Below, in pieces: positions 1-64,000 of a stretch of 64,000 nt of DNA. The notes under the pieces are model-generated. The model saw only the letters and a list, made by a program, of their open reading frames with translations, was not told the origin of the DNA and made no database searches. Each line of letters opens with the position of its first letter. Position 1 is the first letter of the stretch. This DNA comes from Aquimarina megaterium XH134 (GTDB taxonomy: Bacteria > Bacteroidota > Bacteroidia > Flavobacteriales > Flavobacteriaceae). The position numbers and the translations under genes were made by a program. The DNA lies in the NCBI RefSeq assembly GCF_000520975.1, contig NZ_JACB01000035.1, positions 1 through 64,000 of the forward strand, written 5' to 3'.

Positions 1-1140
1 ATATTGTTTTTCGATTTTCTTTAGGTGCGGAATTTCGGCCTTACAAGGTCCACACCAGGTAGCCCAAACATCGATGTATACATATTTTCCTTTAAGATCA
101 CTAAGTGAAGTTGTTCCTCCTTTGTAATTTTCATAATCATTAAATACGGGCGACACATTACCTTTAACCAATACTTTTATTTTTTCGAATTTATTGGTTA
201 ATTCACTTTTAAATTCTTCATCGTCTGAGGCTGCCATTAGCATATCATATAATTCTGCAGCATTATCATTTCTAGGTGATACTTGATATGCTATATTTTT
301 CATAAAAGCATTTCTGATATTTTTACTCTTTAGTTGAGCCAAATTCTCCATCATTGCTTTATCCATAGAGATACTGTCATTCGAAGCTTTTTCTTCAGAA
401 ATTCTATAAAAAACATCAGAACTTAATCTTCTATAAGCGTTAGATTTCTCATAATCTTCGCCATTATCAATATTAAAATCTTTTAATTCATCCAAAAGAC
501 CTTCTGGAGCTTTATAGTCTTCTTTCTTTGCATAATGGCTATGAGTCGACGGATAATTATTTAACATTGATAAGTATTCATAGCGATTATCCTTAGTTTG
601 AGTAGCTACAAATTCGGGATCTAAATTTTTATATTTTTTAATTGCGTCGTTTTTAGCTTGTTCATTTTGAGATATTAATTTTTTAAACTCATCGACTTCA
701 TTCATAAAAAGTTTTTTATACCCTTCTGGACCACCAGCAAAAAGACTTTCTTCTATTAAAGCTTTTTCTGCCAGATAATTGTTGGCATCCGCGGCAGTAC
801 CCGTATATTTTATACTTTCATCAAACTGTTTAGTATCTATTGTTAATTCTAATTGATCTCCATGATCTAAATATAGGGATGATCTTTCACGACCAATCAC
901 AAAAGTATAGGAACCTTTGGATTCAATTTTTAAAGTATCAGAGAAAGTACCATCTTCATTAATTGGTATGACTTTTTTGAAGCTATCACTATTTCTAAAT
1001 ACGCTAATCTCATTTTCTAGAGTATTACTTACTTTTCCAGAGAAAAGCACATAATCTACTTTTTCTGCTTTGTTTTCCTTATTACAAGCAGCTAAACATA
1101 GTACGCAACTTAATGCCCAAAGAAATGGTTTGATTTTCAT
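1..1140 (-). CDS. TlpA-like thioredoxin-domain lipoprotein, 3' end cut by the window edge
   Basis: The 380 visible codons start at an ATG (1138-1140) and run off the left edge in frame. The N-terminus is a lipoprotein signal with a lipobox ending LAAC (Cys19), so the protein is probably anchored in the periplasm or outer membrane. Residues of about 30-120 look like the DUF4369-type beta domain that often precedes thioredoxin domains in Bacteroidota. A helical, poorly conserved middle follows. Near the edge the thioredoxin fold begins, with the active site W-C-G-P-C at residues 362-366, followed by KAEIPHL. This supports a thiol-disulfide oxidoreductase of the TlpA/ResA type acting on envelope proteins, an inference from the family. 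No partner gene is visible because the downstream side is outside the window. Confidence 0.88.
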   Translation of the reverse strand, partial: MKIKPFLWALSCVLCLAACNKENKAEKVDYVLFSGKVSNTLENEISVFRNSDSFKKVIPINEDGTFSDTLKIESKGSYTFVIGRERSSLYLDHGDQLELTIDTKQFDESIKYTGTAADANNYLAEKALIEESLFAGGPEGYKKLFMNEVDEFKKLISQNEQAKNDAIKKYKNLDPEFVATQTKDNRYEYLSMLNNYPSTHSHYAKKEDYKAPEGLLDELKDFNIDNGEDYEKSNAYRRLSSDVFYRISEEKASNDSISMDKAMMENLAQLKSKNIRNAFMKNIAYQVSPRNDNAAELYDMLMAASDDEEFKSELTNKFEKIKVLVKGNVSPVFNDYENYKGGTTSLSDLKGKYVYIDVWATWCGPCKAEIPHLKKIEKQY

Positions 1141-1236
1141 GAAATTATTTTTTAAAAAAAATTATTGTTTCAATGTAAGAATAATTTATGGTAAAAAAGT
1201 TAAAGAAATACTAGTTTTTCCGAATGGAACTATTCG

Positions 1237-2088
1237 CTATATGAGCTTTTTTTTCATTTTTTTCCAACGAAGTTTACGAATAAAATCTCCTTCTTTTTCG
1301 GAAACGAGGAAAGCCTCTTTTTTTGCTTTTGCTTTATAATATCCTGTTAAATAATTATTGATCAGGCGTGGTTGTTTTTTAAGCAATGCCAATTTTACTG
1401 AAGCAATTAGCGTAATCCAAAACCCGTATCTCATTTTATACATGGCTTCACCATGCACATATTTTGTGTTTTTATTATAGTTCTTTCCTGTTGGTTTAAG
1501 ATGTTTTACAATTAAACTATGGCAAGTTTTGGTTTTCCATCCATGATATTGAGCTAATAATACATCTAGGGTATCCCAGCCAATTGATTTTTTAAGCCCA
1601 TTAATAGCTTCAAAACATTCTTTTCGATATGCTTTTATAGGGCCTCGAACATGATTCTTATCTGCAATATGCTCATATACCCATTTGTTCTTTTTTTCGA
1701 TATATAGAATGCCAGAAGCGATACCGACTTTTGAATCTGATTCAAAAATATCAGCAATAGTTTTTAAGTAATTTTCTTGAAAAATTAGGTCAGCATCAAA
1801 TTTGCAAATGATATCATAATTAGTATCCAAAGTTTGAAAACCTTGATAAAAGGCGTTAATAACTTTGCTTCCAGGCATATGCTCTTTAGAAGAATTGTTG
1901 ATGTTGATCAATGAGATAAAATTATACTTGCTTATAAATTTATGTATAATTGGTACTGTATTATCTGTAGAATTATCATTTACAACCACTATTTTTTTGG
2001 GAAGTAACGTTTGTGAAACGAGAGAATCGAGAGTTTCTTCGATAAATCTTTCCTCATTATGAGCAGGTATGATAATAGATATATTCAA
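1237..2088 (-). CDS. Family 2 glycosyltransferase (GT-A fold), TTG start
   Basis: The protein has 283 residues. The first beta strand reads ISIIIPAHNEE, followed by NDNSTDNT (38-45) and the metal-binding D-A-D at 98-100. The acceptor-side motif GWDTLDVLL lies at 170-178. These are hallmarks of GT2 enzymes that transfer a sugar from a nucleotide donor, usually for cell-surface polysaccharide or glycolipid. No membrane segment is evident, so it is probably cytosolic or peripheral. The reading frame has no upstream ATG before an in-frame stop, and the strand-1 motif must be included, so the start is almost certainly the TTG at 2086-2088. Its neighbour is a small methyltransferase in the same direction, 39 bp upstream, so the two may be co-transcribed. 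The acceptor and sugar cannot be told from the sequence. Confidence 0.88.
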   Translation of the reverse strand: MNISIIIPAHNEERFIEETLDSLVSQTLLPKKIVVVNDNSTDNTVPIIHKFISKYNFISLININNSSKEHMPGSKVINAFYQGFQTLDTNYDIICKFDADLIFQENYLKTIADIFESDSKVGIASGILYIEKKNKWVYEHIADKNHVRGPIKAYRKECFEAINGLKKSIGWDTLDVLLAQYHGWKTKTCHSLIVKHLKPTGKNYNKNTKYVHGEAMYKMRYGFWITLIASVKLALLKKQPRLINNYLTGYYKAKAKKEAFLVSEKEGDFIRKLRWKKMKKKLI

Positions 2089-2127
2089 AAAGTATATTTT
2101 TAGATTTTATTATTCAAAACACACACA

Positions 2128-2658
2128 TTAAGGTTTTTTTACTCGCTCGGCATACACAATATAATATCTGGGAGTAAAAAGTCTTAATAAAGGACGTAAC
2201 CCGATTTTTTTAACAGGATGTGCCCATTTATTTCTTGCTTTAATTTCCCAACCTGCTTTTTCGAGTAACCAATCAAATTGCCAATCTTCAAATTCGTGAT
2301 AATGTCTGTCCCAGGGATCAGTTTTGCTACGATATGCCGAAGAAAACCATAATTTTAATGGGATAGAAGCAACCAGCTTATCAGCTTTGATGTCACGTAA
2401 AACATTAAAAGGAGCGATAAGGTGCTCAAAAATTTCGAAGGCAGTAACAATTTGAATATCTTCTTTTTGTACCGCTTCTGTGTCGAGGTCCAGATCTTCG
2501 CCAGAAGTGTTTGATACTGTATATCCTTCTTTTTCCATAAACTCTACAAATGGATTTCTAACTCCCAAATCCAGAACATTACCTGGAGCAGGCGTATTTT
2601 CTCTAAGAAATTCTAAAGTTTTTTGGTATCGTCGGTGAGGAAAATTTCCTTCGTACAT
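2128..2658 (-). CDS. Small class I SAM-dependent methyltransferase
   Basis: The protein has 176 residues. SAM motif I is present but atypical: NVLDLGVRNP near residues 28-37 lacks the usual second glycine. An acidic motif II-like stretch, a motif III-like AFEIFEHL, and a HYHEFEDWQFDWLLEKAGW stretch follow. These resemble the methyltransferases found beside surface-polysaccharide glycosyltransferases. The substrate is unknown. It lies 39 bp upstream of the glycosyltransferase on the same strand, so both may act on the same glycan. The call rests on motif order rather than on any specific subfamily. Confidence 0.7.
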   Translation of the reverse strand: MYEGNFPHRRYQKTLEFLRENTPAPGNVLDLGVRNPFVEFMEKEGYTVSNTSGEDLDLDTEAVQKEDIQIVTAFEIFEHLIAPFNVLRDIKADKLVASIPLKLWFSSAYRSKTDPWDRHYHEFEDWQFDWLLEKAGWEIKARNKWAHPVKKIGLRPLLRLFTPRYYIVYAERVKKP

Positions 2659-2742
2659 AATAGTTAAATCAGTAATTATAGTGTAAAAATAGACAATTAC
2701 CCAGATTACTATCTGTACATCTAAGAGAATTTTACAAAAGGT

Positions 2743-3801
2743 TTAAAATTGGTATAAAAGAGTATTAATGTTCATCCCTGCGCCTACACTGGCAAATAGC
2801 AAAATATCTCCTTCTTTAATGGATTGGTTTTCTACTTTACCATTTAAAATAAGGTCATATAGAGTAGGAACAGTAGCAACACTACTATTTCCTAGCTTTT
2901 GAATAGTCATGGGCATAATGCCATCGGGTACTTCCTGGTCATATAGACCATAGAACCTTTTTGCAATAGCTTCATCCATTTTCTCATTAGCTTGATGAAT
3001 GATAATTTTTTTGATATCTGTGATGTTAATATCAGTTTTATCAAGGCAGATTTTCATGGCTTTAGGTACTTGATTTAAAGCAAACTCATATATTTTTCTC
3101 CCATGCATTTTGATGTATCTCGTATCATCATTAGAGATATTATTGTTTGTTTTTCCGAAGAATAAAAAATTACTTTCTTCAAGTGTATAAGAAGCACTTA
3201 TTGAAGAAATTATCCCTCCAGGTTGTTTTGTTTTTTCTAGTATCACAGCTCCTGACCCATCAGAATAAATCATAGAATCCCGATCATGCTTATCTATAAC
3301 ACGAGATAAAGTTTCTGCCCCAATAACAAGACATTTTTGAGCCATATTACTTTTTATATATGATTGGGCTTGTATGACTCCTTCTATCCAGCCAGGGCAT
3401 CCAAAAAGCAAATCATATGCGACGCAGTATGGATTTTTTATTTTTAATTTATGTTTTACTCTTGCCGCAAGACTGGGGACAGTATCTGCCTGAGAGGAAC
3501 TTTTGTCTACATCGCCAAAATTATGAGCTACAATAATGTAATCAAGGGTTTCAGGATCAATTTTTGAGTCTATAATTGCTTTTTTTGCGGAAAGAAATGC
3601 TAAATCAGAAGTGTTTTGATGGGTAGAGGCATATCTACGTTCTTCAATACCAGTGATTTTTTTGAATTTATCAATTATAGCGGTAGTGTTATGTTCGATT
3701 AAGACCTTGTTTTCAGTAAAGAATTGATGATTGGTAAAATCGTTGTTTTTTCTAATTTCATTAGGAATATAGCTCCCAGTACCCGTTATTTTGATATTCA
3801 T
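2743..3801 (-). CDS. 3-oxoacyl-ACP synthase III (KAS III / FabH-like)
   Basis: The protein has 352 residues from the ATG at 3799-3801; the frame also extends 9 nt further to a TTG, which is less likely. The thiolase-fold catalytic triad is visible: Cys135 in LLFGCPGW, His269 in IIHQAN and Asn305 in KLGNSS. KAS III enzymes condense an acyl-CoA primer with malonyl-ACP. The active-site stretch diverges from housekeeping FabH (usually ACSGF), so a secondary role, such as a specialised lipid or quorum-like molecule, is possible. It stands alone: no acyl carrier protein or other fatty-acid gene is nearby. The 216 bp upstream (3811-4026) hold nothing I can identify. Confidence 0.85.
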   Translation of the reverse strand: MNIKITGTGSYIPNEIRKNNDFTNHQFFTENKVLIEHNTTAIIDKFKKITGIEERRYASTHQNTSDLAFLSAKKAIIDSKIDPETLDYIIVAHNFGDVDKSSSQADTVPSLAARVKHKLKIKNPYCVAYDLLFGCPGWIEGVIQAQSYIKSNMAQKCLVIGAETLSRVIDKHDRDSMIYSDGSGAVILEKTKQPGGIISSISASYTLEESNFLFFGKTNNNISNDDTRYIKMHGRKIYEFALNQVPKAMKICLDKTDINITDIKKIIIHQANEKMDEAIAKRFYGLYDQEVPDGIMPMTIQKLGNSSVATVPTLYDLILNGKVENQSIKEGDILLFASVGAGMNINTLLYQF

Positions 3802-4026
3802 TGTACCCAATTATTTATTATAAATGGTAAGGTACATGATAAGAGTTATTTTATTATGCATACATAACAGATACTACGATGCCCAACTCTTTTATGGATT
3901 TGATTAAACTCTGTTGTACATTAGAAAACTTATTATAGTTTGATACTACTTAGGAATATTTCACTGCACTTATTAGCCTTCATAATATAGAGTTTTAATG
4001 CATAGTTCGGGTTTAGAACTAATAGA

Positions 4027-4392
4027 TTATTCTATTTTTAATTGCATAACTGTTACAATAGATAAAGCTCTTGTTTTGATAAGATGTGCTTTTTCTCCTT
4101 CAAAATTACGATCTACCGTTTTGTGAAACAGTGATAGCCAAGTATCGAAATGAATTTTTTCTAACTTTTTTTTACTGCTTAAATTTTTATGAATCTGCAT
4201 CACATTCTTTTTGTAATTTCCTGTTCTAAATAATTGCTGTTCCCAAAAATCTGTGATTTCCGGAATATGTTCTTCGAGATTAATTTTTGCAATTTTGGTA
4301 AAAAAGATACCAATTGTAGGATCTGCAAAAGCGTCTTTATAAAACGCGTTCATTAAGAATTCTATGTCTTGTCTTGAAGTTATATCTTTCAT
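4027..4392 (-). CDS. Group III truncated haemoglobin
   Basis: The protein has 121 residues, the normal size for a 2-on-2 truncated globin. Key positions match the group III family: Tyr18 (B10) in AFYKD, His42 (E7) in EEHIPEI, the proximal haem ligand His68 (F8) in MQIHKNL, and Trp85 (G8) in FDTWLSLF. Group III globins bind O2, CO and NO in the cytosol and are linked to NO or peroxide handling, but their role in Flavobacteriaceae is not settled. The gene appears monocistronic, lying between the KAS III gene and gcvP with gaps over 200 bp on both sides. Confidence 0.9.
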   Translation of the reverse strand: MKDITSRQDIEFLMNAFYKDAFADPTIGIFFTKIAKINLEEHIPEITDFWEQQLFRTGNYKKNVMQIHKNLSSKKKLEKIHFDTWLSLFHKTVDRNFEGEKAHLIKTRALSIVTVMQLKIE

Positions 4393-4594
4393 CTGTTCTT
4401 TTTATTATTTTTTAGTTGTCAGATGGAATTACTCATCTGTTGATTACTTTTAATCAAGGTATTCGTGAATCTTTGATTTCACCATTGAACATCTCAGTTG
4501 GTATCAACTTTAGTTGTTATGGTTCATTTCATAGGTTTACTGTGCAGTTTTAAAAATTACACTTATTTTTTGATCATAGTATGGTTAACAAAAA

Positions 4595-4620
4595 AAGAGG
4601 CAACCATAAAGTCACCTCTT
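4595..4620 (-). terminator. Rho-independent terminator after gcvP
   Basis: On the minus strand AAGAGG and CCTCTT pair around a 14-nt loop and run straight into a T-tract (4590-4596). It lies 26 bp past the gcvP stop codon. Confidence 0.7.
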
Positions 4621-4645
4621 CATCATTCATGGGTTAATAGCTTTT

Positions 4646-7501
4646 TTAAGCTTCTGTTTCCATATACTCTTCAATAGGAGCACAGGTACAAATTAAGTTT
4701 CTATCTCCATATGCATCATCTACACGACGAACAGATGGCCAAAACTTGTTATCAGCTACATATGATAATGGATATGCTGCTTGCTCTCTCGAATATGGGA
4801 AATCCCAGGAGTCAGCTGTAAGCATAGCGAGTGTATGAGGTGCATTTTTCATTACATTATTTGGATTATCAGCAGTTGCTTCTGCTATTTCCTTACGTAT
4901 TGCAATCATTGCATCACAAAAACGATCTAGTTCTGATTTACTTTCACTTTCGGTAGGTTCGATCATAATGGTTCCTGCTACCGGGAAAGAAACTGTTGGA
5001 GCATGAAATCCATAATCCATAAGTCGTTTTGCAATATCGGTAACCTCTATACCATTTGCTTTAAATGGTCTACAGTCCAAGATCATTTCATGAGCAGCTC
5101 TTCCTTTTTCTCCTACATACAATACGTCATAATGCCCATCTAAACGTTCTTTGATATAATTAGCGTTTAAAATAGCGTATTGAGTAGCTTCTTTTAATCC
5201 ATTTACTCCAAGCATAGTAATATATCCATAAGATATCAAACATGCTAGGGCAGACCCCCAAGGAGCAGCAGAAATTGCTGTTATTGCCTGATCTCCTCCG
5301 GTAGTGATTATTGGATTACCTGGTAAAAATGGAACCAGCTGTTGTGCAACACAAATTGGCCCAACGCCAGGGCCACCACCACCGTGAGGTATAGCAAAGG
5401 TTTTGTGTAAGTTAAGGTGACACACGTCTGCGCCTATTGCACCAGGATTGGTTAAACCAACCTGTGCGTTCATATTGGCACCATCCATATATACTTGTCC
5501 ACCATTATCATGAATAATTTGAGTGATTTCTCTAATTCCAGATTCATATACACCGTGTGTAGATGGATATGTAACCATTAAGGCGGCTAGGTTATCTTTA
5601 TATTTTAGTGCTTTTTCTCTTAGGTCATCTATATCAATATTACCTTCTTCTGTGGCTTTGGTAACAATTACTTTCATTCCTGCCATTACTGCAGAGGCGG
5701 GATTTGTGCCATGAGCAGATGAGGGAATCAAACAAATATTACGATGATGATCTCCATTTGACTCATGATATGCTCTAATTACCATTAATCCGGCAAATTC
5801 TCCTTGTGCACCAGAGTTTGGTTGTAAAGAGGTAGCTGCAAATCCTGTAATTTCTGTAAGCTGTTCTTCGAGTTTTTTTAGAACTTCTTGATATCCCAGA
5901 GCTTGATGTACTGGAGCAAAAGGATGAATGTTCCCCCATTGTGGATCACTAAGTGGTAACATTTCTGAGGCCGCATTAAGTTTCATCGTACAGGATCCTA
6001 ACGGGATCATCGAGTGATTTAATGACAGATCTTTTCGCTCTAACTTTTTAATATAACGCATTAATTCTGTCTCAGAATGATAAGAATTGAATACTTCATT
6101 TGTTAAAAAGTCGGTATTACGTCTTAGGTCTTTATCTATATTATTTGAAGTATCAATTTTCTGAATAGGAGTATATTCTTTTCCTGCAACTTTTGCAAAA
6201 ATTGATAGAATAGTATTTAGATCTTCAATTGTTGTTGCTTCATTTAAAGAAATTGAAATTGTATCAGAATCCGGATAAAAGAAATTTACTTCATTAGCTT
6301 CTGCGATTTCTTTTATTTTGGTTGCATCTCCTTGTATACGAACGGTATCAAAATAGGCAGTATTAAGTTGATTGAAACCTAATTTTTCTAATTCTGTACT
6401 TAATGTTACGGCCGATGTGTTAACTTTTGAAGCAATATAACTTAAGCCTTCCGGACCGTGATATACGCTGTACATTCCGGCCATAACAGCCAATAGTACT
6501 TGTGCTGTACAGATATTAGAAGTTGCTTTATCTCGTTTAATATGTTGTTCGCGCGTTTGTAGTGCCATTCGTAAGGCACGACCTCCGTTTAAATCTTGAG
6601 TAACTCCTATGATTCTGCCAGGAATAGTTCTTTTATATGCTTCTCTTGTAGCAAAAAATCCGGCATGTGGTCCACCATATCCAAGAGGGATTCCAAAACG
6701 TTGTGTAGTTCCCACTACGACATCTGCATCAAAGCTTCCTGGGGATTTTAATGATACTAAACTTAATATATCTGCAGCTACAGCAACTTTGATTTCTGCC
6801 AGGTGAGCTTTTTCAACAAAACCTGCATAATCATGTACCTGACCCGATTTACCTGGGTATTGCAAAATAGCGCCATAAAATTCGGTCGAAAAATCAAATT
6901 GCTGATGATCTCCTACTACCAATTGGATATCAAGAGGAATTGCTCTTGTTTGTAGTAAGGAAAGTGTTTGCGGCAATATTTCTTCGGAAACAAAAAACTT
7001 GTTTACATTATTTTTTTTCTGATCTCTGGATCGTACAGCAAATAACATAGTCATTGCTTCTGCAGCAGCTGTACTCTCATCTAATAAAGAGGCATTAGCC
7101 AACTCCATACCTGTAAGATCACAGACCATGGTTTGATAATTTAGTAATGCTTCTAATCTACCTTGCGCAATTTCTGCTTGGTAGGGGGTATATGCAGTGT
7201 ACCATCCTGGGTTTTCGAGGATATTACGTTGTATAACTGCGGGTAAACTAGCTTCGTGATATCCTAAACCGATATAAGTTTTGAATACTTTATTTTTTGC
7301 TGAAAGCTTTTGTATATGTGCAGAATATTCTTGCTCACTTAAGGCAAAATCTAGATTTAACGATTTTTTTAAAAGAATATCATCAGGAACAGTTTCGTAG
7401 ATTAATTGTTCTAAAGAATCTGCTTTAATTGTGTTTAACATCTCGCCAAGATCTTTTGTTGATGGACCTATATGACGTAGTTTAAAGGAATCAGTTTTCA
7501 T
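4646..7501 (-). CDS. gcvP: Glycine dehydrogenase (decarboxylating), P protein of the glycine cleavage system
   Basis: The 951 residues match the single-chain (fused P1-P2) form of GcvP, which decarboxylates glycine with PLP and passes the aminomethyl group to the H protein. The N-terminus reads FKLRHIGPS. The PLP lysine is Lys700 in [17 protein letters not shown]. Other family stretches include [18 protein letters not shown] and ETLMIEPTES-like sequence near the end. The frame extends 63 nt further to a GTG, but the ATG at 7499-7501 gives the family-typical N-terminus, and a promoter-like element lies between the two. gcvT and gcvH are not in the window, as is common when the genes are scattered. 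Confidence 0.97.
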
Positions 7502-7531
7502 AACGAAAAAAAACAGTTGAAATTGAGATTT

Positions 7532-7539
7532 CAAAAATA
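7532..7539 (-). promoter_or_regulatory. Candidate -7 element of the gcvP promoter
   Basis: The minus strand reads TATTTTTG, a perfect match to the Bacteroidota TAnnTTTG element. It lies 31 bp upstream of the gcvP ATG. The nearest upstream TTG (7564-7566) is 24 nt away, longer than usual. If real, it excludes the longer GTG start for gcvP. Confidence 0.45.
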
Positions 7540-7638
7540 CATATTTAATTGCTAAAACTTTCACAATTAATTAACCTAGACCTATCAAGTTTTTAACCAA
7601 ATTCGGGTTTTGTTAACACATAACCCCTAATAAATAAC

Positions 7639-8469
7639 GTGAAAACCTTAAAAAGTATATTCAGATTCTATATTAACGGTAGTATTCATGTCGCTTTAGC
7701 TATATGTGCTTTAGTACAAGTTACCTTTATGAAATATGGAATATCAGATCAATATACCTTCCTCCTTTTTTCTTTTTTAGGTGCTATTACGGCGTATAAT
7801 TTTGTAAAATATTCTAAAGTCTCTAAACTTTACCACAAAAGATTGACCAAATCGATGAAAGGGATTCGTGTTTTAACCATTTTGAGTTGCGTGTCTTTTA
7901 TCTACCTTTCGTTTAGAGTGTCGATTAATACGTGGCTCTATATGGCACCGTTTATAGCACTTACTGTTTTGTATGTTGTTCCTGTTTTTCCTAACAAAAA
8001 GAACTTAAGGAGCCTTGCAGGGGTAAAAATTTTTATTATCGGAATGGTTTGGGCTGGTATGACTGTATTGGTTCCATTAGTACATGTTAAAGGAAATCTG
8101 AATTTAAATTTTTTAATAGAAATGATTCAACGGTTTTTATTTATTGTGGTTATGATGTTACCTTTCGAGGTAAGAGATTTGCAGTATGATGATGTAGCTT
8201 TAGAAACGATTCCGCAAAAAATTGGAGTTACAAGAACTAAGCTTTTTGGTAGTATTTTATTAGTTATCTTTTTATTATTAACTGCTGTAAAAGATGAGTT
8301 GTTATCATCGATAGAAATTTTAAGTACTATATTGATAACTACAATAAGTTTATTCTTTTTATGGGGAACAGATAAGAAGCAATCAGAATATTATTGTTCT
8401 TTTTGGGTAGAGAGTATTCCTATAATGTGGTTAATAATTCTCGTTATTCTGGAGTCTTTATTTAGTTAA
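7639..8469 (+). CDS. UbiA-like polytopic membrane protein, probably degenerate prenyltransferase fold
   Basis: The protein has 276 residues from a GTG start and about eight hydrophobic segments. UbiA-family prenyltransferases carry two Asp-rich motifs. Here the first would sit at AYNFVKYSKVS and lacks the aspartates, while the second is recognisable as FEVRDLQYDDVALETIPQKIG (about residues 181-201), which resembles the DxRDxxxD...TIP pattern. I therefore see a UbiA-like relative that may have changed or lost catalysis. It converges on the small gene at 8462-8719 with an 8-bp overlap. An alternative is an uncharacterised integral membrane family with only chance similarity. Confidence 0.6.
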   Translation: MKTLKSIFRFYINGSIHVALAICALVQVTFMKYGISDQYTFLLFSFLGAITAYNFVKYSKVSKLYHKRLTKSMKGIRVLTILSCVSFIYLSFRVSINTWLYMAPFIALTVLYVVPVFPNKKNLRSLAGVKIFIIGMVWAGMTVLVPLVHVKGNLNLNFLIEMIQRFLFIVVMMLPFEVRDLQYDDVALETIPQKIGVTRTKLFGSILLVIFLLLTAVKDELLSSIEILSTILITTISLFFLWGTDKKQSEYYCSFWVESIPIMWLIILVILESLFS

Positions 8470-8719
8470 TTCTTTTTGTTATTTCTTTTTTCATTGCTTC
8501 TTTATCTGAAGCGCTGATTGATTGTGTTTTAGAATTGTTAATGGTTTTTGTAAGTTTTGTGTTTCTTTTGGAATACGCTCGCGTTACTTTACAATAGATC
8601 AGGCGAATATTAAGTTTTATTATTTCGAGAAAAGATGCTTCACCATATTGATTTTTATCGCAAATATGTTTTGCTTCTTCACAGGATACAAATACTTTAT
8701 TCTTATTCGTAGTTTTCAT
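8462..8719 (-). CDS. Degenerate paralogue of the putative zinc anti-sigma protein
   Basis: The protein has 85 residues and is clearly a tandem paralogue of the next gene upstream (8775-9023). They share VSC-x2-EA, CDKNQY, EASF, KLNI-x-LIYC, KLTK and SDKEAM. In this copy the H-x3-C-x2-C core is broken: the expected His is Arg39 and the last Cys is Thr46, while Cys13 and Cys43 remain. It probably no longer binds zinc in the canonical way. It is in the same direction as the ECF sigma factor and its first partner, 55 bp downstream of the latter. It may be a modulator, a competitor, or a copy that is decaying. No membrane segment is present. Confidence 0.65.
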   Translation of the reverse strand: MKTTNKNKVFVSCEEAKHICDKNQYGEASFLEIIKLNIRLIYCKVTRAYSKRNTKLTKTINNSKTQSISASDKEAMKKEITKRIN

Positions 8720-8774
8720 TATGCTATTTGGGTAATTCTTTTATTCGAGGGCATTATACTATAACTATTTAAGG

Positions 8775-9023
8775 TTACATTCTTTGCTTTAATCGTTCTT
8801 TCATTGCTTCTTTATCAGAACGGTTAATACTAATCACTTTTGGGCTCTTTACCAATTTGGTTAACTTCATGTTTTTTGCAGTGTACTTCCTGCATGCTCT
8901 ACAATATATCAAATGTATGTTCAGCTTTACTTTTTCCCAAAAAGAAGCTTCTTTATACTGATTTTTGTCACAGAAGTGATTTGCTTCTGAACAACTTACT
9001 AATATTCCCTTTTTATTACTCAT
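8775..9023 (-). CDS. Small zinc-binding anti-sigma-like protein (ZAS type)
   Basis: The protein has 82 residues. Candidate zinc ligands are Cys11, His37, Cys41 and Cys44, giving C-x25-H-x3-C-x2-C, the zinc-binding anti-sigma (ZAS) signature. As far as I recall, Streptomyces RsrA has the same residue numbers. His16 and Cys18 are also conserved with the paralogue. The start lies 6 bp after the stop of the ECF sigma gene, so translation is probably coupled. The inferred role is cytosolic binding and inhibition of the neighbouring sigma factor, with release on thiol oxidation or metal loss. The protein lacks the membrane or cupin domain that many anti-sigma factors have, so it would be a minimal, soluble form. 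Confidence 0.65.
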   Translation of the reverse strand: MSNKKGILVSCSEANHFCDKNQYKEASFWEKVKLNIHLIYCRACRKYTAKNMKLTKLVKSPKVISINRSDKEAMKERLKQRM

Positions 9024-9029
9024 TTTTTC

Positions 9030-9584
9030 CTAAAACCAATTTTTTTCTAGACATTCGGCCATGGCTGTACGTGCTCTATGGATGATCACCCATAAGTTAG
9101 ACGCAGTGATATCAAATTCATTACAAATAGCTTCAGTATCGAAACCTTGTATTGTTTTTAATTTAAAAATAACAGCTTGTTTTTGAGGCAATTTTCCCAT
9201 GCAATCATGTATGGCTAGACCTAATTCTTCGTTTTCGATCTCGCCTTCTGCATTGCCATCAAAAGGATCTGCTACACGTTCTTCTAACCAATCACCTTCA
9301 GTTTCAGAATCAGAGGTATAGTTCATTCTTACCTCTGCTTTACCTTTATTACTATTAATTTTACGATAGTGATCGATGATTTTTCTTTTCAGAATAGAAA
9401 TAAGCCAGGTACGTTCACTAGCTTCGCCTTTAAAATTTTTCATGGATTTAAGTCCGGCAAAGAATGTTTCCTGTACTAAATCTTGAGCAATTTCTTTATC
9501 ATCAACTCTTACAATGGTATAGTTGAATAGGTAATCACTGTACTTATCCACCCACATATTTGGGTCTATGGTATTTGTTGACAT
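9030..9584 (-). CDS. ECF-type RNA polymerase sigma factor
   Basis: The protein has 184 residues. Region 2 is seen as the YLFNYTIVRVDDKEIAQDLV and QETFFAGLKS stretch with a following RTWLISILKRKIIDHYRK. Region 4 is seen as LPQKQAVIFKLKTIQGFDT and a helix-turn-helix ending NLWVIIHRARTAMAECL. The frame runs 27 nt further to a TTG, but the ATG at 9582-9584 has a good purine-rich site (AGGAAA) 7 nt upstream. Two zinc-finger-like proteins follow in the same direction, the first only 6 bp away, an arrangement typical of a sigma/anti-sigma pair. It would direct a stress regulon; targets are unknown. Confidence 0.92.
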   Translation of the reverse strand: MSTNTIDPNMWVDKYSDYLFNYTIVRVDDKEIAQDLVQETFFAGLKSMKNFKGEASERTWLISILKRKIIDHYRKINSNKGKAEVRMNYTSDSETEGDWLEERVADPFDGNAEGEIENEELGLAIHDCMGKLPQKQAVIFKLKTIQGFDTEAICNEFDITASNLWVIIHRARTAMAECLEKNWF

Positions 9585-9608
9585 TATATTTCCTGTTGTT
9601 ATATTCAC

Positions 9609-9616
9609 CAAAAATA
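9609..9616 (-). promoter_or_regulatory. Candidate -7 element of the sigma-factor gene
   Basis: The minus strand reads TATTTTTG, matching TAnnTTTG, 24 bp upstream of the chosen ATG. No clear TTG lies 17-21 nt further upstream, so the promoter may need an activator or a different sigma factor. It overlaps the alternative TTG start, which argues against that start. Confidence 0.4.
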
Positions 9617-9683
9617 GGATAAAAAGTTGAATCTTATAGGCGCTTTAACGAATCAGTATTTTGTGTCTATTAATATTGAATCC

Positions 9684-10169
9684 TTATAAATAGTTATTAT
9701 AATGCGATTTTACTGCGTTTTTGGATTCTAAATACAGTTTTATAGATTGATTGCGAGCAGAAAGAAATTGAGTGAGATGCTTTTTTAGGGCTAGATTATC
9801 AAATAATTTACCTAAAATACTGTAGGGTGTTTCGTATTCGAGTATATCGATCATTTCTGTTCCAAATGCTGTTTTATAAAAAATATGTTGATGTTTAAAA
9901 AACTTAAAACATCCTTTAACCATTTCATCGGTAAAGTTATTTGGGGATTCATACTCGGTAATTATACTTTTATGAATGAGATGAATCCCAAAATGTTGCC
10001 CTCTCCAGGTAACGGTTTCTCCTAATTCGATTAATCCCGAAGTTTTTCCTGCTATGGCTTTTTCTTTAGTCTTGTTTGCAGATACCATATGAAAGTCAAT
10101 ACTCCTAGCTAAATCAAATACCTCTTTAACCGGGTTTTTGATTTGAGTTGTTAGTCGTATAGTTGTCAT
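9684..10169 (-). CDS. SRPBCC-fold (START-like) ligand-binding protein
   Basis: The protein has 161 residues. It begins TIRLTTQIKNPVKEVFDLAR, the typical first strand and helix of SRPBCC proteins, and has the family's FKFFKHQHIFYKT and EYETPYSILGKLFDNLALKKHL stretches near the middle and end. Such proteins bind hydrophobic ligands in the cytosol. Its start codon overlaps the stop of the TIGR01777 gene (ATGA, 4 nt), so the two are translationally coupled. SRPBCC and TIGR01777 genes often sit together or are fused, and in Proteobacteria they are found in light- or singlet-oxygen-responsive sets. The ligand here is unknown. Confidence 0.82.
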   Translation of the reverse strand: MTTIRLTTQIKNPVKEVFDLARSIDFHMVSANKTKEKAIAGKTSGLIELGETVTWRGQHFGIHLIHKSIITEYESPNNFTDEMVKGCFKFFKHQHIFYKTAFGTEMIDILEYETPYSILGKLFDNLALKKHLTQFLSARNQSIKLYLESKNAVKSHYNNYL

Positions 10170-11083
10170 AATTTTCTAGATAAGTGAATTAATGCTGGTT
10201 TAAGTTCGGGATATAAGAACTGAAATCCATTATTCATAAGTTTTGAAGGGATTACATTTCTACTCTTGAGTACAAGTTCGGTTTCTGTGTTAATAATTCT
10301 TGCTCCAAGTTGAAGTATGGGTTTTGAAATAGGAACTCCGAAGGGAATTCTCATAACTTTTCTAAGTGTTTTCATAAAGGCTGAATTAGTTACTGGTTTA
10401 GGTGAAACAATATTTATCACACCTTCAATGCTAGGGTTTTTAATAATAAATTCGATACTTCTTGCAAAGTCTATTTCGTGTATCCAGCTTAATTTTTGAT
10501 TCCCATTACCTTGTTTTCCCCCTAACCCAATTTTGGTTAAATTAAGAATTGATGGCAAAGCTCCTCCCTTTTCTCCTAAGACAATAGATGTTCTTAAAGC
10601 AATTTTTCTGGTTTTGGTAGTTTGCTGATTAAAAAAAGTTTTTTCCCATGATGTAGCGACATCAACAGAAAAACCAGTCCCTATTTCTCCGTCAATTTCG
10701 TTCATTTCTTTATCTAAAGAATGCCGATAGATGGTTGCTGTTGATGAGTTTAACCAGATTTTAGGAGGGTTTTTGCATTTGCTTATAACTTCTCCCAAAA
10801 TAGAGGTTGAGGTTACTCTTGAATTTAAAATAAGATCTTTATTTTTTTGAGTGTATCTACAATCTACTGATTTACCTGCTAAATTGATTAATATTTCTGC
10901 ATCCTCTAGTTCTTGTACCCAATCTCCAGAGGTTTTTGCATTCCAATGAATAAATTGAACGTTCTTTTCTATTCTACTTTTTCCACGAGTTAGAATTGTA
11001 ATAGTTTCTGCTTTCGTTTTAAAATATTCAACAAGTACCTTTCCAAGAAAACCTGTTCCTGCTGCTATAACTATTTTTTTCAT
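10166..11083 (-). CDS. TIGR01777-family NAD(P)-dependent epimerase/SDR protein
   Basis: The protein has 305 residues. The Rossmann nucleotide-binding motif is AGTGFLG near residues 8-14. Family stretches include LINLAGKSVDCRYT, the helix containing WLNSSTATIYRH, LRTSIVLGEKGGALP and the C-terminal DUF1731-like region ending GFQFLYPELKPAL. TIGR01777 proteins are extended SDRs of uncertain substrate; E. coli YfcH is a member. It is the third gene of a four-gene operon: 13 bp separate it from the methyltransferase upstream, and it overlaps the SRPBCC gene downstream by 4 nt. Confidence 0.92.
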   Translation of the reverse strand: MKKIVIAAGTGFLGKVLVEYFKTKAETITILTRGKSRIEKNVQFIHWNAKTSGDWVQELEDAEILINLAGKSVDCRYTQKNKDLILNSRVTSTSILGEVISKCKNPPKIWLNSSTATIYRHSLDKEMNEIDGEIGTGFSVDVATSWEKTFFNQQTTKTRKIALRTSIVLGEKGGALPSILNLTKIGLGGKQGNGNQKLSWIHEIDFARSIEFIIKNPSIEGVINIVSPKPVTNSAFMKTLRKVMRIPFGVPISKPILQLGARIINTETELVLKSRNVIPSKLMNNGFQFLYPELKPALIHLSRKL

Positions 11084-11096
11084 ATGTTTTCTAATT

Positions 11097-11978
11097 TCAT
11101 TTTTCTGCAGTGATTAAATAATATCCAAAACTTTTGGTATGTAGACCAGAAAGTAATGCAAATAGCGATCCTTTTAAGTTTTTTATGCTTTGTGGTTTTA
11201 GAATTTCTCTTCTACATAGTTTTTTTAGCATAAATCCTGTAATTGCAAAAGGAACATGAAGAACAGAAGGAGCAACTCTAAATGATACATCTTCGATATT
11301 TACATTCTTAAAACCTATGTGTTTTAATGTCTGTTCTATTTTTTTAATACTTCCTAAACCTTCTAAGCTCCATCCTTTGCAAAGTTGTTCGTAGCAATAA
11401 TTACTACCTATGCATAATTGCTCTTCATCTTTTTTTAAGAATGCATCGGCTATTACTAATTTAGAGCCTGGTTTTAGTATTCTGTATGCTTCCTGTAAAG
11501 CTTCTTTACTATGCCCAGAATGACAAAAACTTTCTATAGCATAAGCTCCATCTACACTATTAGTTTTAAAAGATGTATTGCAATAATTTTCTTCTAAAAT
11601 CAACCCATTCTTATGTTGTAACCTTTTATTTCCCTCCCTTACCTGAAAAGAAGAAAGTGTTACACCAATGATATGTAGTAGAGGGTATTTTCTTAATCCA
11701 TACTGTATCGCCCCGCCAATACCACATCCCAGGTCTGCTACGAGTGAATTTTGTTTAGGAGCTTGTAAACGATTAAAAACCTGCTGATTCATTTCGTTAA
11801 GCATTGAATCTCTTTTTAGAATACTGGTTTTGAAAGGGATATAATATCCAAAATGCATATTGAAATCGGTACTCCAGAACTTATAATCTTCTGTTGCTTC
11901 ATCATAAAACCTGATTATTTTTTCTTTTGTAGCAGATTTTTTAAGTCTTAGTTTGTCTAATATGGTAAGTGTACTCAT
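11097..11978 (-). CDS. SAM-dependent methyltransferase, sterol/lipid-methyltransferase-like
   Basis: The protein has 293 residues. Motif I is ADLGCGIGGA (81-90), followed by IIGVTLSSFQV and a post-I region with FCHSGHSKEALQEAYRILKP, which resembles the sterol-C24 and tocopherol methyltransferase group and the CFA-like lipid methyltransferases. The N-terminus IIRFYDEATEDYKFW is typical of this group. A membrane lipid or isoprenoid substrate is likely but not shown. The gene is 12 bp downstream of a small membrane-protein gene and 13 bp upstream of the TIGR01777 gene, so it belongs to the operon under the inverted repeat at 12451-12472. Confidence 0.82.
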   Translation of the reverse strand: MSTLTILDKLRLKKSATKEKIIRFYDEATEDYKFWSTDFNMHFGYYIPFKTSILKRDSMLNEMNQQVFNRLQAPKQNSLVADLGCGIGGAIQYGLRKYPLLHIIGVTLSSFQVREGNKRLQHKNGLILEENYCNTSFKTNSVDGAYAIESFCHSGHSKEALQEAYRILKPGSKLVIADAFLKKDEEQLCIGSNYCYEQLCKGWSLEGLGSIKKIEQTLKHIGFKNVNIEDVSFRVAPSVLHVPFAITGFMLKKLCRREILKPQSIKNLKGSLFALLSGLHTKSFGYYLITAEK

Positions 11979-11990
11979 GATGATATAGTT

Positions 11991-12434
11991 TTAGGAGAGG
12001 TTAAAAAAACCAATACAATTATAGATTAACAATAAAGTATAAACAGTAGCAAAAAGGACGAATAGGCAATTCATAACATAGCTACCTATTTTGAATATCT
12101 TTTTCTTTGGAATTTCATACATAGGATAATATGCTATTTGGGTTGCAACTTTACCAACCCAGTAGGCTGCTATTAGTCCGGTTAATGCAATTGCTAATTC
12201 AGATTGTTCCTTAAGGTGGGAGGTAAGTAGGATTGCTATTAATCCAAAAGAAAAATTAAGACCTTGGATGTATCTTCCATACGTTTTTGCGATTTCTTGA
12301 TTGAGTGGCTTTAGCTGCTTTACATCGGTATACCAATCAAATACTTTATGTCTTATATAAGGATATATTAATGCAGTGAATATTTGACCGATACCTGCTG
12401 TAATAATCAACCAGTTTGGAATATAAAATTTCAT
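11991..12434 (-). CDS. Four-helix integral membrane protein of unknown function
   Basis: The protein has 147 residues with four hydrophobic segments: about residues 8-25, 58-75, 82-98 and 122-142. A short charged loop, YTDVKQLKPLNQEIAKTYGRY, follows the first. I do not recognise a named family. It is the first gene of the operon that continues with the lipid-type methyltransferase, TIGR01777 and SRPBCC genes, and its promoter region carries the second GbsR-type inverted repeat 17 bp before the ATG. A role in membrane lipid change or stress is plausible from context only. Confidence 0.75.
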   Translation of the reverse strand: MKFYIPNWLIITAGIGQIFTALIYPYIRHKVFDWYTDVKQLKPLNQEIAKTYGRYIQGLNFSFGLIAILLTSHLKEQSELAIALTGLIAAYWVGKVATQIAYYPMYEIPKKKIFKIGSYVMNCLFVLFATVYTLLLIYNCIGFFNLS

Positions 12435-12450
12435 GTTTTGTTAATTTTAA

Positions 12451-12472
12451 AGTTTCAGAAAAAATTGAAACT
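12451..12472. promoter_or_regulatory. Candidate GbsR/MarR operator before the lipid-stress operon
   Basis: The inverted repeat AGTTTCA-N8-TGAAACT has 7-bp arms. Its core TTTCA-N8-TGAAA is the same as at 13054-13073, in front of the regulator gene itself. It lies between the regulator's terminator and the first gene of the operon, 17 bp from the ATG, where a repressor could block transcription. Confidence 0.6.
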
Positions 12473-12484
12473 ATGATTGAAAAT

Positions 12485-12507
12485 AAAAAGGAGAACATCT
12501 CCTTTTT
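12485..12507 (-). terminator. Terminator after the GbsR/MarR regulator gene
   Basis: AAAAAGGAGA pairs with TCTCCTTTTT around a 3-nt loop, with a T-rich run on the minus strand. It ends the regulator transcript 17 bp after its stop and may also work in the other direction. Confidence 0.7.
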
Positions 12508-12523
12508 TGTTTACGGTGCTTTT

Positions 12524-13027
12524 TTATTTAATTAATTTCACCAACGCTTTTGTGATCCAGTTATGATCCTGACCAATAACTCTATTCATTAAAATATCTA
12601 AGGTATCAGCCATTTCATGTAATGCCTTGGTTTGTTTTATTAATTCTTTGGTTTTTGCAGTTCCATCTTCATCAATGTTCGAAACATCTTTTAAGATTTT
12701 AATAGTCGGTTGTAATTCTCTTCTACTTCTTTCTTTGGCGATTTGTCTTGCCAGTTCTTGTACATCCTTCTCTGAAGTGAAATATTCTTTTCGTTCTCCC
12801 ATTTTATTCTCTTTGAAAACAATACCCCAATCCATCAATTGACGTAAATTCATACTGGTGTTGCCTCTAGAGATTTGTAATTGTTCCATAATATCTTCCA
12901 TAGAAAGAGGTTCTGGGGATATTAATAATAAAGCATGGATCTGTGCCATTGCTTTATTGATGCCCCATAAGGTTCCTAAAGACCCCCAGGTAGAGATAAA
13001 TTTATTTTTTGCTTCATCATAATTCAT
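12524..13027 (-). CDS. GbsR/MarR-family transcriptional regulator
   Basis: The protein has 167 residues. A winged helix spans about residues 25-95, with the recognition-helix region SMEDIMEQLQISRGNTSMNL followed by the wing KENKMGERKEYFT. The C-terminal half is helical and probably makes the dimer. This is the GbsR subgroup, whose members often repress osmolyte or stress genes. The gene has its own terminator and an inverted repeat overlapping its promoter; a near-identical repeat precedes the next operon. So I infer autoregulation plus control of the downstream four genes. The effector is unknown. Confidence 0.85.
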   Translation of the reverse strand: MNYDEAKNKFISTWGSLGTLWGINKAMAQIHALLLISPEPLSMEDIMEQLQISRGNTSMNLRQLMDWGIVFKENKMGERKEYFTSEKDVQELARQIAKERSRRELQPTIKILKDVSNIDEDGTAKTKELIKQTKALHEMADTLDILMNRVIGQDHNWITKALVKLIK

Positions 13028-13031
13028 ATTA

Positions 13032-13060
13032 CAAATATATAAAAAATTTTAAACTTTCAA
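13032..13060 (-). promoter_or_regulatory. Promoter of the GbsR/MarR regulator gene
   Basis: The minus strand has TTG (13058-13060), 18 nt, then TATATTTG (13032-13039), a full Bacteroidota promoter. The -7 box ends 4 bp before the ATG, so the mRNA would have almost no leader. The TTG is inside the inverted repeat, so repressor binding would hide it. Confidence 0.6.
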
Positions 13061-13073
13061 AAAATATTGAAAG
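13054..13073. promoter_or_regulatory. Candidate GbsR/MarR autoregulatory operator
   Basis: The perfect inverted repeat CTTTCAA-N6-TTGAAAG, equal to TTTCA-N8-TGAAA in its core, overlaps the -33 TTG of the regulator's promoter. The same core is at 12453-12470. Confidence 0.6.
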
Positions 13074-13159
13074 ATTAAAAATGATCTATAACCCGAATCA
13101 GTAGTATTTTGATGTGATGTATTGACTATACTATAGCCAAAAGGTGTACTAAATTGTGT

Positions 13160-13190
13160 TTTAGGACATCTTTTCATTGATTTAGGACAT
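13160..13190 (+). repeat. Direct repeat with 21-bp period, possible activator site
   Basis: TTTAGGACAT occurs at 13160-13169 and again at 13181-13190, two helical turns apart. Direct repeats with this period are typical of LytTR-type response-regulator sites. A TTG-N20-TAGTTTAG promoter-like pair starts 7 bp downstream. Confidence 0.35.
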
Positions 13191-13254
13191 ACTTATATTG
13201 GCTAGGTAGGGCTTTTTTGGTAGTTTAGTTACTTAAAACACACAAAATCAACTT

Positions 13255-13377
13255 ATGAAACTTAATAACCTACTTAGGAGCATTTGCTATGTGACCTGGG
13301 ATTCCTCCCGATCTTTGCAATCGATCTATAACATCACTTCACAAAAAGAACTTATTATTACAAGAGGCAAGCTATAG
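13255..13377 (+). CDS. Possible 40-residue peptide, unconfirmed
   Basis: An ATG frame of 40 codons, beginning MKLNNLLRSI and ending ITRGKL, lies about 27 bp behind a promoter-like element. There is no clear ribosome site, no signal peptide and no family that I recognise. It could be a real small gene, the remnant of one, or chance. Confidence 0.2.
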   Translation: MKLNNLLRSICYVTWDSSRSLQSIYNITSQKELIITRGKL

Positions 13378-13565
13378 ATTTTAGGTATCACTTTAATCTT
13401 TGATGGCACGTATATAGTCTAGTAGAGATAGGTTTATTTTTACTATTGATGAGTGAATGGTATCATATATAGATGATAAATTTTAAAGAATATTCACTTT
13501 TTACTTTCTTCATAATTGATAGATTATTACGGATTTACCTTGATTATTCTATGATAAAACGTCTT

Positions 13566-13594
13566 TTGTTCGACTTTGATATTATGTACTTTAG
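13566..13594 (+). promoter_or_regulatory. Candidate promoter of the M28 peptidase
   Basis: TTG (13566-13568), 18 nt, then TACTTTAG (13587-13594), one mismatch from TAnnTTTG. The peptidase ATG is 45 bp downstream. Confidence 0.4.
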
Positions 13595-13639
13595 CTACTA
13601 CACAAACACAAATTATAAACTCAACAAACTAAACTAACG

Positions 13640-16021
13640 ATGAGAAAACTAAATCTATTTTTTTTAGCGGTATCGCTAAGCGTATTAACGTCATGTATTT
13701 ATGCGCAGGAACGATCAAAAATGTTTCATGCGACGATGGATACTCAGGACGCATTAAAACTAAAAAAGAATCATCCCAATGATGTGAAAATTATTAAATC
13801 GGTTAACAAATATAGTGCCGTAATGCTGAATGAACATTCGGCAGAAGAACTACATCATACGGGATTAAGGCATGGACCAGGATATTTTTATGAAACTTCA
13901 GAAAAAACTGCTATAGAAGCAATAGTGAAAGCTAATTCAATTCAAAAATCAAAAAATCAATCCTCAACAAAAGCAGCAGTTGCTTTTGAGATTACTCAGG
14001 ATCAATTGGTAAATCAAAGTTTAGGGTTGGTAAATAACACTAATATTGATAGACAAATTAAAGAACTTGAGAATTATGGTACCCGCTACCACACAAAAAG
14101 TAGTGCAAAAAGAGCTTCTACAGACTTAAAAGCAAAATGGGAGGGACTTGCCGGTAATCGTAGCGATGTATCGGTTAGACTTGTCAACCATTCTGGTTCC
14201 CCAATGCCGTCTGTTATTATGACGATTACCGGTACAGAAAAACCAAATGAGTATGTGGTTTTGGGAGGACATTTGGATTCGACATCACCACGTGATCAAA
14301 ATAATGCTCCGGGAGCAGATGATAATGCTTCTGGTATTGCAACAATTACAGAAGTTGCCAGAGTATTATTTAGCATGAACTACAAACCAAAAAGAACAGT
14401 AGAATTTATGGCATTTGCTGCAGAAGAAATCGGTTTGGTAGGGTCTAAAGAAATAGCAAGAGATTATAAAAATCGTAATGTAAATATAGTGAGCTATATG
14501 CAATTGGATATGACTAATTATAAAGGTTCTACACAGGATGTCTTTATTACAACAGATTCATATAATAGTACTTCTTTAAATAATTTCTTGAAAAAATTAA
14601 TGGATCATTATAATGCTTCTGGAACACATAAAATTACGTATAGTAATTCTGCTTGTAACTATGGATGTTCTGATCACCATAGTTTTGCACAACAAGGATA
14701 TGAAACAGCATTTCCTATAGAAGCAAAATTTAGTGAGAGCAACCCTAATATTCATACGTCAAGGGATACTTCATCTAGATTTCCTACCTCAAATGCAACA
14801 CATGCTGCCAAATTTGCCAAATTAGCTTTAGAATACCTTATCGAAATTTCTAATGCAGGCTCTGGAGGCAATCCTCCAACAGGATATTGTGCATCTAATG
14901 GGCAAAAAACATCAGACGAGTATATAGGTAAAGTTGCTTTAGGAACAATTAATAAAACCTCTACTGCAGGAAGCGGAGGGTATAGCGATTTTACAGCAGA
15001 AACTACTAATCTATCTAAAGGAACATCACATACCATTACGGTGACACCAACGTGGTCTGGAAGTACTTATGATGAAGGATATGCAGTATGGATTGATTAT
15101 AATCAGGATAAAGATTTTGCTGATTCTGGCGAGTTGGTTTGGAGCAAAGCGGCTTCAAAAACAACACCAGTAAGTGGTAGCTTTACTGTACCAGTAGGAG
15201 CAAAAAATGGAAGCACAAGAATGAGAGTTTCTATGAAATATAATGCAATTCCTACTGCTTGTGAGTCTTTTGAATATGGAGAAGTAGAAGATTATACTGT
15301 TGTTATCGGAGGATCTGGTGGGGGAGATACTCAGGCGCCTTCTGCTCCTTCAGGATTATCCTCATCAAATGTAGCGCAAACTACTTTAACACTATCATGG
15401 ACATCTTCTACAGATAATGTTGGCGTGACCGGATATGATGTGTATAAAGGAAATACAGTTGAAACTTCTGTTTCTGGAACCACGACTAACATTACAGGCT
15501 TAACTGCTAATACTGCATATACATTTAGTGTAAAAGCAAAAGATGCTGCAGGTAATGTATCTGCTGCAAGTAATGTGATAAATGTAACCACCACAGGAGG
15601 AAGCAGTGACCCTTGTGCTGGTGTTCCGCCATATAGTTCTTCTGAAACCTATCAGCCTGGTGATCGAGTAACGTACCAGGGGAGTCTATATGAAAAAACC
15701 AATACAGGTTGGACTTATATTGGATCTTGTGGAGCACTGTTCGCAAGAAGCTCTACTGTTGATGTATTAGCAGATGATAGTATGTCTTTTGATTTTTATC
15801 CTAATCCAGTAACAGAAGATCATATAGAGATTACTGTTAATAATGAGCTGTGGAAATCAGGAAGTGTATTGGTTGTAGATGTAAAAGGAAATATTGTACG
15901 AGAGATTAGGCTTAAAAATAAAGTTACTCAAGTCAATACTTCTAAATTTTCTACTGGAGTATACTTTTTGACACTTTTTAATGGATCAAAAAGTGCTACA
16001 AAACAGATGATTATAAAATAA
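13640..16021 (+). CDS. Secreted multidomain M28 aminopeptidase with T9SS sorting domain
   Basis: The protein has 793 residues. A signal peptide (1-22) is followed by a propeptide-like region (about 25-130). The M28 zinc-peptidase domain spans about 135-405 with ligands His211, Asp227, Glu263, Asp290 and His372 and the catalytic Glu262, as in Vibrio leucyl aminopeptidase. Next come a GEVED domain (about 418-556, with GEVEDYTV), a fibronectin type III domain (about 565-652), a short chitin-binding-like module (about 660-698, with YQPGDRVTYQGSLYE) and a type A T9SS C-terminal domain (about 715-793, YPNPV...KQMIIK). The protein is therefore exported by Sec, then through T9SS to the cell surface or medium, where it would trim peptides. 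It has its own promoter and stem-loop and no operon partner. Confidence 0.95.
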   Translation: MRKLNLFFLAVSLSVLTSCIYAQERSKMFHATMDTQDALKLKKNHPNDVKIIKSVNKYSAVMLNEHSAEELHHTGLRHGPGYFYETSEKTAIEAIVKANSIQKSKNQSSTKAAVAFEITQDQLVNQSLGLVNNTNIDRQIKELENYGTRYHTKSSAKRASTDLKAKWEGLAGNRSDVSVRLVNHSGSPMPSVIMTITGTEKPNEYVVLGGHLDSTSPRDQNNAPGADDNASGIATITEVARVLFSMNYKPKRTVEFMAFAAEEIGLVGSKEIARDYKNRNVNIVSYMQLDMTNYKGSTQDVFITTDSYNSTSLNNFLKKLMDHYNASGTHKITYSNSACNYGCSDHHSFAQQGYETAFPIEAKFSESNPNIHTSRDTSSRFPTSNATHAAKFAKLALEYLIEISNAGSGGNPPTGYCASNGQKTSDEYIGKVALGTINKTSTAGSGGYSDFTAETTNLSKGTSHTITVTPTWSGSTYDEGYAVWIDYNQDKDFADSGELVWSKAASKTTPVSGSFTVPVGAKNGSTRMRVSMKYNAIPTACESFEYGEVEDYTVVIGGSGGGDTQAPSAPSGLSSSNVAQTTLTLSWTSSTDNVGVTGYDVYKGNTVETSVSGTTTNITGLTANTAYTFSVKAKDAAGNVSAASNVINVTTTGGSSDPCAGVPPYSSSETYQPGDRVTYQGSLYEKTNTGWTYIGSCGALFARSSTVDVLADDSMSFDFYPNPVTEDHIEITVNNELWKSGSVLVVDVKGNIVREIRLKNKVTQVNTSKFSTGVYFLTLFNGSKSATKQMIIK

Positions 16022-16033
16022 TTATAACATATC

Positions 16034-16083
16034 AACTCATCTTAACTTTTTTTCTGTTAGTGAAAATAAAGTTAAGATGAGTT
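16034..16083 (+). terminator. Long stem-loop after the M28 peptidase
   Basis: A 16-bp perfect inverted repeat (16034-16049 with 16068-16083) around an 18-nt loop starts 12 bp after the stop codon. The T-run after it is weak, so it may act mainly as a 3' stabiliser. Confidence 0.6.
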
Positions 16084-16353
16084 TATTGATAACTACCCAG
16101 TATGATAGTTTTGTGAACTGGATTACTATAGAATCAAACTATTATGGCATTTAGAGCCTTGTTAAGGGGAACCTTTTTCTTATGAAACTTTGTTTTACTT
16201 ATTTTGAGATAGAACAAAAAAGGAAACTACAAATGCACAAAAAATAATAGAAATTACTCAAAACAATATTCTAATCCCAATACAATTGTTTGAGCTTTAA
16301 TATGGTATACAAACTCGTCATAATTCAGGGAAAAGTATACTTCTCTTGAAAAC

Positions 16354-16392
16354 AAAAAAGCAGATACATTTCACTAATGTATCTGCTTTTTT
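16354..16392. terminator. Bidirectional terminator
   Basis: The 16-bp arms AAAAAAGCAGATACAT (16354-16369) and their complement (16377-16392) enclose a 7-nt loop, with A/T tracts on both sides. On the minus strand it would end the peptide transcript from 16693, 127 bp past the stop codon. Confidence 0.75.
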
Positions 16393-16519
16393 ACTAATTT
16401 TTTTATTGTTAAATATCTCTATTGCTTACCCTAAGAAATCAGAAGCATAGATACCTTACTTATGAACTCTTAAGAAAACAAATGATCGATAGCATTAGCA
16501 AAGAACGATCAGAGAGGTA

Positions 16520-16693
16520 TTAACAAAATTGTTTAAAGGCACATATTTCAGTTTTATACAAAGAAAAATAACAGCATGCCATATTATCAGGGCAATCAGA
16601 ATCAGAATTACATTCTGTATACCTACCACCGTTAATACTTTTTTGCTGAGTTTTACTTAAGACCTTCCCTAAAGTTAAAATTGTTTTTTTCAT
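16520..16693 (-). CDS. Double-glycine-leader peptide with six cysteines in a knottin-like pattern
   Basis: This gene is short (57 residues). The leader is MKKTILTLGKVLSKTQQKS followed by INGG (20-23), the form seen in Bacteroidota bacteriocin-like precursors that are cut after Gly-Gly by a C39-peptidase ABC transporter. The predicted mature part is 34 residues with Cys28, 34, 40, 41, 51 and 57, giving C-x5-C-x5-CC-x9-C-x5-C. That order (C, C, CC, C, C) is the inhibitor-cystine-knot frame, and the DSDCP...CC stretch also recalls WAP-type domains. A terminator follows at 16354-16392. No exporter or modifying enzyme lies in the window, so export would depend on a distant transporter. The leader makes me fairly sure it is a real gene. 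The fold and activity are inferred. Confidence 0.7.
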   Translation of the reverse strand: MKKTILTLGKVLSKTQQKSINGGRYTECNSDSDCPDNMACCYFSLYKTEICAFKQFC

Positions 16694-16908
16694 TTTTACA
16701 ATAATTTAATTAATATGAATTTGGTATAACACTATTTAATTCTAAAAATTTGTAGTTATTCTTGAGTTTTAATTTTAATGTGCTTTAGTTCAAAAAAAAG
16801 AATAATATTCTCATTCCTATACCCTGAAAACAGGGTTTTAGGAATTCTATATGTAAAATGGATTTAAGAGACTTTATTATTACTCAATCACGTAAGCATA
16901 AAGACTTA

Positions 16909-17059
16909 TATAGTATTGTATTTATATTTATAAAAAGGAAATATTGCACAAGAGATTAAGCTTAAAAGTGAAGCTGTCTAAATCAAGATTTCAAAATTTT
17001 CTGGCGAAGTATACTTTTGGTAGATCAAAAAAAATATACAAAGAAGATGATTATAAAAT
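16909..17059 (+). pseudogene. Decayed 3' end of a second T9SS-cargo gene
   Basis: This stretch aligns by eye with 15866-16020, the last part of the M28 gene. Shared runs include AAAGGAAATATTG, GAGATTA-GCTTAAAA, TCTAAATTTTCT-like and GATGATTATAAAAT. The remnant encodes KGNIAQEIKLKSEAV and then has an in-frame stop, another stop after GEVYFW, and an internal deletion before the final MIIK-like codons. It is therefore the ruin of a T9SS sorting domain. It lies just before an intact plus-strand terminator. Confidence 0.7.
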
Positions 17060-17082
17060 GATAGCGAAGGATATATTAGATT

Positions 17083-17133
17083 TACCAAATGGGATCTGTT
17101 AAAGTTTTTAGCTTCAACAGATCCCATTTGGTA
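17083..17133 (+). terminator. Strong terminator left behind the gene remnant
   Basis: An 18-bp perfect stem (17083-17100 with 17116-17133), a 15-nt loop, then TTTTTTATTTAA on the plus strand. It ends 5 bp before the stop of the minus-strand M3 peptidase gene and may serve both directions, although the T-run favours plus. Confidence 0.75.
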
Positions 17134-17137
17134 TTTT

Positions 17138-19159
17138 TTATTTAATTAATCCTGCTCGTTTTAATAACGCTTCAGGCTTAGGTTCTTGTCCTCTAAAACG
17201 TTTATAAAGAGTCATAGGGTTTTCTGTACCTCCTTTAGATAACACATGATCTTTAAATTTGGTAGCGATTTCACGATTAAAAATTCCATTTTCTTTAAAA
17301 TACTCAAAAGCATCAGCATCTAATACTTCTGCCCATTTATAAGAATAATACCCCGCAGAATACCCTCCTTGAAAAATATGCGAAAAAGCTGTACTCATAC
17401 AGTTTTCCTCTACATTTGGATACAAAGAAGTTGCCGAAAAAGTAGTTTTTTCATGTGCTTTTACGTCTTTTATATCGCTAGGATCTTGTGCATGCCATGA
17501 CATGTCGAGTAGTCCAAAACTCAATTGACGCAGTGTAGACATACCTTCCATAAAGGTTGCAGATTCTTTAATCTTTTCGACCAATTCCATTGGGATTATT
17601 TCACCTGTTTCATAGTGTTTTGCAAAAAGCTCTAAAGCTTCTTTTTCATAACACCAATTTTCCATAACTTGACTAGGTAATTCTACAAAATCCCAGTATA
17701 CACTAGTTCCCGACAAACCGGGATAGGTAGTATTAGCCAGCATACCATGTAATGCATGACCAAATTCATGAAATAGTGTTGTTACTTCATTAAACGTTAA
17801 TAAAGATGGTTTACTAGGTGTAGGTTTGGTGAAGTTGCAAACAATAGAAACATGAGGTCTTATGTTTTTATCATTCTTCCTCATTTGTGATTTATAGGAT
17901 GTCATCCATGCTCCATTACGTTTTCCTGGTCTGGGATGAAAATCGGCATAAAACAATGAAACAAAATTACCTTCAGTATCAGTAACATGATAAGTTTTTA
18001 CTTCTTCATGGTATTTGTCTACATCATTAACTTCTTTAAACTGAAGACCAAATAATTTATGGGCTACAGTAAAAACCCCTTCAATTACATTTTCTAACTT
18101 GAAATAAGGTTTCAGTTTTTCATCATCAAGGTCAAAAAGCTTTTGTTTTAGTTTTTCTGAATAGTAAGCTCCGTCCCATTTTTGTAAGTGATCAATCTCA
18201 TCTAATTCCTTTGCATAAGATGTTAATTGTTTAAATTCTCTTTCTGCCGCAGGTTTGGCCTTCTCTAAAATTTCATTTAGAAAAGAAAATACAGTATCGG
18301 GAGTTTCTGCCATTCGTTCTTCCAGTATATAATTGGCATGAGAGGAATATCCTAAAAGAAGAGCACGTTGATGTCTAAGGTTTGCAATTTTTAAAACAAT
18401 TTCCTGGTTGTCAAGATCGTCGTTGTGAAATCCTTTGGATCCAAAAGCAAGAGCTAGTTTTTTACGCAACTCTCGATTATCGGCATAAGTGATAAAAGGA
18501 ATATAGCTTGGGTAATCCAGAGTGATTAACCACCCTTTTTTACCTTTTGCTTCTGCCATAGATTTTGCTGCTTCCTTAGCTCCTTCTGGTAAACCAGCTA
18601 GATCAGATTCGTTGGTAAGCAACATCTCAAATTTATTAGTCTCGGCCAAGACATTTTCGCCAAACTTTAGGCTTAGCGTAGAAAGCTCTTTATCAACCTC
18701 TCTTAGTTTTTCTTTTTTTTCATCAGGAAGATTAGCTCCATTTCTCGAGAACGATTTGTATCTTTTTTCAAGAAGTCTGGATTGTTCTGGATTAAGATCT
18801 AATGATTCTTTTTGTGTATACACTACTTCGATTCTCTTAAATAAGTCGAGATTAAGTGCTATGTCATTACTAAATTCTGAAAGTAGAGGAGAGGCTTCTT
18901 GTGCTATTTTTTGAATCTCCTCATTAGTCTCAGCACTATTTAAATTAAAAAAGACACTTGTAACTCTATCTAACAACTCTCCGCAATATTCTAATGCCTC
19001 TATAGTATTAGAAAATGAAGGTGGTTCGGAATTAGAGACTATGGTATCAACTTGTTTTTTGGCAATAGAAATGCCGTTTTTTATAGCCGGTAAAAAATGA
19101 TCTGACTTTATTTCTGAAAATGGTGCAGCATCAAATGGTTTTAATAGTGGATTGTTCAT
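17138..19159 (-). CDS. M3-family zinc oligopeptidase (Dcp/PrlC type)
   Basis: The protein has 673 residues, the normal length for oligopeptidase A or peptidyl-dipeptidase Dcp. The zinc motif is His464-Glu465-Phe-Gly-His468 in TLFHEFGHALHGML, and the third ligand should be a Glu in the following FVELPSQVMENW. The N-terminus NPLLKPFDAAPFSEIKSDHF and the C-terminal YSYKWAEVLDADAFEYF are typical of the family. No signal peptide is seen, so it probably degrades short peptides in the cytosol. I cannot separate Dcp from PrlC by sight, so I give no symbol. The gene is monocistronic. Confidence 0.93.
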   Translation of the reverse strand: MNNPLLKPFDAAPFSEIKSDHFLPAIKNGISIAKKQVDTIVSNSEPPSFSNTIEALEYCGELLDRVTSVFFNLNSAETNEEIQKIAQEASPLLSEFSNDIALNLDLFKRIEVVYTQKESLDLNPEQSRLLEKRYKSFSRNGANLPDEKKEKLREVDKELSTLSLKFGENVLAETNKFEMLLTNESDLAGLPEGAKEAAKSMAEAKGKKGWLITLDYPSYIPFITYADNRELRKKLALAFGSKGFHNDDLDNQEIVLKIANLRHQRALLLGYSSHANYILEERMAETPDTVFSFLNEILEKAKPAAEREFKQLTSYAKELDEIDHLQKWDGAYYSEKLKQKLFDLDDEKLKPYFKLENVIEGVFTVAHKLFGLQFKEVNDVDKYHEEVKTYHVTDTEGNFVSLFYADFHPRPGKRNGAWMTSYKSQMRKNDKNIRPHVSIVCNFTKPTPSKPSLLTFNEVTTLFHEFGHALHGMLANTTYPGLSGTSVYWDFVELPSQVMENWCYEKEALELFAKHYETGEIIPMELVEKIKESATFMEGMSTLRQLSFGLLDMSWHAQDPSDIKDVKAHEKTTFSATSLYPNVEENCMSTAFSHIFQGGYSAGYYSYKWAEVLDADAFEYFKENGIFNREIATKFKDHVLSKGGTENPMTLYKRFRGQEPKPEALLKRAGLIK

Positions 19160-19390
19160 TGTGTATTAATGATTTCTTCTTGTTTTTTTATGTTACGTGT
19201 TCTTACATCGGAAAAAACAGCCTTTTATCGAAAAACGTTGCCAGGTTATGGGTGTTTTTCATTAAACTAAATTTTATACCAATAGATTTGATTAGGTTTA
19301 TTAGTATGGTCTAGTATTTAGAATAAAAGATTATTTTTATTTGGGGTATGAATATAAATAATTGTTCTAATGCAAAGACCAAATATATCG

Positions 19391-19415
19391 AAAGAGCTGC
19401 ATTTTGCAGCTCTTT
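19391..19415. terminator. Bidirectional hairpin with A/T flanks
   Basis: AAAGAGCTGCA pairs with TGCAGCTCTTT around TTT. It is too far (over 230 bp) upstream of the M3 gene to end it, and no plus-strand gene leads into it. Confidence 0.5.
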
Positions 19416-19424
19416 TGTCTTCTA

Positions 19425-19546
19425 TTTTTTAGTAAAAAACCCATTTTTTACTAAAAAAACTGTTTTACTGTCTGTTTTTTCGATCAAAAAATAGTTAAAA
19501 AAATCTTAATTATTGTTTTTTGTCGATGAAATTGGTATTTCATCGA
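19425..19546. repeat. Cluster of three further inverted repeats
   Basis: Three hairpins lie in a row: 15-bp arms at 19425-19439 and 19444-19458 (loop CCCA); 9-bp arms at 19472-19480 and 19486-19494 (loop CGATC); and 10-bp arms TCGATGAAAT at 19523-19532 and 19537-19546 (loop TGGT). They differ in sequence, so this is not a simple repeat array. Confidence 0.6.
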
Positions 19547-19575
19547 AAACTATGAATATTTTAGCATTACTTTTA

Positions 19576-19605
19576 TTGTGTAATTAAAGTAAGGTTTTAC
19601 CTTTG
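19576..19605 (+). promoter_or_regulatory. Bacteroidota promoter for a candidate small RNA
   Basis: TTG (19576-19578), 19 nt, TACCTTTG (19598-19605). Both boxes and the spacing are the same as in the rpsL promoter at 55643-55672. No protein-coding gene follows on this strand. Confidence 0.6.
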
Positions 19606-19611
19606 TTGTAG

Positions 19612-19738
19612 GTTTTAAGAGTAATGGTCTTACGATGAATTTTTTGTGTAATATATTTAAGTTGGTTAATAAATATTGTTATATTCTTTTGTAAGGCCTG
19701 ATATTCAAAAGAGTCACTGAAAAGTGACTCTTTTTTTT
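19612..19738 (+). ncRNA. Candidate small RNA of about 125 nt
   Basis: This segment starts about 7 nt after a strong promoter and ends at a terminator (stem 19707-19718 with 19723-19734, then eight T). It holds only a 19-codon frame (MNFLCNIFKLVNKYCYILL). It ends next to the stop of purE on the other strand, so the terminator may be shared. A trans-acting RNA or a very short peptide mRNA are both possible. Confidence 0.45.
19707..19738 (+). terminator. Terminator between the small RNA candidate and purE
   Basis: AAAAGAGTCACT pairs with AGTGACTCTTTT (loop GAAA) and is followed by eight T on the plus strand. The minus strand has only four T, so plus is the favoured direction. Confidence 0.75.
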
Positions 19739-19739
19739 G

Positions 19740-20225
19740 TTATTTTTTTATCTGCTTAGCTCCTTCGATTACTTTTTGCTTTAATCCTTCTTTGTAGATT
19801 AAGATTTTATCTAAAACACATGTATCATTTGCACCTATAATTTGTGCTGCTAAAATACCAGCATTTAGAGCTCCATCTAAAGCTACAGTAGCTACAGGAA
19901 CTCCGCCAGGCATTTGTAAAATAGATAAAACAGAGTCCCATCCATCGATAGAGTTACGAGACTTAACAGGAACGCCAATCACTGGTAGAGGAGATAATGA
20001 AGCCACCATCCCGGGAAGATGAGCAGCGCCACCAGCACCAGCTACAATAACTTGTATGCCTCTTGTATGAGCATTTTTGGCATAATCAAATAATTTTTCT
20101 GGAGTACGATGTGCCGAAACAATGTCTACTTCGACTTCGATATCAAAACCTCGTAATACTTCGATAGCTTTTTCCATTACTGGCATATCACTAGTACTAC
20201 CCATTATTATTCCTACCTTGCTCAT
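19740..20225 (-). CDS. purE: N5-carboxyaminoimidazole ribonucleotide mutase
   Basis: The protein has 161 residues, the usual size of class I PurE. Recognisable stretches are GIIMGSTSDMPVM, the catalytic-site VSAHRTPEKLF and VAGAGGAAHLPGM, and LSILQMPGGVPVATVA. It moves the carboxyl group of N5-CAIR to C4 in purine synthesis, in the cytosol. purK, which makes N5-CAIR, is directly upstream in the same direction with 91 bp between, so they probably form an operon. Confidence 0.97.
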   Translation of the reverse strand: MSKVGIIMGSTSDMPVMEKAIEVLRGFDIEVEVDIVSAHRTPEKLFDYAKNAHTRGIQVIVAGAGGAAHLPGMVASLSPLPVIGVPVKSRNSIDGWDSVLSILQMPGGVPVATVALDGALNAGILAAQIIGANDTCVLDKILIYKEGLKQKVIEGAKQIKK

Positions 20226-20316
20226 TATATTATTTGTTATTGTTAGTATTTGTTTGTCAAAAATTAGTAATCATAATAGAGTATGAAGGTATATAAAATA
20301 AGTTTCTACACCTCTG

Positions 20317-21471
20317 TTAACTAATTACTTGTATTGTGTTTTTTACTTTTTCAGCTATTTTTCGAGCTTCATCTATGTTTTCATGAACTATAGTAACATG
20401 CCCCATTTTTCTATAAGGACGTGTTTGTTTTTTACCATAAATATGTGGTGTAACACCTTTCATTTTCATGATTTCTTCTATGTTTTTATAAATAACATCT
20501 CCTGTGTATCCTTCTTGACCTACCAGATTGACCATAATACCACCTACTTTACTTTCTGTAGCTCCTAAAGGCAAATCTAGGATAGCTCTTATGTGTTGTT
20601 CAAATTGATTAGTATAGCTTGCTTCGATGCTATAATGTCCACTATTATGTGGTCTTGGTGCAACTTCATTTACAAGAATCTCATCTTCTTGTGTTTGAAA
20701 CATTTCTACAGCCAGTACTCCTACATGCTCAAAAGCTTTAGACACTTTCTCGGCAATTTTTACTGCTTTTTGAGCAATTTTAGAATCAATTCTGGCTGGG
20801 CAAATCACATATTCTACCTGGTTGGCCTCTGGATGAAACTCCATCTCTACCACAGGATAGGTTTTGATTTCTCCACTAGGATTGCGAACAACAATTACAG
20901 CTAATTCATTTTTAAAATCAACTAAATGTTCTGCAATGCATTCTGTATCAGGAATTTTTGCTAAATCTGCTCCAGATCTAATAATAGAAACGCCTTTACC
21001 ATCATATCCTCCCTGTGTACTTTTCCAAACAAATGGAAGTTTGATTCTATTGTTGGTAATTCCTTCAGTAAGGTGAGCCTTGTTAGAAAACCGTGTGAAC
21101 TCTGCAGTTGGAATTTTGTTTTCCTCGTAAAAAAGCTTCTGTTCTCCTTTGTTTTGTATCTTTTCCAGAGTTTTTGAACTTGGATAGACTTTTTTGCCTT
21201 CTTTCTCTAGTTGAACTAAAGCTTCTAGATTTACAGTTTCAATTTCAAAAGTGAGTATATCTACCTTTTTTCCAAAATTATAAACAGTCTCATAATCCAT
21301 CAAATTACCTTGTTGAAAATGATCACATGCAATTTTGCAAGGAGCATCTTGACTTGGGTCAAGGACATATGTTTGGATGTCATATTTTCGGGTGTCATAA
21401 AGCATCATCTTACCTAGCTGACCTCCTCCTAGTATTCCTAACTTAAAGTTTGACGAGAAAAAATTTGTCAT
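20317..21471 (-). CDS. purK: N5-carboxyaminoimidazole ribonucleotide synthetase
   Basis: The protein has 384 residues. It begins FKLGILGGGQLGKMML, the PurK N-terminus, followed by an ATP-grasp domain with STQGGYDGKGV and NEVAPRPHNSGHYSIEAS. PurK uses ATP and bicarbonate to convert AIR to N5-CAIR, which PurE then rearranges. It is the first gene of the purKE pair. The upstream 290 bp are shared with the divergently transcribed hpt-adk gene, so purine synthesis and salvage start from one intergenic region. Confidence 0.97.
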   Translation of the reverse strand: MTNFFSSNFKLGILGGGQLGKMMLYDTRKYDIQTYVLDPSQDAPCKIACDHFQQGNLMDYETVYNFGKKVDILTFEIETVNLEALVQLEKEGKKVYPSSKTLEKIQNKGEQKLFYEENKIPTAEFTRFSNKAHLTEGITNNRIKLPFVWKSTQGGYDGKGVSIIRSGADLAKIPDTECIAEHLVDFKNELAVIVVRNPSGEIKTYPVVEMEFHPEANQVEYVICPARIDSKIAQKAVKIAEKVSKAFEHVGVLAVEMFQTQEDEILVNEVAPRPHNSGHYSIEASYTNQFEQHIRAILDLPLGATESKVGGIMVNLVGQEGYTGDVIYKNIEEIMKMKGVTPHIYGKKQTRPYRKMGHVTIVHENIDEARKIAEKVKNTIQVIS

Positions 21472-21711
21472 TTTCGGGGTTTCAAATTTATCTTAAAATG
21501 CAAAAATAATTTTTTCAGAAGGAATAACCACAATAATGTAAGGTAAATGCAATAAGTTAACCATAATAAAGCTTATTTTGTTGGTATGCGTTTTTATTTG
21601 TTGATGATTAAATCTATACTAATTCTGTATTTGTATAACAATCATTTTGACCTGTTTGTGGTTGTAAGAAGGTTGATGTCGTAATTCTTAGTTATGCTCA
21701 TTACTAATCAC

Positions 21712-21719
21712 TATCTTTG
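21712..21719 (+). promoter_or_regulatory. Candidate -7 element of the hpt-adk promoter
   Basis: TATCTTTG matches TAnnTTTG, 44 bp before the ATG. The -33 position has TTA rather than TTG. Confidence 0.45.
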
Positions 21720-21763
21720 CGGCTTTAAATTAAAAAATCAAACCAGAACAAGTATAAAATAAG

Positions 21764-22870
21764 ATGGTAAAACTGCACGATTTACAGTTTGTTCCTTTCA
21801 TTAGTGAAGAAGAAATAAAGACTGCAATAGATAAGGTATCTGCTGGATTAAATCAAGATTTAGCAGATAAAAACCCTTTATTTATAGGAGTATTAAATGG
21901 TGCGTTTATGTTTGCTTCAGAGGTTTTGAAACGGTTTGATTATGATTGCGAAATTAGCTTTGTGAAATTAGCATCGTACGAAGGAACCGAAACTACGCAC
22001 GAGGTTAAAGAGTTAGTAGGTCTAGGTGAAGAGGTTTCAGGAAGAACAGTGGTGATCTTAGAAGATATTGTAGATACGGGTAATACGATCGAAGTGCTAA
22101 CAAAAATGTTAGTAGAAAAAGGGTGCTTAACATACAAAATAGCTACTCTATTTTATAAACCCGAAGCATATACTAAAAAAATTAATATAAATTATATTGG
22201 GATAGAAATCCCAAATCGATTTATTGTAGGATACGGACTTGATTATAATGGATTAGGGCGTAATCTTACAGAAGTTTATCAATTAAAACCAAACAACATG
22301 ACAAATTTGGTGTTATTCGGACCTCCAGGAGCAGGAAAAGGAACACAAGCAGAAGTTTTAAAACAAAAATATAATCTGATACATATCTCTACAGGAGATG
22401 TGTTTAGATACAACATAAAAAATGAAACAGAGTTAGGTACTTTGGCAAAATCATATATCGATAAAGGTCAATTGGTACCAGATGAGGTTACAATTAATAT
22501 GCTGAATGCCGAAGTTGATAAAAACCCAGAAGCTAAAGGCTTTATTTTTGATGGGTTTCCAAGGACCGAGGCTCAGGCAGATTCGCTAGCTAAATTACTA
22601 GAGTCAAAAGGAGCAATGGTTAGTGCAATGGTAGCTCTAGAGGTAGATGATGAGGTATTAGTACAACGATTACTCGAAAGAGGAAAAACATCAGGACGAC
22701 CCGATGATGCAGATGAAAAAGTGATACGTAATCGTATTAAAGTATATTATGACGAAACAGCTATCTTAAAGAATTACTACCAAAAACAAGATAAATATTT
22801 TGGAGTAGATGGAGTAGGAGGTATCGATGAAATTACAGAGAGGTTAAGTAGTGTAATAGACAAACTTTAG
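21764..22870 (+). CDS. adk: Fused hypoxanthine phosphoribosyltransferase and adenylate kinase
   Basis: The protein has 368 residues and two enzymes in one frame. Residues 1-175 are Hpt: the PRPP loop is VVILEDIVDTGNT and the C-terminal part has RFIVGYGLDYNG. From Met179 comes a complete adenylate kinase of 190 residues with the P-loop GPPGAGKGT, ISTGDVFR, FDGFPRT and GRPDDADE in a short LID without zinc cysteines. The Hpt half turns hypoxanthine or guanine plus PRPP into IMP or GMP; the Adk half interconverts AMP, ADP and ATP. An ATG at 22298 could also start Adk alone. I believe this fusion recurs in Flavobacteriaceae. obg follows 86 bp downstream. Confidence 0.95.
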   Translation: MVKLHDLQFVPFISEEEIKTAIDKVSAGLNQDLADKNPLFIGVLNGAFMFASEVLKRFDYDCEISFVKLASYEGTETTHEVKELVGLGEEVSGRTVVILEDIVDTGNTIEVLTKMLVEKGCLTYKIATLFYKPEAYTKKININYIGIEIPNRFIVGYGLDYNGLGRNLTEVYQLKPNNMTNLVLFGPPGAGKGTQAEVLKQKYNLIHISTGDVFRYNIKNETELGTLAKSYIDKGQLVPDEVTINMLNAEVDKNPEAKGFIFDGFPRTEAQADSLAKLLESKGAMVSAMVALEVDDEVLVQRLLERGKTSGRPDDADEKVIRNRIKVYYDETAILKNYYQKQDKYFGVDGVGGIDEITERLSSVIDKL

Positions 22871-22956
22871 TTTGTGAAAGCTGAATCTAATTCAGTATAG
22901 TAAAAGTAAAATTGAAATATCTCTGATTTTTATTAGGGTGATATAGGAAACGAATT

Positions 22957-23955
22957 ATGACAGAAGGGAATTTTGTAGATTATGTAAAATTACATATAAC
23001 TTCCGGGAACGGAGGGAAAGGATCTGCACATTTACATCGTGAGAAATACATTACCAAAGGAGGACCCGATGGTGGTGATGGAGGCCGTGGTGGTCATGTT
23101 ATTATTCGCGCAAACCCTAACATGTGGACACTACATCACCTTAAATTTAAACGCCATCTAAGAGCTGGTCACGGAGGGCACGGAAGTAAAAGCAGAAGCA
23201 CAGGAGCCGATGGAGAAGATGTTTATGTAGATGTACCTCTGGGAACAGTAATTCGGGATACCGAAACACAAGATATTATTAAAGAAATTACCGAGGTAGG
23301 ACAAGAATATATTGCTGCCGAAGGTGGTATGGGGGGTAGAGGTAACTGGCATTTTAAAAGCCCAACAAATCAAACTCCTCGCTATGCCCAACCAGGTGTA
23401 GAAGGACAAGAACATGATGTTACGCTAGAGCTTAAAGTACTGGCAGATGTTGGATTGGTAGGGTTTCCTAATGCAGGAAAATCTACTTTGCTGTCGGTTA
23501 TAACCGCCGCAAAACCAAAAATTGCAGATTATGAGTTTACTACACTTAAACCAAATCTGGGTATTGTAGAATATAGAGATTTTCAAACTTTTGTGATGGC
23601 TGATATTCCTGGTATTATAGAAGGAGCAGCAGAAGGTAAAGGTATAGGCCATCGTTTTTTACGTCATATCGAACGTAATTCTACCTTGTTGTTTTTGATT
23701 CCGGCAGATGCTCCCGATATCAAAGAACAATATGAAATCCTTTTGGATGAACTACGACGGTACAATCCAGATTTATTAGATAAAGAACGACTTATAGCAA
23801 TATCGAAATCTGATATGTTAGATAATGAATTAAAAGAAGAATTGAAGGTAGAGTTAGATCAGCAACTCAACGTTTCTTACCTGTTTATTTCTTCGGTAGC
23901 ACAACAAGGTTTGCAAGAGTTAAAAGATAAGCTTTGGCAAATGTTGAATGACTAA
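22957..23955 (+). CDS. obgE: Obg-family GTPase, ribosome assembly
   Basis: The protein has 332 residues. The glycine-rich Obg fold comes first (about 1-158, with [12 protein letters not shown]), followed by a G domain with [11 protein letters not shown] (G1), DIPGIIEG (G3) and ISKSDML (G4). It lacks the C-terminal OCT domain of some Gram-positive Obg proteins, as is normal in Bacteroidota. Obg binds the large ribosomal subunit and links its assembly to nucleotide levels. It follows hpt-adk in the same direction. Confidence 0.97.
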
Positions 23956-24378
23956 AAATTTGATTTCTTATTTTGTAATATAGTATTAGTGCTAATTCTA
24001 CTTTAGCATTAAGATAATATATTAACTTTTTTTGCATAGTTTCATATTTAGTGCACCACTTATTTTTCTAATAAAAAAGACTTACAATTCTTCAATTTCT
24101 TTTTCTACAAAGTAGAAACCAAACATTCTGGAGTTCTTCATTGCATTGTTATATGTAGTTCCTTCTCTTGAAATGTAATATTACCATTCAATAAAAGATC
24201 TTAACCATAGATCAAAAGCCAAAATTCCCATTATAACCCCAGAAAGGTTCTTTGCTAATTTTTCAAATATCAAATAATACGTATCGAATATCACTAAAAG
24301 CAATGCGGATATGAAGTAAAGCTATTTTTGTTTTGACCGATATCTATATTTGAACACTTAAAAAATTCCTTTAATAAT
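23956..24378. other. 423-bp gap with a probable gene remnant
   Basis: The only structure I see is a minus-strand coding-like remnant at 24082-24321. The rest is A/T-rich and without hairpins or frames. The five-gene unknown cluster begins at 24379. Confidence 0.4.
24082..24321 (-). pseudogene. Remnant of a small membrane protein gene
   Basis: Read on the minus strand in one frame, this stretch gives a hydrophobic segment (LYFISALLLVIFDTYYLIFE, then NLSGVIMGILAFDLWLRSFIEW), one TAA stop, then YYISREGTTYNNAMKNSRMF and GFYFVEKEIEEL, then stop. The composition on both sides of the single stop is protein-like, and there is no ATG at the front. I read it as a gene that lost its start and gained a stop. 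The family is unknown. Confidence 0.35.
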
Positions 24379-25758
24379 ATGAATCAATTTAAGAGTATTC
24401 TCATTGTCATTTTAGTATTGTTTTCTGTAAAGACAAGTGCTCAAAAAATTCCTGATGGACTCTATTTTGTGAGCGGAAATAAAATAAATCAAATTACTAT
24501 TCTTAATAGAAGAGATGGAAGTATAAAAGCAACATTCGATACATATCGAGGAACTTCAGAGATGGCTTTTTCATTACTAAAAAACATACCAGGTAGTTAT
24601 GAAAGTGTTGATACTAAAGAAAGTTACATTTTGACAAAAAAGAATAACCTTTTAACACTTCTGGTATTAGGAGATATGAATCTGGTCATAAAAAAAGAAG
24701 TTTTGGCGATTAGTAAAAAAGAACTAAAAGCGGCAAAAAAACAACTAGGTATTAAGTCCGAATTATCTAAGGAGTTAGGAAGCCTTTGGGGGAAAAAGAA
24801 AAAGAAGGAGGAGGAAGAAAAAGGGCCTTTAGAATATTTTGTGAAAGATGCAACGTCAGATTTTCATCAAAAGAATGTTGGGAAAATAGTTTTCTTTTCT
24901 AAAGAGCCTACTGTTGGTAACGAAGATGTATCAACAATAAAAACAGATTTTAAAGTTGGAGATGAAATTTGGGGAGTGGCTTACTTTCCTGCAAAAATGA
25001 AAGATAGCTATTATTTGAAACGGCTAAGTAATCGTTTTCAAGATAATTTTGGACGAAATCACTATTGGATAACTATAGGAATGGATAAAATGGAGAAAGA
25101 TCTGTTGCCAAAAGAAAATGAAGTAGTAAATCAATGTACCGTGAAAAGGTTGAAAAAAGCAGATTTAGAGAAAAATTATGCGGTATTTCAAATAGTTCCT
25201 TCTTCTCTAGAGAGTATGAAAACGGATAGAGATGGAGCTTCCTTTTTGTTGGGAAGAATGGGCGAGCGCTTAGATCCTTATAAGCATAATTTAAGAATTT
25301 CACTTACCGATGGGAAAATGGATCAGGAAGATGAACTCTATTTTGGTACGATAACCTATGATACAACAAAGGGAACAGAAAGTTTAATAATGATGGCTAA
25401 AGAAATTGAAGAAGGAGCTTTAAAAGCAAAAAGAGCACCTACTCCTGTAAAACATAATGCAAATTTGGAAGCAGAAATGATGCAACAAATTGAGTTATGG
25501 GCAAATACGAAAGACTGGCCAGGGGTGAAATTTCATAAAGTTATGATCACATTAGATTGGCAAATCTTAAGGGATGATTATGGAAATATTACGGGAAATT
25601 ATGTAGAAGGTGATGTGCTATATTCTGATGATGAAGGCTGTGGTTATAGAAATTTTGGATTTTTAAAAGCCTATTTAGGTAATGGGCAATATGATGAAAA
25701 CATCAAACAGCATACCATTGGTCATAGAGGAGAATTAAGTTGTGATAAAGTGAAATAA
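24379..25758 (+). CDS. Secreted protein of unknown function, first gene of an unassigned cluster
   Basis: The protein has 459 residues. A signal peptide ends at about residue 21 (VKTSAQ). A lysine/glutamate-rich stretch (WGKKKKKEEEEKG, about 136-148) separates a small N-terminal beta domain from a larger C-terminal part that ends with two cysteines, in DDEGCGYRNFGF and GELSCDKVK. I do not recognise the family. The C-terminal half is acidic and mixed alpha/beta, with no catalytic motif that I can name. Four more genes of the same direction follow up to 27837, with gaps of 59, 146, 10 and 1 bp. Confidence 0.8.
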   Translation: MNQFKSILIVILVLFSVKTSAQKIPDGLYFVSGNKINQITILNRRDGSIKATFDTYRGTSEMAFSLLKNIPGSYESVDTKESYILTKKNNLLTLLVLGDMNLVIKKEVLAISKKELKAAKKQLGIKSELSKELGSLWGKKKKKEEEEKGPLEYFVKDATSDFHQKNVGKIVFFSKEPTVGNEDVSTIKTDFKVGDEIWGVAYFPAKMKDSYYLKRLSNRFQDNFGRNHYWITIGMDKMEKDLLPKENEVVNQCTVKRLKKADLEKNYAVFQIVPSSLESMKTDRDGASFLLGRMGERLDPYKHNLRISLTDGKMDQEDELYFGTITYDTTKGTESLIMMAKEIEEGALKAKRAPTPVKHNANLEAEMMQQIELWANTKDWPGVKFHKVMITLDWQILRDDYGNITGNYVEGDVLYSDDEGCGYRNFGFLKAYLGNGQYDENIKQHTIGHRGELSCDKVK

Positions 25759-25817
25759 ACAACAAAATACAGGTACTGATTATAGAAAAGGTTACTTAGC
25801 CAGTAAAAAAAATAGTT

Positions 25818-26171
25818 ATGAAAGAAGAGTTAGTAAAAGAAGGAATCCAAAAAGAAGAAAAAGTAGGATATCTTAAATCAAAAGTAAACTTGATGCAGGG
25901 AACACTTTATTTAACACCCAATAGACTTGTGTTAGATGCCCATAAGACTGGTGTAAGTGGATTAGGGCTTTTGGGTAGTTTACTCAAAAAACAAGTTGAA
26001 AAGAAAAGTTTTGGATTTAATCTTGAGTTTAAGGAAATACAGAAAATAACCCAGGGAAAACATGGTGTAACAAAAAATGTCCTGGAGGTTACAAGTAAAC
26101 AAAATGAAACATATAGGATCATTGTGAAAAATTATGAAGAGTGGGAAAATGAATTGAATCAAAAATTGTAA
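25818..26171 (+). CDS. GRAM/PH-like domain protein
   Basis: The protein has 117 residues and no signal or membrane segment. NLMQGTLYLTPNRLVLDA (about 25-42), followed by the beta strands FNLEFKEIQKITQGKHG and NVLEVTSKQNETYRIIV and a final helix YEEWENELNQKL, is the layout of a GRAM domain (PH superfold). GRAM domains bind lipids or proteins at membranes in eukaryotes; in bacteria their roles are mostly unknown. It is the second gene of the unassigned cluster. Confidence 0.7.
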   Translation: MKEELVKEGIQKEEKVGYLKSKVNLMQGTLYLTPNRLVLDAHKTGVSGLGLLGSLLKKQVEKKSFGFNLEFKEIQKITQGKHGVTKNVLEVTSKQNETYRIIVKNYEEWENELNQKL

Positions 26172-26242
26172 CCTTTTAATTTGAACAAAAGGAAATATAC
26201 TCTTTTAGAATCAAAAGAAGATCTATCCCTTCTCCTAAAAAG

Positions 26243-26266
26243 ATTTGTTGGTTTAAACCAACAAAT
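26243..26266. repeat. 24-bp perfect palindrome
   Basis: ATTTGTTGGTTT is followed by its exact complement, centred on the 146-bp gap between the GRAM-like gene and the next gene. It may be a dimeric regulator site or an mRNA hairpin. There is no T-run, so it is not a typical terminator. Confidence 0.5.
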
Positions 26267-26317
26267 AATCAAGGTTGCATTTAAATAAAACGATTATAAA
26301 ATTGTAGGAAACTAAAC

Positions 26318-26662
26318 ATGGCGAGAAAAATTGAAATAACCACAGAGAAAACTCTTAACAAAGAAGTATTAAAAGATTATCTAAACATGATGTTTTCTTC
26401 TTTTGGATATGAGGTGTATCTAAGTTCCTTGATAGGAGCAGATGTTGTTATTAAGAAGAATAACTGGATAGGTGCTTCTGTTAAGTTGAAAACTAAATCT
26501 GATAAAAACTATATAGTAATAAGTGGGTTTTCGCCATCAACAATGGCAAGAATACTAGTCTCTGGTATTCTTCCCATCTTAATATTATTACCAAAATGGT
26601 TACGATTTGAAAAAGAAATAGAAAGTATAATTAAAGAGGATCAAGCAATTTTTAATACATGA
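26318..26662 (+). CDS. Small membrane-anchored protein of unknown function
   Basis: The protein has 114 residues. One hydrophobic segment lies near the C-terminus (about 79-93, ILVSGILPILILLP). The front part contains NNWIGASVKLKTKSDKNYIVISG, which is similar to KGNKIGASLSLNWKKQHSGD in the next gene, so the two may be distant paralogues. No family is recognised. Confidence 0.7.
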   Translation: MARKIEITTEKTLNKEVLKDYLNMMFSSFGYEVYLSSLIGADVVIKKNNWIGASVKLKTKSDKNYIVISGFSPSTMARILVSGILPILILLPKWLRFEKEIESIIKEDQAIFNT

Positions 26663-26672
26663 ATAATAGCAA

Positions 26673-27194
26673 ATGGTTTATAAATTAAATACAGAAAATG
26701 TAAATGCAGCAAAAGAAGAAATAAAAGAATTTGTTTCTGGATTAGCAGCTAAGTTAGATAATAATTTTGGAGATGAATATATAGTTTCTTTAGGGAAAGA
26801 CACCGAAATAGAAGACGATTGGAGTTATGACATAAAAATAAGAAAAGGAAATAAAATCGGTGCTTCATTATCTCTAAATTGGAAGAAACAACATTCTGGT
26901 GATCTAAATATAGAGATTTCAGAATCTACAAAGATTGGTAGTTTCTTGATGTATGCTATAGTTTTTCCTTTTATGCTTATAGGTGCTTATATGGGAGCTA
27001 ATCATATAGCACCATTAGATTTTTTACCAGGTTATAAATTGGCAGGAGCTTTGGGAGGAGTTATAGCTCTTATTCCAGGAATGATTTTGATGACTCTTAT
27101 TAAATCGATTATACTTAAAAAATATAAAGAGGAGAATGCAAATCTTATGAAAAAAGTACTAAGTACAACGGGTAATACATTTCAGAAAATTTAA
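26673..27194 (+). CDS. Two-helix membrane protein of unknown function
   Basis: The protein has 173 residues. A soluble N-terminal half contains the IGASLSL motif shared with the previous gene. Two membrane segments follow at about 92-110 and 126-147, and a short charged tail. The gap to the previous gene is 10 bp, so the two are probably translated together. Function unknown. Confidence 0.75.
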   Translation: MVYKLNTENVNAAKEEIKEFVSGLAAKLDNNFGDEYIVSLGKDTEIEDDWSYDIKIRKGNKIGASLSLNWKKQHSGDLNIEISESTKIGSFLMYAIVFPFMLIGAYMGANHIAPLDFLPGYKLAGALGGVIALIPGMILMTLIKSIILKKYKEENANLMKKVLSTTGNTFQKI

Positions 27195-27195
27195 T

Positions 27196-27837
27196 ATGAA
27201 AATAGTTATAAAATTTTTTATCGGATTTGTTATTTTTTTGGTACTAGGAGCAATCATTCTTGGTGTTATAGCAAATGAACAGGATGGAGCAAGACAGCAT
27301 TTTAGATTGTTTAATACCAGTGAAGAGCAAAAGTCAGTTACTTTTGAGATGATTTATGAAGATGGTACACCAAGTGATGTTTGGGCAATAAACGAAATAA
27401 TTGATCCAGGAAATACTACAAATGGAAAACTCCTCCCCGGGACTTATTTGGTTAAAATATGGGATCATGAAGAAGTACTGGAAAACGAATTTGAATTTTC
27501 ATTTAGTTTACCTAATCCAGAAGAATCAAACTATAATTATTACAGGTTTGATATAGCTATGGATAAAGATTTTAGAGTTGTAAATATGGCAGCAGCTTAT
27601 GAAGGGAGCTCGCTGGCCAATACGATGTCTAAAGCAGTAGGGGCACATCAAGATGAAATTTTGATAGTAGAGACTTACATGGGAAACAGGCCTTTTTTAA
27701 TTCCAGAAAGTTATACAGATCGCACATTTATTGATGTGTATGAGGATATGCCTAATCGAATTAAATACGGAGAATTAATTTATAGATTAGAAATTGTAGG
27801 TGTCGATAGTAAAACAGCTAATGAAACAATAAAATAA
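27196..27837 (+). CDS. Membrane-anchored protein of unknown function
   Basis: The protein has 213 residues. An N-terminal membrane anchor (about 6-26) is followed by a soluble domain that probably faces the periplasm and begins with NEQDGARQHFRLFNTSEEQK. It starts 1 bp after the previous gene's stop. Strands such as YLVKIWDHEEVLENEFEFS suggest a beta-rich domain. I do not recognise it. It is the last gene of the cluster. Confidence 0.75.
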   Translation: MKIVIKFFIGFVIFLVLGAIILGVIANEQDGARQHFRLFNTSEEQKSVTFEMIYEDGTPSDVWAINEIIDPGNTTNGKLLPGTYLVKIWDHEEVLENEFEFSFSLPNPEESNYNYYRFDIAMDKDFRVVNMAAAYEGSSLANTMSKAVGAHQDEILIVETYMGNRPFLIPESYTDRTFIDVYEDMPNRIKYGELIYRLEIVGVDSKTANETIK

Positions 27838-27971
27838 TTATGAGTTAAGAAGTAACCAAACTCATGTTGTATTGTTTTGAATGTTAAAAATATAGATGAG
27901 CACAGAAGTATAAAAATAGAGTTATACTTTGTAGTTTACCTTCTGTGCTAGATCTTAATGTGTTATGCTGA

Positions 27972-28109
27972 TTACTTTTTACTTAATAATGTATCGATTT
28001 CGAGATATTTTTCTTTGATGATGCTAAGCCCAAATCGGTCTGCCACAGCAGATAAAAAACCTAAAGCAATACTTACTCTTAGAAAGAGTTAGATATTGAT
28101 AATCTTCAT
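27972..28109 (-). pseudogene. DoxX-family remnant downstream of the AhpD-like gene
   Basis: On the minus strand, 46 codons read MKIINI, a TAA stop, then LFLRVSIALGFLSAVADRFG, which is the characteristic start of Flavobacteriaceae DoxX proteins. After FGL the sequence jumps to SIIKEKYLEIDTLLSKK and a stop, so the body of the gene (usually about 120 codons more) is gone. DoxX and AhpD-like genes are often together, and this remnant lies 22 bp after the stop of the AhpD-like gene. The gene was probably lost by an internal deletion. Confidence 0.6.
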
Positions 28110-28131
28110 TGATATAAAAATTTAATTCTTT

Positions 28132-28578
28132 TTAAGAAGGTATTGGAGTCATTAAAGTAGCTCTTCCTATTCTATTCCATACATTGATACAACAAATTGC
28201 CATAATAATGTCTGCCACTTTTTTTTCACCAAAAAGATGAATGGCTTTTTGATATAACTCATCACTTAATCCATCTGCAGAAATATGTGTTATTTCTTCT
28301 GTCATTTCCAGGATGACTTGTTCCTCTTCAGTAAAAAAAGGAGATTCTCTCCAAAAAGGCAAAGCATGTATGCGATATTGTTTTTCTCCTTGATTAACAG
28401 CTTCCTGAATATGCATTTGCACACAGTAGGCACAACCATTAATTTGTGAAGCCCTAATTTCTATCAATAAAAACTCTAAGTCAGATAATGAACTTTTTTT
28501 GATATCATCATAAAGTGCCAAAATAGGCTTGTAGGCATTTGGATTAACCTCACTAATATCGATCCGATCTTTTTTCAT
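28132..28578 (-). CDS. AhpD-like carboxymuconolactone-decarboxylase-fold protein
   Basis: The protein has 148 residues. The redox motif is G-C-A-Y-C-V-Q-M-H near residues 48-56, the AhpD-type CxxC with a following His. The helical pattern and the ending IIMAICCINVWNRIGRATLM fit the family. Such proteins reduce peroxides or handle organic radicals in the cytosol. The partner DoxX gene downstream is broken, so an oxidation-protection pair has been reduced to one member. Confidence 0.9.
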   Translation of the reverse strand: MKKDRIDISEVNPNAYKPILALYDDIKKSSLSDLEFLLIEIRASQINGCAYCVQMHIQEAVNQGEKQYRIHALPFWRESPFFTEEEQVILEMTEEITHISADGLSDELYQKAIHLFGEKKVADIIMAICCINVWNRIGRATLMTPIPS

Positions 28579-28891
28579 GTCATTGATTTTATTTGCTTAA
28601 GACAAAATTCAATATATAAGATGACTAAAAAAATAATCTAGATTAAGAAATGCATTATGAGTATGACTAAAAACGAATACTAGAAGAAACGTTACGGATA
28701 ATAAGTTGACGTTTATAATTTTGCTCCCCCTGCTACCTTTATAGAGTAATTGTATAGTAGTGTTCTTTGGCTCTTAAAATTTGTTGAATAATGAATTTAG
28801 TGTTTTGTTAAGATTTATTTAACCAAAATTTACCAAAGAAAAATGCTTCTTTGCCGTTTCCATACAAACAAAAAAACGAAAAATCCTTACA
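28579..28891. other. 313-bp intergenic region between divergent genes
   Basis: It holds the start regions of the AhpD-like gene (minus) and the fasciclin gene (plus). TAATTTTG at 28716-28723 fits a -7 box on the plus strand, but no TTG lies at the right distance. I see no gene in it. Confidence 0.4.
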
Positions 28892-29488
28892 ATGAAAATT
28901 AGAAATGTATTACCAGTTTTTGCTTTATCCGGATTGTTATTACTGACCGCCTGTAGTGAAACGAAAAATGATAGGACTACACAAAACGAAAAATTAATAG
29001 CACAGAATGTAACACCTTCGGAAACTATTAAAGAAAAACTACCCACTATACTCGAATTTGCTTCTATGGATAAAGGGTTTTCTACACTCACATCTGCAAT
29101 TAAAGTGACCGAATTAGCAAAATCACTAGAGGATAATGGTTCGTTTACCATATTTGCCCCGGTAAATTTAGCTTTCGATAAATTAAACCCGATCACATTA
29201 GAAAAATTGCTAAAACCAGAAAATAAAGAGCAATTAAAAGCTATTTTGAATTGTCATATCATACCTAATGTAATTACAAAAGAAGATATTGTTATTGCGA
29301 TTAATGAAGGTAACGGAAGTGTAAAATTAAAAACAATAGGAGGAACATTATTGACTGCAACAATGAAAGGGGATAGAGTTTTTCTTATCGATAAAATGGG
29401 TAATGGAGGTAATCTGGTGACTACAGATGTTAAGGCATCTAATGGACTTATCCATACCATAGATGCAGTAATGATGCCCAAGAAATAA
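28892..29488 (+). CDS. Fasciclin-domain lipoprotein
   Basis: The protein has 198 residues. The lipobox LLTAC at 17-21 marks a lipoprotein. A single FAS1 domain spans about 48-196, with GSFTIFAPVNLAFDKL and the closing ASNGLIHTIDAVMMP motifs. FAS1 domains mediate adhesion or protein-protein contacts at the cell surface. A good terminator follows. Confidence 0.92.
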   Translation: MKIRNVLPVFALSGLLLLTACSETKNDRTTQNEKLIAQNVTPSETIKEKLPTILEFASMDKGFSTLTSAIKVTELAKSLEDNGSFTIFAPVNLAFDKLNPITLEKLLKPENKEQLKAILNCHIIPNVITKEDIVIAINEGNGSVKLKTIGGTLLTATMKGDRVFLIDKMGNGGNLVTTDVKASNGLIHTIDAVMMPKK

Positions 29489-29513
29489 AATTACATCTTT
29501 ATAATATTTCTAG

Positions 29514-29547
29514 ACCTGTCGGTTTAAAACCAGGCAGGTTTTTTTTT
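29514..29547 (+). terminator. Terminator of the fasciclin gene
   Basis: ACCTG (29514-29518) and CAGGT (29535-29539) close a stem extended by GGTTT/AAACC, followed by nine T on the plus strand. The T-run meets the stop codon of the convergent TIGR02117 gene. Confidence 0.75.
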
Positions 29548-30208
29548 ATCTATCAGATTGATTTTTATGCATGCCCAGTAATCCAAAATCAAAGGGTGTC
29601 CATAAACACGCTTTTATATCGCTTTGTTTCAATCCGGTGTTGACCCAACTATTACAAGTGTTAAAGCATGTATAATTTCCTGTAGCCTCATAAAAGTCAT
29701 CGTTTTTGTAATACCCTAAACCGGGTAATACTATCTTTTTGTTTTCACTATTTAGTCTAAAAGTAGCAGAGATATATTGGTTTATTTTTGTGAGTTGTTT
29801 TTGATTGACTCTTAGAGCTACCCAATCCTCTTGCATAGAAGAATGCCTGGTAACATGTAATAAGGTCGGAGTATTAAGAAATAAAGCTTGAAATCCATTA
29901 ACAAATGTAAGATCAGCCCATAATGGAGTTTCGACATAAAAGTTTTTATCGCCCCAGCCAAATGAGAAATATTGTGCCTGAGGAGTATCTAACTGATCTT
30001 CTAATACACTAGTATTTAGGTCGTTTTTGGCAATGATAATTTCTAAATGAACACCATTAGAGCTCAGGTAAACAGTATGATTTTTTTCTTCGCTATCTTG
30101 TTTTCCATTTACTGGAATATAGGTTAATACCAAAGATATGATAAGATATAATGCCGGGAGTATTAAAATGATCCCAATGTATTTAAATATCTTTTTGATT
30201 ATCCTCAT
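29546..30208 (-). CDS. TIGR02117 / DUF2459 family membrane-anchored protein
   Basis: The protein has 220 residues. An N-terminal membrane anchor (about 10-31) precedes a periplasmic domain with the family marks SNGVHLEII, FGWGDKNFYVETPLWADL and NYTCFNTCNSWVN followed by LWTPFDFGLL. The function of this family is unknown; two conserved cysteines and a His/Asp set suggest an enzyme. It is 98 bp downstream of the giant alpha-2-macroglobulin gene in the same direction, so co-transcription is possible. Confidence 0.88.
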   Translation of the reverse strand: MRIIKKIFKYIGIILILPALYLIISLVLTYIPVNGKQDSEEKNHTVYLSSNGVHLEIIIAKNDLNTSVLEDQLDTPQAQYFSFGWGDKNFYVETPLWADLTFVNGFQALFLNTPTLLHVTRHSSMQEDWVALRVNQKQLTKINQYISATFRLNSENKKIVLPGLGYYKNDDFYEATGNYTCFNTCNSWVNTGLKQSDIKACLWTPFDFGLLGMHKNQSDR

Positions 30209-30306
30209 AAGATAAAGTCTGAATATTAGTTAGTCTTCTTCAAGAATACCAAACTGTACTCGGTAAACTTGGAGAAGACTAAAATAATTAAAAGAAATGT
30301 ATTATT

Positions 30307-33300
30307 CTATTTGATGGTTACTCTGATTCCTTCAGAATGACTAGAGAATTCTGGGGCATACATACTTTGTATCGTGGTGATACCATTAGAAAAATCTCCT
30401 TTATTATTGACACGAAGGTCATACTCAAAAACATATACTCCTTTGGGTAAATAGTCAAAGAAAAAGTTTGTAGAAGCATCTTTCGTACTTTCATAATATC
30501 CTAAACCATCTTGCCATTTGTATTGTGAGATTACATTGATGGGTTCTAAACCAGATGCTCTCATATCTTTCATATGAACGAACTCCATTGCACGATCAGA
30601 TCTCAATTCGATACGTACTCTTATCAGATCACCTAATTCTAGCTTAGTTTTTGAAGTAATTTCTGTAATTTCTTCACCCGTATCTGTATTCTTCTTTAGG
30701 AACAATTTTTTCTTTAAAGAGAGTGGTGTTTTTGCCGAAGTGATTTTGTCTAGCTCTTCAAAATATTGCCAGTATAAAGCTCCCCAGGCAATACCTTTTC
30801 CTTTTTTAGAGATTTTGGCAGTTGCCATATTAGGTTTTATTTCATTACCATTCCAGGAGGTTTTAAAATACCCTGTTCCAGCTTCGACTTTTACATCTTC
30901 CATTTTACCCGGATCGATTTTTTGATCTCCTAATACGATATCTACCATATCGGTTACCGATAACCAATCACTACCTTGTAGTAATAATGCATATACAGCA
31001 TCAGAAGTAGCTTTAGTGGTTTTCCAACGATTGGTTTGTTTGTTTTTAAGTAACCAGATTTTTAGATTATCAACAATTTCGGTTCGTTTAGGTTCTGCTT
31101 CCACTTCAGAAAAGACTTCAATCATTAAAGATTGAGTTTCAATTGGAGCCTGATACCAGAACCAACTTGCTGTATTAGATTTCCAATACATTCCTAATTC
31201 TTCACTAGATATACTTTTTTCGTCTAGTGATCTTATGATTTTATTAGCTGTTGCACTATCATCGTTTCGGTGTGTTATTAAGGCTAACATTCCCTGTGCA
31301 TACAAACTCTGATTTAACCAGTATTTTTTGGATTGTCCAAGATAGTAGTTCCAAGCCTCGTTAGTATTTTTTGGCCTTTTGATATTGGTAAAGAAACTAC
31401 GCATATACAAATAATGAATCTGAGTATAGCTTAAATGATTTTTATTAATATCAATCTTGTTTTTTTCACAATACCGTTTAAGTTCTTTGTATTCTTTTAC
31501 AAACTCTGCATCCAGAAAACGAACTGCATTTTGTAGCATAGTCGAAGTATCTCTATCATATTGAGTAACACCTAATTTTTTTAGATGTCCGAAACCTGTG
31601 GCAATATGTTGCGTGATGAATCTGTTTTCTCTTCCTCCCTGAAACCATGGGAACCCACCAGAACCATACTGCATTTGTTTTAATTTGTTTAATGCAGATT
31701 GTAGTTCATTATTCATTTTATTAAGATCAAACAGTAAAGCAATTCGTTTCTTTTGTTCGGTTTCGCTTTGTGCATCACGTAACCAAGGTGTTTCCTGAAT
31801 CATCAGGGATTTTAATTCATGGTTTTTTTCAAGATTACTTAGTAGGGCATCGCTAGATTTCCATTGATTAAATACTTCCTGAATTCTAGGATTAGAGTTA
31901 GCGATATGGCTAGCTAAGGTATTTGCATAATACCTCGAAAATGTTTGCTCTGCACATTCATATGGATACTCCATAAGGTAGGGTAGTGCCTGTACGGCGT
32001 ACCAAGCTGGATTAGAAGTCATCTCCAGAGTAAGCTTATGGTGTTTTAATGTACTAGAGGTGTTATCTTTTAATTTATCTAGTGTAAATGTCTTTGTTTG
32101 ATCAGAACGAATCCACATTGGTAACGTCTCGGTAACCAACATTCGATTACTTAATACCGGAAGTACATTTTGTTCGCCATCAGAGAAATCTCCTGCTTTT
32201 GCTATGATTTTATATTGAACAGTCTGTACATCATCGGGAATCTGAAGCTCCCAGGATACATTAGTGTTTCCTTTGGCTTTTACCATAAAGTCTAGACGAG
32301 CATTATTGTTTTGAAGCTTGGTATCTATCACTTTATTGGTTAACGCATCAAATAATTGTAACTCTACAATACCATTAAGATCTTTGGTAGCAAGATTTGA
32401 TATTTTAGAACTTAATACAATCTTATCGCCTTCTCGTAAAAATCTGGGTGGATTAGGAAGAATCATTAACTCTTTTTGAGTTACTGTTTCTAAAGTTGTT
32501 GTTGCTGCATTTAGCCCTTTGGTATGTGATAGAAGCTGTAATTTCCATTTTGTTAATGCCTCTGGAGCGGTAAAATTAAAACTTACATTACCTTCTGCAT
32601 CGGTGGTTAATTGCGGAAAGAAAAAAGCAGTTTCCTGTAGGTTTTTTCGAATTTTAACACCTTCAAGAGATTGCTGTTCTTGTTGTTTTTGTTCTTGTTG
32701 TTTTCCTGCTCTACTTTCTTCCTTGTCTTTCTCGACAATATCGCCAGCAACTCCGGCAACTCCATCATCGGCATTAAATTCTGCTTCTTCCATTACTTCA
32801 TTGGCAACGGCAGATTTGGCAGCAGATCTTTTCATCATTGGTGCAGGAGCACCACTCTCCATAATATCGTAATTTCTATTTCTTCCAAAATATTGTTGCC
32901 CAAAGTATAAACCATACCAGTTTAGTTGATCATACCCCTGGCTACTATAATGATATGATGGATTATTGTGGTTTTGTAATCTAAACGTGAGCACTCCAAA
33001 ACTCTGCGTAGCATGTCGTTTGCTCTGCGTATAATATGTAGGGCGATTGATGGGATCAAAATACCACTGATGAGGTCTGAACTGATCTAAAGAAGCATCA
33101 TACATACTTGCTAATAGTTCTGCACTTACCTTATCACCTTTAGGGCCTTTGATCGTAAAACTCCAGGTTTCCTGTTGACCAGGAAGTAATTTGTCTCTAA
33201 AGGTTTTGGTTTCTATACTAAGCTCTGTAGCTTCATAAGGTACAGGAATTATTATTGCTCCGCTCTGGTATCCATTGTAATTTAGGTAGCTGTACCCTAT

Positions 33301-36300
33301 TGAAAATCCTCCCAAATCTTCTTTTGTTACTGGAATTCTAATAGTTTTACTATTCTTCGAGAGCTTAATAATTTTGGTTTCGATAATAGTATGGTTCTTC
33401 TCAATGTCTACTGTAATTGTTATATCTTCTGAGGCAGAACTAAACTTAACAATTGCTTCATCTCCGATTTTATAGTTCGATTTATTGGTAGTGACCTCAA
33501 ACAATTGCTGATCACTAATATTTTTGTCTTCCAGACTATATAGGGTAATGTATTGGATATCCTTTACATCCTGACCGAATCGATCTTTGGTATTTAATTC
33601 GATAACATATTTACCAGACTCCCACTTTTTGATGTTACCTAAAGAAAGTTGTTGTGTTCCTGTTTCATTTTCTTTTGTCGATGCAGTATTAAACGGTTTA
33701 TTCAGTACCATATTTCCTTTATCCCATTTTCGATAATCATGCTCATTTTTAAAAGCATCATGTGGGAATAATTCTTCAAATTTTTCTTTTTTGAAACCTT
33801 CATAATCAGGCGCTTTCCATGGGCGAATTCGCATAGGTTTTTTAGGAGCTTTCAATTTGTAAACCTTAATTGTTCCTGCTGTAGCAACAGACTCATTATT
33901 TAGGTTAATGGTGGTTATCGTAAGTGTGTTGTCTTTTTGTGTTTTATCAATCTTATCTTTGATCGTAATAGCAGCGGTCAACGCGTGATATCCTACATTA
34001 ACTATTGTTGTAGTACTACGTGTTTCTCCGTTTATATCGATTACATCTGCTGTAACCTCGTAATTAAAAATTGGTAAATCCTCTTTAGATACCCCTAGAT
34101 CAGGAAGTGCTTTAAAATTAATATTGTACTCTCCTTTTTCGTCGGTTATGGTTTCTCCATGGGTAATTTCCTGAGGCTCTACTGTATGTCTTGGGTACCA
34201 ATAGCACCAACGAGGGTATTGTACTTTACGATGTACCCGATACACTACTTTGGCATCGGTAATTGCACTACCAGCATAAGCTGTGGCAACTCCGGTAAGT
34301 TTTATTTCATCATTAACTTTATAGGTTTCTTTAACTGGATTAAATTTAGTTTCAAATTTAGGTCGTTTATACTCTTCGACAGAAAAAGAAGTACTGTGGT
34401 AATTATTAGTTTGTATAGTATACACTCCAGTAAGTCCAGAAGAAGGAACTATAAACTCACCGCTAAAGGATCCATAATCATTCGTTCTAAAGTTTAACGT
34501 TTTTACATCTTGTCCGTTTACATCTTTTAGTGTAGCAAAAGTGGACTGATTGGGTAATACTTTAAATTCTTCTTTGCCATCAGAAGACATCATAATTCCT
34601 TTAAAATATACGGTTTGTCCAGGTCTGTAAATACTGCGATCTGTAAATAGAAAAGTGGTAGTATTTGTTTTGGTGCTATAATCTGGTTTATATGATTGAT
34701 TTAGATAGTACCCTTCAAATCTAGCTACATCTTTCTCATGCGAAACAGTAATACTAACATCATAGTGATATGTATTTACTGTTAAATAAGCCTGACCCTT
34801 GGCATCGGTAATTAAGGTTTTATCTAATTTGTTGCCATACCCTCTTTGATTATTTGTTTTTAAATGTATTTTGGCATTGGCAATGGGTGCTCCATTATTA
34901 CGATCTAAAACCTGAAATATAGATTTTTCTGGAGTTCTGTTTTCTGTTAATGCTAAATTACTAACCTGGGTATTTCCGTAAGAAAACAAACTTTTTTGAG
35001 AAAGATCTTTTGATATCGTTGCTAAAATAAGATAAGAGTCTTGTTCTAATTCTGGTAACAATACTTCAGTAGTATGAGTCTGATAATCATGTTCATCGCA
35101 AATTTCTGCTTCCCATGTTTTAGTTGCCTTTAAGGAACTCAGGAATTTGATCTGATCTGGAGTTTTGTATAATTTATTTAAGTCTTTTAATTGTTTAGGA
35201 GTAATTTTAAAAGCGTTAAAATAAAGTTTATTCAGGTTTTTATATGTGATTAGTAATCTGCCCGGTTTTTGTATTGGAACGTATTTTTCGGTTTTGATGT
35301 TTAACTCGGTATGAAGTATCTGGCTTTTTAATGCTTCACATTGGTTGGCTCCTCTCGAATCTGGGAACTTCTTAATTGTAGCATCACATATCTCTAAGGC
35401 TTCTTTTAATTTCCAGCGATGGGTTTCGTTTTCTTCTGGGATATACGTATCAGCATATTCTTTATATAAATTTGCAATTTGATAATCGTATAAAGCTGAG
35501 GCACTATGAGTTGCAAATTTCTTTTTTTCTGATTGTAAACATTCGAGTAAAACAGTTTTTTTGTCGCCAAAAACAGCATTTTCTGATACAAATTTTATGC
35601 GCTCTATATTTACTTCGATCAAAGCATCTGGTGCTTTGTCTCTTGCATGAAATTTTATTAAATCTTGAAATAGCTTTAAAGCATTAAACTGTAGTGATAA
35701 TGAGTCTTTGGTTTCTATTTTTAATGACGAAAAAACAGTGTGCTCCTGTAAATATTTTTTATCATTTATAGTAAAAGCATACGAAGGTTTGGTGATATTG
35801 GTTTCTGAGGTTTTATAGAAATCTAAAGCATTATGAGCTAAAAAATCGTATAGTGTAGGGCGATATTTTTTAGAATCGGTAGCGGTTTGTAAGATTTGAT
35901 CAAACCTATTAAGATTTGTTTGCTGGGCCAAAACTCCATTTTTAAGAGATTTTTGGTAGTAAAGATGTGTTTCTGCAAATAATGTTTCTAGATCCCAGGT
36001 TCTAAAATCTTCGGTATCAACTTTTTCTGAAGTTTGAGTTCTATTGTAGAATTTCCATCGATTTTGTTGAAAATACTGCCAGTATAAGTTGGCAAGAACG
36101 CTTTCTAGGATATTTCTTTTAGGAAACTCGCTATTTTTAATATCGCTTTTCAAGTTTTTGATAATGGTAAGTTGTGCGTTTTCTTCTAGAGTAAGCATAT
36201 ACTTTGCCTTATGAAGAAAAGCTTTAATTACCTGGTTATCATTATTTTCTTTTTTCGCTTTAGTATATATAGTTTCAACTACTTCCAAAGCAGATTTTGG

Positions 36301-36420
36301 TAATCCTTCCTGGTTAAAAGCTTCTACTTTTTTCCAATCACTTTGATAGTCATTTTGACCTTTCATAATATACAGGTTTGATATACAGATTATAATAAGG
36401 ATGATATGCTTTTTCATCAT
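30307..36420 (-). CDS. Giant alpha-2-macroglobulin family protein with intact thioester motif
   Basis: The protein has 2037 residues from the ATG at 36418-36420; a second ATG follows at once. A signal peptide spans 1-21 (ending IMKGQ). It has no lipobox. A long N-terminal helical repeat region (about 30-420) precedes the macroglobulin beta domains (MG1-MG6, including FLFTDRSIYRPGQTVYFKG). A Gln-rich low-complexity segment (KQQEQKQQEQQ) is near the bait region. The thioester motif is Cys1489-Ala-Glu-Gln1492 in YECAEQTFSRYY, followed by the alpha-helical TED domain and a final receptor-binding-like domain. Bacterial members trap attacking proteases in the periplasm. The frame extends 84 nt further, but a TACGTTTG promoter element at 36441-36448 lies inside that stretch. 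Confidence 0.93.
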   Translation of the reverse strand: MMKKHIILIIICISNLYIMKGQNDYQSDWKKVEAFNQEGLPKSALEVVETIYTKAKKENNDNQVIKAFLHKAKYMLTLEENAQLTIIKNLKSDIKNSEFPKRNILESVLANLYWQYFQQNRWKFYNRTQTSEKVDTEDFRTWDLETLFAETHLYYQKSLKNGVLAQQTNLNRFDQILQTATDSKKYRPTLYDFLAHNALDFYKTSETNITKPSYAFTINDKKYLQEHTVFSSLKIETKDSLSLQFNALKLFQDLIKFHARDKAPDALIEVNIERIKFVSENAVFGDKKTVLLECLQSEKKKFATHSASALYDYQIANLYKEYADTYIPEENETHRWKLKEALEICDATIKKFPDSRGANQCEALKSQILHTELNIKTEKYVPIQKPGRLLITYKNLNKLYFNAFKITPKQLKDLNKLYKTPDQIKFLSSLKATKTWEAEICDEHDYQTHTTEVLLPELEQDSYLILATISKDLSQKSLFSYGNTQVSNLALTENRTPEKSIFQVLDRNNGAPIANAKIHLKTNNQRGYGNKLDKTLITDAKGQAYLTVNTYHYDVSITVSHEKDVARFEGYYLNQSYKPDYSTKTNTTTFLFTDRSIYRPGQTVYFKGIMMSSDGKEEFKVLPNQSTFATLKDVNGQDVKTLNFRTNDYGSFSGEFIVPSSGLTGVYTIQTNNYHSTSFSVEEYKRPKFETKFNPVKETYKVNDEIKLTGVATAYAGSAITDAKVVYRVHRKVQYPRWCYWYPRHTVEPQEITHGETITDEKGEYNINFKALPDLGVSKEDLPIFNYEVTADVIDINGETRSTTTIVNVGYHALTAAITIKDKIDKTQKDNTLTITTINLNNESVATAGTIKVYKLKAPKKPMRIRPWKAPDYEGFKKEKFEELFPHDAFKNEHDYRKWDKGNMVLNKPFNTASTKENETGTQQLSLGNIKKWESGKYVIELNTKDRFGQDVKDIQYITLYSLEDKNISDQQLFEVTTNKSNYKIGDEAIVKFSSASEDITITVDIEKNHTIIETKIIKLSKNSKTIRIPVTKEDLGGFSIGYSYLNYNGYQSGAIIIPVPYEATELSIETKTFRDKLLPGQQETWSFTIKGPKGDKVSAELLASMYDASLDQFRPHQWYFDPINRPTYYTQSKRHATQSFGVLTFRLQNHNNPSYHYSSQGYDQLNWYGLYFGQQYFGRNRNYDIMESGAPAPMMKRSAAKSAVANEVMEEAEFNADDGVAGVAGDIVEKDKEESRAGKQQEQKQQEQQSLEGVKIRKNLQETAFFFPQLTTDAEGNVSFNFTAPEALTKWKLQLLSHTKGLNAATTTLETVTQKELMILPNPPRFLREGDKIVLSSKISNLATKDLNGIVELQLFDALTNKVIDTKLQNNNARLDFMVKAKGNTNVSWELQIPDDVQTVQYKIIAKAGDFSDGEQNVLPVLSNRMLVTETLPMWIRSDQTKTFTLDKLKDNTSSTLKHHKLTLEMTSNPAWYAVQALPYLMEYPYECAEQTFSRYYANTLASHIANSNPRIQEVFNQWKSSDALLSNLEKNHELKSLMIQETPWLRDAQSETEQKKRIALLFDLNKMNNELQSALNKLKQMQYGSGGFPWFQGGRENRFITQHIATGFGHLKKLGVTQYDRDTSTMLQNAVRFLDAEFVKEYKELKRYCEKNKIDINKNHLSYTQIHYLYMRSFFTNIKRPKNTNEAWNYYLGQSKKYWLNQSLYAQGMLALITHRNDDSATANKIIRSLDEKSISSEELGMYWKSNTASWFWYQAPIETQSLMIEVFSEVEAEPKRTEIVDNLKIWLLKNKQTNRWKTTKATSDAVYALLLQGSDWLSVTDMVDIVLGDQKIDPGKMEDVKVEAGTGYFKTSWNGNEIKPNMATAKISKKGKGIAWGALYWQYFEELDKITSAKTPLSLKKKLFLKKNTDTGEEITEITSKTKLELGDLIRVRIELRSDRAMEFVHMKDMRASGLEPINVISQYKWQDGLGYYESTKDASTNFFFDYLPKGVYVFEYDLRVNNKGDFSNGITTIQSMYAPEFSSHSEGIRVTIK

Positions 36421-36440
36421 ATATTTTTTAGGTTGTGAAA

Positions 36441-36448
36441 CAAACGTA
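36441..36448 (-). promoter_or_regulatory. Candidate -7 element of the macroglobulin gene
   Basis: The minus strand reads TACGTTTG, a match to TAnnTTTG, 20 bp before the chosen ATG. No clear TTG is upstream. It supports the shorter start. Confidence 0.4.
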
Positions 36449-36759
36449 AATAAGTGTTGTATTATTTTATATGATAACGCTTCATAATTCGTAAATAACA
36501 TCATAAAACTACGTATTTGAAATGAGTCAGGATAATTTTGTTACTATAAATCAAAATTTCTGCCACATTTTATTTGACGACTAAGAAAGGCTTAAAAAAG
36601 AACAGATAAAATGATAAATGAGGGAAGTCTCTGTTTTGTTTAGGAAACCCTACGATTTAATGAGGAAAATAATTAAGACTCGAAATTATTTTTCATTACC
36701 TCATTATTTTATTAGCTAATTGTTAATTGTATCTTTACTCTCTGATTTAAGAGTTTACT

Positions 36760-38118
36760 ATGCGTGTACATTTTATAGCTATTGGAGGTAGTGCGATGCA
36801 TAACCTGGCCATAGCATTACATCAAAAAGGATATCAAATAACAGGAAGTGATGATACTATTTTTGAACCTTCAAAATCAAGATTAGAACGACATGGATTA
36901 TTACCTACCGAATTTGGTTGGTTTCCAGAAAAAATCACTTCAGATCTTGATGCAATTATTTTGGGTATGCATGCCAAAAAGGACAATAAAGAACTTCTTA
37001 AGGCTCAGGAATTAGGGTTGAAAATATATTCGTATCCAGAATTTTTATACGAACAGTCCAAAAATAAGACCCGTGTAGTAATAGGAGGATCACATGGCAA
37101 AACAACGATTACTTCTATGATTTTGCATGTATTGCACTATCATGATAAGGAAGTAGACTATATGGTAGGAGCGCAATTAGAAGGTTTTGATACCATGGTA
37201 CATCTTACAGAAGAGAATGATTTTATCGTTTTAGAAGGAGATGAGTATTTATCTTCGCCGATTGACCGCAGGCCAAAATTTCATTTGTATCACCCTAATA
37301 TTGCTTTGGTAAGTGGGATTGCCTGGGACCATATTAATGTATTTCCGACTTTTGATATGTATGTCGATCAGTTTAGAATTTTTATGAATTCTATTGTTAA
37401 TGGTGGTGCATTAGTATATAATCAAGAGGATACTGAGGTAAAAAAACTAGCAGAGTTAACAGAAAATCCAATTCGAAAGTTTGAATATGTAACTCCGCAG
37501 TATCGCGTAGAGGATGGAGAAACTTTACTAGATACTCCTGAAGGAGAAATGCCTATCGAAATTTTTGGCGCACATAACTTGAATAATCTTGCTGGTGCAA
37601 AATGGATTTGCCAGCATATGGGAATTGATGAGGATGATTTTTATGAGGCCATTGCTTCTTTTAAAGGAGCATCAAAACGATTAGAAAAAATTGCAGAGAG
37701 CGATAAAGCTGTGGCATATAAAGATTTTGCGCATAGCCCGTCTAAAGTAAAGGCAACTACAAAAGCAGTAAAAGAGCAATATCAAAATAGAAATGTGGTG
37801 GCCTGTCTCGAGTTACACACTTATAGTAGTCTGGATGCTTCGTTTTTAAAAGAATATGAAGGCGCTTTGGATGCAGCCGATGAGGCAGTGGTGTTTTACT
37901 CTCCTCATGCAGTAAAGATAAAACAGCTTAAAGAAGTTTCTGCTTCACAAATTGCCGAAGCTTTTAATCGCAATGATCTCATTATTTATACCGATCCAGA
38001 AAGTTTTCAGCAGTATTTAAAGCAGAAAGATTTAGATAATTCTGCACTATTGCTTATGAGTAGTGGTAATTATGGGGGATTGGATTTTAGCGAAGTGAAA
38101 CAATGGATTGAAAACTGA
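36760..38118 (+). CDS. mpl: UDP-MurNAc:L-Ala-gamma-D-Glu-meso-DAP ligase (Mpl), muropeptide recycling
   Basis: The protein has 452 residues. The N-terminal MRVHFIAIGGSAMHNLAIAL is the Mpl form of the Rossmann-like Mur domain. The ATP-binding motif is GGSHGKTT (109-116), and the central-domain DEYLSSPIDRRPKF and LELHTYSSLDASFL are family stretches. Mpl joins a recycled tripeptide to UDP-MurNAc in the cytosol. A TATCTTTA box (36730-36737) lies upstream. MurC is the closest alternative, but the length and the early motifs fit Mpl. Confidence 0.93.
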   Translation: MRVHFIAIGGSAMHNLAIALHQKGYQITGSDDTIFEPSKSRLERHGLLPTEFGWFPEKITSDLDAIILGMHAKKDNKELLKAQELGLKIYSYPEFLYEQSKNKTRVVIGGSHGKTTITSMILHVLHYHDKEVDYMVGAQLEGFDTMVHLTEENDFIVLEGDEYLSSPIDRRPKFHLYHPNIALVSGIAWDHINVFPTFDMYVDQFRIFMNSIVNGGALVYNQEDTEVKKLAELTENPIRKFEYVTPQYRVEDGETLLDTPEGEMPIEIFGAHNLNNLAGAKWICQHMGIDEDDFYEAIASFKGASKRLEKIAESDKAVAYKDFAHSPSKVKATTKAVKEQYQNRNVVACLELHTYSSLDASFLKEYEGALDAADEAVVFYSPHAVKIKQLKEVSASQIAEAFNRNDLIIYTDPESFQQYLKQKDLDNSALLLMSSGNYGGLDFSEVKQWIEN

Positions 38119-38233
38119 AAATGTTTTCAATAGACTTGATAGTAAATTTTCTATACTTTTTTGGGTTGGATTGATTAACAACTCATGGTTTAGTACTTCT
38201 GGATAATGCTTTTTTATACTAGTATTTTAGGAG

Positions 38234-38677
38234 TTATGTATTAAACTGTTGAAGATGGTGGTCGAGATGTTTATATTGTAACTGTCCCCACTGTTTATTA
38301 GTGAATTTCCCGAATATTGGATGAGGTTCCCATTCTTTTTTATCCCTTTGGTTAGAAAATTCGGTTACAAGATGTAAAAGTTTTTCTTTCTCGGTTTCAA
38401 AATCTTTTTGCTCAACTACTTTTAGTTTTGAATGCGTTGGCAAGTTTTTTCTCCATGGTTTATCATTATACATAGATTTTTTGAAGAGTAGCTTTGCCAA
38501 TATATTGGGTTTAAGTTTGGGATGATCTTTTTTTAAAGCAATTTTTAATGGAAATTGACAATGATGAAACATTTGCGAAACATTCATTTTTCCCCAGATA
38601 GCACTACTGGTAACGGATAATTTGTTTATGCGATTTTCTATCTCATTATGTACGACTGGATCGAGTAGAGATTTCAT
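38234..38677 (-). CDS. DUF1569 (DinB-like) protein
   Basis: The protein has 147 residues. It shows the DUF1569 marks: WGKMNVSQMFHHCQFPLKIAL near the start, and HPIFGKFTNKQWGQLQYKHLDHHLQQF at the end. DinB-like proteins are four-helix bundles with three metal-binding His residues, here probably those in FHHC and KHLDHHL. The reaction is unknown. The gene stands alone. Confidence 0.88.
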   Translation of the reverse strand: MKSLLDPVVHNEIENRINKLSVTSSAIWGKMNVSQMFHHCQFPLKIALKKDHPKLKPNILAKLLFKKSMYNDKPWRKNLPTHSKLKVVEQKDFETEKEKLLHLVTEFSNQRDKKEWEPHPIFGKFTNKQWGQLQYKHLDHHLQQFNT

Positions 38678-38730
38678 AATAAGTTTTTTTAGGCGGTGTA
38701 CTCAAAAATACCATTTTTTAGACTAAAAAA

Positions 38731-38760
38731 ATAAAGGCTAATCATATGATTAGCCTTTAT
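38731..38760 (-). terminator. 30-bp palindromic terminator
   Basis: ATAAAGGCTAATCAT and its exact complement are adjacent. On the minus strand a run of T follows, right for ending the gene at 38785-39228. Confidence 0.75.
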
Positions 38761-38784
38761 AGAATATTATATATATATGTTTTT

Positions 38785-39228
38785 TTAACTTACCTCATCA
38801 AAGAAAAGACTTAGAAACCCATCTAGATCATCATTATTTGCAATATCTTTTGGAGTACCCAAATTGATCATTAACGGTTGATCTTTAATTGTTCCTTTCA
38901 AAAAATATTGGAAAGTAGTACCCATCTTAAATTTATATCCTTTTAATTGGGCACCAAAAGAAGTAAAGGTTACTTCTGTTTTTGAACTATTACTTTCTGC
39001 AAATGCACTTATTGTAGCATCAAAAACTGCAGATAACATGTCATCATTATAATAATCCCATTTTATAGATGTTCCATCACAAGCTTGCAGCTCATATTCA
39101 GATTGTGCTTGGCATCCTTTAGGGACCTGTATGTTATTTCCTACTAAATTAAGAAACGAAATCTTCTTATCCTGCCCATAGAAACTCACAGTTGCAAGAA
39201 GTAAAACGAAAGTAAAAATATTCTTCAT
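38785..39228 (-). CDS. Small secreted protein of unknown function
   Basis: The protein has 147 residues from the ATG at 39226-39228 (a second ATG lies 12 nt upstream). A signal peptide MKNIFTFVLLLATVSFYGQ is evident. The mature part has two cysteines (in GCQAQ and ACDGTSI), which could form a disulfide, and no known domain. A promoter-like CAAATATA (39281-39288, minus-strand TATATTTG) lies 52 bp upstream, and a terminator follows. Monocistronic. Confidence 0.8.
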   Translation of the reverse strand: MKNIFTFVLLLATVSFYGQDKKISFLNLVGNNIQVPKGCQAQSEYELQACDGTSIKWDYYNDDMLSAVFDATISAFAESNSSKTEVTFTSFGAQLKGYKFKMGTTFQYFLKGTIKDQPLMINLGTPKDIANNDDLDGFLSLFFDEVS

Positions 39229-39458
39229 AAATAGGTTCATTTGAAGGTGTTAAAATATTCATTTTTGGATTAAGGGTGACCAAATATAGTAAAACTTTCA
39301 TTTTCAAACAAATATATATAGTAAAATAATGCAATTTGACAACAAATGAAGTGTTAATATAGTGATATTAATTCGGGAATAAGTTGTTGTAATTGAGATA
39401 AATAGTTTATACTTACAGATAGGATTTACCAACTATTTTTAATTGTTAAACTTGTCAT

Positions 39459-40157
39459 ATGAGTAAATTAAATTCTTCATTTTCTATCAAGGAATGGAGT
39501 GAAAATGATCGTCCAAGAGAGAAATTAATCGCTAAAGGGAAGAACGCATTAACAGATGCAGAACTGATTGCAATACTCATTGGTTCGGGTAATCGCGAAG
39601 AAAGTGCCGTTGCATTAAGTAAGCGTATTTTGGCTAGTGTAGATCATGAAATTAATGCGTTGGGAAAATTATCTGTGAAACAATTGATGAATTTTAAAGG
39701 AATTGGTGAAGCTAAAGCGATAACTATTGTTGCCGGTTTAGAGCTAGGAAGAAGACGAAGAGATGAAAATGTAGCTGTAATACCAAAAATTACATGTAGT
39801 AAAGATGCATTTCATCTTTTTCACCCTATCATGGGAGACCTTGAGCATGAAGAATTTTGGGTGCTGTTTCTGAATAATGCAAATAAAGTAATTCAGAAAA
39901 AGCAAATAAGTGTTGGAGGAAAGACAGGAACTCTGGTAGATGCCCGAATCGTTTTTAGATCTGCTTTAGAATATGGTGCTACTGGAATAATATTAGGACA
40001 TAATCATCCTAGTGGAGTAGTGATGCCTAGTCAATCAGATAAAATGTTAACCCAAAAACTAAAACAGGCAGGGATAACTTTAGATATCAATCTACTGGAT
40101 CATCTTGTTATTACAGAAAAAAACTATTTTAGCTTTGCAGACGAATCCATAATATAG
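39459..40157 (+). CDS. radC: RadC family protein (JAB/MPN+ metalloprotein)
   Basis: The protein has 232 residues. A helix-hairpin-helix part (about 60-100, LSVKQLMNFKGIGEAKAITI) is followed by the MPN+ domain with LGHNHPSGVVMPSQSD: His181, His183 and Asp194 are the zinc ligands. The old repair assignment of RadC is disputed, and no peptidase substrate is known. The deacetylase-like gene follows 46 bp downstream. Confidence 0.95.
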   Translation: MSKLNSSFSIKEWSENDRPREKLIAKGKNALTDAELIAILIGSGNREESAVALSKRILASVDHEINALGKLSVKQLMNFKGIGEAKAITIVAGLELGRRRRDENVAVIPKITCSKDAFHLFHPIMGDLEHEEFWVLFLNNANKVIQKKQISVGGKTGTLVDARIVFRSALEYGATGIILGHNHPSGVVMPSQSDKMLTQKLKQAGITLDINLLDHLVITEKNYFSFADESII

Positions 40158-40203
40158 AAGTGAGTCTTACGGGATTATAAATCGTAATTCACAATACAAC
40201 AAT

Positions 40204-41508
40204 ATGCTATTAATTCACGTACAAAGAATTACTCCAAGAGTTTCCTATACATTTAAACAAATGTGTAAGCGAATACTAGGTTTGGATATTGATTTAACAT
40301 CTAAAATAGAACCTTTTATCGCTCATGATGGCCCTAAGCTTTCGTATGGAAGACAACCATTAGGAAAAGAACTTTATTTTCAGAGTGTCGATTTGCTTTT
40401 TGAACATGGCTTAAATGATGTAGATGTTCAAGTTTTTGATTGGGAAGAAACAAAATGTTTTTTTGATGTTAAGCATACCGATTCTGCATTACCGTTTGAT
40501 ATTTTTGCAGCTACTTTTTATCTCTTAACCCGATACGAGGAGTATTTGCCACATGTAAAAGATAATATGGGACGTTTTCCTGCTACAGAAAGTATAGGAT
40601 ATATCTATGATTTTTTACAAGATCCGGTAATAGATATATGGGCATATAAATTCAAAAAAGTGCTTTTAGAAAAATACCCTGACCTCGAATTTAGGAAAAA
40701 GAAATTTACCATTATTCCAGTTTTTTCTGTTGCTCAGACTTTTGTGTATAAAAATAAAGGCATTTTGCGATCAATAGGAGGAGGGATTCGAGATTTGTGG
40801 AAACTACAATTTGATAAACTAACAGATAGAATAAAGGTGCTTGTTGGATTAAAAAGAGATCCATATGATATATTTGATTTTGTAATTCAACTTCAAAAAA
40901 AGAAAAAAAGAAAAGCTAAAGCTCTATTTGGATTGGGAGATTATTCTAAATATGAAAAAAATGTAGGGTATAACCGCCCAAAACACCATACTATTATTAA
41001 GCATATTGCAGATTATATTGATGTAGGGCTAAAAGTTTCATATGAAGCTATCTCTGATCTGTCACTTTTGAAAAAGGAAAAATTACGAATAGAGAATATT
41101 GTTAATAGAAGACTTCAATACTCACTCTGCTCTTTTTTTAAAATAAAATTACCAGAAGCATATCGCAATTTTATCGAGTTAGAGATAGGAGAGGATTATT
41201 CTATGGGCTATCCCAAACAATCTGGTTTTAGAGCGGGAACTTGCTCTCCGTTCATGTTTTATGATCTTGATTATGAGGTGCAAACTCCTTTAGTGGTGTA
41301 TTCTTTTTGTTTTGCCAGTCAGGGTGATAGAGAAGATATTAATGATCTAATGTCGGCAAGAAAAGAAATTAGCATATATATGGATAAAGTAAAAAAGGTA
41401 AATGGGGTTTTTATTCCGGTTTTTAGTAACACATTGTTTAGTGATTTGCAAAATGAACCTTTTTGGAAATCGATTTTAGAATTTATTTGGACAACAGAAG
41501 ATGAATAG
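40204..41508 (+). CDS. Polysaccharide-deacetylase-fold protein lacking the usual catalytic residues
   Basis: The protein has 434 residues. It follows the layout of the Bacteroidota deacetylase-like proteins with an N-terminal DUF7033 part, recognised by FDIFAATFYLLTRYEEYL, the KNKGILRSIGG stretch, LGDYSKYEKN, and DYSMGYPKQSGFRAGTC. The sites where the active family carries Asp-x-Asp and His-Pro-Ser-Tyr read IIPVFSVAQ (171-179) and GLKVSY (275-280), so both catalytic elements appear missing. I therefore infer a binding or structural role. The next gene (41501) overlaps by 8 bp. Confidence 0.75.
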   Translation: MLLIHVQRITPRVSYTFKQMCKRILGLDIDLTSKIEPFIAHDGPKLSYGRQPLGKELYFQSVDLLFEHGLNDVDVQVFDWEETKCFFDVKHTDSALPFDIFAATFYLLTRYEEYLPHVKDNMGRFPATESIGYIYDFLQDPVIDIWAYKFKKVLLEKYPDLEFRKKKFTIIPVFSVAQTFVYKNKGILRSIGGGIRDLWKLQFDKLTDRIKVLVGLKRDPYDIFDFVIQLQKKKKRKAKALFGLGDYSKYEKNVGYNRPKHHTIIKHIADYIDVGLKVSYEAISDLSLLKKEKLRIENIVNRRLQYSLCSFFKIKLPEAYRNFIELEIGEDYSMGYPKQSGFRAGTCSPFMFYDLDYEVQTPLVVYSFCFASQGDREDINDLMSARKEISIYMDKVKKVNGVFIPVFSNTLFSDLQNEPFWKSILEFIWTTEDE

Positions 41509-42187
41509 TACGGTAAAACATATATTTTTTGATCTAGATCACACCCTTTGGGATTTTGACAAGAACTCTTCTTTAGCATTTAAGATGATTTTCGATAAAT
41601 TTAATGTCAATACGAAAATTGAAGATTTCCTGGCTGTATATCAGCCCATTAATATGAAGTATTGGAAATTATACAGAGAAGAGAAAGTAAGTAAAAAACA
41701 ACTTCGCAGAAGTAGACTTACAGAAGCCTTTACACATCTTGACATATCATTTTCTCTAGAAATTATAGATGAAATGTCTGATGATTATATTAATTTTCTA
41801 CCGCTTCATAACTATTTGATTGATGGAACCCAGGATTTATTAGAGTATCTTAATCCAAAATATGATTTACATATCATTACCAATGGTTTTAAAGAAGTAC
41901 AAAACAAGAAACTATCAAATTCTGGAATACTACATTATTTTAAAACAATAACAGATAGTGAAGAAGCAGGCGTTAAAAAACCCAATCCATTTATTTTTGA
42001 ACAAGCAATACAAAAATCTGGTGCAAAACTTGATAGTAGTATGATGATAGGTGATAATTATGAAGCAGATATATTGGGAGCAGAGGCAGTAGGCTTAAGA
42101 ACTATATGCTTTAATTATCATAAAGAAGAATTGCCAGCGCATAATATTCAAGTTTCCGAATTAAAACAGATTAAAAAGTATCTTTAG
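41501..42187 (+). CDS. YjjG-type HAD noncanonical pyrimidine nucleotidase
   Basis: The protein has 228 residues. HAD motif I is FFDLDHTLWDF (Asp10, Asp12), motif II is HIITNGF, motif III is KKPNPFIF and motif IV is MIGDNYEADILGA. The cap domain is of the C1 type. YjjG members dephosphorylate noncanonical or damaged pyrimidine nucleotides, in the cytosol. The start overlaps the previous gene's stop by 8 bp, so coupled translation is likely, although the two functions are not obviously related. Confidence 0.9.
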   Translation: MNSTVKHIFFDLDHTLWDFDKNSSLAFKMIFDKFNVNTKIEDFLAVYQPINMKYWKLYREEKVSKKQLRRSRLTEAFTHLDISFSLEIIDEMSDDYINFLPLHNYLIDGTQDLLEYLNPKYDLHIITNGFKEVQNKKLSNSGILHYFKTITDSEEAGVKKPNPFIFEQAIQKSGAKLDSSMMIGDNYEADILGAEAVGLRTICFNYHKEELPAHNIQVSELKQIKKYL

Positions 42188-42449
42188 GAGATAAATATTT
42201 GTAATTTATTTCAATTCATGTACAATTCTAGAAATTTTTTAGTAGCTTAAACAGTGATTACTAAGTGCTCTAAATTATATCCTTTAAAACACAAAATAAA
42301 TTAACAATTTGAAAATAGGGTATTTGTAACTTATACTGTTGTTATAATTGAAGGTCATAAAGTGAATCTTAGAAGTAAAGGAAATTAAGACAAGATAATG
42401 ATATGAATAATTTAAGAATTTGTCTTAACTTTTTGTAATTCCCTGCAAA

Positions 42450-43025
42450 ATGAAAGTAAAAAAAGTTTATGTATTACTATGCACTATCTGCATATTGATG
42501 CCATTAATTTCTTGTGTAAAAGACGTAGATTTTGATCAGGCAGAAAACGTTGTGCTTACTCCGGTCTATGAGGTTGATTTTGTGTATTCTCGATTTGATA
42601 CAAGCCAATTTATAGATTCTAATATAGACCCTGTGATTGTTATTCCAGAGGTAATTGTAAATGACACTTTGGACTATGACCTTTTAGGAACCGATTTTGT
42701 AGTAGATAATTTAGAAAGAGTGGAATTAACTTTTGAGTTTACCAATACTATAGAGCGTGATTTTGAATTTGATTTGGGGTTTTTAAACGATAATAACCAG
42801 CCAATTGGCCCTTTATATAGTATGACTGCCAATTCTGGAAACGGAGAAGGTACAGATCCCATTGTTACAAGAGAGGTTATCATTCTCAACACTGCAGACA
42901 TTGATGTTTTGAGAGATGCTACACGACTTATTTCTTCAATGAGAGTACAAAATATTAATAGTAGTTTACGAGGGATTCTTGAATTACGATCCAAAGGAAC
43001 TTACTTTTTTAATTACGAACTATGA
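42450..43025 (+). CDS. Lipoprotein of unknown function, first gene of an envelope operon
   Basis: The protein has 191 residues. The lipobox is LISC (Cys22) and is followed by VKDVD. The mature part is beta-rich and acidic, with FEFTNTIERDFEFDLGFLN near the middle, resembling small flavobacterial lipoproteins that sit before DUF5723 proteins. It overlaps the next gene by 4 nt (ATGA), so they are coupled. The exact role is unknown. Confidence 0.8.
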   Translation: MKVKKVYVLLCTICILMPLISCVKDVDFDQAENVVLTPVYEVDFVYSRFDTSQFIDSNIDPVIVIPEVIVNDTLDYDLLGTDFVVDNLERVELTFEFTNTIERDFEFDLGFLNDNNQPIGPLYSMTANSGNGEGTDPIVTREVIILNTADIDVLRDATRLISSMRVQNINSSLRGILELRSKGTYFFNYEL

Positions 43026-44404
43026 GAATTATTATATTCTTTATAGGTCTGTGGGGATGCTTGGGGTATTCTCAAAATAAAGAAACCTTATACGATTTCA
43101 CAGACCTTCCTCAGTCTTTACTTCTTAATCCTGGAGCTGATATAAATTTTGATTACCATGCAGGAGTGCCTTTTTTATCACAGTTTCATATAAATGCAGG
43201 GTTAAGAGGAGCCTCTATCTATGATGTTTTTGCAGATGATGGAAGAGATATTAATGATAAAATAGAAAATACACTTAATACGCTTACAAGCAATGATTAT
43301 TTAACTCTTACGCAGCAATTAGAACTTATTAGTTTTGGGTGGGAAAGCAAAAAAAATAAAAAGATGTATTTCTCTGGAGGAATCTATCAGGAATTAGATG
43401 TTATAGGGTATTTTCCGAAAGACTTTGTGGTTCTTGCTTATCAAGGGAATCAGGATTTCCTTAATCAACCGTTTCGTTTTTCTACTATAAATGGATCTGT
43501 AGAATTGTTAACTACATTTCATTTTGGATACACAAAGAAGGTAAATAAGAAGTTAACTTTTGGAGCCAGAGCCAAATTATATTCCAGTATGTTTCATATT
43601 CGTAGTGCTAAAAACAAAGGAACTTTTACCACTGTAGAAACCCCAGCAGGAAATAATGTTTATCAACACGTCATTAGTAATGCAGATGTTACTGTTAGAA
43701 CATCTGGGTATGCTTCTCTTAAAGATAAAGAAGGAAAAGATATCGTTAATAAACTAATAGGAAGAGCTTTTTTGGGAGGAAACCTGGGACTTGGTGTAGA
43801 TATAGGGTTTACTCATAAAATAAATGAACAACTGGCTATTACAGGAAGTGCAAATGATTTAGGGATGATATTGTATACTAAAGATGTAGAAACCTATCGA
43901 GCACGAGGTAATTATGTTTTTGAAGGCTTTGAAACACCAATTCAGTTTTCTGGTCAGGATGCTCAGAATTTTTTAGATGAACTAGAAGAAGCTGTCCCGC
44001 TTGATACATTAAGTACAACTTATATAACGATGCGCCCTTTAAAATTAAACAGCTCTGTTAGATATTCTTTTAACCGATATGATGATGGTACATGTGATTG
44101 TTATATTGAGGGAGAAAAGCCTCCATACATGGATGCTATAGGGGTACAGTTATTTACTCAATTTAGACCCAAAAGACCTCAATATGCAGCTTCATTGTTT
44201 TATTATAAACGTTTTTTTAATTTTTTAAGAACAAAACTTACATATACTATTGATGATTATTCATATTATAATATAGGATTTCTTACATCTATTCATATTA
44301 ATAAAATTAATTTTTATATTTCGGCTAATAATTTGTTAGAATATACTAACCTTGCAAAAGCAAGAGGTACTTCTGTACAACTAGGTTTTAATGTCATAAT
44401 GTGA
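43022..44404 (+). CDS. DUF5723-family outer-membrane protein
   Basis: The protein has 460 residues. A signal peptide (1-17, LGYSQ) is followed by PQSLLLNPGADINFDYHAGV-type sequence, the DUF5723 start. Alternating beta strands with aromatic belts run to the end, consistent with an outer-membrane barrel, perhaps a porin-like or FadL-related fold. It shares the operon with the lipoprotein before and the secreted protein after (4-nt overlap each side). Confidence 0.85.
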   Translation: MRIIIFFIGLWGCLGYSQNKETLYDFTDLPQSLLLNPGADINFDYHAGVPFLSQFHINAGLRGASIYDVFADDGRDINDKIENTLNTLTSNDYLTLTQQLELISFGWESKKNKKMYFSGGIYQELDVIGYFPKDFVVLAYQGNQDFLNQPFRFSTINGSVELLTTFHFGYTKKVNKKLTFGARAKLYSSMFHIRSAKNKGTFTTVETPAGNNVYQHVISNADVTVRTSGYASLKDKEGKDIVNKLIGRAFLGGNLGLGVDIGFTHKINEQLAITGSANDLGMILYTKDVETYRARGNYVFEGFETPIQFSGQDAQNFLDELEEAVPLDTLSTTYITMRPLKLNSSVRYSFNRYDDGTCDCYIEGEKPPYMDAIGVQLFTQFRPKRPQYAASLFYYKRFFNFLRTKLTYTIDDYSYYNIGFLTSIHINKINFYISANNLLEYTNLAKARGTSVQLGFNVIM

Positions 44405-44409
44405 TAGAT

Positions 44410-45216
44410 ATGTTACGTATTTTGTTTTTAGGGATTGTTTTAATTTCTACGTTAAGTGTAAATGCTCAAAAAAATATCAATGAGTATAAGTATGTCATAG
44501 TGCCCAATAGCTATAATTTTTTAAAAGGAGAGGATAGGTATCAGCTTAATTCACTCACTAAATTTTTATTGACAAAGTATGGCTTTGAGGCCTATATAAA
44601 AGAAGAAAATTTCCCAGAAGATCTTAAGACTAATGGTTGTAAGGCTCTAAGAGCTCATGTAAAAAAAAGATCCGGCGTGTTTTTAACAAGGCTAACATTA
44701 GAATTAACAGATTGTAATGGTAGTGTTGTATTTACATCGGTAGAAGGAAAGAGTAGGAAAAAAGAGTTTAAGGAGGCATATCATGAAGCACTTAGAAATA
44801 CTTTTACCTCGGTAGAGGCGCTTAACTATACATATAGTGGTGATAAAGAAGAAGAGATTGTAAAAAAAGAAGTTGTTAAAACACCGAGTGTTAAAAAAGA
44901 AGAGCCTATACAAACTAAAGAAGAAGTGAAAGAAATTGTAGAGGCTACATCTCCATCAGAAAATTCTATTACATACCTTTTTAATGATGTAAGTTTCATG
45001 TTCAAAAAACAAGATTATGGATATGAGATATTTAAAAGTGAAGAAAAGCAAACCTCGATAGGGAAAATTTTTAAATCGGGAGGCGGAAAAAATTATATAG
45101 TTCAAGCAGGAGATCTAAGTGGTAATGGGTATTTTGATGGGTATGGTAATTTTATATTAGAGCGTATTAATCCAGCAACCAATAAGCTTATTACAGATAC
45201 TTTTGCTAGACAGTAA
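44410..45216 (+). CDS. Secreted protein of unknown function with a charged linker
   Basis: The protein has 268 residues from the ATG at 44410 (a GTG 9 nt upstream is possible and would give a 4-nt overlap with the previous gene). A signal peptide ends LSVNAQ. An alpha/beta domain (about 20-140) is followed by a Lys/Glu-rich linker (about 145-185, repeats of KKE and KEE) and a short C-terminal domain. The linker could cross the periplasm or bind peptidoglycan. Last gene of the operon. Confidence 0.78.
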   Translation: MLRILFLGIVLISTLSVNAQKNINEYKYVIVPNSYNFLKGEDRYQLNSLTKFLLTKYGFEAYIKEENFPEDLKTNGCKALRAHVKKRSGVFLTRLTLELTDCNGSVVFTSVEGKSRKKEFKEAYHEALRNTFTSVEALNYTYSGDKEEEIVKKEVVKTPSVKKEEPIQTKEEVKEIVEATSPSENSITYLFNDVSFMFKKQDYGYEIFKSEEKQTSIGKIFKSGGGKNYIVQAGDLSGNGYFDGYGNFILERINPATNKLITDTFARQ

Positions 45217-45274
45217 AATTTGATCATTCCTTTTTTAAAAGGAAAAATTATACAATGGGGAGATAAAAGAAGAG

Positions 45275-46552
45275 TTAATACTCATATTTATCTCCCCATC
45301 TTGATTTAAGAAATGTTCTAAATGAGTTTTCACGCTGGTTATTTCCCGGGTCATATAATTTTGTGTTGGCAATCTCATCAGGAAGAAATTCTTGTTTTAC
45401 AAAATTGTCTTTATGATTATGGGCATATTTGTAATCTTCACCATATCCTAATTCTTTCATTAATTTGGTAGGAGCATTTCTTATATGTAATGGAATAGAT
45501 AAATCTCCTGTTTGTTTTACCAATTGCTGAGCTTTATTTATAGCCATATAAGATGCATTACTTTTAGGTGAAGAAGCAAGATAAACCGTACACTGGCTTA
45601 ATATAATCCTAGCTTCGGGATAACCAATGGTATTAACGGCCTGAAATGAATTATTTGCTAAAATCAAGGCAGTTGGATTAGCGTTTCCGATATCTTCAGA
45701 AGCCAATATAATTAGCCTTCTGGCAATAAATTTAAGATCTTCGCCACCTTCAATCATACGTGCAAGCCAATATACGGCAGCATTAGGGTCGCTTCCTCTA
45801 ATAGATTTAATAAAAGCAGAGATAATATCATAATGCTGCTCTCCGGTTTTGTCATATCGTACCGTATTTTGTTGTACTAATTTTGAAACCAGGTCATTAG
45901 TAATTGTAATAGGTTCCTGATCCTGACTAGAAACTATTAATTCGAAAATATTTAAAAGCTTACGAGCATCTCCACCACTTAACCTTAGTAGAGATTCTGT
46001 TTCCTTAAGCACTATTTCTTTAGATTTTAAATGTTCATCTTCTTGCATAGCTCTATTGAGTAATGCTTCTAATTCTTTCTTGCCAAAAGGATTAAGTGTA
46101 TACACTTGACAACGAGACAAGAGTGCAGGTATGACTTCAAAACTTGGGTTTTCTGTAGTAGCCCCAATAAGGGTAATCCATCCTTTCTCGACTGCACCTA
46201 ATAAAGAATCTTGTTGTGATTTGCTAAAACGATGAATTTCATCAATAAACAGGATAGGGTTTTTGGCGGTAAACAAACCTCCACTTTGTTTAGCCTTATC
46301 TATTACCTCTCTTACTTCTTTAACACCACTGTTAATAGCACTAAGAGTGTAGAAGGGTCTTTCTGATTCGTTAGCGATGATATTGGCTAATGTCGTTTTT
46401 CCCACTCCTGGTGGACCCCAAAGTATTAGAGAGGGGATAAGCCCTCTTTTGATTTGCTGGGTCAGAGAACCATCATCACCAATCAGGTGTTCTTGGCTTA
46501 GGTACTGTTCTAAGGATGTTGGACGTATTCGTTCTGCAAGTGGTTTGTTCAT
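45275..46552 (-). CDS. rarA: Replication-associated recombination protein A (AAA+ ATPase)
   Basis: The protein has 425 residues. It has Walker A GPPGVGKT (46-53), Walker [10 protein letters not shown], sensor 1 GATTENPSF, and the RarA C-terminal part with [23 protein letters not shown] and SEDIGNANP. RarA (MgsA) acts at stalled replication forks. It is monocistronic and convergent with the secreted-protein operon. Confidence 0.96.
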
Positions 46553-46754
46553 AAGTGTAAAAATACAAGCTTTTATAGAATTTTGAGCTCAAATATTAGA
46601 TATGTAATAGATTAAGAAATGTTTTTTCTAAAAACATTTCTTGTAGATAGTATAATTATTATAAATCTACAGACTTAGAATAAAATATAGGATACACCTG
46701 ACATTTTAACCGAACTTTTTGTTTTGGACTTTTTTTTGATATATTCTTATTACT

Positions 46755-47498
46755 ATGCAAGAAAAAGAGACTCATTTTAAGTTTAATACGGGGGTAGTAG
46801 GATATCCATTGTTGTTTGTGTTACTTATTTGGATAGTTTTTTGGTTTGAAATTCGTTTTGGTTTAAGTTTTAATCATTTTGGAGTACTTCCTAGAACAAT
46901 GATTGGATTAAGAGGAATACTATTCTCTCCTTTTATCCATGCCGATATCACCCATTTATGGCATAATACTTTACCATTATTGATTTTATCGGCTGCACTC
47001 TTCTTTTTCTATCAAAATAACGCTTGGAAAGTATTATGTATAGGAGTTTTTCTTACGGGCTTTTTAACCTGGTTATTAGGTCGGCCAGCGAATCATATCG
47101 GAGCAAGTGGTGTAATTTATATGCTTTTTGGTTTTTTATTTTTTAAAGGGATTTTCGCAAAACACTTTAGATTAATTGCATTATCCTTTGTTGTAGTTTT
47201 TATTTACGGAAGCATGGTAATGTATGTACTGCCTATAGACCCTAAAATCTCATGGGAAGGACATTTATCAGGTATACTATCTGGGGCTGTGTTAGCATTT
47301 TTTATCAAAAAAGGAGTAGTACGACCAAAAAAATACATCTGGGAATCTGACCATTATGATCCTGAAGAAGATGAATTTCTAAGGCATTTTGATGAGAATG
47401 GTAATTTTATTGAAAACCTGCCTCAGAAAGATTTGGATGATGAGATTAGTATTATATACGAATATAAACCTAATACAGATAGACCTGAAGAAGAATAA
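46755..47498 (+). CDS. Rhomboid-family intramembrane serine protease
   Basis: The protein has 247 residues and about six membrane segments. The catalytic Ser118 lies in IGASGVIY, the catalytic His170 in WEGHLSG, and an HxxHN motif (67-71) in HLWHNTLP. An acidic cytosolic tail of about 55 residues follows. Rhomboids cut membrane proteins within the bilayer; the substrate is unknown. The gene is convergent with rlmB, only 6 bp apart. Confidence 0.93.
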   Translation: MQEKETHFKFNTGVVGYPLLFVLLIWIVFWFEIRFGLSFNHFGVLPRTMIGLRGILFSPFIHADITHLWHNTLPLLILSAALFFFYQNNAWKVLCIGVFLTGFLTWLLGRPANHIGASGVIYMLFGFLFFKGIFAKHFRLIALSFVVVFIYGSMVMYVLPIDPKISWEGHLSGILSGAVLAFFIKKGVVRPKKYIWESDHYDPEEDEFLRHFDENGNFIENLPQKDLDDEISIIYEYKPNTDRPEEE

Positions 47499-47504
47499 TC
47501 AGTA

Positions 47505-48239
47505 TTATAGCCTTTGTCTTATAATTTCATATAAAAACACACCACAAGCTACAGATACGTTTAATGAGGCAATATCTCCATACATTGGTAGTTTAGCCTG
47601 TTGATCTACTAGTTTTAATACAGATTGAGAAATACCTTTACCTTCACTTCCCATAATGATAGCGGTAGGAATAGTTAGATTTGTATCATAAATAGTGGTG
47701 TTGGCTTTTTCTGTAGCAGCTACTATCTGAATACCAGAGCCTTGTAAATAAAACATGGCATCTTTTATATGATCTACCTTACATATTGGGATCTTGAATA
47801 CCGCACCAGCAGAAGTTTTTACAGTATCGGCATTAACAGGTGCTCCTCCTTTTTTCTGAATGATAATGCCATGTACACCTGTACATTCTGCAGTTCTGAT
47901 AATAGCTCCAAAATTACGAACATCAGAAAGTTGATCGAGAATTAAAAATAAAGGAGTTTCTCCAGATTCAATAACATTCATGACAAGATTTTCGAGATCA
48001 TAAAAATCGATAGGAGAGGTATAGGCAACAGCACCTTGATGATTGCTACGGGTTAATCTGTTCAATTTTTCTACAGGAACATAGTTAATAGTAATATTCT
48101 GTTTCCTTACAAGGCTCATTAATTCTTTAGCCAGATCACCATGTAAACCTTTTTGGATAAAAAGCTTATCGATGGTCTTGCCAGACGTTATAGCTTCTAT
48201 AATTGCTCTGATACCAAAAACTAAGGAATCGTTTTTCAT
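47505..48239 (-). CDS. rlmB: 23S rRNA (guanosine-2251)-2'-O-methyltransferase-type SpoU enzyme
   Basis: The protein has 244 residues. It has an N-terminal ribosome-binding domain (VFGIRAIIEAI) and a SpoU (SPOUT) fold with DQLSDVRNFGAIIRTAE, IIMGSEGKGIS and SLNVSVACGVFLYEI, the three knotted motifs. It methylates the ribose of G2251 in 23S rRNA. Other 2'-O-methyltransferases of this fold are possible, but the length and N-terminus fit RlmB. Confidence 0.94.
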   Translation of the reverse strand: MKNDSLVFGIRAIIEAITSGKTIDKLFIQKGLHGDLAKELMSLVRKQNITINYVPVEKLNRLTRSNHQGAVAYTSPIDFYDLENLVMNVIESGETPLFLILDQLSDVRNFGAIIRTAECTGVHGIIIQKKGGAPVNADTVKTSAGAVFKIPICKVDHIKDAMFYLQGSGIQIVAATEKANTTIYDTNLTIPTAIIMGSEGKGISQSVLKLVDQQAKLPMYGDIASLNVSVACGVFLYEIIRQRL

Positions 48240-48378
48240 CTGTATATAGTATATTATTGTATAGTAAGGCTATATCTGCCATAACGGTAGATTGGCATTA
48301 CCTTAATTGTTTGTAGCTTATTTATAGGAGCCAAAGATAGTATAATAGAAATGAGTTTTAGGAATTGTATACAAAAAA

Positions 48379-48405
48379 AGGATGCGATCAATAGGATCGC
48401 ATCCT
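48379..48405 (-). terminator. Terminator of the extra lipoprotein gene
   Basis: AGGATGCGATC pairs with GATCGCATCCT (loop of 5), with seven T on the minus strand. It lies 29 bp after the stop at 48434. Confidence 0.8.
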
Positions 48406-48433
48406 AATATGTAATGTATGGATAAAGAAAGAA

Positions 48434-49624
48434 TTAATCTATGATGCTATTTTCTTTAAATGTTAGAGCAATATCAACATTTGTTCCTGCATTTATCACT
48501 GTAATATCACCTACAAGAATAGCTCCATAATGATTTTTTAATACTGGGGTATCTGTGGTTCCGATATTTCTAACAATTTTGTATACATAAATCTCGTCTT
48601 TCATAACTTGAACAGAGGTAGAAGGTGTTCCTGCGTCAAAATCAACTTTAGCTTGCTCTACGTCGTTGTATGCGTCATAAAATGATGCTCCGGTACCTCC
48701 TAGCTTTACAAACTGTATGTCTACAGTGTAATTTTCTCCATTAACTGTATTGTTGATAGCTCCAAACCCTTGCGGCCCGACAAAATCAATATCTCCTGCA
48801 AAAGTATCATCTTTAGAAATAGAACCAGTTAAGAGGTCAATCTGGTTTTTGGTAAGATCACTATTTAAATTTCCACTTGCACCACCATTAAATGGTTGAG
48901 GTGTAATTTCAATTTTAGCTTCTGCTTTATCAGTAAGAGTTCCGCTAGAGACAGTAAAGGAATAAATAAGTACATCTCCTTTTGTAAGGCCATAAGCAAT
49001 ATAATCTTTGTTTTTAAGATCAATTGTCCCTTTGTCAATACTAAAGCCCGTAGAAATATCTGTTTCTGTTCCTGTTTCTCCTTTTCTCCAGGTGACTGTA
49101 ATGTCATCAATCTTAACTCCAGCGGTAGAAGTAACATATTTGATCAAATTAGTAGACGCACTATCTTTAAATTTTATAGATGAAACCTTATCGGTTAACG
49201 TAATGACTTTTGCTACCGACAGCTTTTGTGCTGTTATTGCAGAGGGAATATTTCCTCCAGAAATATCGTATACCAAATCTAAGTCGAAGCTTCCTGATGA
49301 AACTGTTTCTCCTTCTTCTTCGCCCGGAAAAACAAAAGGTAATAGTGATGAAGAATTAAAAGTAGCTGTATTACCCGAAATCACAGCATCTGCAATTTTA
49401 GTCGCACCTTTATATACATCAAGATTAGTAACCTGGGCATTTGTAAAACTGTTTATATCAATTTTTAAGTCTTTGTTAATGTCAAATACGGTTATTTCAG
49501 TATCAACTAGTTTAACAGCCACTCCAGCAGATACCCCTGTAATCCCTCGATCATCATCGCTTGAACACGCTAGCATTGAAATGATAAATAAAGTAATAAG
49601 TATGTTTCTTGTTAATGTTTTCAT
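48434..49624 (-). CDS. Surface lipoprotein beside SusC/SusD, unknown family
   Basis: The protein has 396 residues. The lipobox is MLAC (Cys20), followed by SSDDDR, an acidic run like the lipoprotein export signal that sends flavobacterial lipoproteins to the cell surface. Three beta-sandwich-like parts follow. It lies 481 bp downstream of susD on the same strand, with a susD terminator between, so it may have its own control. It probably binds or presents the same nutrient; no enzyme motif is visible. Confidence 0.8.
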   Translation of the reverse strand: MKTLTRNILITLFIISMLACSSDDDRGITGVSAGVAVKLVDTEITVFDINKDLKIDINSFTNAQVTNLDVYKGATKIADAVISGNTATFNSSSLLPFVFPGEEEGETVSSGSFDLDLVYDISGGNIPSAITAQKLSVAKVITLTDKVSSIKFKDSASTNLIKYVTSTAGVKIDDITVTWRKGETGTETDISTGFSIDKGTIDLKNKDYIAYGLTKGDVLIYSFTVSSGTLTDKAEAKIEITPQPFNGGASGNLNSDLTKNQIDLLTGSISKDDTFAGDIDFVGPQGFGAINNTVNGENYTVDIQFVKLGGTGASFYDAYNDVEQAKVDFDAGTPSTSVQVMKDEIYVYKIVRNIGTTDTPVLKNHYGAILVGDITVINAGTNVDIALTFKENSIID

Positions 49625-49749
49625 TTAGCTTAATTTTAATTAGAGTTATTTATTTAAAGTATTTGTCTTATAGACTGCCTGCTTCTATATGGTTGCGTAA
49701 TTTGATGATATAATTGATTTGTTATTTGAATAAAAGTGCTACAAAGAAT

Positions 49750-49783
49750 AAACAAAGCCGACTTATAAAAGCCGGCTTTGTTT
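49750..49783. repeat. Inverted repeat before the extra lipoprotein gene
   Basis: AAACAAAGCCG (49750-49760) and CGGCTTTGTTT (49773-49783) pair around a 12-nt loop. It is 126 bp before the lipoprotein ATG on the minus strand. It could be a leader hairpin or a weak terminator. Confidence 0.5.
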
Positions 49784-50049
49784 GTACAAATACAATGAGT
49801 GATTGCTATTCTTTTTTAGAAATCTAGAATAACTTCTTACCTATTATATACTAATGATTACTTCTATTGCGTATTTTTTTGAAAAGAGTTTATACTCGCA
49901 ATGAAAGATAATCTTGATTGCGTACTATTTGAATCTGTTTTGCTTTTGTATATGAAAATATTTCATGTATATAAAAGAAGATACTGATAGAGTAAGAAAA
50001 GGAGAGGAGATGCTCTAAATATTATGATTGCTATTTTTTCGACAAATAA

Positions 50050-50078
50050 AAAGAGGCTATCCATTGGATAACCTCTTT
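50050..50078 (-). terminator. Terminator of the SusC/SusD operon
   Basis: AAAGAGG-x-TATCC and GGATA-x-CCTCTTT pair around ATT, and five T follow on the minus strand. It starts 28 bp past the SusD stop. Confidence 0.75.
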
Positions 50079-50105
50079 CGAATCTTTATTATTTATCTGA
50101 CTTAA

Positions 50106-51500
50106 TTAATCTTTATAAGCCCAAATATCTACGTCTAATAAATGACCTCCTTGTACAGAAATGGCAGCTTGGAAAGAATCTGGATTAGACACCCTTTCAG
50201 AAATTGGATATAACCAACGTCTTGGGATAACACCAGAAGGGTTAAAACCATTTGCTCCATCAGGATTTGCTGTTAAAGCAGGGAATCCTGTTCTTCTATA
50301 ATCATTCCATACTTCGATAGGAGTGTTACCGTAAAGAGCTTTGTATTTCTCTCCAATAATAGTCTCGATATCAGCATCAAGAGTACCTCCTAATGCTAAT
50401 GCACCAGTATATGTTGCAATATCAGCTGCAGGTACACCAATAAACTCCATATTTGCAGTTACAGCAGCTACTAATGCAGCTGTACCATCTCCACCTGTAC
50501 GCTCAAGAGCTTCAGCTTCGATAAACTTTTGTTCTGCATAAGTCATTAACAGACCTGGAGAATCAAATTGTGCCCAGAATAAATCTTCATTAGAACCATC
50601 ATAAAATAAGAAATCTCCATCATCTTCTGTCATGTATAAATCCTGTCTTGGATCTCCTGTCATAAGTGTAGCAAATTGAGGATCAATGATCATAGTGTTT
50701 GGTCTTCCCTGACCAAATAAAGCTAATGCATTACCACCATTTTGAGAATCCTCAAAGTTAAATTGTGCTTGATCTGCATTACTTCCCATTGCATTAGCTA
50801 TAGCAGCCAATGCCTTTGTTGATGCTTGAGGATCTCTTTTTGTAAGTTGAATAAGGTAACGTGCTTTTAAAGCATTAGCCACTTTAATCCAACCTGCATT
50901 ACTTAGAGATACTAAACTTCCTTGAATACTTCCAAGAGGATCAGTAGCATTTAAATCTGTTTCAGCCTCATCTAATAATCTAATTATTTCTGAATATATG
51001 AATTCTTGAGTATCATACTTTGGAAATAAATTATCAGCTCCTTGAAAAGCTTCAGAGAAAGGAACGTCACCCCATGAATTGGTTGCCATACCTAAATTCG
51101 CTGCAAGATATATTTTTGCAACACCTCTTGTATTTACTCCTTCAATATCACTAGTTCTGTTTATAATATCTACACAATCTCTCATAGAACCAACATATAG
51201 CCCGTTGTTCCAGAAGTTTTCTATATCAGTTTCTCCTATGGCATATGTAGTATATGCTACTTGTTGTGCATCAAAACCGATCCATTGTTGTGTTACGATC
51301 CCAGACAAACGTCCTAATCCTGCAGTAATATTTCTATGTGATTGTATCTGCATTATAGGCATAACTGCCAATGTTGGTACCGCGTCTCCACTAATTCTTG
51401 TAGGATCATCATTTGTGGTACCATACTCACACGAAACCAACATCATCGCTGTTGCCATCATGAGAATAAAAACCTTATTGATTTTATATGTTTTTTTCAT
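50106..51500 (-). CDS. SusD/RagB-like nutrient-binding lipoprotein
   Basis: The protein has 464 residues. The lipobox is LVSC (Cys24). The helical SusD fold is recognised by the early FWNNGLYVGSMRDCVDIINR, by ANALKARYLIQLTKRD and by the C-terminal YRRTGFPALTA and PRRWLYPISE. It belongs to the SusD-like_2 type, lacking the usual polysaccharide-utilisation enzymes nearby, so the substrate might be a peptide or a small sugar. It follows the SusC gene by 11 bp. Confidence 0.95.
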   Translation of the reverse strand: MKKTYKINKVFILMMATAMMLVSCEYGTTNDDPTRISGDAVPTLAVMPIMQIQSHRNITAGLGRLSGIVTQQWIGFDAQQVAYTTYAIGETDIENFWNNGLYVGSMRDCVDIINRTSDIEGVNTRGVAKIYLAANLGMATNSWGDVPFSEAFQGADNLFPKYDTQEFIYSEIIRLLDEAETDLNATDPLGSIQGSLVSLSNAGWIKVANALKARYLIQLTKRDPQASTKALAAIANAMGSNADQAQFNFEDSQNGGNALALFGQGRPNTMIIDPQFATLMTGDPRQDLYMTEDDGDFLFYDGSNEDLFWAQFDSPGLLMTYAEQKFIEAEALERTGGDGTAALVAAVTANMEFIGVPAADIATYTGALALGGTLDADIETIIGEKYKALYGNTPIEVWNDYRRTGFPALTANPDGANGFNPSGVIPRRWLYPISERVSNPDSFQAAISVQGGHLLDVDIWAYKD

Positions 51501-51511
51501 TTTTACTTTTT

Positions 51512-54500
51512 TTAGAAATTAAGTTTAAGTGAAACAGCATAACTTCTTGTATTAGGCTGATTAAAGTAATCTAAACCAATACCATTAGAAGCTCCAGTTA
51601 AGTTAGTCTCAGGGTCAACACCAGGATAATCAGTGCTTAACCATAAGTTTCTTCCTGATACAGTAACAGAACCAGAAGAAAGAGGTGTTCCATTTAATAA
51701 CTTTTCTCCAAAGTTATATGTTAATGAAGCTTCTCTTAGACGAACCCAAGATGCATCATAAACACTATCTTCTCCTACTCCACCAAAACCATATCTTACC
51801 CATCTGTTACCACCTAAACCTGCAGCAGGATCTGCTAAAGCAACTTGTTGAGTGTTTGGTTGACCAGTAGATTGTACAACTCCATCAAATACGAAATCAG
51901 TAACATTTCTAAGATCAGCAGTCTCTTGACCTACACCAAAGTAATTAACAATACCACAAGTACCACACCATACATCTCCACCTTCTCTAATATCAAATAA
52001 GAAACCTAAAGAAAGATTCTTGTAAGAAACAGTGTTCTTAATACCCATTTGCCAATCTGGAATTGGATCACCAATTACACCAGATGTTGGATCAACTATT
52101 GGGAAACCATTATCATCGATAAGTACTTGGCCTGAATCATTTCTTAACCACTTATCTCCAAAGATTGCTCCATAAGATTCTCCAGGAAGTACTCTAGAAG
52201 AAACTGAAGTAAACCCAGCTAAAGTAAATGACTCAACTCCAGGAGCAAGTTCAATAACTTTTGACTCATAAGTAGTCCAGTTTACATCAATATTCCAAGA
52301 GAAATCATCAGTACGAACAGGTACAAAGTTTGCGCCAATTTCAATACCGTTGTTTTCTATTTTACCAGCGTTAATATTACGACCATTAAATCCAGCAGAC
52401 GGAGCTGTGTCAACTCCAAATACTTGACCAGTTGTTTCTTTGTCATAATAAGTAATGTCTAATCCTATTCTTGAATTGAAGAATTTTATTTCTCCACCAA
52501 ATTCTAATTCTGTAGTTTCTTCAGGCTCTATACTAGTACTTCCAGCAGTTCCCGTTCTCTCAAAACCAACAGATCCAAATAATGGGAAATTGTTGTTTCC
52601 TATGAAACCATCACCACCAGCAACTCCAGAGTTATAAAAAGTTTGAGTAGCATAGATAGGAGCGTCATTACCAGTTCTACCATAAGAAGCTCTTAATTTT
52701 CCATAGTTTACTAGTTCACTTTCAAAAAGCTCACTAAAAACAAAACTAAGACCCGCACTATAAGATAAGAAATCATTGTTATCTTTTGGAAGAGTAGAAG
52801 ACCAGTCATTTCTAACAGAACCGTTTATAAAAAACATTTCGTTGAAACCAAATTTTGCATCAGCAAAAACTGCGTCTAACTTCTTTCTGAATACAGAATT
52901 AGTTGTAATTTGAGCAGCTGTATTTGATACATCAAAGAATCCAGGTACAGTCATACCATCTCCTTGAACACTTCTTCTTAAGTAATCAGTATTATAATTT
53001 TCATATCCAAGTATCGCATTAAACGTAATTGTTTCAGATATGTCTTTATTAAATAATGCCATGAAGTTAGTTGTGATATCTTCATTGAAAATATTATCAT
53101 CAAATACTCTACCTCCAGGATTGTTAGCAGAATTGATATCTTCTCCAGCTTTTCTTATATCACTATATCTATCATAAGAGTATCTTCCTTGTAGAGTTAA
53201 CCAGTCTAATGGTCTGTACTCAAAAGATAATCTACCCGTAAATCTATTTACGTCATCAAATGATGGGTTTTTTGCTACGGTCCAGTATGGACTATCGTAT
53301 ACACCAGCTCTATAACTTCTTTGAGTTCCGTCTGGCAATTGATATGCAAGAGGATTTGAAGCGGCATCTCTACCTGTCAACCCATTACCATTATCAAAAG
53401 TAGGAGTAGTTCTTAATAGACCTAACATAATACCAGAGATGTTAGAACCTCTTTGTACTCTTTGTCCACCAGAATTTACAAAAGCACCACTTGCAGAGAT
53501 TTCAAATTTATCAGAAAGATCTGCTGTTATATCTGCTCTAAAAGATTTTTTTCCAAATTCTTCAGTTGGTGCAACCCCTGTTTGATCTAATTTACCCGCA
53601 GATAAATAGTATCTTACAGTTTCAGTTCCACCTCTTACAGATACATTCAAATCGGTTAATAACCCTTTTACAAAAAAGTTATCTACATTATCATACGCTT
53701 CTGCAGCACGACCATTTCCTGTTCCAGCAGGTACTAATCTACCAAATCTACTGAAAGAATATGAAGAATCACCATCGAACTCTAAGCTAGAAATTGCTGG
53801 ACCCCAGCTAAATCCTTCACGAGTTTCAGGTCCTCTGTGAGTAGCAACACCACCTACAGGTCTACCTTGAGCATACTGTTTTTGTAAATCAGGTGTTTGA
53901 GTAATCTCACTTACCTGTACAGTTGAGTTGATAGAAACAGTAGGAGCACCACTTTTACCTTTTTTGGTAGTAATGATAACAACACCATTTGCAGCTCTTA
54001 AACCATATAATGTTTGTGCAGCAATACCTTTAAGGATAGAAATGCTTTCGATATCATTTTGGTTGATATCAATAGCTCTGTTAGAGTTTGCAGTTCCTCC
54101 TGTTGCATTACCAACACTTGAATTGTCAATTGGTACACCATCAACAATAAAAAGAGGAGAGTTACTTCTTGTAATAGAAGTATTACCACGAATTCTTATG
54201 TTCGCCGATGCTCCAACAGCACCTGAAGACGAAACAACTGAAACCCCAGGAGCTTTCGCTGTTAAGGAACTTACTAAGTTAACCTCTCCAGTGTTTTCAA
54301 TTTCATCATCTGCAACTGTAGCAATGGCATAACTTAAAGACCTTGGTTTAGCCTTAATACCTCTTGCAGTTACGATAACCTCTTCTAGCTCTGAAGCAGA
54401 AGCAGATAATTGAACATTAATTGAGTTACCGTCCCCAATTACTACTTCTTTCGTGTCGAATCCGACATAACTGAAAGAAAGTACTCCTCCCCGATTCGCT

Positions 54501-54691
54501 TGAAGGGAATAGTTCCCATCAAAATCAGTTTGAGTACCACTTGCTGTATTTTTTACAACAACATTAACCCCAGGAAGAGGTAACCCTTTATCATCGGTCA
54601 CAGTTCCTGAAACTGTTTTTTCTTGTGCAAAAGTGAATTGCACAACAAACGCTAGTAATAGCGTTAGAATTCCACTAAACTTTGTTCTCAT
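51512..54691 (-). CDS. SusC/RagA-type TonB-dependent outer-membrane transporter
   Basis: The protein has 1059 residues. A signal peptide ends at about 22 (FTFAQ). A carboxypeptidase-like domain (about 25-110, VSGTVTDDKGLPLPGVNVVV) precedes the plug (about 115-230, RIRGNTSITRSNSPLFIVDG) and a long beta barrel that ends with a C-terminal Phe (SLKLNF). It imports a ligand with energy from TonB/ExbBD and pairs with the SusD-like protein that follows. No glycoside hydrolase or sigma/anti-sigma pair is next to it. Confidence 0.97.
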   Translation of the reverse strand: MRTKFSGILTLLLAFVVQFTFAQEKTVSGTVTDDKGLPLPGVNVVVKNTASGTQTDFDGNYSLQANRGGVLSFSYVGFDTKEVVIGDGNSINVQLSASASELEEVIVTARGIKAKPRSLSYAIATVADDEIENTGEVNLVSSLTAKAPGVSVVSSSGAVGASANIRIRGNTSITRSNSPLFIVDGVPIDNSSVGNATGGTANSNRAIDINQNDIESISILKGIAAQTLYGLRAANGVVIITTKKGKSGAPTVSINSTVQVSEITQTPDLQKQYAQGRPVGGVATHRGPETREGFSWGPAISSLEFDGDSSYSFSRFGRLVPAGTGNGRAAEAYDNVDNFFVKGLLTDLNVSVRGGTETVRYYLSAGKLDQTGVAPTEEFGKKSFRADITADLSDKFEISASGAFVNSGGQRVQRGSNISGIMLGLLRTTPTFDNGNGLTGRDAASNPLAYQLPDGTQRSYRAGVYDSPYWTVAKNPSFDDVNRFTGRLSFEYRPLDWLTLQGRYSYDRYSDIRKAGEDINSANNPGGRVFDDNIFNEDITTNFMALFNKDISETITFNAILGYENYNTDYLRRSVQGDGMTVPGFFDVSNTAAQITTNSVFRKKLDAVFADAKFGFNEMFFINGSVRNDWSSTLPKDNNDFLSYSAGLSFVFSELFESELVNYGKLRASYGRTGNDAPIYATQTFYNSGVAGGDGFIGNNNFPLFGSVGFERTGTAGSTSIEPEETTELEFGGEIKFFNSRIGLDITYYDKETTGQVFGVDTAPSAGFNGRNINAGKIENNGIEIGANFVPVRTDDFSWNIDVNWTTYESKVIELAPGVESFTLAGFTSVSSRVLPGESYGAIFGDKWLRNDSGQVLIDDNGFPIVDPTSGVIGDPIPDWQMGIKNTVSYKNLSLGFLFDIREGGDVWCGTCGIVNYFGVGQETADLRNVTDFVFDGVVQSTGQPNTQQVALADPAAGLGGNRWVRYGFGGVGEDSVYDASWVRLREASLTYNFGEKLLNGTPLSSGSVTVSGRNLWLSTDYPGVDPETNLTGASNGIGLDYFNQPNTRSYAVSLKLNF

Positions 54692-54767
54692 TTTACAATT
54701 TATTTGAATTAGCCAGTTCCAAAAATCATAATAATATCTTTATAAAACAACTTTTTGTTATTAAAAT

Positions 54768-55010
54768 TTAAATTGCAGCTATCGTGATGTATCCAAAATT
54801 GTTAGGTGTTGCTGTAGGAGGAATGGGAGGTGTTTGTAAGATTTTTATGCTTTTGTTATTATTAAGTATCACATAATGAACAACTTCTTTGGTCGTTTGT
54901 AATAAGGAGTTGATATAAGCTTCTTCAGATTTGAACCTTGTTTGAATAGTGATATAAAAATATAAGAGCTTTCTGACAAGAGTTCTTGTTTGTGTAAAAA
55001 AGCTTTATTT
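54768..55010 (-). pseudogene. Possible 3' remnant of a gene upstream of susC
   Basis: A frame open for about 80 codons without any ATG encodes a protein-like sequence, including TIQTRFKSEEAYINSLLQTT, KEVVHYVILNNNKSIKILQ and PNNFGYITIAAI before the stop. It may be a truncated gene, or a chance frame in A/T-rich DNA. No family is recognised. Confidence 0.25.
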
Positions 55011-55642
55011 AATTTTGTTTTATAGGGCTAGGTAAGCTGTATGATGTCTTAAAATAGTAGGGGTGTTTTCTATTTGCGATTCTAAAAATAGACAGATATT
55101 CTTGTTTTTTAGTGTTTTGAAAAATTATCAAATTCTAAACGCGCATAGTTCTTGGTTTTATGTATGCTATAAATTATTTAATGTGTTTTTGGGTGCTAAA
55201 TAAATAGAATAATGTTGGTTAATTCTCTACTTTCTATTATATATAATGTAGAGGAGTGTTCTTTTGAGTAGCAAACTATAAAAGCTTGGTATTGTATAGA
55301 AGAGTTCCTTTGATTTGGAGGTAATAAGTGTTTAAGTTTGGTTATAGTATATATAAGGATACAAAATATAGGGGGTTTATGTTGCAATTGAATAAGTGTT
55401 TTTTTAGACAAAGGATAAGTTGTAGTAATTTAAAGTGTAGCTATTATAAGGTTAGTATGATTAGTTAAATATATACCTTAATATATAATAAGATGTTGTA
55501 ATCGTATATTATAGTGCTATGTTTGTCTTCAGTTTAAATTAATTCAGAAGTTTTTTGTGGTGGTTTGTTTGGTGAGATTACTGTTTCGCCTTGTTTATTT
55601 CGGGTGATATATATAAAGGAATAAAAATTAATCCCTTAGGAT

Positions 55643-55672
55643 TTGATTTGCTCGAAAATATTTCTACCTTTG
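55643..55672 (+). promoter_or_regulatory. Promoter of the str-S10 ribosomal operon
   Basis: TTG (55643-55645), 19 nt, TACCTTTG (55665-55672), a full Bacteroidota promoter. The rpsL ATG is 54 bp downstream. Confidence 0.75.
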
Positions 55673-55726
55673 CAGCCCTTTAAAAGGGATATTTTTTAAA
55701 TTTTTAATAATAGTGTAAAGCAAATT

Positions 55727-56101
55727 ATGCCAACAATTTCACAATTAGTAAGAAAAGGTAGAGCCAAAATAACTAAGAAGAGTAAATCGGCTGCTTTGGA
55801 TTCGTGCCCGCAACGCCGCGGTGTTTGTACACGTGTTTATACTACTACACCAAAAAAACCAAATTCAGCTATGCGTAAAGTAGCTCGTGTTAGGTTAACA
55901 AATGGTAAAGAAGTAAATGCGTACATCGGTGGTGAAGGTCATAACCTCCAGGAGCACTCGATAGTATTAGTTAGAGGTGGAAGGGTAAAAGATTTACCAG
56001 GAGTTAGATATCACATTGTTCGTGGAGCTTTAGACACCGCAGGTGTAGAAGGAAGAACACAACGTAGATCTAAGTACGGTGCTAAACGCCCTAAGAAGTA
56101 A
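55727..56101 (+). CDS. rpsL: Ribosomal protein uS12
   Basis: The protein has 124 residues, with [11 protein letters not shown] at the start and the conserved [20 protein letters not shown] and [12 protein letters not shown]-like end. It shapes the decoding site. The Lys residues linked to streptomycin resistance (in PKKPNS and RVKDLPG) are the wild-type Lys. First gene of the operon, with rpsG 23 bp downstream. Confidence 0.99.
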
Positions 56102-56124
56102 TCAAAAAACTTTAAGAAGAAGAC

Positions 56125-56601
56125 ATGAGAAAAAGAAAGGCTAAAAAAAGACCGATTTTGCCAGATCCACGTTTTAACGATCAATTAGTTACACGTTTTG
56201 TGAACATGATGATGTGGGATGGAAAGAAATCGACAGCTTTTAAAATATTCTATGATGCAATTGATATCGTAGAAGAGAAAAAACAAAATGACGAGAAAAC
56301 GTCTTTAGAAATTTGGAAAGATGCTTTATCTAATGTAATGCCACACGTAGAGGTGCGAAGCCGTCGTGTAGGAGGAGCTACTTTTCAGATTCCTAATCCA
56401 ATCAGGCCAGATCGTAAAATATCTACTGCTATGAAGTGGTTGATTCAATTTTCACGTAAAAGAAATGAGAAATCTATGGCTCAGAAACTTGCTGCAGAAA
56501 TTATAGCTGCAGAAAAAGAAGAAGGAGCTGCTGTTAAGAAAAGAGTAGATACTCATAAAATGGCTGAAGCAAATAAAGCATTCTCTCACTTTAGATTTTA
56601 A
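56125..56601 (+). CDS. rpsG: Ribosomal protein uS7
   Basis: The protein has 158 residues. [19 protein letters not shown] and [16 protein letters not shown] are typical. It nucleates assembly of the 30S head and binds 16S rRNA. It lies between rpsL and fusA, with a 10-bp gap to fusA. Confidence 0.99.
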
Positions 56602-56611
56602 TCGTTAAGAA

Positions 56612-58738
56612 ATGGCTAGAGATTTAAAATATACTAGAAATATAGGAATTGCTGCGCATATTGACGCAGGGAAAACTACAACCACCGAACGTATTCTTTA
56701 TTATACTGGGGTGAGTCATAAAATTGGTGAGGTGCATGATGGTGCAGCCACTATGGACTGGATGGAGCAAGAGCAAGAGCGTGGTATCACGATTACTTCT
56801 GCTGCTACAACGTGTGAGTGGAATTTTCCAACAGAAAATGGTAAGCCAGTAGATGATACTAAAGGATATCATTTTAACATAATTGATACTCCGGGTCACG
56901 TTGATTTTACCGTAGAGGTAAATCGTTCTTTAAGAGTATTAGATGGATTGGTATTCTTATTTAGTGCTGTTGATGGGGTAGAGCCTCAATCAGAAACAAA
57001 CTGGAGACTTGCTGATAATTATAAAGTACCAAGAATTGGTTTTGTAAATAAAATGGATCGTCAAGGATCTAACTTTATGGCAGTTTGCCAGCAAGTTAAG
57101 GATATGTTAGGATCTAATGCTGTGCCAATTGTAATGAATATTGGTGATGAAGCAGATTTTAAAGGTATTGTAGATTTAGTGAAAAACCGTGCAATTGTAT
57201 GGCATGATGAAACACAAGGTTCTACATTTGATGTTATTGATATTCCTGAAGATTTAAAGGCTGAAGCTGCAGAATTAAGAGGTAAGCTTATTGAAGAAGT
57301 TGCTGCTTATGATGAAAATCTTTTAGAGAAATTCATGGAAGATGAAGATTCAATTACAGAAGAAGAAGTGCATGCTGCGCTTAGAGCTGCTGTAATGGAT
57401 ATGTCTATTATTCCTATGATTTGTGGATCTGCATTTAAAAATAAAGGAGTACAGTTTCTTTTAGATGCTGTATGTCGTTATTTGCCTTCTCCAACAGATA
57501 AAGAAGGTATTGTAGGTGTAAACCCTAATACTGATAAGGAAGAATTACGTAAGCCAGATGTAAAAGAACCATTTTCTGCTTTAGCATTTAAAATTGCTAC
57601 AGATCCTTTTGTAGGACGTTTAGCATTCTTTAGAGCATATTCTGGTCGTTTGGATGCGGGATCATATATCTTGAATAACCGTTCGGGTAAAAAAGAGCGT
57701 ATTTCTCGTATTTATCAAATGCACTCTAATAAGCAAAATGCAATTGAGTACATCGAAGCAGGAGATATTGGAGCAGCAGTAGGATTTAAAGATATCAAGA
57801 CTGGTGATACTATGTCTGATGAAAAGAATCCTATCGTTTTAGAATCTATGGATTTCCCTGATCCGGTAATCGGTATTGCGGTTGAGCCTAAGACTAAAGC
57901 AGATGTTGATAAATTAGGTATGTCTTTGGCTAAATTAGCAGAAGAAGATCCAACATTTACAGTTAGAACAGATGAAGCTTCAGGACAGACAATTATTTCT
58001 GGAATGGGTGAGCTTCACTTAGATATTATTGTTGACCGTTTAAGACGTGAATTCAAAGTTGAAGTAAATCAAGGTCAGCCACAAGTAGAGTACAAAGAGG
58101 CTATTACTCAGGCAGCTGACCATAGAGAGGTTTATAAGAAGCAATCTGGAGGTCGAGGTAAATTCGCAGATATTGTATTTACGATTGAGCCAGCAGACGA
58201 AGGACAAGTAGGGCTTCAGTTTGAGTCTACGATTAAAGGAGGTAATGTTCCTAAGGAATTTATCCCTTCTATTGAAAAAGGATTCAAAATGGCTATGGTA
58301 AATGGTCCATTAGCTGGATATGAGGTTGATGCTATGAAAGTAACATTGAAAGATGGTTCTTATCACGATGTGGATTCTGATCAATTATCTTTCGAATTAG
58401 CTGCTAAATTAGGTTTTAAAAATTCAGCGAAAGCTGCTAAAGCCGTAATTATGGAGCCGATTATGAAATTGGAAGTTATTACGCCAGAAGAAAATATGGG
58501 TGATATCGTAGGAGATCTTAATCGTCGTAGAGGACAAGTAAGTGATATGGGTGATCGTGCTGGTGCAAAAACTGTAAAAGCAACTGTTCCACTTTCTGAA
58601 ATGTTTGGATATGTAACTACATTAAGAACATTGTCATCTGGTAGAGCAACATCAACAATGGAATTTTCTCACTATGCTGAAACTCCTTCTAATATCTCGG
58701 AAGAAGTAATTGCAGCTGCAAAAGGAGTTAACGCTTAA
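56612..58738 (+). CDS. fusA: Elongation factor G
   Basis: The protein has 708 residues. The G domain has [19 protein letters not shown], the switch-II stretch DTPGHVDFT and NKMD; domains II-V follow with the family stretch [18 protein letters not shown]. It drives translocation with GTP. tuf does not follow, unlike in E. coli: rpsJ comes 11 bp later. Confidence 0.99.
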
Positions 58739-58749
58739 TTATTACAGAA

Positions 58750-59055
58750 ATGAGTCAAAAAATCAGAATAAAACTAAAATCTTACGATCATAACTTAGTA
58801 GATAAATCTGCTGAGAAAATCGTAAAGACGGTAAAGAGTACGGGAGCTGTAGTAACTGGGCCAATTCCTTTGCCAACACATAAGAAAATTTTTACGGTGC
58901 TTCGTTCTCCACACGTAAACAAAAAATCCAGAGAGCAATTTCAATTAAGTTCTTATAAAAGACTTTTGGATATTTATAGCTCTTCTTCAAAAACGATCGA
59001 TGCGTTAATGAAGTTGGAATTACCAAGTGGAGTAGAGGTTGAAATCAAAGTGTGA
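58750..59055 (+). CDS. rpsJ: Ribosomal protein uS10
   Basis: The protein has 101 residues. [20 protein letters not shown] and the loop with [22 protein letters not shown] are hallmarks. Besides the ribosome, uS10 (NusE) takes part in antitermination. After it comes a 181-bp region with a terminator before rplC. Confidence 0.99.
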
Positions 59056-59236
59056 TAGAACCTTGGTTTCGTAAGTGCACCTTACGATAAAATGTCCCGA
59101 GCTGTATGCGAGGGAAAAACGGCAAAAAAATACATTCAGGGTTGAACGTGTTTTGACCCTGTTTTTTTGCAAAAGAGTAAAAGAATTGAAAGTAATTTCA
59201 ATATATAATAAGTAAATCATTAATAAATAATTAAAT
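59056..59236 (+). promoter_or_regulatory. Structured leader with attenuator before rplC
   Basis: In a gene string with gaps mostly under 25 bp, this 181-bp gap stands out. It has a hairpin TCGTAAG-N5-CTTACGA near its start (about 59072-59090) and a terminator-like hairpin (59137-59161) with seven T. Such layouts are typical of leaders where a ribosomal protein, for example L4 or L3, controls readthrough. The ligand is a guess. Confidence 0.55.
59137..59168 (+). terminator. Intrinsic terminator/attenuator between rpsJ and rplC
   Basis: CAGGGT (59137-59142) and ACCCTG (59156-59161) pair, with an inner AAC/GTT, and seven T follow. It would stop or reduce transcription into the S10 part of the operon. 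Confidence 0.7.
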
Positions 59237-59854
59237 ATGTCTGGGTTAATAGGAAAAAAGATCGGCATGACCAGCATCTTCGATGAAAATGGAAAGAATA
59301 TTCCATGTACAGTAATCGAAGCTGGACCATGTGTGGTTACCCAAGTCAGAACTGAAGAAGTTGACGGTTATGAAGCTGTTCAGCTAGGTTTCGATGACAA
59401 AGCAGACAAAAATGCTACTAAAGCGGCGTTAGGTCACTTTAAAAAAGCAGGAACTGTTGCTAAACGTAAAGTTGTCGAATTCAAAGGTTTTGAGGAGGAG
59501 TACAAATTAGGAGATACAGTAACTGTTGAGCACTTTGCCGAAGGAGAATTTGTTGATGTATCAGCAACTTCAAAAGGAAAAGGTTTTCAAGGGGTAGTAA
59601 AGAGACACAATTTTGGTGGTGTTGGTCAAGCAACTCATGGTCAGCATAACCGTTTAAGAGCCCCGGGTTCTATTGGTGCTGCATCATATCCTGCAAGAGT
59701 TTTCAAAGGAATGAAAATGGCAGGTAGAATGGGTGGAGAAAAAGTAAAAGTTCAAAACTTAAGAGTGTTAAAAGTAGTTCCTGAAAAGAATATACTTGTT
59801 GTTAAAGGATGTGTTCCTGGACATAAAAACGCTTATGTAACGATTCAGAAGTAA
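59237..59854 (+). CDS. rplC: Ribosomal protein uL3
   Basis: The protein has 205 residues. It begins [20 protein letters not shown], with the central [20 protein letters not shown] stretch, and helps to form the peptidyl-transferase region. Its stop codon overlaps the rplD start by one base (TAATG), so they are coupled. Confidence 0.99.
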
Positions 59855-60483
59855 TGAAAGTAGCGGTAATTGATATAAACGGAAAAGAAACAGGAAGAAA
59901 GGCAGACCTTTCTGATGCTGTTTTTGGTATAGAACCAAATGATCATGCTGTATACTTAGATGTGAAGCAATACTTGGCTAATCAACGTCAAGGTACTCAT
60001 AAAGCTAAGGAACGTGCAGAAATTGTAGGTAGTACTAGAAAGATAAAGAAGCAAAAAGGGACAGGTACCGCGAGAGCTGGTAGTATAAAGTCTCCTATAT
60101 TTAAAGGTGGAGGTAGAGTTTTTGGTCCTAGACCACGTAGCTACTCTTTTAAATTAAATAAGAACTTAAAGAGATTAGCACGTAAATCTGCGTTAAGTAT
60201 TAAGGCAAATGACAAAGCAATAACAGTGATCGAAGACTTTACTTTTGATACTGTAAAAACTAAGAATTTTACTGCAGTTTTAAAGTCTTTAGGACTTGAA
60301 AACAAAAAATCTTTGTTTGTGTTGGCAGAGTCGAATAAAAATGTATATTTGTCGTCACGCAATTTGAAAAGTTCAGAAGTTATAACTTCTTCAGAATTAA
60401 GTACTTACAAAATACTTAATGCGAATAATGTTGTGCTTTTGGAAAGTTCTTTGAAAGGAATTGAAACGAATTTAAGTAAATAG
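59854..60483 (+). CDS. rplD: Ribosomal protein uL4
   Basis: The protein has 209 residues. The extended loop has [20 protein letters not shown] and [20 protein letters not shown]. It lines the exit tunnel and, in other bacteria, represses its own operon through the leader. The start overlaps the rplC stop by one base. Confidence 0.99.
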
Positions 60484-60488
60484 AAGCC

Positions 60489-60779
60489 ATGAGTATCTTA
60501 ATAAAACCTATTATTACAGAAAAGGCTACTGCAGATAGTGAAGTGTTTAACCGCTATGGTTTTGTAGTAGATAAGAAAGCGAATAAGGTAGAGATCAAGA
60601 AAGCAGTTGAAGCTGCTTATGGTGTATCTGTTACTAAAGTTCGAACAATAAATGTCCGTCCAGACCGTAATACTCGTTATACAAAAACAGGTATGGTCAC
60701 TGGTAAAACAAGTGCTTATAAAAAAGCAATTGTACAGGTGGCGGAAGGTGAAGTAATTGATTTATATAGTAATCTTTAA
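60489..60779 (+). CDS. rplW: Ribosomal protein uL23
   Basis: The protein has 96 residues. It begins ILIKPIITEKATADSE and has VEIKKAVEAAYGVSVTKVRT. It sits at the exit tunnel and binds trigger factor and SRP. It lies 5 bp after rplD and 9 bp before rplB. Confidence 0.99.
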   Translation: MSILIKPIITEKATADSEVFNRYGFVVDKKANKVEIKKAVEAAYGVSVTKVRTINVRPDRNTRYTKTGMVTGKTSAYKKAIVQVAEGEVIDLYSNL

Positions 60780-60788
60780 GACTAGAAA

Positions 60789-61613
60789 ATGTCAGTAAGA
60801 AAATTAAAGCCAATTACCCCAGGTCAGCGTTTTAGAGTAGTAAATGGATTTGACGCCATTACTACTGATAAGCCGGAAAAAAGCCTATTGGCTCCGAAAA
60901 AAAGATCTGGAGGTAGAAACAGTCAAGGAAAAATGACTATGCGCTACAAAGGTGGTGGTCATAAAAGAAGGTATCGTATCATTGATTTTAAACGTGATAA
61001 GCAAGGAATTCCTGCTACCGTTGCAACAATAGAATACGATCCAAACAGAACTGCATTTATAGCGTTGCTAAATTACCAAGATGGTGAGAAGCGCTATGTT
61101 ATCGCTCAAAATGGTTTACAGGTAGGTCAGAATGTCGTTTCTGGAAGTAATGTAGCTCCAGAAATCGGTAATGCTATGCCACTTAGTGATATTCCACTAG
61201 GTACAATCATTTCTTGTATAGAATTACGTCCAGGTCAAGGTGCTGTTATGGCTCGTAGTGCTGGATCATTCGCTCAGCTTATGGCTAGAGATGGTAAATT
61301 TGCTACGGTAAAATTACCTTCTGGTGAAGTGAGAATGATATTAGTTAACTGTATGGCTACTATAGGTGCTATATCTAATAGTGATCATCAATTGATCGTA
61401 GGAGGTAAAGCCGGTAGAACAAGATGGTTAGGTCGTCGTCCTCGTACAAGACCAGTAGCGATGAACCCTGTTGATCACCCAATGGGTGGTGGAGAAGGAC
61501 GCTCTTCTGGAGGTCATCCACGTTCTAGAAAAGGTCTTCCTGCAAAAGGATTTAGAACCCGTTCTAAGACGAAAGCGAGTAATAAGTATATTGTAGAACG
61601 TAGAAAGAAATAA
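60789..61613 (+). CDS. rplB: Ribosomal protein uL2
   Basis: The protein has 274 residues. The conserved tail has [20 protein letters not shown], with the histidine close to the peptidyl-transferase centre, and [17 protein letters not shown]. It joins the subunits. It lies 6 bp before rpsS. Confidence 0.99.
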
Positions 61614-61619
61614 TAAGAT

Positions 61620-61898
61620 ATGGCACGTTCATTAAAAAAAGGACCTTACGTTCACTATAAGTTAGAGAAAAAAGTAGCTGCAAATGTAGAAGCTAATAAA
61701 AAGTCTGTTATTAAGACTTGGTCTAGAGCATCTATGATTACTCCTGACTTTGTAGGGCAAACAATTGCAGTTCATAATGGTCGCCAGTTTGTACCGGTAT
61801 ATATTACCGAGAATATGGTAGGTCATAAATTAGGAGAATTTTCGCCAACACGTTCCTTTAGAGGACACGCTGGTGCTAAAAATAAAGGTAAAAAATAA
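61620..61898 (+). CDS. rpsS: Ribosomal protein uS19
   Basis: The protein has 92 residues. [19 protein letters not shown] and [18 protein letters not shown] are diagnostic. It sits at the 30S head next to uS13. It lies 8 bp before rplV. Confidence 0.99.
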
Positions 61899-61906
61899 TT
61901 TAAGTC

Positions 61907-62314
61907 ATGGGAGTTCGTAAAAGAGAAATGGCAGAAAGAATTAAGGAAGAGAAAAAGCAAATCGCTTTTGCTAAACTTAATAACTGCCCTACGTCACCTC
62001 GTAAGATGCGTTTAGTAGCGGATTTAGTTCGTGGTGTAAAAGTTGAAAAGGCGCTTCATATTCTTAGATTTAACCCTAAAGAAGCATCACGTCGTTTAGA
62101 AAAGTTATTGCTTTCGGCAATAGCAAACTGGCAGGCGAAAAATGAAGACGCTAGCATCGAAGATGCAGATCTTTTTGTAAAAGAGATTCGTGTAGATGGA
62201 GGAAGTATGTTAAAAAGACTTCGTCCTGCTCCACAGGGTCGTGCACACAGAATAAGAAAACGCTCTAACCACGTAACAATAGTGGTTGCAGCAAACAATA
62301 ATACACAAAGCTAA
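61907..62314 (+). CDS. rplV: Ribosomal protein uL22
   Basis: The protein has 135 residues. [16 protein letters not shown] and the loop with [19 protein letters not shown] are diagnostic. It has an N-terminal extension of about 20 residues ([18 protein letters not shown]). Its loop lines the exit tunnel near the macrolide site. rpsC follows 8 bp later. Confidence 0.98.
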
Positions 62315-62322
62315 TATAAACT

Positions 62323-63048
62323 ATGGGACAGAAGACAAATCCAATCGGAAATCGCCTTGGTATTATCAGAGGATGGGAATCTAACTGGTACGGAGGTAAT
62401 GACTACGGTGATAAACTTGCCGAAGACGATAAGATTAGAAAGTATGTACACGCACGTTTATCAAAAGCTAGTGTATCTAGAGTAATTATTGAGCGTACGC
62501 TTAAACTTGTAACCGTTACTATCACTACTGCTAGACCTGGTATTATTATCGGAAAAGGTGGTCAAGAGGTAGACAAGTTAAAAGAAGAGCTTAAGAAAAT
62601 TACTGAAAAGGAAGTTCAGATCAATATTTTTGAAATCAAAAGACCAGAACTTGATGCATTTTTGGTAGGATCGAGTGTTGCAAGACAAATCGAAAGCCGT
62701 ATCTCATATCGTCGTGCTATTAAAATGGCTATCGCGGCAGCAATGAGAATGAATGCAGAAGGTATCAAAATCCAGATTTCAGGACGTTTGAACGGTGCAG
62801 AAATGGCACGTACAGAGTCTTATAAAGAAGGTCGTATTCCTTTATCAACATTTAGAGCTGACATAGATTATGCTTTGGTAGAATCACACACTACTTATGG
62901 TAGATTGGGTGTTAAAGTATGGATTATGAAAGGCGAAGTATATGGTAAAAGAGAGCTTTCTCCTTTGGTTGGTTTATCCAAAAAACAAGGAAAAGGTGAC
63001 AGAGGTGGACGAAGTGGAGGTAATAACAAATCACGTCGTAGAAAGTAA
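62323..63048 (+). CDS. rpsC: Ribosomal protein uS3
   Basis: The protein has 241 residues. [20 protein letters not shown], then the KH domain with [20 protein letters not shown], and a basic tail rich in Gly, Lys and Arg. It is part of the mRNA entry site. rplP follows after 20 bp. Confidence 0.99.
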
Positions 63049-63068
63049 TTTTTTAAAGTAAATTAACA

Positions 63069-63488
63069 ATGTTACAGCCTAAAAGAACAAAATTCCGTAA
63101 GCAACAAAAAGGACGTATGAAAGGTCTTTCTCAAAGAGGACACACACTTTCTAATGGTACTTTCGGAATCAAATCATTAGATTCAAGTTTTGTTACTGCT
63201 AGACAAATAGAAGCAGCTCGTATTTCTGCTACTCGTTATATGAAGAGAGAAGGTTCTCTGTGGATTAAAATTTTCCCAGACAAGCCTATAACTAAGAAAC
63301 CTCTTGAAGTACGTATGGGTAAAGGAAAAGGTGCTGTTGAGTATTGGGCAGCAGTAGTAAAACCAGGAAGAATATTATTTGAAATAAGCGGAGTGCCTTA
63401 TGACGTAGCTAAAGAAGCTTTACGTCTGGCAGCTCAGAAGCTTCCTGTAAAAACTAAGTTTATAGTAGCTAGAGATTATCAAGCTTAA
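63069..63488 (+). CDS. rplP: Ribosomal protein uL16
   Basis: The protein has 139 residues. [19 protein letters not shown] and [20 protein letters not shown] are diagnostic. It lies close to the A-site tRNA. Confidence 0.99.
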
Positions 63489-63500
63489 TATTTGAGGATT

Positions 63501-63695
63501 ATGAAACAATCAGAAGTAAAAGAATTATCTACAGCTGAATTACAAGAGGAACTTGGTAAATCTCAAAAAGCGTATTCAGATTTAAGAATGGCTCACGCTA
63601 TGTCTCCATTAGAAAACCCTTTACAATTACGTAAAGTAAGAAGATCTATTGCGAGAATGGCTACAGAGCTAACAAAAAGAGAATTAAACGGTTAA
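63501..63695 (+). CDS. rpmC: Ribosomal protein uL29
   Basis: The protein has 64 residues from the ATG at 63501; a TTG 9 nt upstream is in frame but less likely. MKQSEVKELSTAELQEEL and LRKVRRSIARMATEL fit the two-helix family. It is part of the exit-tunnel ring. Confidence 0.97.
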   Translation: MKQSEVKELSTAELQEELGKSQKAYSDLRMAHAMSPLENPLQLRKVRRSIARMATELTKRELNG

Positions 63696-63707
63696 TTCTG
63701 CTGAAAG

Positions 63708-63965
63708 ATGGAAAAAAGAAATTTAAGAAAAGAGCGTATAGGAGTTGTTACTAGTAACAAAATGCAGAAATCCATTGTGGTTGCTGAAGTTAAAAAAGTA
63801 AAACATCCTATGTACGGAAAATTCGTGTTAAAAACGAAAAAATACGTTGCACACGACGAGAAAAACGACTGCAATATTGGTGACACTGTAAAGATCATGG
63901 AAACAAGACCTTTGAGTAAAACCAAATGCTGGAGATTAGTAGAAGTAATTGAAAGAGCGAAGTAA
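63708..63965 (+). CDS. rpsQ: Ribosomal protein uS17
   Basis: The protein has 85 residues. [20 protein letters not shown] and the later [18 protein letters not shown] are diagnostic. It is an early-binding 16S rRNA protein. rplN starts 2 bp later. Confidence 0.99.
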
Positions 63966-63967
63966 TT

Positions 63968-64000
63968 ATGGTACAACAAGAGTCTAGATTAAAAGTAGCC
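63968..64000 (+). CDS. rplN: Ribosomal protein uL14, cut by the window edge
   Basis: Only 11 codons are visible (MVQQESRLKVA), the usual start of uL14, right where the conserved gene order expects it. Confidence 0.9.
   Translation, partial: MVQQESRLKVA

What the first reader, a model, noticed from the sequence alone, without database searches (positions are those of the whole stretch)
16520..16693. Unlisted double-glycine-leader peptide with a cystine-knot-like cysteine frame
Seen: a 57-codon minus-strand gene with a leader ending INGG and a 34-residue core with six cysteines spaced C-x5-C-x5-CC-x9-C-x5-C. Known: Bacteroidota use such MKK...LGK...INGG leaders for bacteriocin-like peptides exported by C39-peptidase ABC transporters, and the C, C, CC, C, C order is typical of eukaryotic knottins. 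Inference: a secreted, disulfide-stabilised peptide, perhaps antimicrobial or an enzyme inhibitor. It sits between two peptidase genes, so a protease-inhibitor role is worth considering.
Basis: partly seen in the sequence, partly recalled or inferred. Interest (0 to 1): 0.7.

Follow-up and report, generated by a model that had tools for sequence, protein, structure and literature searches.

The report
Bacterial knottin-like secreted peptide
This small marine-bacterial gene makes a peptide that is probably cut from its leader, exported and held together by three disulfide bonds like a spider or plant knottin, and it belongs to a large, fast-changing family of such peptides in the same genome.

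Summary
The 57-codon gene (16520-16693, minus) encodes a double-glycine leader and a 34-residue core with six cysteines, as described. The genome is an Aquimarina (inferred from orthologues). Two close species keep the gene (96-98% DNA identity, no gaps; flanks 77-89%, with gaps). A leader-only profile finds 60 precursors in this genome; all have two or more core cysteines, 59 an even number, and the cores are diverse. Related precursors cluster beside a ~530-residue fusion of a C39-peptidase-like domain that seems catalytically dead, a VKOR disulfide-forming domain and a thioredoxin domain; all six redox cysteines are invariant in 75 fusions. Leaders and VKOR genes are both present in 30 and both absent in 24 of 56 genomes. 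A confident core model resembles knottins (spider toxins, squash inhibitors), at non-significant scores. The peptide is very probably exported and disulfide-bonded. Its target is unknown; bacteriocin-like activity, as for bacteroidetocins, is my best guess. The protease-inhibitor argument from neighbouring peptidases fails: the gene lies in a ~1-kb insertion, and 16 of 19 Aquimarina loci examined lack it.

The parts
16520..16693 (-). precursor gene, 57 codons plus stop
   Evidence: orthologues; leader profile
16625..16693 (-). double-glycine leader, 23 residues ending INGG
   Evidence: leader profile match E 1.6e-10 (in-sample, as this leader is in the profile)
16523..16624 (-). predicted mature core, 34 residues, six cysteines C-x5-C-x5-CC-x9-C-x5-C
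   Evidence: model pLDDT 87; WAP Pfam match over residues 26-44 of the precursor
16354..16392 (.). terminator-like perfect 17-bp inverted repeat downstream of the peptide gene
   Evidence: (scored on the + strand)
16031..16086 (+). inverted repeat behind the M28 peptidase gene, probable terminator (inferred)
17072..17144 (-). inverted repeat behind the M3 peptidase gene, probable terminator (inferred)
15883..16022 (+). intact 3' end of the M28 gene (T9SS sorting tail)
16933..17062 (+). decayed copy of the M28 3' end, at the probable ancestral distance (75-79 bases) from the M3 gene
16023..16932 (.). inserted segment that carries the peptide gene, between the two tail copies
13640..16021 (+). 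neighbour: M28 peptidase with GEVED, Fn3 and T9SS tail; not part of the peptide unit
17138..19159 (-). neighbour: M3 peptidase; not part of the peptide unit

Best explanation
The gene makes a secreted, disulfide-stapled bacteriocin-like peptide. Steps: the 23-residue leader is recognised by a C39-domain ABC exporter in trans and cut after Gly-Gly; the 34-mer is moved out; the six thiols are paired by a VKOR-thioredoxin fusion enzyme that serves many precursors; the folded three-disulfide miniprotein acts outside the cell on a protein target, most likely on competing bacteria, as bacteroidetocins do. Shown here: the gene and its conservation, the 60-member conserved-leader family, the near-absence of odd cysteine numbers, genomic linkage and co-occurrence with the VKOR fusion, and C39-type exporters at many VKOR loci. 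Inferred: cleavage, export, disulfide pairing 1-4, 2-5, 3-6 (recalled knottin pattern), which exporter and which oxidase act on this member, and the antibacterial role.
For: Leader profile: 60 precursors in this genome; cores 25-51 aa, median 36, 14% Cys, 58 distinct, 55 distinct spacing patterns; median pairwise identity 44% for the last 18 leader residues and 31% for cores in a gap-tolerant alignment. Cys parity 59 even to 1 odd; p=2e-8 even against the 15-of-51 odd rate of control ORFs. Over all loci then held, 107 even and 10 odd among 117 non-redundant cores with 2 or more Cys. Of the 53 VKOR loci (51 Aquimarina, 2 of the same order) the leader search (E<=1, 3 or more Cys) finds precursors at 30 (25 at E<=0.001), against 0 of 20 control loci 40 kb away. 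A looser filter gives 38 of 53, 19 of 20 loci from other genera, and 0 of 20 controls. All six redox Cys are kept in 75 of 75 fusions. Leader and VKOR presence agree in 54 of 56 genomes. AF2 core pLDDT 87; VIA-align's top rows are mostly knottins. Precedent: bacteroidetocin loci hold a thiol oxidoreductase and a double-glycine ABC transporter, and the oxidoreductase gene is needed for full activity (PMC6671954, section 7 and passages).
Against: No wet data. This member is solitary: no exporter, oxidase or evident immunity gene beside it. Its core has net charge -2, unlike typical cationic antimicrobials. Nothing tested here tells the target. Fold matches are all below significance (Foldseek best E 0.83; VIA-align best Z 4.3). 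The gene is decayed in one relative and missing at 16 of 19 genus loci examined.
Confidence: 0.5

Rival explanations
1. Secreted enzyme inhibitor: the knottin core blocks a protease, of a competitor, grazer or host, as squash inhibitors and WAP domains do.
For: WAP Pfam match above its cut-off (25.2 against 20.8 bits, residues 26-44); squash trypsin inhibitors EETI-II and MCoTI-II among fold matches; one sister precursor of 42 matches Pfam Squash.
Against: The WAP match covers 19 of 41 model positions and the core lacks the eight-cysteine set; fold resemblance shows no function; the neighbouring peptidases are incidental; spider toxins rank as high.
Confidence: 0.15
2. Venom-like effector against eukaryotes (algae, sponges, crustaceans, grazers), with ion channels or receptors as targets.
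For: Spider and other venom ICK toxins among the fold matches of this core; a sister precursor (L046) matches maurocalcin at E 0.012; conotoxin, calcine and spider-toxin Pfam matches among 42 precursors; hypervariable cores behind a conserved leader.
Confidence: 0.12
3. Peptide signal (ComC/EntF-like) sensed by the producer or its neighbours.
For: Weak NCBIfam EntF induction factor match, E 0.022, over residues 10-47.
Against: Below cut-off (15.1 against 35 bits); 58 distinct cores of 60 in one genome is far more than a signalling set would seem to need.
Confidence: 0.06
4. Precursor of a thioether- or ester-crosslinked RiPP: cysteines used by a lanthipeptide enzyme, or other residues by an ATP-grasp enzyme, rather than disulfides.
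For: The genome has a LanB-type dehydratase near another C39 exporter (L065); graspetide precursors of Aquimarina agarilytica are described (PMC8939145, passages).
Against: Even Cys numbers and linkage to a VKOR-thioredoxin fusion fit disulfides; no such enzyme is evident among the ORFs at 8-26 kb (inspection, not a domain search).
Confidence: 0.05

Closest known systems
Bacteroidetocins (Coyne et al. 2019, PMC6671954; target BamA, PMC8546649)
   Same: Bacteroidota, double-glycine leader, even number of Cys, system with a thiol oxidoreductase and a double-glycine-peptidase ABC transporter.
   Different: Four Cys, 42-residue core and 15-residue leader there, in a four-gene locus. Here six Cys in 34 residues, a solitary gene, and about 60 precursors per genome; the oxidase is a C39-like/VKOR/thioredoxin fusion. 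Homology of peptides and oxidases to the bacteroidetocin ones was not tested.
NCBIfam NF047798 leader_Chryseo and NF047792 CCPGW family putative bacteriocin
   Same: Families of Bacteroidota bacteriocin-like proteins; some sister precursors match (4 and 7 of 42 hand-picked ones, E<=0.01).
   Different: This peptide reaches 13.1 bits against a cut-off of 23.5 for the leader family and does not match CCPGW.
Inhibitor cystine knot peptides (spider toxins, conotoxins, squash inhibitors)
   Same: C, C, CC, C, C order; predicted hairpin core; best structural resemblances.
   Different: Bacterial, with a double-glycine leader instead of a signal peptide; knot connectivity not shown.
WAP four-disulfide core (PF00095)
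   Same: CxxDSDCPxxxxCC stretch; above the Pfam cut-off.
   Different: Six not eight Cys; match covers 19 of 41 model positions.
Prochlorosin-type precursor sets of marine cyanobacteria (recalled)
   Same: One conserved leader, dozens of unlike cores, processed in trans.
   Different: Those are lanthipeptides; here a disulfide oxidase is the linked enzyme.

Membership tests
Double-glycine-leader peptides exported by C39 ABC transporters | Leader ending GG with conserved hydrophobic positions | tested here: met
Double-glycine-leader peptides exported by C39 ABC transporters | C39 ABC transporter in the genome | tested here: met
   three full Peptidase_C39 ABC proteins; the fourth C39 hit is a VKOR fusion; which one acts is unknown
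Double-glycine-leader peptides exported by C39 ABC transporters | Cleavage after GG | not testable with these tools
   needs peptide mass data
Bacteroidetocins | GG leader and a thiol-oxidising enzyme in the system | tested here: met
   genome level only: VKOR fusions; homology to the bacteroidetocin oxidoreductase not tested
Bacteroidetocins | Four cysteines in the mature peptide | tested here: not met
   six cysteines; so not filed as a bacteroidetocin
Bacteroidetocins | Four-gene locus with 5-TM protein, oxidoreductase and transporter next to the peptide | tested here: not met
   neighbours are M28 and M3 peptidases
Bacteroidetocins | Kills Bacteroidota through BamA | not testable with these tools
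   no assay
Inhibitor cystine knot (knottin) | Six Cys in the order C-C-CC-C-C | tested here: met
Inhibitor cystine knot (knottin) | Knottin fold | tested here: inconclusive
   model pLDDT 87, pTM 0.51; knottin matches with Z up to 4.3 and Foldseek E 0.8 or more
Inhibitor cystine knot (knottin) | Disulfides 1-4, 2-5, 3-6 | not testable with these tools
   model coordinates were not at hand (one search listed no model file)
WAP domain | Eight conserved Cys, four disulfides | tested here: not met
   six Cys; partial match
Lanthipeptides | LanB/LanM-type enzyme linked to the precursor | tested here: inconclusive
   the one dehydratase seen lies on another contig; the genome was not searched for all such enzymes

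The most novel reading that the evidence does not exclude
Bacteroidota own a dedicated oxidative-folding pathway for disulfide-rich double-glycine precursors, whose hallmark is a fusion of a catalytically dead C39-type domain with VKOR and thioredoxin. The dead domain recognises the leader or the exporter, so that one enzyme folds dozens of unlike cores. In Aquimarina this has grown into a conotoxin-like arsenal of up to about 60 knottin-type miniproteins per genome, with eukaryote-like scaffolds reached by convergence.
Probability: 0.4. Interest if true: 0.9.

Novelty: new variant of a known kind. Interest (0 to 1): 0.75.

Why it matters
Knottins are prized scaffolds for drugs and crop protection and are known mainly from animals, plants and fungi (recalled). 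A bacterial genus with up to some 60 leader-tagged, disulfide-rich precursors per genome and a linked folding enzyme would be a new, genetically tractable source, and would let one ask how one leader and one oxidase handle many folds. It also extends the bacteroidetocin theme from single peptides to a large repertoire.

Tried and rejected
Inhibitor role from the two neighbouring peptidases: rejected as an argument (insertion). WAP membership: rejected (six Cys, partial match). EntF and leader_Chryseo: below cut-off. PDB sequence search with this precursor: no meaningful match (best E 0.17); with the fusion: none at E<=0.01. Rfam: nothing in the window at gathering scores. Sigma-70 promoter scan: 8 found against 8.4 in shuffles, so uninformative. 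The A. acroporae core was modelled poorly (pLDDT 58) and not used.

Cytoplasmic leader docking by the C39-like domain: I first assumed it, but hydropathy gives five or six membrane-spanning peaks in most fusions, two of them before the VKOR loop in 61 of 75. That would put this domain on the same side as the thioredoxin, the periplasm. Its role is unresolved.

A 50:50 null for Cys parity was too generous: control ORFs with 2 or more Cys are 36 even, 15 odd; p values were redone. Mild circularity in the locus test: the leader profile was built from precursors of this genome, five of them at the VKOR loci L067 and L068.

Literature: searches listed no paper that, by title and start of abstract, treats this VKOR fusion with double-glycine precursors or bacterial knottin repertoires. 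Only the open PMC library was searched and several lists were capped. Papers opened: PMC6671954 (section 7 and passages); PMC8546649, PMC8939145, PMC10352776 and PMC6363468 (passages only).

Odds: on checking I lowered the main confidence from 0.6 to 0.5, because a joint claim cannot exceed its weakest part, the antibacterial role.

Full report
Observation. The window lies in contig C34 of a 6.2-Mb, 161-contig genome. Two named records carry the orthologue with the same neighbours: A. atlantica 22II-S11-z7 and Aquimarina sp. AU58; so the genome is an Aquimarina (inference). The gene is 96.0% and 97.7% identical in DNA without gaps; 400-base flanks are 84-89% upstream and 77-78% downstream, with gaps. 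There are three amino-acid changes against each orthologue, none at a Cys or at Gly-Gly; synonymous changes (3 and 1) are too few for a rate test.

How the gene got here. The M28 and M3 peptidase genes are convergent neighbours. In three relatives (L289, L297, L299) the stretch matching the M28 tail ends 86, 75 and 69 bases from the end of M3; in the three species with the peptide the intact tail ends 1,119-1,131 bases away, and a decayed copy of it ends 75-79 bases from M3, the probable ancestral place. The peptide thus sits in an insertion of about 1 kb that duplicated the M28 tail. Of 19 genus loci examined around M3 only these three carry the peptide; M28 was recognised beside M3 in 12 of the 19. 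A decayed version beside M28 is seen in bin EG16N_Bin3 (L116). Inverted repeats stand behind M28, behind the peptide and behind M3, so the peptide is probably its own transcription unit (inference).

A large family. Searching with the peptide gave 29 matches in this genome at E<=1 and 30 at E<=10, itself included, and matches in 33 of 56 genomes. A leader-only profile of 26 leaders (21 from this genome, 5 from relatives, all from precursors picked for Cys-rich cores) gave 60 places in this genome, 61 in AU58 and 53 in A. atlantica at E<=0.1; other genus members range from 0 to 52, and of 23 genomes outside the genus one had matches (4). All 60 were located and translated: Cys numbers in the core are 2 (1), 4 (23), 5 (1), 6 (33), 8 (2). 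The profile holds no core residues, so this is a fair test for the members not used to build it. Of 172 control small ORFs, 6 have 4 or more Cys beyond residue 24. Cores: 58 distinct of 60, 55 distinct spacing patterns. Over all 238 loci then held, 119 non-redundant cores: 107 even, 10 odd, 2 with none; those in the 73 VKOR loci: 67 even, 4 odd, 2 with none.

The linked enzyme. Two precursor groups in this genome flank a ~530-aa protein: N-terminal C39-like domain, VKOR (PF07884), Thioredoxin_4. Nine of the 60 precursors lie within 3.5 kb of the three VKOR genes (expected about 0.2; p 7e-13 if places were random). VKOR genes occur in 31 of 56 relatives and in 98 of 392 genomes drawn from the phylum; outside the class many of these have shorter frames and may be other proteins. 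One search gives 53 VKOR loci, 51 in the genus and 2 of the same order. The leader search (E<=1, 3 or more Cys) finds precursors at 30 of 53 (25 at E<=0.001), against 0 of 20 control loci 40 kb away. A looser filter gives 38 of 53, 19 of 20 loci of other genera (one, L238, doubtful by eye) and 0 of 20 controls; 15 of the 53 have none even so. The 20 loci of other genera were chosen by me for frame lengths typical of the fusion. At 12 of these 20 a relative of the Aquimarina C39 ABC exporter lies in the fetched stretch, the match reaching into the C39 domain at 8 of the 12, and at 10 an HlyD (counted); the rate at control loci was not measured. In 75 of 75 fusion frames the VKOR loop pair, the VKOR CxxC and the thioredoxin CxxC are invariant, and no other Cys column in the C39-like part reaches 30%. 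A profile comparison aligns that part with exporter C39 domains (probability 98.3%) only from exporter position 25 on, so the Cys at 15 and 19 (16 and 15 of 20 exporters) has no counterpart; in the fusion shown, the exporters' invariant His and Asp align with other residues. It is thus probably a dead, binding-only domain, as in HlyB (recalled). Its side of the membrane is unclear.

Co-occurrence. Leader and VKOR both present in 30, leader only in 1 (G030, one weak match, 89% complete), VKOR only in 1 (G036, which has precursors of another leader type), neither in 24 of 56 genomes (Fisher 1.4e-13, not corrected for relatedness; within the genus 29, 1, 0, 3, p 7e-4).

Fold. The core, with two orthologues as alignment, gives pLDDT 87.1 and pTM 0.51: a three-residue helix turn and a two-stranded hairpin. 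Foldseek: no match at E 0.001 or better; the best rows are Dickkopf, spider toxins Magi4 and Hc3a, and squash inhibitors, at query TM 0.55-0.65. VIA-align on 80 chains: best Z 4.3 (8g4y, a knottin-sized designed peptide by its title and my recall), PcTx1 3.5, EETI-II 3.4, omwaprin 2.5, SLPI 2.4. This supports a knottin-like fold without proving it. Pfam over 42 precursors picked by me gives scattered matches at E<=0.01, among them WAP (3), scorpion calcine (2), squash inhibitor, conotoxin, spider toxin and Dumpy (1 each).

Mechanism. Shown: sequence, conservation, family, linkage. Inferred: cleavage, export, oxidation, activity. The nearest experiment is the bacteroidetocin work, where deletion of the peptide, the thiol oxidoreductase or the 5-TM gene weakens toxin activity, and the authors suggest that the oxidoreductase makes the disulfides (PMC6671954, section 7 and passages). 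I give the secretion-and-disulfide part about 0.85 and the joint statement with the antibacterial role 0.5.

Noticed in passing
window 15883-16022 and 16933-17062: Insertion that duplicated the 3' end (T9SS tail) of the M28 gene, leaving the decayed original next to M3; a possible way in which peptide cassettes spread.
   Followed up: partly
L065:4667-6841 and 8644-10827: LanB-type dehydratase gene near a C39 ABC exporter and, about 4 kb on, the third VKOR fusion (contig C6); a possible lanthipeptide locus.
   Followed up: no
L064:4352-5085: Three near-identical precursors with another leader type (MKKKSLNTKKLTLKK...) beside a C39 ABC exporter and HlyD.
   Followed up: no
L068:842-1012, L125:7743-7922 and 12 other VKOR loci: A precursor type with a nearly constant core end (NPALSCCYHNGTTWVQGPPCF and close variants) recurs next to the VKOR gene at 14 loci, unlike the hypervariable rest.
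   Followed up: no
window 21764-22870: One frame that by eye joins a hypoxanthine phosphoribosyltransferase-like and an adenylate-kinase-like part (names recalled, no domain search).
   Followed up: no
window 8462-8719 and 8775-9023: Two adjacent small paralogous ORFs with a common motif around CDKNQY beside a sigma-factor-like ORF (by eye).
   Followed up: no
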